Part shown: one piece after another, positions 1 to 34,610 of the stretch | Layout of the letters: every line of letters starts with the position of its first letter | How positions within the stretch are numbered: position 1 is the first letter of the stretch | NCBI GenBank assembly: GCA_029561305.1 | Contig: JAKQJG010000155.1 | Location: 1-34,610, forward strand | Direction: 5' to 3' | From: Bacteroidota bacterium | GTDB lineage: Bacteria; Bacteroidota; Bacteroidia; Chitinophagales; Chitinophagaceae | DNA length: 34,610 nucleotides | Made by a program: the position numbers and the translations under genes | The notes under the pieces: model-generated | What the model saw: the letters and a program-made list of their open reading frames with translations, nothing else | Databases searched by the model: none | What the model was told of the DNA's origin: nothing

Positions 1-383
1 ATACGCCTGCTGTCGGGATTGGTCTTTAATTGATGGATCACGTCTTTTAACTGGTCGATCTCCACATTATCCGCACCAGCCCAGCTACGCCATTGTTTTC
101 CGTATACAGGACCCAGGTTGCCATCCTCATCAGCCCATTCATCCCAGATCTTTACATTGTGTTCTTTTAAATACCCAATATTGGTGTCGCCATTTATAAA
201 CCAAAGCAATTCATAGATGATACTTTTCAAATGGCATTTTTTTGTAGTAACCAGGGGAAATCCCTCACCCAGGTTAAAACGCATCTGGTAACCAAAAACA
301 CTTCTTGTGCCGGTACCGGTACGGTCGCTTTTGTCAGTACCGGTATCTAAAATATGTTGTAATAATTGAAGGTATTGCTGCAT
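1..383 (-). CDS. thyA: Thymidylate synthase, N-terminal part (runs off left edge)
   Basis: Methylates dUMP to dTMP using 5,10-methylene-tetrahydrofolate; a cytoplasmic enzyme of dTTP supply. The minus strand, read from the ATG at 383, gives 127 residues that match the ThyA N-terminus. Visible are the [12 protein letters not shown] phosphate-binding loop, [19 protein letters not shown] and the [20 protein letters not shown] block. The family is usually about 264 residues, so roughly half is present. The catalytic Cys lies beyond the edge and cannot be checked. The ATG is preceded on its strand by TTACTTTGC, a near match to the TANNTTTG -7 box. It is divergent from the acetyltransferase at 478. 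Confidence 0.95.
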
Positions 384-477
384 AGCTGCAAAGTAAGTGA
401 AAAGTTAATCCCGGGCTATACGGCGAAAAGCAAAAGTTATCAAGGCAAAACCGATCTTTATCACCAAATCAACATAC

Positions 478-930
478 ATGGATATTACAATAAGAGCGGC
501 CATAAAGGAAGATTGCCCAAGAATGATGGAATTAATAAAAGAACTCGCCGCATATGAAAATGCACCGGAGCAGGTAACCGTTTCCTTTGAACATTTTACA
601 GAAAGCGGCTTTGGTGCCAGTCCCGTTTGGTGGGCCTATGTAGCCGAAGCCAATGGCAGGGTAGAAGGATTTGCGCTTTACTATACCCGTTACTCTACCT
701 GGAAAGGCCAGAGGATGTACCTGGAAGATATTATCGTAACAGAAAAAATGCGGGGGCATGGCCTAGGTAAAATGTTGATGGAAAAATTAATAACTACAGC
801 AAAAGAAAAAAGCTATAGCGGTATGATGTGGCAGGTGCTTGACTGGAATGAGCCCGCCATCAACTTCTACAAAAAATTTAAAGAAGTGCGTTTTGATTCC
901 GAATGGATCAACTGCAGCATCGATTTCTAA
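478..930 (+). CDS. GNAT N-acetyltransferase, spermidine/spermine (SSAT)-like
   Basis: A 150-residue GNAT-fold protein that would transfer acetyl from acetyl-CoA to an amine. The N-terminal IRAAIKEDCPRMMELIKELA followed by YENAPEQV, the YLEDIIV strand, the acetyl-CoA loop MRGHGLGKML (about residues 90-100) and the late WNEPAINFYKK block are the arrangement of SSAT/diamine acetyltransferases. The substrate (polyamine, thialysine or another amine) cannot be told from sequence. The ATG at 478 gives the full fold, and no better start is visible. The gene stands alone between divergent thyA and the lipoprotein downstream. Confidence 0.85.
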   Translation: MDITIRAAIKEDCPRMMELIKELAAYENAPEQVTVSFEHFTESGFGASPVWWAYVAEANGRVEGFALYYTRYSTWKGQRMYLEDIIVTEKMRGHGLGKMLMEKLITTAKEKSYSGMMWQVLDWNEPAINFYKKFKEVRFDSEWINCSIDF

Positions 931-1016
931 TATTTTTTTTCTGCCAGGCAGCAGCCCGCTTTCACAGGGTATCTTACTGCAAAGCATGCATATTCTTAAA
1001 AATAAAAACTCATACA

Positions 1017-2816
1017 ATGTTTTCACATCTATCTAAAAAAATTGCTGTTGGCTTATCCGCTCTCGTTATTACAGCAATGTCTTTTTTTATTGTGTCCTGC
1101 CAAAAAGAACTCAGCGGCGGCGGTGGCCTCATCGTTAATGAAACACAGCCTGACCTTACTACAAAAACAGCATCGGCTGTTTCCGGTTTTGTTACCGATG
1201 AAACAAATAGTCCGGTGCAGGGTGCTGCAGTACAATTTGGTGCCAGTAATACAACCACAGATAAGTATGGTTATTTTGAATTCAGCAATGTGCAGGTGGT
1301 AAAAAATGCCGCAGTAGTAACTGTTGTAAAGCCCGGTTATTTTAAAGGCATAAAAACATTCATTGCAGAAACGGGCCATGCAGGTTTCTTCAGGATAAAA
1401 TTATTACCCAAAACAACACAGGGCAATTTTGATGCAGCTGCGGGAGGCACCGTAACGCTTACCAATGGCCTTACGATTGCCTTTCCTGCAAGCGCCATAA
1501 AGCTGGCTGCTGGCGGTGACTATACCGGGCAGGTAACAGTAGCAGCACAATGGCTTAATCCCACTTCCAGCGATATTATAGAAACCATGCCTGGTGACCT
1601 GCGGGGTCTTGATGCAGATGGATTTATGAGAGTGCTGACCTCGTACGGTATGTCTGCTACCGAGCTTACTGGTGCCGGCGGAGAATTGTTGCAAATTAAA
1701 GATGGTGCAAAGGCTACGGTGACCTTCCCTTTACCAACAGCCATGGCGGCATCAGCTCCGGCTACTATACCCCTCTGGCATTTCAATGAAACAAATGGTT
1801 TGTGGTTAGAAGAAGGCAGTGCCACAAAGAACGGCAATACTTATGTGGGAGAAGTAAGTCATTTCTCTTATTGGAACTGTGACTTGCCCAATGCAACTGT
1901 ACCACTAACTTTCGACCTGGTGAATGAAGCGGGTGATCCAGTTGGAAATGTATTTGTAGATGTGGTACCTACAACGCCCAATTCATGGAGCCATGCAGGA
2001 GGGTACACAGATGCTACCGGCCATGTGAGTATCCTGGTAACGCCTAACACTTCGTATGAATTAAGAGTTTATGCCGACTGCAGCGTATGGGGAACACCAG
2101 CTTTTACACAAAATTTCAGTGTAAGCACAACTGCTGTTAATTTAGGTAATGTAGTGGTAACGAGCCCTGGCCTTGCTACTGTATCCGGCACAGTGGAATG
2201 CAACAGCGCACCATTATCAGATGCTTACGTGGTGATGACACAGGGATGGCGCAACTACCGGTTCCCGGTAAATAATGATGGTACTTACAACTTCAGCCAT
2301 ACACTTTGCAGTGGCAGTACGGTGGTACGTTTTGTGGCCGAAAATCTTTCTACCATGCAATCGGGTACCCCGATAGAATATACGCTGGCAGCCGGTAGCA
2401 ATACGGTACCAGCATTATCGGCATGTGTAAATTCTATAGAACAGTTTATTACGTATACAATTAATGGAACAGAGTATAATGTTTCTTACCCTACGGATTC
2501 AATTAGCCATTGGGTAGAACCACAGGCCACACCGCCTGTTTCTAACATAACGGGTGGCAATGGCAATGGTGCCGCCACCAGCATTTATTTTGGGTTTGAT
2601 CAAAGCTCGATCGCTGTGGGAAGTTCTCAACCACTGACCAACTTTTTTACCGGCCAGATAAATGATTCGACTTCACTATCCGGCACCCCACTGGTAAACA
2701 TAACTGAATATGGTGCACCAGGAGAATTTATTGCCGGCAATTTCACCTGTACTATTGACGGAGTAGCTACTACTTACAATGTAGAATGTGAGTTTAGGGT
2801 AAGAAGAAGACAGTAA
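1017..2816 (+). CDS. Large lipoprotein with carboxypeptidase-like regulatory domain
   Basis: A 599-residue predicted lipoprotein. The ATG at 1017 is chosen over an upstream in-frame ATG at 903, which overlaps the acetyltransferase end, because it places a lysine-containing signal peptide directly before a lipobox (FIVSC, Cys28). A carboxypeptidase regulatory-like (CarboxypepD_reg) beta-sandwich follows at about residues 50-130 (VSGFVTDETNSPVQGAAV, then TTTDKYGYFEF). Further beta-rich repeats follow, with two more Ig-like segments (VPLTFDLVNEAGDPVGN, ATVSGTVECNSAPLSDAYV). No catalytic residues were seen. It probably sits on the outer membrane, perhaps surface exposed; function unknown. A strong terminator follows. 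Confidence 0.8.
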   Translation: MFSHLSKKIAVGLSALVITAMSFFIVSCQKELSGGGGLIVNETQPDLTTKTASAVSGFVTDETNSPVQGAAVQFGASNTTTDKYGYFEFSNVQVVKNAAVVTVVKPGYFKGIKTFIAETGHAGFFRIKLLPKTTQGNFDAAAGGTVTLTNGLTIAFPASAIKLAAGGDYTGQVTVAAQWLNPTSSDIIETMPGDLRGLDADGFMRVLTSYGMSATELTGAGGELLQIKDGAKATVTFPLPTAMAASAPATIPLWHFNETNGLWLEEGSATKNGNTYVGEVSHFSYWNCDLPNATVPLTFDLVNEAGDPVGNVFVDVVPTTPNSWSHAGGYTDATGHVSILVTPNTSYELRVYADCSVWGTPAFTQNFSVSTTAVNLGNVVVTSPGLATVSGTVECNSAPLSDAYVVMTQGWRNYRFPVNNDGTYNFSHTLCSGSTVVRFVAENLSTMQSGTPIEYTLAAGSNTVPALSACVNSIEQFITYTINGTEYNVSYPTDSISHWVEPQATPPVSNITGGNGNGAATSIYFGFDQSSIAVGSSQPLTNFFTGQINDSTSLSGTPLVNITEYGAPGEFIAGNFTCTIDGVATTYNVECEFRVRRRQ

Positions 2817-2834
2817 GAAATTAATATATTCAAG

Positions 2835-2868
2835 AAATGCCCCCAACAAGTTGGGGGCATTTTTATTT
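2835..2868 (+). terminator. Rho-independent terminator after the lipoprotein gene
   Basis: Perfect stem AATGCCCCCAA (2836-2846), loop CAAG, partner TTGGGGGCATT (2851-2861), then a T-rich tail. It lies 19 bases after the stop at 2816 and separates the lipoprotein gene from the isocitrate dehydrogenases. Confidence 0.9.
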
Positions 2869-2885
2869 ATCCAACCGTCATCGCT

Positions 2886-2893
2886 TACTTTTG
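2886..2893 (+). promoter_or_regulatory. Bacteroidota -7 box upstream of icd
   Basis: TACTTTTG matches the TANNTTTG consensus exactly and lies 35 bases before the ATG at 2929. No clear TTTG -33 element is visible at 19-21 bp. Confidence 0.55.
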
Positions 2894-2928
2894 CAGCACC
2901 AAAATAAATCACCCCTAAATATTTTTCA

Positions 2929-4239
2929 ATGGCTTCTAAAATTACAATGGGCAGCAATGGCAAACTAAATGTGCCCGACAACCCGATCATTCCATTTATA
3001 GAAGGCGATGGTATCGGCCCCGAAATATGGCAGGTGGCGGAAAAGGTTTTTAATACCGCCGTGGCAAAAGCGTATAATGGTAAACGTACAATTGAGTGGA
3101 AAGAAATACTGGCTGGTGAAAAAGCATTTAAACAAACAGGTGAATGGCTGCCTGCAGAAAGCCTGCAGATCGCCAAAGAATATATCGTTTCAATAAAAGG
3201 TCCTTTAACTACCCCTATCGGCGGCGGTATCCGTTCGTTGAATGTGGCCATGCGGCAGGACCTTGACCTGTATGCCTGCGTTCGCCCGGTAAAATGGTTT
3301 AAAGGGGTTCCTTCGCCTGTGGTAAATCCGCAGGATGTGGACATGGTGATATTCCGGGAGAATACGGAAGATATTTATGCCGGAATTGAATGGAAAGCAG
3401 GCAGCGACCAGGCAAAAAAGTTTGAGAAATTTTTGATAGAAGAAATGGGCGTAAAGAACATACGCTTCCCCGGCGACAGCAGTTATGGTGTAAAGCCGGT
3501 TTCATCCGAAGGCTCTAAAAGACTGGTACGCTCTGCTATTGAACATGCACTAGAGAATATGTTGCCCTCTGTAACCCTGGTGCATAAGGGCAACATCATG
3601 AAGTTTACCGAAGGTGGTTTTAAAACATGGGGCTATGAAGTGGCCAGGCAGGAATTTGGCGACAAAACATTTACCTGGGATGAATGGGATGAATTAAAAA
3701 AAGAACACGGCGAAGCACATGCTAACGAGGTACAGCGGAAGGCCATACATGAAGGCAAGCTGCTGGTAAAAGATATCATCGCTGATAATTTTTTACAGCA
3801 GATATTAATCGCACCAAAAGAATTTTCGGTGGTGGCAACGCTTAATTTGAACGGCGATTATATTTCTGATGCACTGGCTGCAGAAGTGGGTGGTATTGGC
3901 ATTGCACCCGGCGGCAACATCAATTACAAAACAGGCTACGCTGTATTTGAAGCCACGCATGGTACCGCACCAAAATTTGCCGGCACCAATAGCATGAACC
4001 CTTCTTCCATCATTCTCAGCGGTTGTATGCTGCTGGAATATATTGGCTGGAAAGAAGCGGCAGACCTGATCACCGATGCTTTGCAGGCGGCCATTATGCG
4101 TAAAAGGGTAACGATTGATTTTTATAACTTAATGACCGGCGCTACTTTACTCAAAACAAGTGAGTTTGGGGAAGAGATCATTTCAAGTATAGGTATTGTT
4201 ACAGGAGATGGACAGTTGAAGAAGAGCAGTAGTTTGTAA
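2929..4239 (+). CDS. icd: Isocitrate dehydrogenase, type I (E. coli Icd-like)
   Basis: Oxidative decarboxylation of isocitrate to 2-oxoglutarate in the TCA cycle. The 436-residue protein follows E. coli Icd closely: [21 protein letters not shown] near the N-terminus, [16 protein letters not shown] (substrate loop with the Ser/Asn/Arg set), [54 protein letters not shown] and [12 protein letters not shown]. It is about 20 residues longer than E. coli Icd, partly from an insertion around residues 248-270. From remembered E. coli numbering, the NADP-binding Lys344 is kept (Lys349), but Tyr345 is Phe350, Tyr391 is Ile396 and Arg395 is Asn400, so cofactor preference is not certain. A second, unrelated-subfamily IDH follows. 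Confidence 0.93.
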
Positions 4240-4292
4240 AATGATGAAGTAACGTTTGCGTAAATCGTTCACACTTAATATTCCTAATCGTT

Positions 4293-4300
4293 TACATTTG
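4293..4300 (+). promoter_or_regulatory. Bacteroidota -7 box upstream of the second IDH
   Basis: TACATTTG matches TANNTTTG and lies 22 bases before the ATG at 4323. It suggests the second IDH gene can be expressed separately from the first, since no terminator stands between them. Confidence 0.55.
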
Positions 4301-4322
4301 CACACAATTTAAAAACAGTAAT

Positions 4323-5555
4323 ATGGCGAAAATAAAAGTTGCAAATCCCGTAGTAGAACTCGACGGAGATGAGATGACACGTATCATCTGGAAATTTATC
4401 AAAGACAAACTGATACTTCCATATTTAGAAGTTCCTATTCAATATTATGACCTGGGCATGGAATACCGGGATAAAACCAACGACCAGGTGACCATTGATG
4501 CAGCCAATGCCATCAAAGCCTGTGGTGTGGGTATTAAATGCGCCACCATTACACCCGACGAAGCCAGGGTGGAAGAATTCAAACTAAAACAAATGTGGAA
4601 GAGCCCCAATGGCACTATCCGCAACATTTTGGACGGCACGGTTTTTCGTGAGCCGATCGTAATGCAGAATGTACCGAGGCTTGTTACCAACTGGACGGCA
4701 CCGATCATTGTTGGCCGTCATGCTTTTGGCGACCAATACAGGGCAACCGATACCGTTATCAAAGGCAAAGGGAAATTAACCATGAGCTTTACACCAGAAG
4801 GTGGCGGCGAACCACAAACTTTTGAAGTATTCAACTTTAAAGGTGATGGTGTGGCTATGTGTATGTACAATACTGATGAAAGCATTTATGGTTTTGCAAG
4901 AAGCTGTTTTAATATGGCACTGAGCAAAAAATGGCCTTTGTACCTTTCAACAAAAAATACCATTCTTAAAAAATACGATGGCCGCTTTAAAGATATTTTT
5001 GAAGAAGTGTTCCAGGCTGAATTTAAAACCAGTTTTGAAGCAGCAGGTATTGTATACGAACACCGCCTGATAGATGACATGGTAGCCAGTGCACTAAAAT
5101 GGAATGGCAATTTTGTATGGGCTTGTAAAAACTATGATGGTGACGTGCAAAGTGACACGGTAGCGCAAGGATTTGGTTCATTGGGTTTAATGACCTCTGT
5201 ATTGGTTACCCCTGATGGAAAAACAATGGAGGCAGAAGCAGCACATGGTACGGTTACCCGCCACTACCGCGATCATCAAAAAGGAAAACCAACTTCTACC
5301 AACCCTATCGCTTCAATTTTTGCCTGGACAAGAGGTTTGGCCTTCCGTGGTAAATTAGATGGCAACCAGGAGCTGATCGATTTTTGTAATGCACTGGAAG
5401 CGGTTTGTATTGAAACAGTGGAAAGCGGTAAGATGACAAAGGACCTGGCGGTTTGTATTCACGGCAATAAAGTAACACATGGCGACCACTACCTGTACAC
5501 CGAAGAATTCTTAGATGCCATTGATGAGAATTTGAAAAAGAAAATGGGATTGTAG
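4323..5555 (+). CDS. NADP-dependent isocitrate dehydrogenase, type II (eukaryote-like)
   Basis: A second isocitrate dehydrogenase, 410 residues, from the subfamily that contains human IDH1/2 and not the E. coli one. Shared blocks include [53 protein letters not shown] and [13 protein letters not shown]. Numbering runs level with human IDH1, so Arg132 of the GRH motif is conserved and the enzyme looks intact. [12 protein letters not shown] and [15 protein letters not shown] cover the cofactor side. It would make 2-oxoglutarate and NADPH. It lies 83 bases after the type I gene on the same strand with its own -7 box. Confidence 0.95.
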
Positions 5556-5574
5556 TACTGCATTCACCTGAATA

Positions 5575-5615
5575 TAAAAAAGAAGCCCCCCAACGAATTG
5601 AGGGGCTTCTTTCGT
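5575..5615. terminator. Bidirectional terminator between convergent genes
   Basis: Stem AGAAGCCCC (5581-5589) pairs with GGGGCTTCT (5602-5610). An A-run lies on the left and a T-run on the right, so it can end the IDH transcript and the converging minus-strand gene at 5636. Confidence 0.85.
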
Positions 5616-5635
5616 AATAATAGTGTATGGATCAA

Positions 5636-5944
5636 TTACAAAATCAGAATCAGTAATAAGATAATAATGATGATGGCACCCACAGAAAGATAAACACCCC
5701 TGTTCAAACCATCTGCTGCTTTTTTCATATCCTTCAATTCTTTCTTCAGGCTCTTTTTTTCACTCGCCGACAAATTATTCTTGTCCATGCTCTGAATTTC
5801 ACTCAGTCTTGTAACAATTTTTGAATATACTTCCACGCTGCCCGTAGTGTCACGTACTGCATCTGCCGCTATTGCAGAAGATGGTACTGAAAAAGAAATG
5901 ATCGATGCCAGGGTTAATACTTTTAAAAAGGATGTTAGTTTCAT
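5636..5944 (-). CDS. Small exported coiled-coil protein with C-terminal membrane anchor
   Basis: 102 residues. An N-terminal signal peptide (about 1-27, ending SSAIAA) is followed by a charged helical middle rich in Lys and Glu (about 45-78, likely coiled coil). A C-terminal hydrophobic helix (VGAIIIIILLLILIL) lacks a basic tail. Short proteins of this plan are common in Bacteroidota; no function is known to me. It lies downstream of the TonB-C lipoprotein on the same strand, 37 bases apart, and may be cotranscribed with it. Confidence 0.7.
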   Translation of the reverse strand: MKLTSFLKVLTLASIISFSVPSSAIAADAVRDTTGSVEVYSKIVTRLSEIQSMDKNNLSASEKKSLKKELKDMKKAADGLNRGVYLSVGAIIIIILLLILIL

Positions 5945-5981
5945 TTTGTTTTTAATTTATAGTGAATAATAAAAAGAGCAA

Positions 5982-6602
5982 TTAACTTTCTAACTGAAAA
6001 CGTACTGGTAACGTAAATCTTGTTTTTACATTTTTACCTTTTAAGGCACCAGCTTTCCAGGCTGGCATTTTATTAAAAACCCTCAGAGCTTCTTCCTCAA
6101 TACCATAACCAATTTTTTTACTCACTACTCTTGGAGAACCTACTTTCCCTCTTTCATCCACTGTGAAACTGATGTTTACAATTCCATCCACGCCGTTGTC
6201 AATGGCTTCCTGCGGGTATTGGATATTATTCTGAAAATAGCTGGATATCGCATTATTACCTCCGGGATAAGCGGGATATAAGTTTGTATAAAACCCTTCG
6301 CTGTCAACTGCATCTTCACTGCCTGCCGGTGCCGGAGTTTCCAACGTCAATACCACTTTACCCTTTTTACCTTTTTTAGAAGGATCCGGTGTTGCCATAG
6401 ATGTTGTATCGATACCTGCTGATGGATTGGTATTTGAATCTGGCTTAACAGTGGAAGGAAGACCGGACTCAGTTGAAGTAGGCGTAGTCATCAGGGAAGA
6501 ATCTGTTCCTGTTATGGTTTCAGAGCTTTCATTTTTTGCCGTGCAGCTCTGAAAGGAATAAATGCATACCGCTGTTGCAATTATCAAAATTGTTTTCTTC
6601 AT
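5982..6602 (-). CDS. Lipoprotein with TonB C-terminal domain
   Basis: 206 residues. The signal peptide ends in a lipobox (SFQSC, Cys20). A Ser/Thr/Pro-rich linker (about 21-80) contains a short KKGKKGK stretch, and the TonB C-terminal fold occupies about residues 108-206 (YPGGNNAISSYFQNNIQYPQ, then GIVNISFTVDERGKV and MPAWKAGALKGKNVKTRFTLPVRF). Unlike a true energy-transducing TonB there is no long inner-membrane anchor helix plus Pro-rich spacer. It is therefore probably a lipid-anchored TonB-like domain protein, not the ExbBD-coupled transducer. Function unknown; no receptor gene is adjacent. Confidence 0.8.
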   Translation of the reverse strand: MKKTILIIATAVCIYSFQSCTAKNESSETITGTDSSLMTTPTSTESGLPSTVKPDSNTNPSAGIDTTSMATPDPSKKGKKGKVVLTLETPAPAGSEDAVDSEGFYTNLYPAYPGGNNAISSYFQNNIQYPQEAIDNGVDGIVNISFTVDERGKVGSPRVVSKKIGYGIEEEALRVFNKMPAWKAGALKGKNVKTRFTLPVRFQLES

Positions 6603-6743
6603 AAATAAATATTGATTTGTTTATGAATACTATTCAAAAGCAATGCCTCAACAGAAACCGATGAAACTGATAGCAGAAAAACGTTTTAGGGATATATTGA
6701 AATGCAATTGCATTCCCATCTTGGGGAATAATGGCAACGTAAA

Positions 6744-7196
6744 TTAATGTGGAAGACGCTCTCTTACTTTTCCATACACCCAGGTACCGGAAGCGGCAGA
6801 TAGCAAGGTAACTGCAATTACCGTTGATCCTGTTCCAATTTGTGCGTACAAAGGACCTGGGCATGCGCCTGTAATGGCCCAACCCAACCCAAACAATAAT
6901 CCACCATAAACCTGTCCTTTATTAAATTTTTTTGGATGGGTTTCTATAGATTCGCCATCGACAGTTTTTATTTTGAACTTTTTTATCAGCAGTACTGCGA
7001 TCATTCCTGTAACTACAGCACTGCCGATAACACCAAACATATGAAAGCTTTGCAGGCGAAACATTTCCTGCCTGAACCAGCTAATCACTTCTGCTTTCAC
7101 TAATAAAATACCAAACAATACGTCGGCAAAAAGATACTTTACAAGCTGGTACCATTTATCCTCCAACCTGCTCTCATTTATGCAAAGTGTATCCAA
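6744..7196 (-). CDS. YeeE/YedE-family sulfur transporter, C-terminal half protein (start uncertain)
   Basis: Membrane protein of the YeeE/YedE (TsuA, thiosulfate uptake) superfamily, second half of a split transporter. It shows VKAEVISWF, a long helix, then GGLLFGLGWAITGACPGPLYAQIG with the conserved Gly-Ala-Cys-Pro-Gly motif, and a last helix (residues about 100-140). Homologues as I remember them begin near KYLF. In this frame the only starts are TTG codons (7196 is the longest). A good-looking ATG at 7155, preceded by GGAGG, is in another frame that stops soon. The 5' end therefore may carry an indel or use TTG. It is the last gene of the sulfur operon. Confidence 0.75.
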   Translation of the reverse strand: MDTLCINESRLEDKWYQLVKYLFADVLFGILLVKAEVISWFRQEMFRLQSFHMFGVIGSAVVTGMIAVLLIKKFKIKTVDGESIETHPKKFNKGQVYGGLLFGLGWAITGACPGPLYAQIGTGSTVIAVTLLSAASGTWVYGKVRERLPH

Positions 7197-7259
7197 TGAC
7201 CGTACTTCAAAATCCGTATTCTCTTCTGTTAGCTCTCCTTTTGCTGCATCGTTTTTATT

Positions 7260-7832
7260 TTATAGCGAGAGAATTGAGGGCAGAATAAAATTGGCCATTA
7301 TAAAACCACCAATCATAAAACAACAAGTGGCAACCAATGATGGCCATTGTAAAGTTGATAAAACCATGATAGCATGTCCGCTGGTACACCCGCCTGCATA
7401 CCGGGTGCCAAAGCCAACCAAAAAACCATCACCCACCATCATGACCAGCCCTTTTATAGAAAATAAACTTTGCCAGTTAAACAGTTGGGAAGGAACAAGA
7501 TTGGTGTAGTCTGTAATTCCATAATCTGCGAGCTCTTTTACAAGTTTAGTATTCACCACAACGTGTGCAGGATCCGATAAAAATTGGGCTACAAAAAAGC
7601 CGCCCATCAACACGCCGGTAACAAAAAATAAATTCCAGGCTTCTTTTTTCCAGTTGTATTGAAAAAAAGGAATGCCTGCAGGCATACAGGCTGCACACAT
7701 ATGCCGCAGGGATGAACTGATACCAAATGCTTTATTACCAAGAATTAAAAGGAGGGGCACCATCAGGCCAATTAAAGGACCGGATACATACCAGGGCCAG
7801 GGTTGTTTTAAAACATCTATGATAATAAACAA
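7260..7832 (-). CDS. YeeE/YedE-family sulfur transporter, N-terminal half protein (TTG start?)
   Basis: 190-residue polytopic membrane protein, first half of the split YeeE/YedE thiosulfate-type transporter. It has KQPWPWYVSGPLIGL, a CAACMPAG cluster, and the hallmark GTRYAGGCTSGHAI, whose Cys is expected in the substrate path. It probably works with the product of 6744-7196. No in-frame ATG exists at the 5' end; the frame opens with TTG at 7832. An ATG at 7816 is one base out of frame, and one extra T in the TTTT run after it would give Met-Phe-Leu-Lys-Gln-Pro, the N-terminus expected from the family. A hairpin lies just upstream. Confidence 0.8.
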   Translation of the reverse strand: MFIIIDVLKQPWPWYVSGPLIGLMVPLLLILGNKAFGISSSLRHMCAACMPAGIPFFQYNWKKEAWNLFFVTGVLMGGFFVAQFLSDPAHVVVNTKLVKELADYGITDYTNLVPSQLFNWQSLFSIKGLVMMVGDGFLVGFGTRYAGGCTSGHAIMVLSTLQWPSLVATCCFMIGGFIMANFILPSILSL

Positions 7833-7835
7833 AGA

Positions 7836-7857
7836 ATGCCGGCAATTGTGCCGGCAT
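7836..7857. other. Intraoperonic hairpin before the first YeeE/YedE gene
   Basis: Perfect 8-bp stem ATGCCGGC / GCCGGCAT with a 6-base loop, in the 44-base gap between the thioredoxin stop and the TTG start of the transporter. There is no T-run on the minus strand, so it is more likely an RNA-processing or translation-modulating hairpin than a terminator. Confidence 0.5.
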
Positions 7858-7876
7858 ATCCAATTGTTTTTAACAC

Positions 7877-8170
7877 TTAAAAATTTTCTTTCAGCTTTTT
7901 AACGAGTTCGGTTGCAGGTACCACACCGCTTTGTCTCCATACTACCTGTCCCTTTTTGAAAATTAATAAAGTGGGTACAGCGCTCACATTATATACCGCC
8001 GCCGTCTGCTGATTTTTATCAATGTCCACTTTAATGATGCTGGCACTGTCCTGTACTGCATCTTTTACCTGCCGAAGCACCGGTGCCATCATTTTGCAAG
8101 GGCCACACCATTCTGCAAAAAAATCCACCAGTACCGGTTTTTCGCTATTGATCATTTCACCAAACGTCAT
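7877..8170 (-). CDS. trxA: Thioredoxin
   Basis: 97-residue thioredoxin fold with the active site WCGPC (Trp21-Cys25), preceded by VLVDFFAEW and followed by the cis-Pro segment AVPTLLIFKKG. Soluble, with no signal peptide. Its place in the operon with a rhodanese and YeeE/YedE transporters suggests it reduces persulfide or disulfide intermediates made during sulfane-sulfur uptake (inference). The start ATG overlaps the stop of the upstream gene by four bases, implying coupled translation. The gene symbol marks the family; the genome may hold other thioredoxins. Confidence 0.9.
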   Translation of the reverse strand: MTFGEMINSEKPVLVDFFAEWCGPCKMMAPVLRQVKDAVQDSASIIKVDIDKNQQTAAVYNVSAVPTLLIFKKGQVVWRQSGVVPATELVKKLKENF

Positions 8171-8376
8171 GATTTTGTTGTTTTAGTTTTTTCAAAAATG
8201 GCTGAAAATAAAAAGCCACCCATCATGGCTCCATACAATGTACTGTTCAAAGGTTTTGAAGTGATCATACAAGAACCGGACGAACAGCCTATAAACTGCC
8301 AGTAGAGGAACCCAAGCAGGGAGCCAACAGCAACACCGGCAACGACGGCTTTGTTTTTATTAAACCACTTCTTCAT
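8167..8376 (-). CDS. Small membrane protein, DUF6132-like
   Basis: 69 residues from the ATG at 8376; a longer in-frame extension upstream overlaps the preceding gene and is not used. Helix 1 (about residues 9-25) ends in a Cys pair segment GCSSGSCMITS. Helix 2 (about 38-58) reads LYGAMMGGFLFSAIF. The Gly-Cys-x3-Cys-x-Ile-Thr-Ser pattern is what I recall for DUF6132 proteins found with rhodanese and thioredoxin genes. It is translated in a 17-base overlap with the gene before it and a 4-base overlap with thioredoxin after it. It may handle sulfane sulfur at the membrane; unproven. Confidence 0.75.
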   Translation of the reverse strand: MKKWFNKNKAVVAGVAVGSLLGFLYWQFIGCSSGSCMITSKPLNSTLYGAMMGGFLFSAIFEKTKTTKS

Positions 8377-8596
8377 AGGTCGTTTCCTCCATTTTTTTTG
8401 AGCTGGTATTAATGGTATAACCACAACCTGAGCCAGCACAGCAACCCATATTGAATAATGCAAGGGAACTAAAAAGAACACCAGCTATTGCAAACAGCCA
8501 GTCTGCCGCATATAAACCCTGCACAAATATTGCCAGTCCCACAATCAATCTTACTGCCCTCATCCAATTCCAGCCATTTACTATTCGTGCTTTCAT
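8360..8596 (-). CDS. Small membrane protein, DUF2892-like with Cys tail
   Basis: 78 residues. It has a short basic N-terminus with WNWMRAVRLIVGLAIF, two hydrophobic helices (about 13-30 and 33-50), then a Cys-rich segment MGCCAGSGCG at about residues 50-59 and a polar tail. The layout resembles the DUF2892/YgaP-type transmembrane domain that accompanies rhodaneses. The three cysteines could carry persulfide, but that is inference. The 3' end overlaps the next gene by 17 bases, and only four bases separate it from the gene upstream. Confidence 0.7.
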   Translation of the reverse strand: MKARIVNGWNWMRAVRLIVGLAIFVQGLYAADWLFAIAGVLFSSLALFNMGCCAGSGCGYTINTSSKKMEETTYEEVV

Positions 8597-8600
8597 ATTG

Positions 8601-8807
8601 TTACTTTTTAACTTTGCAGGTATTGATACCTATCAAAGGATATAAAGGACAAAAACTTACCAGGCTGGTCAATACAAATACACCCGCTAATACAAGCAAT
8701 ACGATGCCGAAAGTTCCGGTAACGGTATCAGTAAAATACAGCCCTGCAAAAATTGCTGCCAGTAACAGGCGTATCATCCTGTCTGCTGAACCCATGTTTT
8801 TTTTCAT
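8601..8807 (-). CDS. DUF2892 membrane protein
   Basis: 68 residues with the typical start MKKNMGSADRMIRLLLA, two transmembrane helices and the ending SFCPLYPLIGINTCK. It matches the DUF2892 family, which is also found as the membrane part of E. coli YgaP, a rhodanese fused to two helices. Here the rhodanese is a separate gene immediately upstream (6 bases apart), so the two products may form an equivalent membrane-bound sulfurtransferase. The role is inferred from the family and the operon. Confidence 0.85.
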   Translation of the reverse strand: MKKNMGSADRMIRLLLAAIFAGLYFTDTVTGTFGIVLLVLAGVFVLTSLVSFCPLYPLIGINTCKVKK

Positions 8808-8813
8808 AACAGT

Positions 8814-9134
8814 TTATTTTGTGTTTAATAATTTCTCTACCGTGCTGATGCTTCCACCATCAACAATATTTTTAAATCCCTTTTTTTCAAGCAAAACCTT
8901 GGCTGCCATACTCCTTGCACCGCTTCTGCAGTAAACAACCACGGGTTTGTCTTTTTTTAATACCTGCACCTGGTTGCCCAGCCTGTCTACAGGAATGTTG
9001 ACAGAGCCTTTTATATGGCCGGATGCAAATTCACCGGGGCTACGGACATCAATTAATAGGGCACCTGCTGCAAGTGTTTCCTTCAGTTTTGTATTATCTT
9101 CTGTGGTGAACAACTTCTTTAATAAACCCAACAT
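8814..9134 (-). CDS. Rhodanese-like sulfurtransferase
   Basis: 106-residue single-domain rhodanese. It has LLIDVRSPGEFASGHIKGSVNIP (residues 27-48), then the active-site loop CRSGARS with the persulfide-carrying Cys69. A helical N-terminal tail of about 20 residues and no signal peptide point to the cytoplasm. It would move sulfane sulfur (thiosulfate, persulfide or glutathione persulfide) to an acceptor Cys. First gene of the minus-strand sulfur operon, with a good promoter 38 bases upstream. The divergent neighbour mnmA uses persulfide sulfur, which makes a functional link possible. Confidence 0.92.
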   Translation of the reverse strand: MLGLLKKLFTTEDNTKLKETLAAGALLIDVRSPGEFASGHIKGSVNIPVDRLGNQVQVLKKDKPVVVYCRSGARSMAAKVLLEKKGFKNIVDGGSISTVEKLLNTK

Positions 9135-9171
9135 AATTTTTAAATTTTACTATCCATTCAATAAGCCAACG

Positions 9172-9202
9172 CAAATATGTAAAAGCCACTTCACTGTACA
9201 AA
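9172..9202 (-). promoter_or_regulatory. Promoter of the sulfur operon
   Basis: On the minus strand TTTG (9199-9202) and CATATTTG (9172-9179) are separated by exactly 19 bases. This fits the Bacteroidota -33 TTTG / -7 TANNTTTG pattern with one mismatch. The -7 box ends 37 bases before the rhodanese ATG. Confidence 0.65.
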
Positions 9203-9218
9203 CCCAGGCATTAAACAG

Positions 9219-9230
9219 TTTGTATACAAA
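9219..9230. promoter_or_regulatory. Palindrome upstream of the sulfur operon, candidate operator
   Basis: Perfect 12-bp palindrome TTTGTATACAAA, 17 bases upstream of the -33 element. A second inverted pair, GTAAC-TTTT-GTTAC, lies at 9257-9270. Either could bind a regulator of the divergent sulfur operon and mnmA; no regulator gene is adjacent. Confidence 0.35.
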
Positions 9231-9369
9231 ATTGATGCTTGTATTTTGCGTCCAGGGTAACTTTTGTTACAATCGGGAATATTGGTTTTCCCTTGAAAAT
9301 CACTTACTACACAACAATTTTATTCCTTATCTCACAAAACCGCCCTGCCTCCCTTTTTACCGCCTGCCG

Positions 9370-9377
9370 TATCTTTG
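9370..9377 (+). promoter_or_regulatory. Bacteroidota -7 box of mnmA
   Basis: TATCTTTG matches TANNTTTG and lies 17 bases before the mnmA ATG at 9395. It also argues against the longer reading frame that opens at 9239, since that would put the promoter inside the gene. Confidence 0.6.
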
Positions 9378-9394
9378 CAGCCGGAGAAAAAGAC

Positions 9395-10495
9395 ATGAGC
9401 AAAAAAGGAAAAGTTTTGGTAGCAATGAGCGGCGGTATAGACAGTACCGTAGCCGCATTGATGCTTCATAAAGAAGGGTATGAAGTGGTGGGTATTACTA
9501 TGAAAACCTGGGATTATGCCACCAGTGTGGGAACAACGGGAAAAAAAGAAACCGGCTGTTGCAACCTCGATAGTTTTAATGACGCACGGATGGCGGCAGT
9601 GCAACATGGCTTTCCCCATTTTATTTTAGATATCAGGGAGGAGTTTGGAGATTTTGTGATCGAGAATTTTGTAGAAGAATACATAGCCGGACGCACACCC
9701 AATCCCTGTGTAATGTGTAATACGCATATTAAATGGAGGGCACTGTTAAAAAGGGCCGATGCACTGGGCTGTGAATTTATTGCAACTGGCCACTATGCAC
9801 AGGTGCATCAGCATACAAACGGACGCTTTTTTATCCGCAAAGGAATCGATGATACCAAAGATCAGAGCTATGTGCTATGGGGACTGCAACAAGACCTATT
9901 GAGCCGTACCCTATTGCCACTGGGCACCTATCATAAAAAAGACATTCGCCAGATGGCACATGATTTTGGTTATCCCGAACTGGCCAGGAAAAATGAGAGT
10001 TACGAAATATGTTTTGTGCCAGACAATGATTACCGGGGTTTCTTGAGAAGAAATGTGGAAGGGCTGGAAGAAAGGGTGAATGGCGGAAATTTTACTGATA
10101 AAACGGGCAAGGTACTGGGCCAACATAAGGGCTATCCTTTTTATACCGTGGGGCAAAGAAAGGGGCTTGATATTGCCCTGGGCAGACCAGCATTTGTTAC
10201 CCAAATAGACCCAGAAACAAATACGGTTGTGCTGGGTGATGAAGAAGACCTGATGGGCATTGAAATGAATGTAGCAAAGATCAACTGGATCAAATATGAA
10301 GGTGTTACAGAAGGTATGGAAGTCACCACTAAGATCCGCTATAAAGATAAAGGTGCTTTAAGCAACCTGTACACATACGAAAATGGGGTAAAAGTGCGTT
10401 TTTATGAGGATGTAAAAGGCATTGCCCCGGGGCAGAGTGCGGTGTTTTATGAAGGGGATGATGTAATTGGCGGTGGTATCATCCAACGCCAATAA
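9395..10495 (+). CDS. mnmA: tRNA-specific 2-thiouridylase MnmA
   Basis: Adenylates and thiolates U34 of tRNA for Lys, Glu and Gln, taking persulfide sulfur. 366 residues, the usual family length. Visible are the ATP PP-loop SGGIDS (residues 12-17), the first catalytic Cys in NPCVMCN (Cys105), TGHYA, DQSYVLW, and the second catalytic Cys in SYEICFVPDNDYRGFL (about residue 203). The GQRKGLDIALGRPAFV segment starts the C-terminal tRNA-binding part. The ATG at 9395 gives MSKKGKVLVAMSGG, the expected N-terminus. It is divergent from an operon with rhodanese and thioredoxin, proteins that could feed sulfur to it (inference). Confidence 0.97.
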   Translation: MSKKGKVLVAMSGGIDSTVAALMLHKEGYEVVGITMKTWDYATSVGTTGKKETGCCNLDSFNDARMAAVQHGFPHFILDIREEFGDFVIENFVEEYIAGRTPNPCVMCNTHIKWRALLKRADALGCEFIATGHYAQVHQHTNGRFFIRKGIDDTKDQSYVLWGLQQDLLSRTLLPLGTYHKKDIRQMAHDFGYPELARKNESYEICFVPDNDYRGFLRRNVEGLEERVNGGNFTDKTGKVLGQHKGYPFYTVGQRKGLDIALGRPAFVTQIDPETNTVVLGDEEDLMGIEMNVAKINWIKYEGVTEGMEVTTKIRYKDKGALSNLYTYENGVKVRFYEDVKGIAPGQSAVFYEGDDVIGGGIIQRQ

Positions 10496-10564
10496 ACGGA
10501 TGTAACCAGGATTAAGCAGCTTTTTACTACAACACAAGGTCTCCTTATTGAATCAATTTATTCT

Positions 10565-11311
10565 ATGACAAAGAGAATTTTATCAGTGGTTGTTGCAGCA
10601 GTCATTTGTTTGACCAGCTGCAAAAAAGACCCTGAAGATCTGGGCCTTACACCAGTGAGTGAATATGCCCCGCTTGAAGTGGGTAAATACATTACTTACC
10701 AACTGGATTCAGTACGGTATATCCCTTTCACGCTTCAGCAGATCACCCTTAGCTACCAGGTAAAATTTATTGTGGATGGCCAGGTGTTAGATAACCAGGG
10801 CAGACCGTCTTACCGGATCGTACGACAGATACGTGTAAATCCAACCGATGCCTGGGTGCCAGACAACAGCTTTACTGCAACGCCCATTGACAATGGGTTT
10901 GAATTTGTAGATAACAACCTTCGCTTTTTAAAATTAAGAGGTCCGGTAAAGGACGGCTTTACATGGAAGGGCAATTCGTATATTAATACGACTTCTCAAT
11001 ACACTGATTTTGCTTATTTAGAAGGATGGGATTATATGTTTGATAGTGTAGGTGCACCATTAACGCTTGGCACCTTTAATTTAGACAATACCATTAAAAT
11101 TGCGCAACGGGATGAAGTGATCGGTAATCCTGATGATCCCAATTCGTACAGTGAAATAAATTACGGTGTGGAGTATTATGCAAAGGGCATTGGCCTGGTA
11201 TATAAAAGAATTTTCCATTCTGAGTACCAGCCGCCAACAAGTGCCGGGGCTATTGGCAGTTATAGCCAGGATAGCAGGGGTTATACACTAACGATGATCG
11301 ATCATAATTAG
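10565..11311 (+). CDS. Putative lipoprotein of unknown function
   Basis: 248 residues starting with a signal peptide and lipobox (CLTSC, Cys19), followed by KKDPEDLGLTPVSEYAPLEVGKYITYQLDS. The rest is beta-rich with many aromatic residues. Bacteroidota have many such lipoproteins, often with the phrase "plevGkyitYq.Ds". I recognise no named domain and no catalytic motif. Probably periplasmic or outer-membrane. A strong terminator follows; just past it begins the left attachment site of the mobile element. Confidence 0.75.
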   Translation: MTKRILSVVVAAVICLTSCKKDPEDLGLTPVSEYAPLEVGKYITYQLDSVRYIPFTLQQITLSYQVKFIVDGQVLDNQGRPSYRIVRQIRVNPTDAWVPDNSFTATPIDNGFEFVDNNLRFLKLRGPVKDGFTWKGNSYINTTSQYTDFAYLEGWDYMFDSVGAPLTLGTFNLDNTIKIAQRDEVIGNPDDPNSYSEINYGVEYYAKGIGLVYKRIFHSEYQPPTSAGAIGSYSQDSRGYTLTMIDHN

Positions 11312-11335
11312 AGTAGAAACCACTTTCAAAATAAA

Positions 11336-11366
11336 AAAATCCCCTGACAGTCAGGGGATTTTTTAT
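11336..11366 (+). terminator. Rho-independent terminator abutting the left element boundary
   Basis: Stem AATCCCCTGA (11338-11347), loop CAG, partner TCAGGGGATT (11351-11360), then T5-A-T3. It ends the lipoprotein transcript and lies directly against the left copy of the 17-bp att repeat. It therefore belongs to the chromosome, where it originally sat next to the tRNA-Ser gene. Confidence 0.9.
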
Positions 11367-11383
11367 TTGCGGAGAGTAAGAGA
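11367..11383. repeat. Left attachment site (att core, copy 1)
   Basis: TTGCGGAGAGTAAGAGA, identical over 17 bp to 16982-16998. The flanks differ on both sides (T/G before, C/T after). It is the duplicated tRNA-Ser 3' end and no tRNA continues from it. Confidence 0.88.
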
Positions 11384-11445
11384 CTTTACAATATATCAAT
11401 TATTCTATTGAAAATCAATTATTTATGTTTTTTAAATTATTAATC

Positions 11446-11464
11446 GTGCTAAAACAGTGCTAAA
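11446..11464. repeat. Paired GTGCTAAA repeat, left end of element
   Basis: GTGCTAAAACAGTGCTAAA: two GTGCTAAA units 11 bp apart. The same 19-mer with one change is found at 16881-16899 at the other end, in the same orientation. It overlaps the expected -33 region of the integrase promoter. Probable integrase or excisionase arm site. An ATTGA-N3-TCAAT motif at 11407-11419 has a counterpart at 16936-16948. Confidence 0.6.
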
Positions 11465-11480
11465 TTATCCTGATTTTTTG

Positions 11481-11488
11481 TATCTTTG
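11481..11488 (+). promoter_or_regulatory. Bacteroidota -7 box of the integrase gene
   Basis: TATCTTTG matches TANNTTTG and ends 5 bases before the ATG at 11494, so the mRNA is probably leaderless or nearly so. The second GTGCTAAA unit (11457-11464) lies 16 bases upstream, at the expected -33 position. Confidence 0.6.
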
Positions 11489-11493
11489 ACATA

Positions 11494-12741
11494 ATGGATG
11501 AAGTCAATAAATACACATTCCCACGTCTGGCAAAAGGTAAGAAACCAATTAAAATTCCAAGTGGTTCGACACTGGAAAAAGAATGGGCAAAAAACAGCTG
11601 GTATGTTAACTATTCATTCAATGGTAAACAGTTTCGCATCAAGGGTGATATTAACCGAATTAAGGACCACAAAGAAAAAGCATATCAAGCCGAGGTCCTG
11701 TTACAAAGTATTAAGGATGACCTGAAAAATGGCTTTAATCCCAGTAAACCAGAAGCTTTTATAGCCCATATTACCCAAGAAAACATAATCTTATCCGATG
11801 CCGTTAAAATCTATCTGGAGGAACTCAAAACCTACGCCAGACCGAAAACTGTCGGCAGCTATGGAAGTAAATTACGCTATCTCATAGAGGCGTTTCCAGA
11901 TAAGCAAGTGAAATCAATTACATCTACTGATATTGAAAAGTATATCCATGGCAAAATACATTCTTCAAAACCTGCCAAATTGTTTATTTATAATAAAAGT
12001 GTTGAACTTAATAAAGCAATACCGTGGACCCCATACACCGTTCGGGCTGCCAAAGGCATTTTTAGAGCCTTCTTCCAATGGTGCATCAAAAACAAATATT
12101 ACACTGGTGAGAATCCAGCCTCAAAAATGGAAGCAAAGAAAATCCGTAGCGAGGTTGAGGCAAAACCCAGACATATTCCATTTACAAAAGAGGATATAGG
12201 TAAACTTATGAACTATCTGGATGAACAGGATAAACAGGTTGCTTTCTTTTGTAGGGTTATTTATTCGACTTGTCTTCGTCCTGCCGAAATAAGTAAATTA
12301 CGAATAAAGGATATTGACTTTCAGAAAAATCAAATAATTGTACCGCTGGCGGCGACAAAAAACACAAAGAGGATTACAGTTGATAGAATTGATATTGAGC
12401 CAAACCTTTTGAAGGAATTTGAAAAGCTTACTGTTGAGAGCTACCCAAAAGATTACTTTCTAACCTCTCCTTCTGACACATTGATTGGCCCTAAGTCAAT
12501 TGGTAGCAATAATGCCTATAAACGTTTTGCAAAGGCATTAAAAGCCCTGGAATTGCAAGGAAAGGGATATACCCTCTATTCCTTCAAACACTTTTCAAAT
12601 GTGCAACGATTTCATAATGGCTGGACCCTTGCCGAAATTATGACGGCTAACAGACACAGCAGTATATCCATGACTGAAAAATATTTGAGGCACATCAACC
12701 GTGATACTGACATCAGCAAAAAAGAGGTACCAAGTATATAA
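11494..12741 (+). CDS. int: Tyrosine recombinase (integrase) of the element
   Basis: 415 residues. Should catalyse integration and excision between the att repeats. An N-terminal arm-binding region (about 1-85) is followed by a SAM-like core-binding domain (about 95-215) and a catalytic domain (about 225-400). Catalytic residues: Arg262 in TCLRPAEIS, a likely Lys in the AATKNTKR hairpin, His366 in YSFKHFSNV, His388 in NRHSS and the nucleophile Tyr397 in EKYLR. The usual second Arg of the His-x-x-Arg box is Asn369; Bacteroidota integrases with a SFKH box often differ here. It lies at the end of the element away from the tRNA, reading inwards. Confidence 0.93.
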   Translation: MDEVNKYTFPRLAKGKKPIKIPSGSTLEKEWAKNSWYVNYSFNGKQFRIKGDINRIKDHKEKAYQAEVLLQSIKDDLKNGFNPSKPEAFIAHITQENIILSDAVKIYLEELKTYARPKTVGSYGSKLRYLIEAFPDKQVKSITSTDIEKYIHGKIHSSKPAKLFIYNKSVELNKAIPWTPYTVRAAKGIFRAFFQWCIKNKYYTGENPASKMEAKKIRSEVEAKPRHIPFTKEDIGKLMNYLDEQDKQVAFFCRVIYSTCLRPAEISKLRIKDIDFQKNQIIVPLAATKNTKRITVDRIDIEPNLLKEFEKLTVESYPKDYFLTSPSDTLIGPKSIGSNNAYKRFAKALKALELQGKGYTLYSFKHFSNVQRFHNGWTLAEIMTANRHSSISMTEKYLRHINRDTDISKKEVPSI

Positions 12742-12742
12742 T

Positions 12743-12775
12743 AAAAAAGCGACCAACTGGCCGCTTTCTTTTTTA
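12743..12775. terminator. Bidirectional terminator between integrase and serine recombinase
   Basis: AAAGCG (12746-12751) pairs with CGCTTT (12762-12767), extended by CC/GG around a short loop with one mismatch. A-run on the left, T-run on the right. It serves the two convergent genes. Confidence 0.75.
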
Positions 12776-12785
12776 TGAGGTCCCG

Positions 12786-13385
12786 TTATGCTGGTTCCAT
12801 CACCTTTTTAACTTTTATAACGGTGTTTTTACTACAATCTGAAAGTTTGGCTATTTCCCTGTACGTGTAATTGTTTTTATTGAGCAGTTTTACTATCGTC
12901 TGGTACTTTGCTAATATTTCCTCTCTGGATTCGGTTGTACCCTTCTCACGGCCTTTATAGGTCCCTTTAAGCTTCGCAATCTGGATGCCTTCTAATTGTC
13001 TTTCACGTAAAGTTTGGCGTTCCATTTCACCGATATTGGCTAATACCGATACAATAAGTTTAAACGTTGGATTTTCTTTACCACCCACCAGTGATTCCAG
13101 CCCTAGATTATCAACTTTCAGGACCACACCCATTTTGGTGAAAATGTCAATCGTCTGTAACACGTCCAGCGTGGACCTTCCCAGCCTATCTATGCTGCTA
13201 ACGCTAACGTAAGTTACTTCGCCCCTTAAAACACCATCCAGCAAATGCTGGGCTTCTGGTCGCTTCTCAAACGGTATGCTGCCGCTTATTTTATCAATAT
13301 ATAATTTCTCATCCTGATGCTGACGGACCAACTGGCGTTCTTCATTCTGCTTTAAACTGGAAACTCTAACATACCGTGCTTTCAT
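12786..13385 (-). CDS. Serine recombinase, resolvase/invertase family
   Basis: 199 residues, the size of small resolvases and invertases. The N-terminal catalytic domain begins MKARYVRVSS, with the nucleophile Ser9 in the Arg-Val-Ser motif. It continues with YVSVSSIDRLGRSTLDVL (the Asp-Arg-Leu-Gly-Arg-Ser motif) and the long dimer helix IGEMERQTLRERQLEGIQIAK. A C-terminal helix-turn-helix (about 165-195, YTYREIAKLSDCSKNTVIKV) binds DNA. It could resolve element dimers or invert a segment; no obvious inverted crossover sites were found in the window. Second recombinase of the element, convergent with the integrase. Confidence 0.92.
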   Translation of the reverse strand: MKARYVRVSSLKQNEERQLVRQHQDEKLYIDKISGSIPFEKRPEAQHLLDGVLRGEVTYVSVSSIDRLGRSTLDVLQTIDIFTKMGVVLKVDNLGLESLVGGKENPTFKLIVSVLANIGEMERQTLRERQLEGIQIAKLKGTYKGREKGTTESREEILAKYQTIVKLLNKNNYTYREIAKLSDCSKNTVIKVKKVMEPA

Positions 13386-13405
13386 TGTCGTTTTTTTTGT
13401 TGAAA

Positions 13406-13438
13406 CAAATATAAGACTATTTTCCTAAAAGTACCAAA
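13406..13438 (-). promoter_or_regulatory. Promoter of the serine recombinase gene
   Basis: On the minus strand TTTG (13435-13438), a 21-base spacer, then TATATTTG (13406-13413): a full Bacteroidota -33/-7 promoter ending 20 bases before the ATG at 13385. Confidence 0.65.
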
Positions 13439-13466
13439 TTTAGGGTGGTTATTTTTGGACCAATAG

Positions 13467-13480
13467 AAAACACGTGTTTT
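13467..13480. promoter_or_regulatory. 14-bp palindrome upstream of the serine recombinase
   Basis: Perfect palindrome AAAACACGTGTTTT in the 231-base gap between the recombinase and the membrane protein gene, 29 bases upstream of the -33 element. Possible operator or recombination site; nothing else is recognised in this gap. Confidence 0.3.
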
Positions 13481-13616
13481 TTTTGTTCTAGCACGTTTTT
13501 ACGTACCACAGTATGACTATAACCTAATTTTGGTCTGACAGAATAAATGCAATAGCGATTATTGCTCTGATAAAGTTATTTTTTTCTCATAACTCGAAAC
13601 TGAATTAGTATTTGGG

Positions 13617-14492
13617 TTAAACTGCTTTAATACGCCTTATCCATTTTTTACGAAGTAAATCTATAAAATAAATTATCGGCAAACTGATAATCAACCCACT
13701 ATAAACGGCTTTCCAAAGTTCTTCGTCTGTGGTTCCATTAATACTAGTATACATCAGTCCAATGCAAATCATCGCAACCACTGGATAAAATAATAGAAAA
13801 AATAAAACGTTTAAGCCTCTTATATCTTCTTTCATCTTTTGTTTGTTTCCGCTTGCCTTATATGAATTTCCTCTATAATTAACTGGCTCAAATGGTACTT
13901 CAATACCATCAGAAACTTCGTGAATATTGCTTGAACTGTTTTGATATTTTGAATATATTTTGTCTATAACAGCAGTGTCTTCGCTATATCGAGTAATTAT
14001 ACAATCCTTTAGTTGTTGAAAAGTAACATCATTAACCCGAAAACTAGCCTCTTTAAGGTACGCAAATTCTACTTTTCCTGATAGACTACGTGAATTTGCA
14101 ATTTTTAAATAATCATCTTTGCTTAGAATATAGCGGTACCCGTCCTCTTCATAACTATTATCACGCCAGATATTGAAATATTTATCATAATGAGCTGCTA
14201 TCGTGTGTCCATAAGGAATTGGCGTGGGTTTTAATCGACCATTATTATCTAATATAAGTTCAAGATTACCCGAATGGATTTGAACGTTGCGTAAATAATT
14301 CTTAAAATCAAATTCGCCTGTATTGACATTGTAATCAAAAGAAATCGAAAACTCAACTGAATTGTCGTAGTTGCTTTCAGTAAGTCCAAATTTTACTAAA
14401 GTATCAATTGGAGCATTATAAATCTCAAAACGACGAGTATCGTAATCGTATTTTTCACCAACTCTTTGCAGAATAAATAATTTTTTTTCCAT
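13617..14492 (-). CDS. Unknown element cargo protein with two C-terminal transmembrane helices
   Basis: 291 residues from the ATG at 14492 (MEKKLFILQRVGEKY); an ATG 33 bases further upstream would add 11 residues and cannot be excluded. I recognise no family. The first ~215 residues are soluble-looking, rich in Tyr, Asn and Asp, with repeated beta-strand patterns and no signal peptide. The C-terminus has two hydrophobic helices (about 228-252 and 262-282) ending in a basic tail (RKKWIRRIKAV). The predicted topology keeps both ends in the cytoplasm. Base composition is strongly AT-rich. It is the only gene of the element without an obvious DNA-processing role, hence probable cargo. A defence or exclusion effector is possible but unproven. 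Confidence 0.65.
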   Translation of the reverse strand: MEKKLFILQRVGEKYDYDTRRFEIYNAPIDTLVKFGLTESNYDNSVEFSISFDYNVNTGEFDFKNYLRNVQIHSGNLELILDNNGRLKPTPIPYGHTIAAHYDKYFNIWRDNSYEEDGYRYILSKDDYLKIANSRSLSGKVEFAYLKEASFRVNDVTFQQLKDCIITRYSEDTAVIDKIYSKYQNSSSNIHEVSDGIEVPFEPVNYRGNSYKASGNKQKMKEDIRGLNVLFFLLFYPVVAMICIGLMYTSINGTTDEELWKAVYSGLIISLPIIYFIDLLRKKWIRRIKAV

Positions 14493-14700
14493 ATAATTTT
14501 TTAAATTATAGTATATTTCTATCAATACCTGAATTAAATCACACTAAAGCTCAATAAATTCAATTTCGTATTCACATGTCACCTTCATACAACGTATCTA
14601 ACTCAAATAAAAGTTATCCGTAAGGCTAACTTCTTAGATGTAATCTCACATGCTTTACAAAGCCTCTTCTGACCAAACATAAAAATAGGGACTTTCAATT

Positions 14701-14720
14701 TGGATACATATGTGTATCCA
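14701..14720. promoter_or_regulatory. Inverted repeat, likely operator of the XRE regulator
   Basis: TGGATACATATGTGTATCCA: two perfect 8-bp arms (TGGATACA / TGTATCCA) around TATG. It ends 20 bases before a -7-like box GATTTTTG (14741-14748), so a bound repressor would cover the -33 region. A related GGATACA half-site occurs at 15862-15868 upstream of the Rep-like gene. Confidence 0.6.
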
Positions 14721-14752
14721 TAAAGTTTTTTTCATCAGACGATTTTTGGAGG

Positions 14753-14968
14753 GTGAAGAATCCTGCAAAAATCAAGGCATTTGGCGTTCATCTTAGAAGG
14801 TTGAGAGAGGAAGCCCAGATGAGCCAGCAGGACTTGGCTCATGCGGCTGACGTTGCAAAAATTACTATTCAACGGATTGAAAACGCAAAATACTCATCCA
14901 CCCTTGATATGCTTATTACCCTTTCCAAAGCTCTCAAAGTACCTCTGAGAGACTTGATGGATTTTTAA
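14753..14968 (+). CDS. XRE-family helix-turn-helix regulator
   Basis: 71 residues, a single Cro/C1-type HTH domain: LRRLREEAQMSQQDLAHAADVAKITIQRIENAKYSSTLDMLITLSKAL, filling almost the whole protein. Start GTG at 14753. GGAGG lies directly against it, too close for normal Shine-Dalgarno use, and the -7-like box ends 4 bases upstream, so translation may be leaderless. Small XRE proteins of this kind control copy number or excision in mobile elements. The inverted repeat 33 bases upstream fits autoregulation. Confidence 0.88.
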   Translation: MKNPAKIKAFGVHLRRLREEAQMSQQDLAHAADVAKITIQRIENAKYSSTLDMLITLSKALKVPLRDLMDF

Positions 14969-15008
14969 AATTTTTCTGGGCCGATATATTTATCATTAAA
15001 GCCCCAAA

Positions 15009-15176
15009 ATGGATAGCAAGGAAATACAAAACAATTTAAACCTCAAACAAACTGAATTATCCTACTCAAAGGATGCCGAAACCAGAAAAACTATTGAAAA
15101 GCAAATCAGCATCCTGCGGCTTAAACTGGAAATAGAGAAAATCAGGGACCGAATCGAATACCTTAACCAGAGATAG
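15009..15176 (+). CDS. 55-residue predicted coiled-coil protein
   Basis: ATG at 15009, stop at 15176. It is highly charged and helical: leucines and isoleucines recur every three to four residues through LRLKLEIEKIRDRIEYLNQR, typical of a coiled coil. It lies 40 bases after the XRE gene on the same strand and overlaps the end of the convergent Rep-like gene by 14 bases. No known family. The open frame with good helical periodicity and the operon-like spacing support a real gene, but it is short. Confidence 0.5.
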   Translation: MDSKEIQNNLNLKQTELSYSKDAETRKTIEKQISILRLKLEIEKIRDRIEYLNQR

Positions 15177-15828
15177 AAAAGGACCGTCTGAATTTCTCCG
15201 CTTCTTCTTCTAAGTTAGTACCCAGAATATCCCAATCATCCCCGTGAACGCCGTCTTTAACCATGTAGAATAAGGCTGCTTTGTATGGGTCGTAAAGTCT
15301 AAAATCTGACCTGTCATATTCAAAGTACAGGCTTACATCGTCTAGAATAGTTTGTAAAAGTGATTTATTAGAAACATATAAAACAAAATGATTGTGGTAG
15401 CCATTTCTATTGGCAAAGGGTTCTGTTGTAAAAAATAAACGAATATGGGTGCGGTCCCCATAACGCTCAATTAGTGTATCATAAAGCCCGTGCATCATCC
15501 GAAAGCAAGATTTTTTATTTCGCTCTGTTTTATAGGCCACTGTGCAGAAATAGGACCAATCCATATACCAAAGCCTCATTTGAAGCGACCCTGTGTCCAT
15601 TAAGCTCCCAATGACATTTTTCATTGAGTTATTTTCCTGTCGTAATAATTTATTCTCATCAAACATGATTTCAGAATCAAAATATCTGGCATGTTCAATT
15701 GGGTAGTAGTTCTTTTTCCTGAATATAATTTCTGCTTGTAGTTCTGGATGTTTCTTATAGAATCTAAAAATTTTGCTTCGACTGACTTTTGTTCTGTTGA
15801 TAAACTCATTTATTGGTTCGATTTTCAT
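15163..15828 (-). CDS. Probable HUH-type replication initiator or relaxase
   Basis: 221 residues. The N-terminal ~50 residues look like a helix-turn-helix (INEFINRTKVSRSKIFRFYKK). A domain follows with the ordered motifs of rolling-circle Rep/relaxase enzymes: motif 1 WSYFCTVAYKT (91-101), motif 2 TEPFANRNGYHNHFVLYV with Glu136 and the His145-x-His147 metal pair, and motif 3 YKAALFYMVKD with candidate nucleophile Tyr188 and Lys191 (Tyr182 is an alternative). The middle residue of the His pair is Asn, not hydrophobic, so the match is imperfect. It may nick an origin in the non-coding stretch just upstream (15829-16391). No mobilization or coupling genes are present. Family assignment is by motif reading only. 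Confidence 0.6.
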   Translation of the reverse strand: MKIEPINEFINRTKVSRSKIFRFYKKHPELQAEIIFRKKNYYPIEHARYFDSEIMFDENKLLRQENNSMKNVIGSLMDTGSLQMRLWYMDWSYFCTVAYKTERNKKSCFRMMHGLYDTLIERYGDRTHIRLFFTTEPFANRNGYHNHFVLYVSNKSLLQTILDDVSLYFEYDRSDFRLYDPYKAALFYMVKDGVHGDDWDILGTNLEEEAEKFRRSFSISG

Positions 15829-16188
15829 AGTTGTACATCATTTTACTGTTTGTTATTTAAAGGATACACGAAGCCCATACAAGGGTTTTATCCGTGTCTT
15901 TACAATTAAATAGTCAAAAAATTTAAAAAGTGTAGCTTTTTGAACCGTTTTCCCGAAATATTTTTTTCTGGAAGGTGTTTCAAAATGACACAAGCAATAT
16001 TTTTCGGCTGGATTACATAGAAATATTTGTTTACACCATCATTGGCAATGGTACTAAAAGGTAATAATTGATATGTAAGCGAGGTAAATCAGTTACTTAA
16101 AAACAGTTTAGGGGGTCCCAGGGAGGGGGTATAGGTACAATCAGTAACGTGTAAAAAGCCATTCAGGAACAAAAAGGAACAATAAAAA

Positions 16189-16216
16189 AGGTCCAGAAGA
16201 TAATCATTCTGGACCT
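16189..16216. other. Strong hairpin in the non-coding stretch
   Basis: AGGTCCAGAA (16189-16198) pairs perfectly with TTCTGGACCT (16207-16216) around an 8-base loop. On the minus strand it is followed by a T6 run, so it could end a leftward transcript, yet no minus-strand gene lies to its right. Alternatives are a nick-site hairpin (origin) or the terminator of a small antisense RNA. Confidence 0.5.
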
Positions 16217-16379
16217 GCATTTATTAATACCTTGTCAAATCGAATCTAATAACATCATTAAATTTCGACATACAGTTAAGCAATTAGTGGGTAAAGGGTA
16301 AAATAGCATTTCTATTTTATTTTCGGTTAGGCTGGACTTATTATCCGTATGCAATAACTCTCGTTCATATTTTCTAGTA

Positions 16380-16387
16380 TATTTTTG
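16380..16387 (+). promoter_or_regulatory. Bacteroidota -7 box of the 160-residue gene
   Basis: TATTTTTG matches TANNTTTG and ends 4 bases before the ATG at 16392, again implying a leaderless transcript. Confidence 0.55.
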
Positions 16388-16391
16388 CAAG

Positions 16392-16874
16392 ATGAAAATA
16401 GGGTTAGTAATCGCAGAATTTGAATCCAGCTATTCAACTTCATTCCAGCATACAGCTAGGGTAAAGTATGGTGTTGATTTTAATACCAGCAACGTGGATA
16501 CTTTGGGTTTAAAGCTTGAAGAATTAAAAGAGAGGCTTTTAAAAAACCAGTGTAAGGATGTTCATGTGGGACTGGAAATTACATTGGACCATGTAACCCA
16601 TATTCAATACCTGTTTAATCAAATACTGGATAAGTATAAAGAATTATTTCATGTACAGCCCTCTAACAGGAAAATATATACTATCAACCAGAAGTTGAGG
16701 GAAGCCGAAACACCCTCACCGACAGATATTGCAAAAGAGGCTTTGACACAAATTCTTACACCAGAAAAACCAACCCGACAAACTAAGTTACAACGCATAA
16801 AGGCAGAGGCACAAAACCTTAGTAAAAGGCGTGTATTGGAAGCAATTAAGAAAAACAATGCTAGAAACCAGTAA
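16392..16874 (+). CDS. Unknown 160-residue element protein with basic C-terminus
   Basis: Not recognised. The N-terminal half (1-100) reads as an alpha/beta domain (MKIGLVIAEFESSYSTSFQHT, then VHVGLEITLDHVTHIQYLFNQILDKY). The last 60 residues are Lys/Arg/Gln-rich and helical (RQTKLQRIKAEAQNLSKRRVLEAIKKN), suggesting nucleic-acid binding. It is the last gene of the element, 7 bases before the right paired GTGCTAAA repeat and about 110 bases from the right att site. A role in excision (directionality factor) or replication is possible from location only. Its own promoter lies just before the ATG. Confidence 0.7.
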   Translation: MKIGLVIAEFESSYSTSFQHTARVKYGVDFNTSNVDTLGLKLEELKERLLKNQCKDVHVGLEITLDHVTHIQYLFNQILDKYKELFHVQPSNRKIYTINQKLREAETPSPTDIAKEALTQILTPEKPTRQTKLQRIKAEAQNLSKRRVLEAIKKNNARNQ

Positions 16875-16880
16875 GAAATA

Positions 16881-16899
16881 GTGCTAAAACGGTGCTAAA
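16881..16899. repeat. Paired GTGCTAAA repeat, right end of element
   Basis: GTGCTAAAACGGTGCTAAA, 18 of 19 bases identical to 11446-11464 and in the same orientation. With the ATTGA-N3-TCAAT motif at 16936-16948 it repeats the arrangement at the left end. Likely arm-type recombinase sites. Confidence 0.6.
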
Positions 16900-16953
16900 C
16901 ACCATTAGACGTAGAGTTTTAAAAAATATTAAACAATTGATAATCAATAAAAA

Positions 16954-16978
16954 ATGCCCCATGATTAGGGACATTTTC
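16954..16978 (+). terminator. Weak terminator at the right end of the element
   Basis: ATGCCCC / GGGACAT stem with one C-A mismatch and a 7-base loop, preceded by A-rich and followed by T-rich sequence. It would end the 160-residue gene before the att site and the converging tRNA gene. Confidence 0.45.
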
Positions 16979-16981
16979 TTG

Positions 16982-16998
16982 TTGCGGAGAGTAAGAGA
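16982..16998. repeat. Right attachment site (att core, copy 2, in tRNA-Ser)
   Basis: TTGCGGAGAGTAAGAGA; 14 of its 17 bases are the 3' end (acceptor and T-stem) of tRNA-Ser on the minus strand. Integration left the tRNA intact. Confidence 0.88.
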
Positions 16999-17071
16999 TT
17001 CGAACTCTTGATACAGTTTCCCGTATACACACTTTCCAGGCGTGCTCCTTCAACCACTCGGACAACTCTCC
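16985..17071 (-). tRNA. tRNA-Ser (anticodon GGA)
   Basis: 87 bases on the minus strand. Acceptor stem GGAGAGT / ACTCTCC with discriminator G; anticodon stem CACGC / GTGTG around the loop CTGGAAA (anticodon GGA, reads UCC and UCU). A long variable arm (TATACGGGAAACTGTATC) is diagnostic of the Ser class, and the T-arm is AAGAG-TTCGAAT-CTCTT. No CCA is encoded. It is the integration target of the neighbouring element. Confidence 0.97.
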
Positions 17072-17106
17072 TTTTTTAACGGGCAGCAAAAATAGCGTTT
17101 CACTTC

Positions 17107-17874
17107 CTATACGCCGAATATTTTTTGCGCATTGGCTGTAGTAATAGCAGCCACTTCCTCCACCGGCACATTTTTGATCTCTGCGATCTTGTTCACCACA
17201 TACTCCAGGTAGCTGCTTTCATTGCGTTTGCCCCGGAAAGGAATAGGAGTAAGATAGGGCGCATCGGTTTCTAATACCAGGTGCTCGAGCCCGATATGCT
17301 GCAGGGTTTCCTGCAAACCGGCCTTAGGGTAGGTTACCACTCCCCCAATACCAAGGTAAAATCCAGCGTTGATGATCTGTTCTGCACTTTCTACACTACC
17401 GCCAAAGCAGTGAAAAATACCTCTTACTCCTTTTGGCACATACTCTTTTACAATGTTGATGGTTTCCTGCATGGCATTACGGGTATGGATCACAATGGGC
17501 AGCTCGTAGTGAATGGCCCAGTCTATTTGCAAGCGAAACGCTTCTTCCTGCTCTTTTACGTGGGTTTTATCCCAATAATGATCCAGCCCGATCTCCCCTA
17601 CTGCGGCAAACTTTCTTTTTGCCAGCCATTCTTCCACCAGCTTTAATTCGTCTTTGTAATTGTCTTTTACATAACAAGGATGCAGGCCCATCATCGCAAT
17701 ACATTTTCCGGGGAACCGTGCTTCCAGCTGAAGCATGGCATTAGTAGCACTACTGTCAATAGCAGGTAAATAGAACTGCCGCACCCCCTTGGTTTCGGCT
17801 CTTTGAATAACACTTTCTATCTCCGCTGCAAATTCTTCAGAATAAAGATGACAGTGGGTATCTATTAAAATCAT
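17107..17874 (-). CDS. tatD: TatD-family metal-dependent hydrolase (DNase)
   Basis: 255 residues of the amidohydrolase TIM-barrel type. Metal ligands visible: His7 and His9 in DTHCHLY, Glu in [11 protein letters not shown] (about residue 93), His in IVIHTRNA, His in GIFHCFGG, and Asp in [10 protein letters not shown]. Family members are 3'-5' exonucleases acting on damaged DNA; the bacterial YcfH/TatD branch is often called TatD family hydrolase. Cytoplasmic. It sits downstream of the polysaccharide deacetylase on the same strand but behind a terminator-like hairpin, and 35 bases from tRNA-Ser. Confidence 0.95.
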
Positions 17875-18035
17875 TTTCTAATCTTTTAAAACAACAAGTG
17901 GCAAAAAATACCATCCTGTGTGCTGCCAATCACTAAATACGGGCATTCCGACCCCAAAAATACTTAACAAATTATTTGGATTTATCAAAAATCAAACTAT
18001 CTTGCAACCAGTTTTCATAGGGTACGGATTAAAAA

Positions 18036-18070
18036 CGGGCCAGAGTTTCTACTCCGGCCCAATTTTTTTA
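18036..18070. terminator. Terminator-like hairpin downstream of the deacetylase gene
   Basis: Stem GGGCC-AGAGT / ACTCC-GGCCC (18037-18060), with T-runs on both strands (TTTTT leftward, TTTTTTT rightward). It ends the minus-strand deacetylase transcript before tatD. The rest of the 213-base gap between these genes shows nothing recognisable. Confidence 0.7.
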
Positions 18071-18087
18071 TATGACCTTCCCGGTTT

Positions 18088-18729
18088 TTACTGCATAATT
18101 TGCAGTTTATCCCCCGTTATTTTTTCAAATTGAAAGCCCTTAGCTGAAAAATACTCCAGCACCCGGGGCAAAACGTATTCCAGCCGCTCAAATGCCTTGG
18201 TACTGTCATGAAATATTACAATGGAACCTTGGCCGGTATTCCGCAGCACATTGAGCAGGCATTGTTCCTTTGTAAGCGATGGATCAAAATCACCACTTAG
18301 TACCGACCACATGATGGGTAACATCCCCTTTTCCTTTAATAATTTGAGTTGAAATTTGGTTGCCCTCCCATACGGTGGCCTGAACAAAGGGGAGTCAATC
18401 CTCTTTTTTGCCTGTACAATATTATCCATGTATACCGCGTCTGCTGTCTTCCAGCCATTGAGGTGATTGTAGGTATGATTGCCTGTTGTATGGCCGGCGT
18501 CCAGTATCTCTTCATAGATAAAAGGATACTCTTCTATATTCTTACCAATGCAAAAAAAAGTAGCTTTTGCATGGTACTTTTCTAACTGCTCCAGCACAAA
18601 GGACGTGGCTACCGGGTGCGGACCATCATCAAAGCTGAGGTAAATTTTTTTTTGCTGCCCGGGCATCTGCCACACACATTCTGGATACAGCTTCTTCAGC
18701 CACCAGGGCGTTTTTACAAAATAAAACAT
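18088..18729 (-). CDS. Polysaccharide deacetylase family protein (NodB domain)
   Basis: 213 residues from the ATG at 18729, giving the N-terminus MFYFVKTPWWLKKLYPECVW; an earlier ATG at 18762 would add 11 residues. NodB motifs in order: SFDDGPHP (catalytic Asp and first metal Asp), GNHTYNH (the two metal His), FRPPYGRAT, then DFDPS and VIFHDS. Removes N- or O-acetyl groups from a polysaccharide (peptidoglycan, chitin-like or xylan). The N-terminus is not a clear signal peptide, so location is uncertain. Divergent from gltX. Confidence 0.92.
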   Translation of the reverse strand: MFYFVKTPWWLKKLYPECVWQMPGQQKKIYLSFDDGPHPVATSFVLEQLEKYHAKATFFCIGKNIEEYPFIYEEILDAGHTTGNHTYNHLNGWKTADAVYMDNIVQAKKRIDSPLFRPPYGRATKFQLKLLKEKGMLPIMWSVLSGDFDPSLTKEQCLLNVLRNTGQGSIVIFHDSTKAFERLEYVLPRVLEYFSAKGFQFEKITGDKLQIMQ

Positions 18730-18831
18730 GTGGCAAATTACAGAAGGGTTGGCAACCTGCATTCATTTTTACCAACTCCTTCATAAAAAGGCAACTATGT
18801 CTTTAAAATTGGGAAGGTGGGCAGTGGCGTA

Positions 18832-18839
18832 TATCTTTG
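18832..18839 (+). promoter_or_regulatory. Bacteroidota -7 box of gltX (leaderless)
   Basis: TATCTTTG matches TANNTTTG and ends 4 bases before the ATG at 18844. Transcription would begin at or next to the start codon. It also decides the start against the GTG/TTG-type extension reaching 18817. Confidence 0.6.
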
Positions 18840-18843
18840 CGCC

Positions 18844-20373
18844 ATGTTTAATAAAATAAGAGTAAGATTTGCACCCAGCCCCACCGGCGGGCTTCATTTA
18901 GGTGGTGTAAGAACCGTGTTGTTCAATTACCTGTTTGCCAAAAAACAGGGTGGTGATTTTATTGTAAGAATTGAAGACACGGACCAAACCAGGTTTGTGG
19001 AAGGCGCAGAAGAATATATTTTCAAATGCCTGGAATGGTGTGGACTGGTACCCGACGAAAGTGTTGTACATGGAGGCGAACATGCGCCGTACCGCCAAAG
19101 CGAAAGAAAACAATTGTACCGCCAGTATGCGGAACAGTTAGTAAAGGATGGGCATGCATACTATGCATTTGATACTACCGAAGAACTGGAAGCCATGAGA
19201 GAACGGCTCAAAACTGCCGGCAGCAACAGTTTGCAATATGACCATCACGTACGTATGCAAATGAACAACTCACTGCGCCTGTTACCCGAAGAAACACAGG
19301 TCTTGCTGGATAAAGGAACACCCTATGTGATCCGCATAAAAGTGCCGGCCAACGAGTTTGTTTCTTTTACTGACATGATACGGGGAGATATTGAATTTGA
19401 TACCAATAACGTGGACGATAAAGTGCTTTTAAAAGCCGATGGCATGCCTACTTATCACCTGGCCGTGGTGGTGGATGATCATCTGATGAAGATCAGTCAT
19501 GCTTTTAGGGGAGAAGAATGGCTGCCCAGTGCGCCGGTGCATATTTTGTTGTGGAAGCATTTGTTTGGTCTCGACAATATGCCCCAATGGGCGCACTTGC
19601 CGTTAATTTTAAAACCAGATGGCAATGGCAAACTCAGCAAAAGGGATGGAGACAGGCTTGGTTTCCCGGTGTACGCTATGGATTGGACCGATCCAAAAAC
19701 AAATGAATTGACCAAAGGCTTTAAAGAAATTGGTTTTTTACCAGAAGCATTTATCAACCTCTTGGCAGTACTCGGATGGAATGATGGTAGCGAGCAGGAA
19801 ATATTTAGTTTGGAGGAACTGGTTGAAAAGTTCAGTATCGACAGGGTGCATAAAGGCGGCGCCAAATTCGATTTTGAAAAAGCCAAATGGTTCAACCAGG
19901 AGTGGATAAAGAAGTTACCGGTTTCCAGTTTTCAGTTTACAGTTAAGGAGCATTTTGCAGCCAATGGTATTACAATACAGGACGATACCTATTTTGTAAA
20001 AGTATTGGAATTGGTAAAAGACCGTTGCAGTTTACTGAATGATTTTTTCACGCAGGCATCTTTCTTTTTCAAGGCACCAGCCAACATTGATATTGACTCT
20101 ATCAAACCAAAATGGGATGAAAAGAAGCAATTGTTTTTTGCAGAACTGGTAAGGGCCTATAAGCTAATGCCGGTATGGGAACATACGGAGCTGGAAAAAG
20201 AACTAAAAGAGATCGCTGCTGCCAATCAATTAAAACCGGGAGAACTGATGCTGCCCTTCAGGATCATGCTGGTTGGCGGTAAGTTTGGCCCGGGGGTTTT
20301 TGATATTGCAGGAATGATCGGAAGGGAAGAAACCATTCAAAGGATTGAACATACGCTATCGATTATAGGATAA
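18844..20373 (+). CDS. gltX: Glutamyl-tRNA synthetase
   Basis: Class I aminoacyl-tRNA synthetase charging tRNA-Glu, 509 residues. The N-terminus VRFAPSPTGGLHLGGVRT holds the HIGH-type motif (HLGG). Further on are FIVRIEDTDQTRF, the YHLAVVVDDHLMKISHAFRGEEWLPS block and the KMSKS-type loop GKLSKRDGD (about residue 263). The C-terminal helical anticodon-binding region ends with LPFRIMLVGGKFGPGVFDIAGMIG. Length and motifs are normal. Monocistronic, with its own promoter and terminator. Confidence 0.97.
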   Translation: MFNKIRVRFAPSPTGGLHLGGVRTVLFNYLFAKKQGGDFIVRIEDTDQTRFVEGAEEYIFKCLEWCGLVPDESVVHGGEHAPYRQSERKQLYRQYAEQLVKDGHAYYAFDTTEELEAMRERLKTAGSNSLQYDHHVRMQMNNSLRLLPEETQVLLDKGTPYVIRIKVPANEFVSFTDMIRGDIEFDTNNVDDKVLLKADGMPTYHLAVVVDDHLMKISHAFRGEEWLPSAPVHILLWKHLFGLDNMPQWAHLPLILKPDGNGKLSKRDGDRLGFPVYAMDWTDPKTNELTKGFKEIGFLPEAFINLLAVLGWNDGSEQEIFSLEELVEKFSIDRVHKGGAKFDFEKAKWFNQEWIKKLPVSSFQFTVKEHFAANGITIQDDTYFVKVLELVKDRCSLLNDFFTQASFFFKAPANIDIDSIKPKWDEKKQLFFAELVRAYKLMPVWEHTELEKELKEIAAANQLKPGELMLPFRIMLVGGKFGPGVFDIAGMIGREETIQRIEHTLSIIG

Positions 20374-20377
20374 ACAA

Positions 20378-20416
20378 TTAAAAAATAAGCGGCAGTTTTT
20401 GCCGCTTATTTTTATT
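20378..20416. terminator. Bidirectional terminator after gltX
   Basis: AAAATAAGCGGCA (20382-20394) and TGCCGCTTATTTT (20400-20412) form a perfect 13-bp stem with a 5-base loop. It lies between convergent gltX and the membrane protein gene, whose stop codon lies at the stem edge. Confidence 0.92.
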
Positions 20417-21920
20417 CTCCCGGTAATGCATACCAGCGTTTATATAATTTTCGGAACACCGGCTCGAGCAACAGCATAAAAATTACAATGCCTCCCAGCT
20501 CCGCATAAAATAAATATTGTGATTGCCGCTGGAACAACCCTTCATCCACAATCATATTTTCCCGGTTGTAAGTCTGCAATAATTTAAAATACAAACCCAC
20601 TGCTGTTAGTGGAATAAAACTGGTGATGACCACCGTAAAGTTTAAAGCGATACCCTGCACCGCAGTTCTTACGGCAGCCGTTTTTATTAACCCTGCCAGC
20701 AGGAAAAACAGCGCATAATACAATAAGATAAAGATAAATACCGCTGCTTCATCACCGTTGAAAACCGCAACACAAATGGCAGTACCAATCAGCAATATCA
20801 CCCCGGCAAACAAGGAGAGAAAAAATGTTTTTACCGTACTGCTTCTAAAAACAAATAATAACAGGGTGATGATAAAACTGGTATAGAAAAAGATCCTCAC
20901 CACCTCATCCTTACCATTTTTCCACCAGTATTTTTTTCGGGCAATATTTTCAATACTATGAGTGATCTCTCTCAGGAAATATTTCTCTTCTATGATCACT
21001 GAGTAGGTTTTGTCCAGGCTGTTGCTTTCCTCATAATGCAACAGCGAATATTTCTCATCCAGTTGTTTCATCCGCTTTATCAAAGCTGTTCTGTCAGGCT
21101 GCCTGTAATTTTTTATAACCCGGTTATAGATGTCAAAAGAGCTCAGTACAGGTGTGGGTGAATTATTAACAGCGAAATAGGCACCTGCAAGCGCATATTC
21201 GGGACAGTTATATACAATATAGATAGAATCAGTGAGTATTTTTGTACTGTCTTCCTTTTCCAGCCTCGAATAAAAAACAAGTGAATCGGTTTGTATATTG
21301 TAATGGGGCCGGTAATCAGCCATGGCATCGTCTGCTTCCATTGCAACAACACTATCCATATACGCTTCATCCCCATCTGCACTGGTTCGTTCAACCATGC
21401 TTACTTTTCTTTTTACCAATTCAAATGTATCCACACCAAATTCCTTGGGCAACAGGTTATACTCCAACTGGCAAACCGACAGGTTTATTTCATTAATATC
21501 ATCCACCAGTTCATGATCGTTGTAAGAGTGATTGGCAACTGCACAGTCAACAATAAAAGGTATAAATACGGTAAAAAGCATTGTGCCAATACTGATAAAA
21601 TACAATACAAACATTTTAAGGCCTTCCCAGGCATGCCAGTTGCCAAACCGCTTGAACACATTGAAGCGAAGCAAATAAATAAGCCATATCACAAAACCTG
21701 TAAAGGCGGTCAGACCAATAAAACCTGACCATACTTCTGCATGACTTGACCTCCTGGCATCAGCAAATGCGGAAAGGCAGAATAAGGTGACAATGGCAAT
21801 AACAATGAGGGCATAGTATATTACCAGGTGGGTACGGGCACTCCATGCTGCCGGTGTATGTTTCAGCAGCCAGCTGTCAAACTTTTTTAAAAAGGATGGA
21901 ACCAGGAATCGCTCTCTCAT
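20412..21920 (-). CDS. Polytopic membrane protein, partner of the adjacent ABC ATPase
   Basis: 502 residues, about eight transmembrane helices. Three are N-terminal (about 32-54, 65-85, 102-127). A ~210-residue region follows (about 128-340) that is rich in Asp, Glu and Tyr and lacks hydrophobic helices, probably outside the cytoplasmic membrane. Five more helices run to the C-terminus (from IFFYTSFIITLLLFVF to GGIVIFMLLLEPVF). I recognise no permease family by motif. It follows the ABC ATPase gene by 18 bases on the same strand and so is probably its membrane subunit. Substrate unknown. The arrangement of helices, big loop and helices is loosely like ABC-2 type exporters. Confidence 0.65.
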   Translation of the reverse strand: MRERFLVPSFLKKFDSWLLKHTPAAWSARTHLVIYYALIVIAIVTLFCLSAFADARRSSHAEVWSGFIGLTAFTGFVIWLIYLLRFNVFKRFGNWHAWEGLKMFVLYFISIGTMLFTVFIPFIVDCAVANHSYNDHELVDDINEINLSVCQLEYNLLPKEFGVDTFELVKRKVSMVERTSADGDEAYMDSVVAMEADDAMADYRPHYNIQTDSLVFYSRLEKEDSTKILTDSIYIVYNCPEYALAGAYFAVNNSPTPVLSSFDIYNRVIKNYRQPDRTALIKRMKQLDEKYSLLHYEESNSLDKTYSVIIEEKYFLREITHSIENIARKKYWWKNGKDEVVRIFFYTSFIITLLLFVFRSSTVKTFFLSLFAGVILLIGTAICVAVFNGDEAAVFIFILLYYALFFLLAGLIKTAAVRTAVQGIALNFTVVITSFIPLTAVGLYFKLLQTYNRENMIVDEGLFQRQSQYLFYAELGGIVIFMLLLEPVFRKLYKRWYALPGE

Positions 21921-21938
21921 AAGATAATGGTAAGGGTG

Positions 21939-23078
21939 TTAGAAGAAACGTTTTGTACTGTATGTAATGTCGCGGAAATAGGTAAGAGGGATACCAGCCT
22001 GCACCAGTATCGCAATCATTTCCTGCGCTGTGTAAGCGGAAGAAACAGCGGTGTAAAAACCACCATTGTATTGTATCCCGGCCTTATCCCTTCCTAATAG
22101 CTGCTGCACCATATCCCTTTCGGCGGTGGTTTCAAACTCCACTGCATTGCTGGTGATTGTTTTCTCCCTGTCGTTGCTGCTGTAGACACAGTTGCCTTGC
22201 TTTATGAATATAACGGTATCGGCTACCTTTTCCACCTCATGCAGTTGCTGTGAACTTAAGATGATACCCATTGGGTTATGCAAACCCTTGGCCATAAAGA
22301 TAAGATCACTTAGTATGGTCTGCTGTGCATTGATATCCAAATTGGCCAATGGTTCATCCAGTATCAGCAGTTTGGGTTTTTGCAGTAATATCCTCGCTAT
22401 TTCAAAACGGGTGCGGTAGCCACTGCTGATCTGGTTCCAGGTAAGATGAGCATAGGTTGTAAGTCCTAATCTTTCCAGCATAAAATCCACCATCAGGTCA
22501 TTTTGGGCGCCATACACACCGGCAATGGATGCACTAAAATGTAAGTTGTCTTTTAACAATCCATACCAGCGTGGAATCCGCTGCGGAATAAACGCAATAT
22601 GGTTTTTTATTTCATAATACCCGGGATTATTAAGCAATTGGTATTTCACTTCACCTGCGTCTATGGACAACTGGCCTGCGAGACAACGAAGCAGGGTTGT
22701 TTTACCATTTCCGTTTTCTCCCACTACACCCAGCACATCACCCGTACGCAGACTAAGACTGATGGGTTTTAAACTAAAATTACCCCGCTTGTAATTTTTG
22801 CTGATATTGCCTGCTTTCAGCAAGGGCTTTTTTTCAGCGATGGCCGTGCTTTGCATTGCTGCAGCCCTTGACAATATCTCTGTGGCCCTTTCTGTAAAAT
22901 GTGGTGGCAGTTGCTTTTCTTCTTTCCGGGTGCTGTAAGTCCGGCTCCATTGAACAGACTCTTTTATGATCTCCTCATCGCCTGTATCAAGACAAGTATC
23001 AAGGGTTCTTCGTACAGCCAGGGAATAATCCTGGTGTTTCAGGTAGTCAACAATCTCCTGTACATTGCTGGTATTCAT
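21939..23078 (-). CDS. ABC transporter ATP-binding protein with atypical motifs
   Basis: 379 residues from the ATG at 23078. Residues 1-85 form a helical extension with no ABC similarity. The ABC domain (about 87-300) has Walker A GENGNGKTTLL, Q-loop IAFIPQR, Walker B LLILDEP and D-loop LANLD. Two deviations: the signature LSGGQ reads ISSGY, and the switch region reads ILSSQQLHEVE, with Gln where His usually stands. The last ~75 residues form a small C-terminal domain. Cytoplasmic; expected to drive the membrane protein encoded 18 bases downstream. Export of a lipid or polysaccharide, gliding-related or another role cannot be told. Confidence 0.88.
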   Translation of the reverse strand: MNTSNVQEIVDYLKHQDYSLAVRRTLDTCLDTGDEEIIKESVQWSRTYSTRKEEKQLPPHFTERATEILSRAAAMQSTAIAEKKPLLKAGNISKNYKRGNFSLKPISLSLRTGDVLGVVGENGNGKTTLLRCLAGQLSIDAGEVKYQLLNNPGYYEIKNHIAFIPQRIPRWYGLLKDNLHFSASIAGVYGAQNDLMVDFMLERLGLTTYAHLTWNQISSGYRTRFEIARILLQKPKLLILDEPLANLDINAQQTILSDLIFMAKGLHNPMGIILSSQQLHEVEKVADTVIFIKQGNCVYSSNDREKTITSNAVEFETTAERDMVQQLLGRDKAGIQYNGGFYTAVSSAYTAQEMIAILVQAGIPLTYFRDITYSTKRFF

Positions 23079-23174
23079 CAAATGAAAATATGCTTTTTTT
23101 ATACTGGTTAAACAGGCTGGTTATTTTTTTAACGAATAAAACTACATTTACAGCCTGTATAAAACAATGCTCCC

Positions 23175-23591
23175 ATGAACAGTAAACAAAGGCCGATAAG
23201 AGTATTAGTTGCTAAAGTAGGTTTGGATGGCCACGACCGGGGCGCCAAAGTAATTGCTACTGCCCTGCGGGACGCCGGTATGGAAGTGATCTACACCGGC
23301 CTGCGCCAAACTCCCGAAATGGTGGTGAATGCAGCTTTACAGGAAGATGTGGATGCCATTGGCGTGAGCATCCTGAGTGGCGCTCATAATACCGTATTCC
23401 CCAAGATCATGGGCCTGATGAAAGAAAAAAATATGACCGATGTGCTGGTAACCGGCGGCGGTATCATTCCGGATGAAGACATGGAAGAGCTGAACAAAAT
23501 GGGCGTAGGCAAATTATTCCCGCCCGGTACTACCACGGCTACCATTGTTGACTACATCAGGGAATGGGTAAAAGACAACCGCCCTTTTTGA
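23175..23591 (+). CDS. Stand-alone cobalamin (B12)-binding domain protein
   Basis: 138 residues matching the C-terminal B12-binding domain of methylmalonyl-CoA mutase: [19 protein letters not shown] with the lower-ligand motif Asp18-Gly-His20-Asp-Arg-Gly23, then [11 protein letters not shown] and [15 protein letters not shown]. It would hold adenosylcobalamin base-off and act as the small subunit of a split acyl-CoA mutase. No large subunit, MeaB chaperone or epimerase lies in the window. A weak -7 box TACATTTA lies at 23143-23150. Divergent from the ABC ATPase. Confidence 0.92.
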
Positions 23592-23703
23592 GTTTCTTCC
23601 ATAAAAAGTTTTACATTTACACAGCTGCTTACTCATCTGATCCTTTTTCCTCTGAAATCCGGCTCCCCCTTTGTAACTATTGTCTATTATTTAAACTGAA
23701 CGT

Positions 23704-25608
23704 ATGAAATCTGCTTTTACTCTAAGCGTAGCCTTTGTATTCGCTGCCCTGTTTTCGTTTAAACAATCCACTGCCCAAAACTCGCTGTTGGTAAACTTTG
23801 GCAGCAACAGCTGTAACAGCAGTGTACCATTTTTCTCGCTGATAAAAAATCCCCTGTCGCCAACACCCCAGGCTATTGCCAGTTGTGATGTTTCGCAGCA
23901 GCAGGCAAATTATTTTTCGGTGTTTATTGCGTACAATCCGCTTAATAACAGGATATACCTGGCTGATATCAAGAATGGTATCAATACCAATATTTGGGTG
24001 ATGGATATGGGCTTGCCTGGTACTATTACCTGCCCGGCCAGTATACCGGTTGCGCCTACCTATTCTTACAACTATGTGTCTAATAATTTTGAATTTGACA
24101 ATAACGGTGACCTATGGTCTTTTTCCAATTACAACAGCATAACCGGTCAGTGCAGTATTGATAAATTTGATGTGGACAATGGTGCGGTACTCAGCAGCAA
24201 AACAATACAGTTTCCGGCTGGTAATTTTCCAACTACCATACAAAGCGGTGACCTTACCATATTACCCAACGGAAGAATGTTTGCCGTACTGGGAAATGGC
24301 ACTTGCAGGCTGTATGAGATCACTAATTATAATACTCCAGGCGGTGTTGCCACGGCCACCTTTTTAACACTGATGCCAAAAGACTGTTACGGTATCGCCT
24401 ACCTGAATGGGTTACTGGAGATTACCGGGATGAACTTTAGCGGCTCTTGTTATTATTATGACTATAATATTGCCAGCAACACACTCGGCACTGAAAAAAT
24501 ATTTCAAAATGGTGAATCACCGATAGACAATACCAGCCTGACACCTGCGCTGGGCTGTACTAAAAGATTGTTAAGTGCTACCAGCGTAAACAGTAATACC
24601 ACAGACCTTGTGTATGAAATTTATCTCGAAAACCTGGGCAATGTGGTGCTGAATAATATCAACCTTACGGATGACCTGGCCAGAACTTTCGGAGAAAACA
24701 ATGTTTCAAATGTGAGTGTGTCTTTTGTACCAGGCGCCAATGTTTCCAATTTGTCTTTGAATCCTTCTTATAATGGCACCAGCAATACTTCTTTGCTATT
24801 ACCAGGACAAAACTTAAAAAATAAAGTACTGGCCAATAGGGACTACTATTTAAAGGTACAGTTAAGCTGCCGTGCCAGCAACCTAACTCCTTCAACCACT
24901 TATCTCAACTCAGCTATTGCCTCAGCCAATATAGGTGCAGCAAGCCCCTTCACAACGGTGTCGGTAGCTGATTCCTCCAATAATGGTGATTCAACTTTTA
25001 CCGACCCCAATAAAAATGGCAATTCAAGTGATATTGGCGAGAATGCACCAACCCCATATAGTCTAACTGTATTACCTGTACGCTTTATCAGTGCGGCAGC
25101 TTCATTGATCAATCAAAACAGTGCCCTTGTAAAATGGCAGGTAGCAACGCCCATGGTAAATGCTGCCGGTTTCATCATTGAATTCAGCAGGGATGGAAGA
25201 AGCTGGAACAAAGCCGGAGAAATGAATATTGATAATTTGAGCAAGGGCAACTGGCAATTTACGCATTCGGGTATCCCAACAGGCAACCTGTACTACCGCA
25301 TTAAACAAACAGATATTGATGGCAGTTTTACATACAGCCGTGTGGTGCTGGTAAAAAATAAAACCAACAGCGGTTTTGTGGTATATCCCAATCCTGCTGG
25401 CACATTCGTTGCCGTTAGCAGCTCAGCGGAAGTTGTGAACAAAGCAACCCTGCAGTTGATGGATGCCACAGGACGACTGCTGGCAAGCAAACCCATTACC
25501 TCCTCCAACGAAGAGATCAATACAGCATTGTATCCCAATGGCACTTACCTGCTGCGGATCGTTACAGATGTAGAAACGTCAACTTATAAAGTGATCATAC
25601 AACACTAA
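23704..25608 (+). CDS. Secreted protein with T9SS type A C-terminal sorting domain
   Basis: 634 residues. Signal peptide (about 1-24, ending FKQSTAQ). The middle (about 25-270) is an extracellular beta-rich region, perhaps propeller-like, with repeated WVMDMG and LYEITNYN-type strands. A DUF11-like/Ig segment follows at about 285-430 (LVYEIYLENLGNVVLNNINLTDDL). A fibronectin-like beta domain (about 460-550, LPVRFISAAASLINQNSALVKWQ) precedes the Por-secretion C-terminal domain VVYPNPAGTFVAVSS...LYPNGTYLLRIVT (about 560-634). The last domain targets the protein through the type IX secretion system, a Bacteroidota hallmark. The role of the cargo is unknown. Confidence 0.88.
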   Translation: MKSAFTLSVAFVFAALFSFKQSTAQNSLLVNFGSNSCNSSVPFFSLIKNPLSPTPQAIASCDVSQQQANYFSVFIAYNPLNNRIYLADIKNGINTNIWVMDMGLPGTITCPASIPVAPTYSYNYVSNNFEFDNNGDLWSFSNYNSITGQCSIDKFDVDNGAVLSSKTIQFPAGNFPTTIQSGDLTILPNGRMFAVLGNGTCRLYEITNYNTPGGVATATFLTLMPKDCYGIAYLNGLLEITGMNFSGSCYYYDYNIASNTLGTEKIFQNGESPIDNTSLTPALGCTKRLLSATSVNSNTTDLVYEIYLENLGNVVLNNINLTDDLARTFGENNVSNVSVSFVPGANVSNLSLNPSYNGTSNTSLLLPGQNLKNKVLANRDYYLKVQLSCRASNLTPSTTYLNSAIASANIGAASPFTTVSVADSSNNGDSTFTDPNKNGNSSDIGENAPTPYSLTVLPVRFISAAASLINQNSALVKWQVATPMVNAAGFIIEFSRDGRSWNKAGEMNIDNLSKGNWQFTHSGIPTGNLYYRIKQTDIDGSFTYSRVVLVKNKTNSGFVVYPNPAGTFVAVSSSAEVVNKATLQLMDATGRLLASKPITSSNEEINTALYPNGTYLLRIVTDVETSTYKVIIQH

Positions 25609-25620
25609 TAAAATTGAGTG

Positions 25621-25645
25621 GGCGCAAATAATAATTGTTTGCGCC
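25621..25645. other. Hairpin between secreted protein and small membrane protein genes
   Basis: GGCGCAAA (25621-25628) and TTTGCGCC pair perfectly around a 9-base loop just after the stop at 25608. There is no T-run on the plus strand, so it may stabilise the mRNA end or act as a weak terminator. Confidence 0.45.
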
Positions 25646-25665
25646 TGCAGCTTCAAAGCCAGCAA

Positions 25666-25947
25666 ATGAGTTTTCAATTAAAAACAGTATTGATAAGTTT
25701 TGCAGCAGCATTGGTACTGGCCGCTTTATGGACAGCAACTGACGCCGCCATGAGGGCCAATGATTTTATGATGGCTTTTGGACTGATTGGATTCTTTGGC
25801 GGTATAACAGAGATCGTGGCAGGTCTTTTTCTGTTGCTGGCTACAGATAAAAAATATGCCCAGGGCTTTTTACTGAGTGGCGGCCTGCTGATGGTGATCG
25901 GCTTTGCTGCCTGCACGGCCGGCATCAGTGGTACAACCTTCCGTTAA
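25666..25947 (+). CDS. Small membrane protein, about three helices
   Basis: 93 residues from the ATG at 25666, chosen over an earlier non-ATG opening at 25618 that would run through the hairpin. Three hydrophobic helices: FQLKTVLISFAAALVLAALW, then FGLIGFFGGITEIVAGLFLLL, then GFLLSGGLLMVIGFAACTAG. Short polar connectors. No family recognised. The stop overlaps the end of the convergent M23 peptidase gene by four bases. Confidence 0.7.
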   Translation: MSFQLKTVLISFAAALVLAALWTATDAAMRANDFMMAFGLIGFFGGITEIVAGLFLLLATDKKYAQGFLLSGGLLMVIGFAACTAGISGTTFR

Positions 25948-26672
25948 ACCTTGTTCATCATATTCAATATTACATCTGCGTCAGGGCAATTCAGCAAATA
26001 TTTTTCCCTTTCGTTTTTGCTGCACACACCGGGATAATCCCCTTCTTTATATTCGAGATCTTCAATGATCTGAAAATGGAGGTGTGGCGGCCAGTCGCCG
26101 TTTTCGGCTGTTTCGCCAAAATGACCAATTACTTCTCCCCTGTTCACGTACTTGCCTTCCTGCACTGCGGCGAGGTCAGCCAAACTAACGTGACCATATA
26201 GGGTATAAAATGAAACGGTTTCAATTTGATGAAGCAAAATGATAGTAGCGCCATAATCACCGAAGTTGTTGTTGAAGGCAAAACTATGTACCATGCCGCC
26301 GAGGGGAGCATATACCTTAGTGCCTGCTGGTCCCCATATATCAATGCCGAGGTGGATGGAACGGATCGACTCCCCTGAATCTCCCCCGCCAGCTGGCGGG
26401 GACACTTGAGACCCTGCCGTTGCAAAGAGCGGGCTTCGTTTATACAATATGCGGTCTTCGTTGTAGCCACCGATACCATAGGTATACCCTTCTAATTTCT
26501 TATTGATATACCAGGCAAAATGTTTGGTATAAGAAATGATGTCATTGGTAAGCTCTGTATTGGCTGCCGTAAAATCCATTGGCAGCAGTTTATCTGAGTC
26601 AGCTTTAAAGTCCACCACCGGGTGGTAAGTGCTTTGATAATGCAGTAACGTATTGTAAAGACGGGTGTTCAT
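25944..26672 (-). CDS. M23-family metallopeptidase (LytM-type)
   Basis: 242 residues. The peptidase domain (about 110-215) has the zinc motif His-x3-Asp in IHLGIDIWGP, TLYGHVS, and the His-x-His in PPHLHFQII. It also has the usual YAPLGGMVHSF and GEVIGHFGETAENGDW segments. M23 enzymes cut peptide cross-links of peptidoglycan or act as cell-wall-division cofactors. The N-terminal ~100 residues are not recognised and no clear signal peptide is visible, so it may be cytoplasmic or non-classically placed. This combination resembles a Bacteroidota M23 subgroup with a variable N-terminus. Confidence 0.9.
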   Translation of the reverse strand: MNTRLYNTLLHYQSTYHPVVDFKADSDKLLPMDFTAANTELTNDIISYTKHFAWYINKKLEGYTYGIGGYNEDRILYKRSPLFATAGSQVSPPAGGGDSGESIRSIHLGIDIWGPAGTKVYAPLGGMVHSFAFNNNFGDYGATIILLHQIETVSFYTLYGHVSLADLAAVQEGKYVNRGEVIGHFGETAENGDWPPHLHFQIIEDLEYKEGDYPGVCSKNEREKYLLNCPDADVILNMMNKV

Positions 26673-26751
26673 GGAGTGAAGGTAATGAGAGTGGGTGAGA
26701 AGCGAATATTAAACATTGATGAAGGCAGAGAAGTGGTAAAAGAGAGGAGTG

Positions 26752-26831
26752 GTGGCACGCAGAGTGGCGGAGGCCGCAGAGTACCGGAACTGTGGCACAC
26801 AAGTGGAGGAGGACCCAGAGCAGCGAGGAAT
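26752..26831. repeat. Imperfect tandem 40-bp repeat
   Basis: Two units starting GTGGCACGC (26752) and GTGGCACAC (26792) align over about 40 bp, with a few mismatches and small gaps (shared AGTGG-GGAGG, CAGAG, GGAA). The wider gap 26673-26893 holds no other gene. Reverse-complemented, the unit carries CTCTGCG words seen in dispersed Bacteroidota repeats (from memory, unchecked). Confidence 0.45.
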
Positions 26832-26893
26832 CTGTCTTATGTTTTACAAATACTGCTGGCGCATTTATTGCAGCACAAAAAATAAAGATCTGT

Positions 26894-27373
26894 ATGAAAA
26901 TGATAATGGGCTTTGTCTTCATCCTGGCAACTATCCTCTCCTGCTCTTCCACCCAGCCGTTGCCTGCTGCCGATCCTGTTTCCATCAGCAAGGCCATCGA
27001 CAGTGCCCGCTGGCAGTTTGTACCCACGCAGGCAATGCCCCTGGTTGGCCGTACCCGGGTGGTGACCAGCGATTTTGTTTTTCAATACAGTTCTAAAAAA
27101 ATAATGAGTTACCTGCCCTATTTTGGCAAGGCCAATGTTGGTGCCAATATTATGTCGGGCAAGGGACCACTTGATTTTACCTCCGTTGATTTTATCGCAG
27201 AAACATTACGCCCAAAAGAAGGCGAATGGCATGTGAGCATTAAACCCAAAGACTACAGCGAAGTACAGCAGCTGAGTTTTAACCTGTATAGTAATGGCAG
27301 TGCCACGCTGGATGTGATCATGACCAACCGAAGTGCGATACGGTTTACGGGGAGGGTGCAGGCAATGAAATGA
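26894..27373 (+). CDS. DUF4251 lipoprotein
   Basis: 159 residues from the ATG at 26894. Lipobox ATILSC (Cys17) after a short signal peptide. The rest fits DUF4251: QFVPTQAMPL, DFVFQYSSKKIMSYLPYFGKAN, GKGPLDFTSVDF, a central strand WHVSIKPKD, then LSFNLYSNGSATLDVIMTNRSAIRFTG. A Bacteroidota-restricted envelope family of unknown function. The longer opening at 26792 runs through the tandem repeat and would bury the signal peptide, so it is rejected. Confidence 0.85.
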   Translation: MKMIMGFVFILATILSCSSTQPLPAADPVSISKAIDSARWQFVPTQAMPLVGRTRVVTSDFVFQYSSKKIMSYLPYFGKANVGANIMSGKGPLDFTSVDFIAETLRPKEGEWHVSIKPKDYSEVQQLSFNLYSNGSATLDVIMTNRSAIRFTGRVQAMK

Positions 27374-27643
27374 TACTTGGTATTTGGTACAATGAAACAG
27401 CTTCCTTTTGGAGGCTTTTTTATTGTATGGAAGTACGAAGATGGTCTGTTGAGTGCCAGTTTAAAACTAACTGCTTTCTGATTGCAAAAAGAAGCTTCAA
27501 CTCCCCCGGTTCAACATGTCAGTCATCTCACGCAAAGACGAGGAGAACAACAACCTCGCTGTAAGTTTTACAAATGCTCCCTAACCACCGATGAAAATTG
27601 CTGTAGTCTCCCAAAAATTTCACATCTTTCACAAAAAATTCTT

Positions 27644-29146
27644 ATGCCCCGATACCAGCAATCTTTTTCCATTTACAAGGATATTGAAACCTCTCTCCTG
27701 GTGGCCTACCAGGCATTTACCGATTTAGGATGGACATTGGAATATGCCGGTGATACGTCCATTGCAGCCTCGCCGCCGGCTGTATTTAAAACCAAAGACT
27801 TTTTGGTGGTTTGCCGTGAAGCAAACGGTGTATTGATTGCCGAAAGCGAAATGCTGAATAACGAGGGCTTTGACCTGCTGAAAAAAAATAAAAAGAACAC
27901 GAACAAATTTATAGAGGCTTTTTCTACAGCGCAATTAACATCCGCACACGTACTCGCCCGGCACAAGGAAGCCCTTGATACCCTGCGCCAGTACACCCAA
28001 CAACGGGCCGAACAGGAAATAAAGGATGCAGAGGAAGTAAATGCCGCCTTTAATCTTCATAACAGTAACCTGTATCTTACTTACAGTATCATCGGCATCA
28101 ATGTGCTGCTATTTGCACTCATGGCTTTCAATGGCGCAGGGTTATTTGAACCGGATGGATGGGTACATATCCGCTGGGGCAGCAATTACACGCCCTTGAC
28201 CCTAAGTGGCGACTGGTGGCGTTTGATCTCCAGCATCTTTATTCATTTTGGTATTATTCACTTGCTGATGAATATGTATTGTCTTTATACAATTGGTGTG
28301 TACCTGGAACCATTCCTGGGCAAGCAGCGTTTTCTAACCGCTTATCTATGTACGGGTGTGCTGGCTGATATTGTAAGCCTTTGGTGGCACACAGAAGACA
28401 TCAATGGAGCAGGTGCGTCGGGTGCTGTATTTGGAATGTATGGTGTATTCCTGGCTTTGCTTACAACAAAGCTGGTACCGGCTTCCATCCGCAAATCATT
28501 ATTACAGAGCATCGGGATTTTTATTGTGTACAACCTGGTATATGGTATGAAAAGCGGGGTGGATAATGCAGCACACGCAGGTGGCCTCATAAGCGGATTT
28601 ATAATTGGATATGCTTTTGTACCCATAATACACCGGGAGAAAAACGGGCAGCCATTAAAATGGATAACCTTTGCAATAGTGGCACTAACGGTGGGCATTA
28701 CAGCTTTTTACCTGCTGCAGCATTCCGTATCACAAAAAGAAAGAGAGCAGGCAGTCGCCAGTGTAAAAGAAGCCAGTTACCGCGACAATGAAAAATTCTA
28801 TACCGTGCTGCAGCAGTTTGATGACCATAGTGCGATGGTATATAAAATCCTGACCGATTCAGCTTTAACAAACCTGACTTTAACGCAAAAGATAGACCAG
28901 GAAGCCTTGCCAGGCTGGCAAAAACTGGAACTGATGTTTAAAGAGACGAATGCTTATGATATTTCTCCGGGTGCACATGAAAAAGCTGCCGTGCTTAGCG
29001 AATACATTGTTCTGAGAAAAAAGGAACTGGAGATCATTAAACAAATTGCGGTACAGGGAGAGCTTCCGGAATTGATAGAACAATTAAATGACAACAGGAC
29101 TGCAAGCAGTGCGTTATTTGAAAAAGTGGTGCCCACAAAAGAATAA
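27644..29146 (+). CDS. Rhomboid family intramembrane serine protease with long extensions
   Basis: 500 residues from the ATG at 27644 (MPRYQQSFSIYKDIE); the opening at 27482 runs through non-coding sequence. Residues 1-150 form a soluble domain (cytoplasmic, helical near 100-140). The rhomboid core spans about 150-340: IHFGIIHLLMNMYCLY (His-x3-Asn), the catalytic GASGAVFGMYG with Ser259, and NAAHAGGLISG with His311. A further helix (WITFAIVALTVGITAFYLL) precedes a 120-residue helical C-terminal domain. Both catalytic residues are present. The N- and C-terminal extensions are longer than in E. coli GlpG; substrate unknown. Confidence 0.93.
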   Translation: MPRYQQSFSIYKDIETSLLVAYQAFTDLGWTLEYAGDTSIAASPPAVFKTKDFLVVCREANGVLIAESEMLNNEGFDLLKKNKKNTNKFIEAFSTAQLTSAHVLARHKEALDTLRQYTQQRAEQEIKDAEEVNAAFNLHNSNLYLTYSIIGINVLLFALMAFNGAGLFEPDGWVHIRWGSNYTPLTLSGDWWRLISSIFIHFGIIHLLMNMYCLYTIGVYLEPFLGKQRFLTAYLCTGVLADIVSLWWHTEDINGAGASGAVFGMYGVFLALLTTKLVPASIRKSLLQSIGIFIVYNLVYGMKSGVDNAAHAGGLISGFIIGYAFVPIIHREKNGQPLKWITFAIVALTVGITAFYLLQHSVSQKEREQAVASVKEASYRDNEKFYTVLQQFDDHSAMVYKILTDSALTNLTLTQKIDQEALPGWQKLELMFKETNAYDISPGAHEKAAVLSEYIVLRKKELEIIKQIAVQGELPELIEQLNDNRTASSALFEKVVPTKE

Positions 29147-29215
29147 TGATTGTACCTGCAATAACTGGTGCTGTTAAAATAAAGCAGGTATCAATCAATA
29201 CAGATTATTGCTCAA

Positions 29216-29250
29216 TAAAAAACTGCCGTGCAGCCACGGCAGTTTTTAAT
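29216..29250. terminator. Bidirectional terminator
   Basis: AAAAACTGCCGTG (29218-29230) and CACGGCAGTTTTT (29235-29247) form a perfect 13-bp stem with a 4-base loop. It ends both the rhomboid transcript and the convergent S9 peptidase transcript. Confidence 0.95.
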
Positions 29251-29264
29251 TAAACCTGGTATTA

Positions 29265-31421
29265 TTATTTCTTTGGTTGAAAACCAGGGTGCCCGCATTG
29301 CCACAAAACAAATGCAAACTGGTCGGCAAAGTTGGAAAAGGTAACGGTTTTGTCTTCTGTAAAATGACCATTGTCATAATTCACTTTCATCAATACCGGT
29401 TTGCCGGAAGTGCTGTTGTTTTGCATGGCGGCAGCAAACTTACCGGGCTGCCAGGCAATCACCCTGGAGTCATTCCAGCCGGCTACACAAAGTACAGCGG
29501 GGTAAGCCGTATTGGGTTGTACATGCTGCACACCATCCATTTCATACAAGGCACGGCATTCCACGCTGTCGGTAACCGTACCAAATTCAGGAATATTTAC
29601 CGGGCCATTGGCACCAAATTCCAGCCGCAGGGCATTGGCACATCCTACATTACAGATAGCTGCGGCAAATAAGTCGGGTCTTTCTGTGATAGCCCTTGTA
29701 ATGAGAATGCCACCGGCGCTGGTGCCGGTGCCAGCCATTTTTTCTTTACTGGTATAACCCTGTGCCACCATGTATTCTGCACAACTGATAAAGTCTTTCC
29801 AGGTGTTGGGTTTGGTGGTTTTGTAACCGGCCCTGTACCAGGCTTCCCCTTTTTCGCTGCCGCCCCTTACATGCGGTATTCCGATCACCACCCCCCTAAC
29901 CGCCAGCGCATTTTCTCTTACACTAAACCAGGGTGTGGAGCTGGAGCCATAGGCACCATAGGCATCCAGCAGGCAGGTATTGGAGCCATCGAGTTTGGTT
30001 CCCTTTTTATAAATGATCGACAGCGGAATCATCTCTCCATCATGCCCCTTCACTTCCACTTCTTTTACCTCCAGGTCTTTATACTTTGCAGGATACACGG
30101 GAGGTTTGTTGAGCAGGCCGGGTGTAAAAGCATTGGTGGCAGCATCAAAATCAAACTCTGTGTAAGGCTTTATCCAGGATGTGATACCAACCCTGCAGCG
30201 GTTGGTTTTACTGTCTGTTACAGAAATATCCACGGTTCCTGAAAAAGGAAGTTTAACTGGGGTGGTTTGCTTTGTTCTTAAATTGTATTTGCTCACATGA
30301 TTATTGATGCCATCACTGTGCACTATCAGCAGGTAGTCTTTGCAGTTAGTAAAGTATTCCAGCGTTTGGTTGTTTTTTTCCGGGGCGATCACCGTGGCAT
30401 TTGACCAATTGGGATTGCTGACAGGAGCCGAAATGAGCTTATAATTTTTTGCATTGCTATAAGTGATGCCATAAGCTGTATTACCAATTACACCAAAACT
30501 CCGTACCAGTTTATCTTCTGCCCTGCATAAAGGTTTCCAGTTTATTTTCTTATTATTTAGCTCAGCAATGGGCGCAGAATAGGCCACTATCTCGGGTTGC
30601 ACACTGCCGGTACCGGAAAAAATATATTGGGGTGCATCCTTAGATAGATAAACAAAAGGATATACAGCCGGTTCGATATTCAATTCGGGATAACTGCCAT
30701 TGCTGAAGAAATCGATATCATTTTCCTGTACATCACCCACTTTGTGCATTTTGCTTTTAGGATTCAGGCGGGAGTTGGGATCTTTATTGTCTGCATTCTG
30801 TATCCACATATAGCAAAAGCTTTTGCTGTCGTAGGTCCAGGTATTAAATCCTGCGCTGGGGAAAACAGAGTCTTTTAAAAACTGCCTGGTATCCACATTC
30901 ATTACTTTTATCACATCCACTTCGGCTCCTTCCTGTGTGTAAGAGATGGCTATTTTTTTTCCATCAAAACTTGGTATGCCCGAGCTGAGTGTGAGCGTTT
31001 TGCCGGCGATATAAGCAGAGGGGTCAAACAGTAATACCTCTTTCCCGTTCATGCCTTCCCGGTAGTAGAGTTTGCCTACTTTTTCACCGGGCATTGTTTT
31101 GCGGTAAAAAAGCCTGCCGCCTTCATACATCACATTGCGTATCCTGGCTGGCTGCAGTTTATCGAGTTGCACCCATTCGGCAATCAGTTCGTCCCTGCCA
31201 TTGAGATTATTGAGGATGGAGTTGGTATAATCAGCCTGCGACTTAAACCAGCCGCTTACCTCCGGCTCACTGATATGTTCCATCCAGCGGTAAGGATCAT
31301 GGTAGGTAACGCCAAAATAAGTGTCGGAACTATCCACGGTTTTGCTGGGTGGATACTTGTATTGTGCAGCGGCTGTAACTGCAAAACAAATTACAAGCGA
31401 AAACAGGAAATGCTTTTTCAT
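29265..31421 (-). CDS. Prolyl oligopeptidase (S9) family serine peptidase
   Basis: 718 residues with a signal peptide (about 1-19, ending TAAAQ), so probably periplasmic. A beta-propeller (about 60-420) follows SDTYFGVTYHDPYRWME. The alpha/beta-hydrolase catalytic domain (about 450-718) has the nucleophile Ser in GTGTSAGGILI, the Asp in AGWNDSRV and the His in YDNGHF. These are the three catalytic residues of prolyl endopeptidase-like enzymes, which cut after Pro in short peptides. Length and order are normal. Monocistronic. Confidence 0.95.
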   Translation of the reverse strand: MKKHFLFSLVICFAVTAAAQYKYPPSKTVDSSDTYFGVTYHDPYRWMEHISEPEVSGWFKSQADYTNSILNNLNGRDELIAEWVQLDKLQPARIRNVMYEGGRLFYRKTMPGEKVGKLYYREGMNGKEVLLFDPSAYIAGKTLTLSSGIPSFDGKKIAISYTQEGAEVDVIKVMNVDTRQFLKDSVFPSAGFNTWTYDSKSFCYMWIQNADNKDPNSRLNPKSKMHKVGDVQENDIDFFSNGSYPELNIEPAVYPFVYLSKDAPQYIFSGTGSVQPEIVAYSAPIAELNNKKINWKPLCRAEDKLVRSFGVIGNTAYGITYSNAKNYKLISAPVSNPNWSNATVIAPEKNNQTLEYFTNCKDYLLIVHSDGINNHVSKYNLRTKQTTPVKLPFSGTVDISVTDSKTNRCRVGITSWIKPYTEFDFDAATNAFTPGLLNKPPVYPAKYKDLEVKEVEVKGHDGEMIPLSIIYKKGTKLDGSNTCLLDAYGAYGSSSTPWFSVRENALAVRGVVIGIPHVRGGSEKGEAWYRAGYKTTKPNTWKDFISCAEYMVAQGYTSKEKMAGTGTSAGGILITRAITERPDLFAAAICNVGCANALRLEFGANGPVNIPEFGTVTDSVECRALYEMDGVQHVQPNTAYPAVLCVAGWNDSRVIAWQPGKFAAAMQNNSTSGKPVLMKVNYDNGHFTEDKTVTFSNFADQFAFVLWQCGHPGFQPKK

Positions 31422-31703
31422 GATTGGGGATCATTTTTATGTTTGGAAATAACTGGCTGGTCAAGTTACAATTAAAGCGCATATATAAAGCAATCAATTT
31501 TTACCTGTATTGTATTTCCATGGGAAAACAACTGCCATCCTTGTGAAAAACTGGCTATTCAAACTACCACTGGCAAAAATATTTATGGGATAGGGTTCGG
31601 TGATTGCGGAATTTGAATTAATTTTCTGTACTTGCTTTTACAAAGATCCATATAACATTACCAGTTTCTAACCATTACCACATACACTTTTAACCAGCAT
31701 ACC

Positions 31704-32459
31704 ATGACCCCACAATTCATCCCCGGCATTTACAACTACTGCGACCGCTGGTGTGAGCGCTGCACCTATACCGGCCGCTGCAGAAATTTTGAAGGCCCGC
31801 TTACAGAAAAGACCGACGTCAATAACGAAGAATTCTGGAACAGCATTGCCAGCAATTTTGCGAAGACAAAAGAACTGCTGTACAAAGCTGCGGCTGAAAG
31901 AGGTATTGACCTGGATACCGTGATTAGTGAAGAAGAAAAAAAAGCCCATGCTAAAAAAGAAGCTGACCTGGATAAAAAAATAGGGCAGCACCCGGTAGTG
32001 CAACTATGCAAACAATATGAAGGTATTGTTTTAACTTTTTTTGAATCTGAATTCCGCAAAGAGCTGGTGGATAAAAACCGGGAATTGGTAAACCAACTGC
32101 AGATGGGTATTCAAACAGAAGACAAAGTGGTACACACGATGGCCAACTGTGGCGATTGTGAAGAGATCATACAATGGTACGTTTTCTTTATTGATGTAAA
32201 ACTTCAGAGGGCACTTCATAGCCTGCAGGATGAAACAGACAATGATGATGGTTACCCCAAAGACAGTGATGGCAGCGCCAAAGTGGCACTTGTTGCCATT
32301 GAAAGAAGCATTGCCGCCTGGTTGTTATTATATCAATTGCTTCCCTCTTGCGAGGACAGTGCATTGAAAGCGCTTGCCTTGCTGAGCCGTATTAAAAACC
32401 TTGCGCTGGAAACATTTCCCCATGCCATGCAATTTAAAAGACCGGGGTTTGATGAGTAA
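31704..32459 (+). CDS. Conserved-looking protein with N-terminal Cys cluster, function unknown
   Basis: 251 residues, start ATG at 31704. The N-terminus reads IYNYCDRWCERCTYTGRCRNF, placing Cys13, Cys17, Cys20 and Cys26 in a C-x3-C-x2-C-x5-C spacing that could bind zinc or an Fe-S cluster. A charged helical region follows (about 45-125, many Lys/Glu), then another NCGDCEE pair near residue 150 and a hydrophobic C-terminal helix around 200-235. No signal peptide. I recall similar unannotated Bacteroidota proteins but no named family. It stands alone between divergent or unrelated genes. Confidence 0.75.
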   Translation: MTPQFIPGIYNYCDRWCERCTYTGRCRNFEGPLTEKTDVNNEEFWNSIASNFAKTKELLYKAAAERGIDLDTVISEEEKKAHAKKEADLDKKIGQHPVVQLCKQYEGIVLTFFESEFRKELVDKNRELVNQLQMGIQTEDKVVHTMANCGDCEEIIQWYVFFIDVKLQRALHSLQDETDNDDGYPKDSDGSAKVALVAIERSIAAWLLLYQLLPSCEDSALKALALLSRIKNLALETFPHAMQFKRPGFDE

Positions 32460-32727
32460 AAGATGAAACAAATAGTACGATATATTCAAGTGATTTAAGT
32501 AGTACTGTACCATTTTTACAGGTATAATGTCAAAACGTTTTTATAAAAAATACTATTTAAAATATTCACCCAAAATTAGAATTCTGTTTAACTATAAATA
32601 TCATAGCAGGATGTTTGTTCAGTTATATTGCCCAATATTTAAACAGTAATAAACAAATATAAAACTGCTCCTGTTCGTATTTGGCGGTAAAAACAACCCA
32701 CCTTACTTTTAACCCTCAAACCTGCGT

Positions 32728-34610
32728 ATGAAAAAAATCTGCTTCCTGCTTTGCTTTACATTAATATCCCTGTGTGCTGATGCCTCTGTTAATTTCTGGA
32801 CGGGTTCTGAGATGTCTAACAACTGGTCTGATCCCGCTAACTGGGCTAATGGTGTTCCAACAGTTAACGATACCGTTTTTTTTGATGGGGTTACTGCCAC
32901 TGTAAATGTGGATGTAAACCCCAACATTGCTGGTTTGCAGATCATCAACAACAGTACGGTTGTATTAAGCAGCGGCGCTGTTACTTTGCTCACCATTGGC
33001 AATGTGAGTGTTTCGGGGCTTACGGTGTTCAGGATTAGCGCCGGCAGCAGTTTCACCATCGAAGGTACTACTGCCTCCAGGGGAGTTTCCATCCAAACCT
33101 TTGGCAACTTTACCACAACCAATGCAGTAATAGAGGGTACTTTTATTTTCGGTGTTTTTACCTGCACCTGGAATGTCAACTCCTTTCCAGCCAGTTTTTG
33201 TAACACCAGCATATCCGGCACCGTTATAGTAGCTGCTGGCAATACAGGATCGGTAATGAACGGAGGTATCAGTAACGGTAATGCCGGAACAATCAGCTTT
33301 CTAAATGGCTCCATACTCAACTGGCAACGCAGCGGCGGCAGTGCCCCCAATGCGCATTATACAAATGGATCATTGATCAGTGTAAAAGGCATTACCGGCA
33401 GTAATATGAACTTTAACAGCAGTGCACGTTTTGACGGCCTGCTGGTATGGGATTGCCCTGCGCAAACGGTAAGCGGTTCAAGTGCTCTCCTGTTGCCAGC
33501 TTCTAATATGGTAATGGACAGTGTAAGGATTGTAAACACAGGTTCCGGCTCCGTAAGAATGAGCACTAACCCAAATGGTTACACTATTAATTCGCTGGAA
33601 GTAAACGGGGGCAACCTGGAACTGGCTGCACCCAATAGTAACAGCAATAACCTGAAAGACACGATTACAAATGAATTTAAGATTACCGGGGGCACGGTGT
33701 ATGGCAATGCTACTTTTAACTTTGACAATCTTGGCGCTGCTTATCCCAATACGCTGATAGTAAAAGGCAGATTTACCATGACGGGCGGTACGCTGGATTT
33801 TACCAACCGCAACGCTGGAAATTTACCGGGTGGTGCATTTTTAATGCAGGTTAGGGGCGATGTATTGCAAACAGGCGGACGCATACAAGCTACCAAAGGT
33901 TTTGACGGGCAAAATGTACTGGAGATGAATGGCAGCACTTTGCAAAACCTTTCTGTAATTGATATGACAGATACCATTTCATTGGTGGTGAACAATGCAC
34001 AGGGTGTATCATTGCAAAACAACCTTTTGTTGCCATTTAAACTGCAGTTACAAAATGGATGGCTCCAGCTTAATCAATACAATGCATCCGTTGCCGCTGG
34101 CCGGGTATCCCAAACTGCTGGAACTCCATTACCTGCTATCATTACCAATAGCACTGGTAAGCTTACAGTTAGCAATGTAACCGGCAGCCAGTTGTTCCCG
34201 GTAGCGCCTTTTGCCACAGGCTATAATGCCGTTACTATTAACAACAGTAGTGCATCTCCCAAAAACTACAGTGTAAGAGTGGCGCTTGGACTTGAGCCAG
34301 GAGGCAATATTGATATTCTAAAAACCATCAACCGTACCTGGAATATCAGTGCAGGCGTTCCCGTTACCGATCAAACCACCTCACTTATCTTTAACTATGC
34401 CGACAGTGAAAGGGTTGTGGGTGCCACTGCAGACCCTGCCGCAGCAATGGTACTTGGGCATTATACCAGCGGGTGGATATATGATCCTGCGGCTCCGGTA
34501 CTGCCAGCTGGCGGACCAGGAGCTTTTACGGCCGGGCCTTTTGTTCCTGCCAGTCTTGATTCTTCCTTTATCATAGGTAATACCGGTTTTATTGCTGCAA
34601 TTGCCGGCAC
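32728..34610 (+). CDS. Large secreted beta-rich surface protein (runs off right edge)
   Basis: 627 residues visible and still open at the window end. Signal peptide (1-20: KKICFLLCFTLISLCADA). It opens with SVNFWTGSEMSNNWSDPANW, then many short beta-strand units rich in Asn, Gly, Ser and Thr (TVNDTVFFDGV, GGTVYGNATFNF, GGTLDF), a beta-solenoid/adhesin-like composition. Probably exported by the type IX system, but the sorting domain would lie past the edge. A near -7 box TACTTTTA lies at 32704-32711, 16 bases before the ATG. The window is truncated here, not the gene. Confidence 0.85.
   Translation, partial: MKKICFLLCFTLISLCADASVNFWTGSEMSNNWSDPANWANGVPTVNDTVFFDGVTATVNVDVNPNIAGLQIINNSTVVLSSGAVTLLTIGNVSVSGLTVFRISAGSSFTIEGTTASRGVSIQTFGNFTTTNAVIEGTFIFGVFTCTWNVNSFPASFCNTSISGTVIVAAGNTGSVMNGGISNGNAGTISFLNGSILNWQRSGGSAPNAHYTNGSLISVKGITGSNMNFNSSARFDGLLVWDCPAQTVSGSSALLLPASNMVMDSVRIVNTGSGSVRMSTNPNGYTINSLEVNGGNLELAAPNSNSNNLKDTITNEFKITGGTVYGNATFNFDNLGAAYPNTLIVKGRFTMTGGTLDFTNRNAGNLPGGAFLMQVRGDVLQTGGRIQATKGFDGQNVLEMNGSTLQNLSVIDMTDTISLVVNNAQGVSLQNNLLLPFKLQLQNGWLQLNQYNASVAAGRVSQTAGTPLPAIITNSTGKLTVSNVTGSQLFPVAPFATGYNAVTINNSSASPKNYSVRVALGLEPGGNIDILKTINRTWNISAGVPVTDQTTSLIFNYADSERVVGATADPAAAMVLGHYTSGWIYDPAAPVLPAGGPGAFTAGPFVPASLDSSFIIGNTGFIAAIAG

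Follow-up and report, generated by a model that had tools for sequence, protein, structure and literature searches.

Genes and boundaries of the integrated element

The window, i.e., the whole 34,610-nucleotide stretch of DNA analysed here, contains an AT-rich interval delimited by two exact copies of a 17-bp direct repeat, TTGCGGAGAGTAAGAGA, with a spacing of 5615 bp. Seven genes, all with open frames, are located in this interval, and the features of the locus are as follows (coordinates, strand, description).

11334..11364, strand unassigned: terminator-like perfect hairpin, chromosomal, beside attL (hairpin search)
11367..11383, +: attL core, 17 bp (repeat, genome and shuffle searches)
11442..11464, +: left arm-like double repeat, GTGCTAAAACAGTGCTAAA (repeat search)
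11481..11488, +: TAnnTTTG, a possible -7 promoter box for the integrase gene
11494..12741, +: tyrosine integrase, 415 aa (PF00589, 52.2 bits, cut-off 27.1)
12786..13385, -: small serine recombinase of the resolvase/invertase type, 199 aa (PF00239, 79.8 bits, cut-off 23.3)
13617..14492, -: orphan protein of 291 aa, two hydrophobic segments close to its C-terminus, putative cargo (database search)
14753..14968, +: Cro/C1-type HTH regulator of 71 aa, its gene divergent from that of the cargo (PF01381, 51.2 bits, cut-off 23)
15009..15176, +: 55-aa protein, convergent with Rep, 14-bp overlap (homologues next to Rep in loci L048 and L049)
15163..15828, -: Rep, a putative HUH replication initiator of 221 aa with HxH at 145-147 and YxxK at 188-191 (motifs, alignment, predicted fold)
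15860..15995 (limits approximate), -: conserved noncoding block upstream of Rep, with CTTGTATGG at 15875-15883 (Rep-locus alignment)
16392..16874, +: P160, 160 aa, modelled as all-helical, at the tRNA-side end (profile searches, predicted structure)
16877..16899, +: right arm-like double repeat, sharing 91% identity with the left one (repeat search)
16949..16978, strand unassigned: imperfect terminator-like hairpin, element-borne, 3' of the tRNA (by eye)
16982..16998, +: attR core, 17 bp, at the tRNA 3' end (repeat search, tRNA call, genome search)
16984..17071, -: tRNA-Ser(GGA), intact, the target gene (tRNA scan)

The 17-bp core has two exact copies in the 4.83-Mb draft genome and none further at one mismatch, and the reversed control pattern gave zero. 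In 300 dinucleotide shuffles (11.9 kb), the longest match to 50 nt spanning the 3' end of the tRNA was 13 bp, reached once. The G + C content is 35.3% in the interval versus 43.2% in the remaining window. As read from the DNA, the boundaries and the target are thus those that the sequence-only reading had proposed: an att repeat in tRNA-Ser(GGA) with the intact tRNA at the right edge, a tyrosine integrase just inside the left edge, AT-rich content and a chromosomal terminator by the left copy all held. This terminator-like hairpin is probably the former 3' flank of the tRNA, moved away by the insertion; under the same criterion, a hairpin lies no more than 75 nt after the tRNA in 9 of 13 relatives. 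The element-borne hairpin that now follows the tRNA was missed by the perfect-stem criterion.

The gene set likewise agreed with the earlier claim of seven genes with no structural, conjugation or transposase gene, as no capsid, conjugation or transposase family was matched at its curated cut-off (Pfam and NCBIfam). Matches to PHROGs at E <= 1e-3 were confined to the integrase, the serine recombinase and the HTH protein. No relaxase family (MobP/Q/V/C) reached its cut-off in the seven proteins, the HTH protein scoring 14.1 bits against MobT (cut-off 600), and neither packaging or capsid-redirecting genes nor an AlpA/primase core were matched among the proteins of the window. For the 291-aa protein, the search of the protein database found only the protein itself and one 98% copy. 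The small serine recombinase is also present in genome G081 and in several Rep loci. The possible promoter box of the integrase gene follows a pattern that we take to be the -7 motif of Bacteroidota promoters.

The element ends and the putative replication region

Both ends of the element carry doubled GTGCTAAAA repeats, which are probably arm sites; a similar repeat is found ahead of the integrase in two other genomes (G065 and G081). P160 did not reach any curated family cut-off, and its family is unnamed in the libraries searched. The tRNA-side end, consisting of P160, the arm repeat, the hairpin and the tRNA, was seen again in all seven genomes found with P160. Arm-repeat matches in three further genomes (G215, G206 and G388) were discarded as chance, each having one mismatch, no P160, no close integrase and flanks that were judged unrelated-looking by eye.

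Rep, of 221 aa, is probably a replication initiator of the HUH type. In the alignment of its family (31 proteins), H145, Y188 and K191 are invariant and H147 is present in at least 90%; we take HxH together with a downstream Tyr with Lys at +3 to be the catalytic HUH pattern. The predicted model appears HUH-like, with 38 matches in BFVD, of which only four are named, and these are replication proteins. In HxH and YxxK, and tentatively in its predicted fold, the protein resembles known HUH initiators (microvirus Rep, inovirus G2P, pMV158 RepB and SIRV1 ORF119), but differs from them in remaining below the family cut-offs. Rep itself was without a match in Pfam, its relatives giving a best E of 1.2e-4 with none reaching the family cut-off, and the relatives showed only weak, scattered matches in NCBIfam and PHROGs; one of them carries the source name "Inovirus Gp2 family". 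By eye, the N-terminal part of Rep appears HTH-like, a further difference from those initiators. Rep and the resolvase reappear in other backbones, and a member of three recombinase clusters, identified by eye and in some cases by Pfam, is present in 31 of 43 Rep loci.

Upstream of Rep, CTTGTATGG occurs in 33 of 40 Rep-family loci, including that of the window, in a conserved block approximately 50 bp from the gene, which we regard as a putative origin and/or Rep operator. There is a hint of a hairpin within this block. For the structure tested (63 columns, 11 pairs) in the 33 loci with the motif, the covariation score was reached by 9 of 500 shuffles, the number of paired cells by 25 and the number of doubly changed pairs by 85; sliding the partners by +1 to +3 columns gave 4, 4 and 5 such pairs versus 4, and RNAalifold retained two pairs.

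Target site, related elements and distribution

The sequence-only reading had proposed searching related genomes for an empty tRNA-Ser site and for homologues at other tRNA genes, and neither of the two outcomes that it named as refuting was observed. The element genes were absent near tatD in all 13 extended tatD/tRNA-Ser(GGA) loci, which were drawn from 20 relatives (out of 29) in which the tRNA could be seen. Of the 20 relatives searched for the left neighbour gene, 17 have an orthologue, which lies on a different contig from the tatD match in 15 and more than 100 kb away from it in two (G433 and G337). As the left neighbour was never located near the tatD match, emptiness is shown for the tRNA-Ser/tatD side only; no strict empty site, in which that gene would directly adjoin tRNA-Ser, turned up among the 20 relatives.

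Homologues at other tRNA sites were found. One related element lies in tRNA-Ala(GGC), with an integrase 44% identical and an 18-bp repeat, and another in tRNA-Ser(TGA), with an integrase 69% identical that contains an in-frame stop and a 15-bp repeat. In these two genomes the integrase adjoins attL, which was located via the integrase on contigs apart from the P160 loci. Among the P160 loci, four (L129, L131, L133 and L134) showed no repeat of at least 13 bp shared by the tRNA and another part of the locus; in the same search, L130 was without a tRNA call and L132 yielded only its own palindrome.

The element is present in one copy in its own genome, and close relatives of its integrase and Rep were absent among 58 related genomes. 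The P160 profile was matched in 1 of 395 genomes phylum-wide (its own), in 7 of 396 in the order (its own included) and in 2 of 30 genomes from the family of G138, neither of them new; the Rep profile was matched in 3 of 396 genomes in the order, again including its own. For several of the close Rep and P160 relatives from metagenomes, the longest contig measures 5-9 kb. A viral source was considered and set aside: searches of viral contigs for Rep, P160, the arm repeat and the upstream block produced a single contig, found with Rep, whereas neither relatives of P160 nor exact copies of the arm repeat turned up. Plasmids and phages gave nothing at 1e-5.

A probable plasmid-like integrative replicon and its alternatives

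Taken together, we favor, with a probability of roughly 0.68, a small integrative plasmid-like replicon that would be excised by the integrase, copied by Rep and spread by helpers, with the orphan membrane protein as cargo. The sequence itself establishes the boundaries, the target, the gene set, the recurrence at other tRNA genes, the conserved ends and the block ahead of Rep; how the element may work is inferred. The tyrosine integrase would bind the arm-type repeats at both ends and recombine the 17-bp core at the tRNA-Ser 3' end, leaving the tRNA intact and followed by the element-borne hairpin. Excision would produce a 5,615-bp circle in which P160 immediately precedes attP and the integrase gene immediately follows. 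P160 would most likely assist at the att site as an excision/direction factor or an architectural protein. For replication, Rep would nick within or close to the conserved block that precedes its gene, starting rolling-circle copying of the excised form, and multimers would be resolved by the serine recombinase. The HTH protein may control the divergent cargo gene. As there is no recognizable transfer gene, spread between cells would need a helper, which might be a plasmid, an ICE or a phage.

A phage satellite, i.e., a minimal island that a helper phage induces and packages and that Rep amplifies after infection, appears rather unlikely. One report (PMC12595487) describes Pseudomonas islands, among them I55, which is packaged by a jumbo phage, in which inovirus Gp2-like proteins are frequent and co-occur with tRNA/tmRNA sites and tyrosine integrases, and the name given to one Rep relative points the same way; however, these islands carry AlpA, YqaJ and RadC, none of which is matched by the seven proteins here. 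PICMIs, likened here by their description (PMC10803314), are Vibrionaceae elements adjoining fis that also have few genes, with three core proteins, an excision and replication core and no capsid-remodelling genes, so the absence of such genes in our element is compatible with phage transfer. Nevertheless, the proteins of the window match no phage structural or packaging family, and the viral contigs yielded, besides the single Rep contig, neither a P160 relative nor an exact arm repeat. It is less probable again that the element is mobilizable (an IME) and that the HUH protein is a small relaxase, with an ICE or plasmid carrying the element off. The HUH-like model would suit a relaxase, and NBU2 and other Bacteroidota IMEs, as described in PMC5704250, share a tyrosine integrase and the need for a helper, NBU2 being inserted at a tRNAser 3' end and mobilized by CTnERL. 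But NBU2 encodes a MobP relaxase and resistance genes, whereas the relaxase families stayed below cut-off in all seven proteins here, and those viral matches of the model that carry a name are replication proteins.

More doubtful still is a degenerate remnant that has lost its mobility. The single copy, the lack of close integrase and Rep relatives among the 58 genomes and the stops in the G081 integrase and the G085 P160 would fit such decay, but seven open frames, both arm repeats and identical att cores are retained. A chance repeat in ordinary chromosome could be imagined from the left neighbour gene, which lies away from tRNA-Ser/tatD in the relatives searched; yet the shuffles gave 13 bp at most and the same anatomy recurs at two other tRNA sites, which in practice refute this explanation.

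Beyond the plasmid-like replicon itself, we tentatively suggest, at somewhat less than even odds, that it represents an undescribed family of minimal Bacteroidota integrative replicons composed of two modules that travel separately. The first, for integration, would combine the integrase and the doubled arm repeats with the new protein P160, which keeps its place at the tRNA-side end and serves there as a dedicated att-site factor; the second, for replication, would pair a new HUH Rep clade and its conserved origin block with a resolvase. One or a few orphan effector genes would form the cargo. Small tRNA-integrated elements are well known as a general kind; the earlier term "undescribed" stands for P160 and the Rep clade as far as the libraries and literature searched extend, and no description of this element was found in that literature. 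If the suggestion is correct, the element would amount to a compact and complete toolkit, seven genes in 5.6 kb, for site-specific insertion into the tRNA genes of Bacteroidota, and the recognizable block upstream of the Rep clade would be directly testable as an origin. P160 would be a new protein family marking the tRNA-side end of islands, which might therefore be detectable by P160 and the arm repeat without a close integrase.

Charybdis elements were rejected as relatives: in their description (PMC12324425), the integrated members are archaeal and the authors saw no replication gene save rare topoisomerases. Islander-class tRNA islands, which carry a tyrosine integrase (PMC4383910), share the duplicated tRNA 3' end, the intact tRNA at one end and the integrase just inside the other, whereas the element here is small, and arm repeats and P160 mark its conserved tRNA-side end.

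Boundaries and gene content of the element

The element of 5,615 bp lies between two copies of an exact 17-bp direct repeat, which are the only ones in the whole 4.83-Mb draft genome, with no others at up to one mismatch. Over 300 shuffles, the tRNA-end region found no match longer than 13 bp. As hairpins follow tRNA-Ser within 75 nt in 9 of 13 relatives, and a perfect hairpin precedes the left repeat copy, the sequence to the left appears to be the tRNA gene's former 3' flank, moved off by the insertion. Together with the intact tRNA gene and the lower G + C content between the repeats (35.3%, against 43.2% in the remaining window), these features confirm both boundaries drawn in the sequence-only reading.

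Features of the element and its flanks
10565-11311, left neighbour gene
11334-11364, perfect hairpin before the left repeat copy
11367-11383 and 16982-16998, left and right copies of the 17-bp exact direct repeat
11442-11464, left doubled (arm) repeat, AATCGTGCTAAAACAGTGCTAAA
11494-12741, tyrosine integrase
12786-13385, minus, small serine recombinase
13617-14492, minus, orphan protein (putative cargo) with two hydrophobic segments near the C-terminus
14753-14968, Cro-type HTH protein
15009-15176, 55-aa protein
15163-15828, minus, Rep candidate
16392-16874, P160
16877-16899, right doubled repeat, a 91% copy of the left
16949-16978, imperfect hairpin brought by the element (by eye; missed by the perfect-stem criterion)
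16984-17071, minus, intact tRNA-Ser(GGA), whose 3' end carries the right repeat copy

As had been stated from the sequence alone, the element has no gene that matches a family of phage structural proteins, conjugation proteins or transposases at curated cut-off; searches for a relaxase, AlpA or a packaging gene found none either. The sole relative found for the orphan protein was a 98% copy. Cargo genes are divergent from an HTH gene in two other Rep loci too (L017 and L049). These two loci, from different bacteria, have a three-gene cargo in common (L017 5328-6794; L049 6639-8153), and the L017 genes are SHOCT- and DUF2752-like.

The target site in relatives and recurrence at other tRNA genes

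In the genus sample, tatD was matched at 1e-60 in 57 of 59 genomes (own genome counted), and 30 tatD loci, our own and those of 29 relatives, were scanned for tRNA genes. tRNA-Ser(GGA) was in view at 20 of the 29 relatives' loci, sometimes in an orientation unlike that of the window, and out of view at the other nine, a few of them cut off early. Of the 20, 13 were lengthened to 6.7-13 kb. Each of these has tRNA-Ser(GGA) close to tatD and lacks a match at 1e-3 for all seven proteins of the element; in the search suggested earlier, the tRNA-Ser/tatD side is free of element genes at every lengthened locus. An orthologue of the left neighbour gene was present in 17 of 20 relatives, on a contig other than that of the tatD match in 15 and more than 100 kb from it in the remaining two; the chromosomes have undergone rearrangement, and no strict before-and-after pair was found among the 20. 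One relative (genome G433, locus L112) repeats the exact 17 nt of the tRNA-Ser(GGA) 3' end 359 bp past the tRNA (9294, 9653), as if a small insertion or scar were present at the same target.

A close relative of the integrase was found in two (G065 and G081) of 11 genomes searched. In G065 (44% identity), the integrase comes after an arm repeat and 18 bp that duplicate the tRNA-Ala 3' end; the intact tRNA-Ala gene and P160 stand together on a different contig. The two contigs have 24 residues of one ORF in common at their ends, from which the element size is estimated at ~8-9 kb. In G081 (69% identity, one in-frame stop), an arm-like repeat and 15 bp that duplicate the tRNA-Ser(TGA) 3' end stand before the integrase, and a serine recombinase is convergent with it, as in the window. 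Both repeat lengths were counted by eye on the sequence. In the search elsewhere that the sequence-only reading had proposed, related elements were thus met at tRNA-Ala and tRNA-Ser(TGA); the one at tRNA-Ala carries genes for a LytTR-like regulator and for a large protein that resembles a sensor (both by eye). The four other P160 genomes gave no close integrase, which may be due to remnants, to contig breaks or to different integrases.

The description of the element as undescribed has to be narrowed. Its kind is known from tRNA-integrated islands, from IMEs, of which NBU2 is an example (PMC5704250), from minimal satellites (PMC10803314) and from Gp2-bearing islands, one of which is moved by a jumbo phage (PMC12595487). 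P160 and the window's Rep clade, however, fell below every curated cut-off in the libraries searched, and no description of either, or of the element, was recognised in the literature searched.

P160 and the conserved ends

Of 396 genomes in the order, seven (own counted) matched a profile of P160, the 160-aa protein at the tRNA-side end, and in every one its gene is directed at a tRNA 3' end: Ser(GGA) in the window, Ser(TGA) in G175, G138, G081 and G085, Ala(GGC) in G065 and, by eye, a tRNA-Ser-like end in G281. The G085 copy is a remnant with a stop. Between the P160 gene and the tRNA lie the arm repeat and a hairpin (the latter by eye), and the palindrome TTGATWATCAA is exact in five P160 genomes, carries two changes in G081 and is absent from G065. 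At up to one mismatch, the arm repeat was found in 10 of the 396 genomes, compared with one match for a reversed control; the ten comprise all seven P160 genomes and three others with single one-mismatch matches amid unrelated-looking sequence. Going by promoter spacing, the left arm repeat (within window 11440-11500) lies about where the integrase gene would have its -33 promoter element, in which case the integrase could repress itself.

Two P160 genomes have a 168-177-aa protein in common (L166 129-662 and L129 9043-9549, by eye), the L166 copy of which had no Pfam match. In G281, a tyrosine-integrase-like frame (L130 1-260, by eye) starts past the P160 end and the tRNA 3' end, which suggests tandem elements at one tRNA.

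Rep loci and the proposed mechanism

Upstream motifs were counted in the 40 loci whose Rep frame is 150 aa or longer; three loci with nothing but fragments (L047, L050 and L051) were left out. The exact CTTGTATGG lies ~40-55 bp before the Rep gene in 33 of them, including the window, and is absent there from L024, L043, L048, L119, L014, L049 and L046; 625 kb contained four further occurrences, one of them in L012 ahead of an additional, partial rep. The best 9-mer was common to 33/40 loci upstream of Rep, against 13/40 downstream. The conserved block of ~130 bp may serve as origin, as operator or in both roles, with no more than modest support for a hairpin around the motif.

The sequence itself shows the boundaries of the element and its recurrence; how it works is inferred. 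In the mechanism that we propose, the integrase and the arm repeats would insert and excise a circle, which Rep would copy from this upstream block, and the serine recombinase would resolve multimers. The HTH protein would control the divergent cargo gene, P160, all-helical in its model, would serve the att site, and transfer between cells would proceed via a helper.

A Rep element in tRNA-Met (L049; 2513-2587, 9880-9951) duplicates the tRNA 5' half and part of the upstream region, not the 3' end, as if it resupplied the 5' part. Several Flavobacterium loci (L012-L045) pair Rep with a 191-aa tyrosine-recombinase-like protein; this pair often has nearby a recurring set of genes for proteins of ~187 aa and 559 aa and two tyrosine-recombinase-like proteins of ~305 and ~288 aa (12 loci), and often stands behind Rhs-like genes of ~1200 aa (11 loci; names by eye). 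Another three Rep loci (L013, L028 and L040) bear the titles of Gammaproteobacteria, Rhizobium and Bifidobacterium MAGs; their Rep is 54-58% identical to Bacteroidota relatives, which suggests misbinned contigs.
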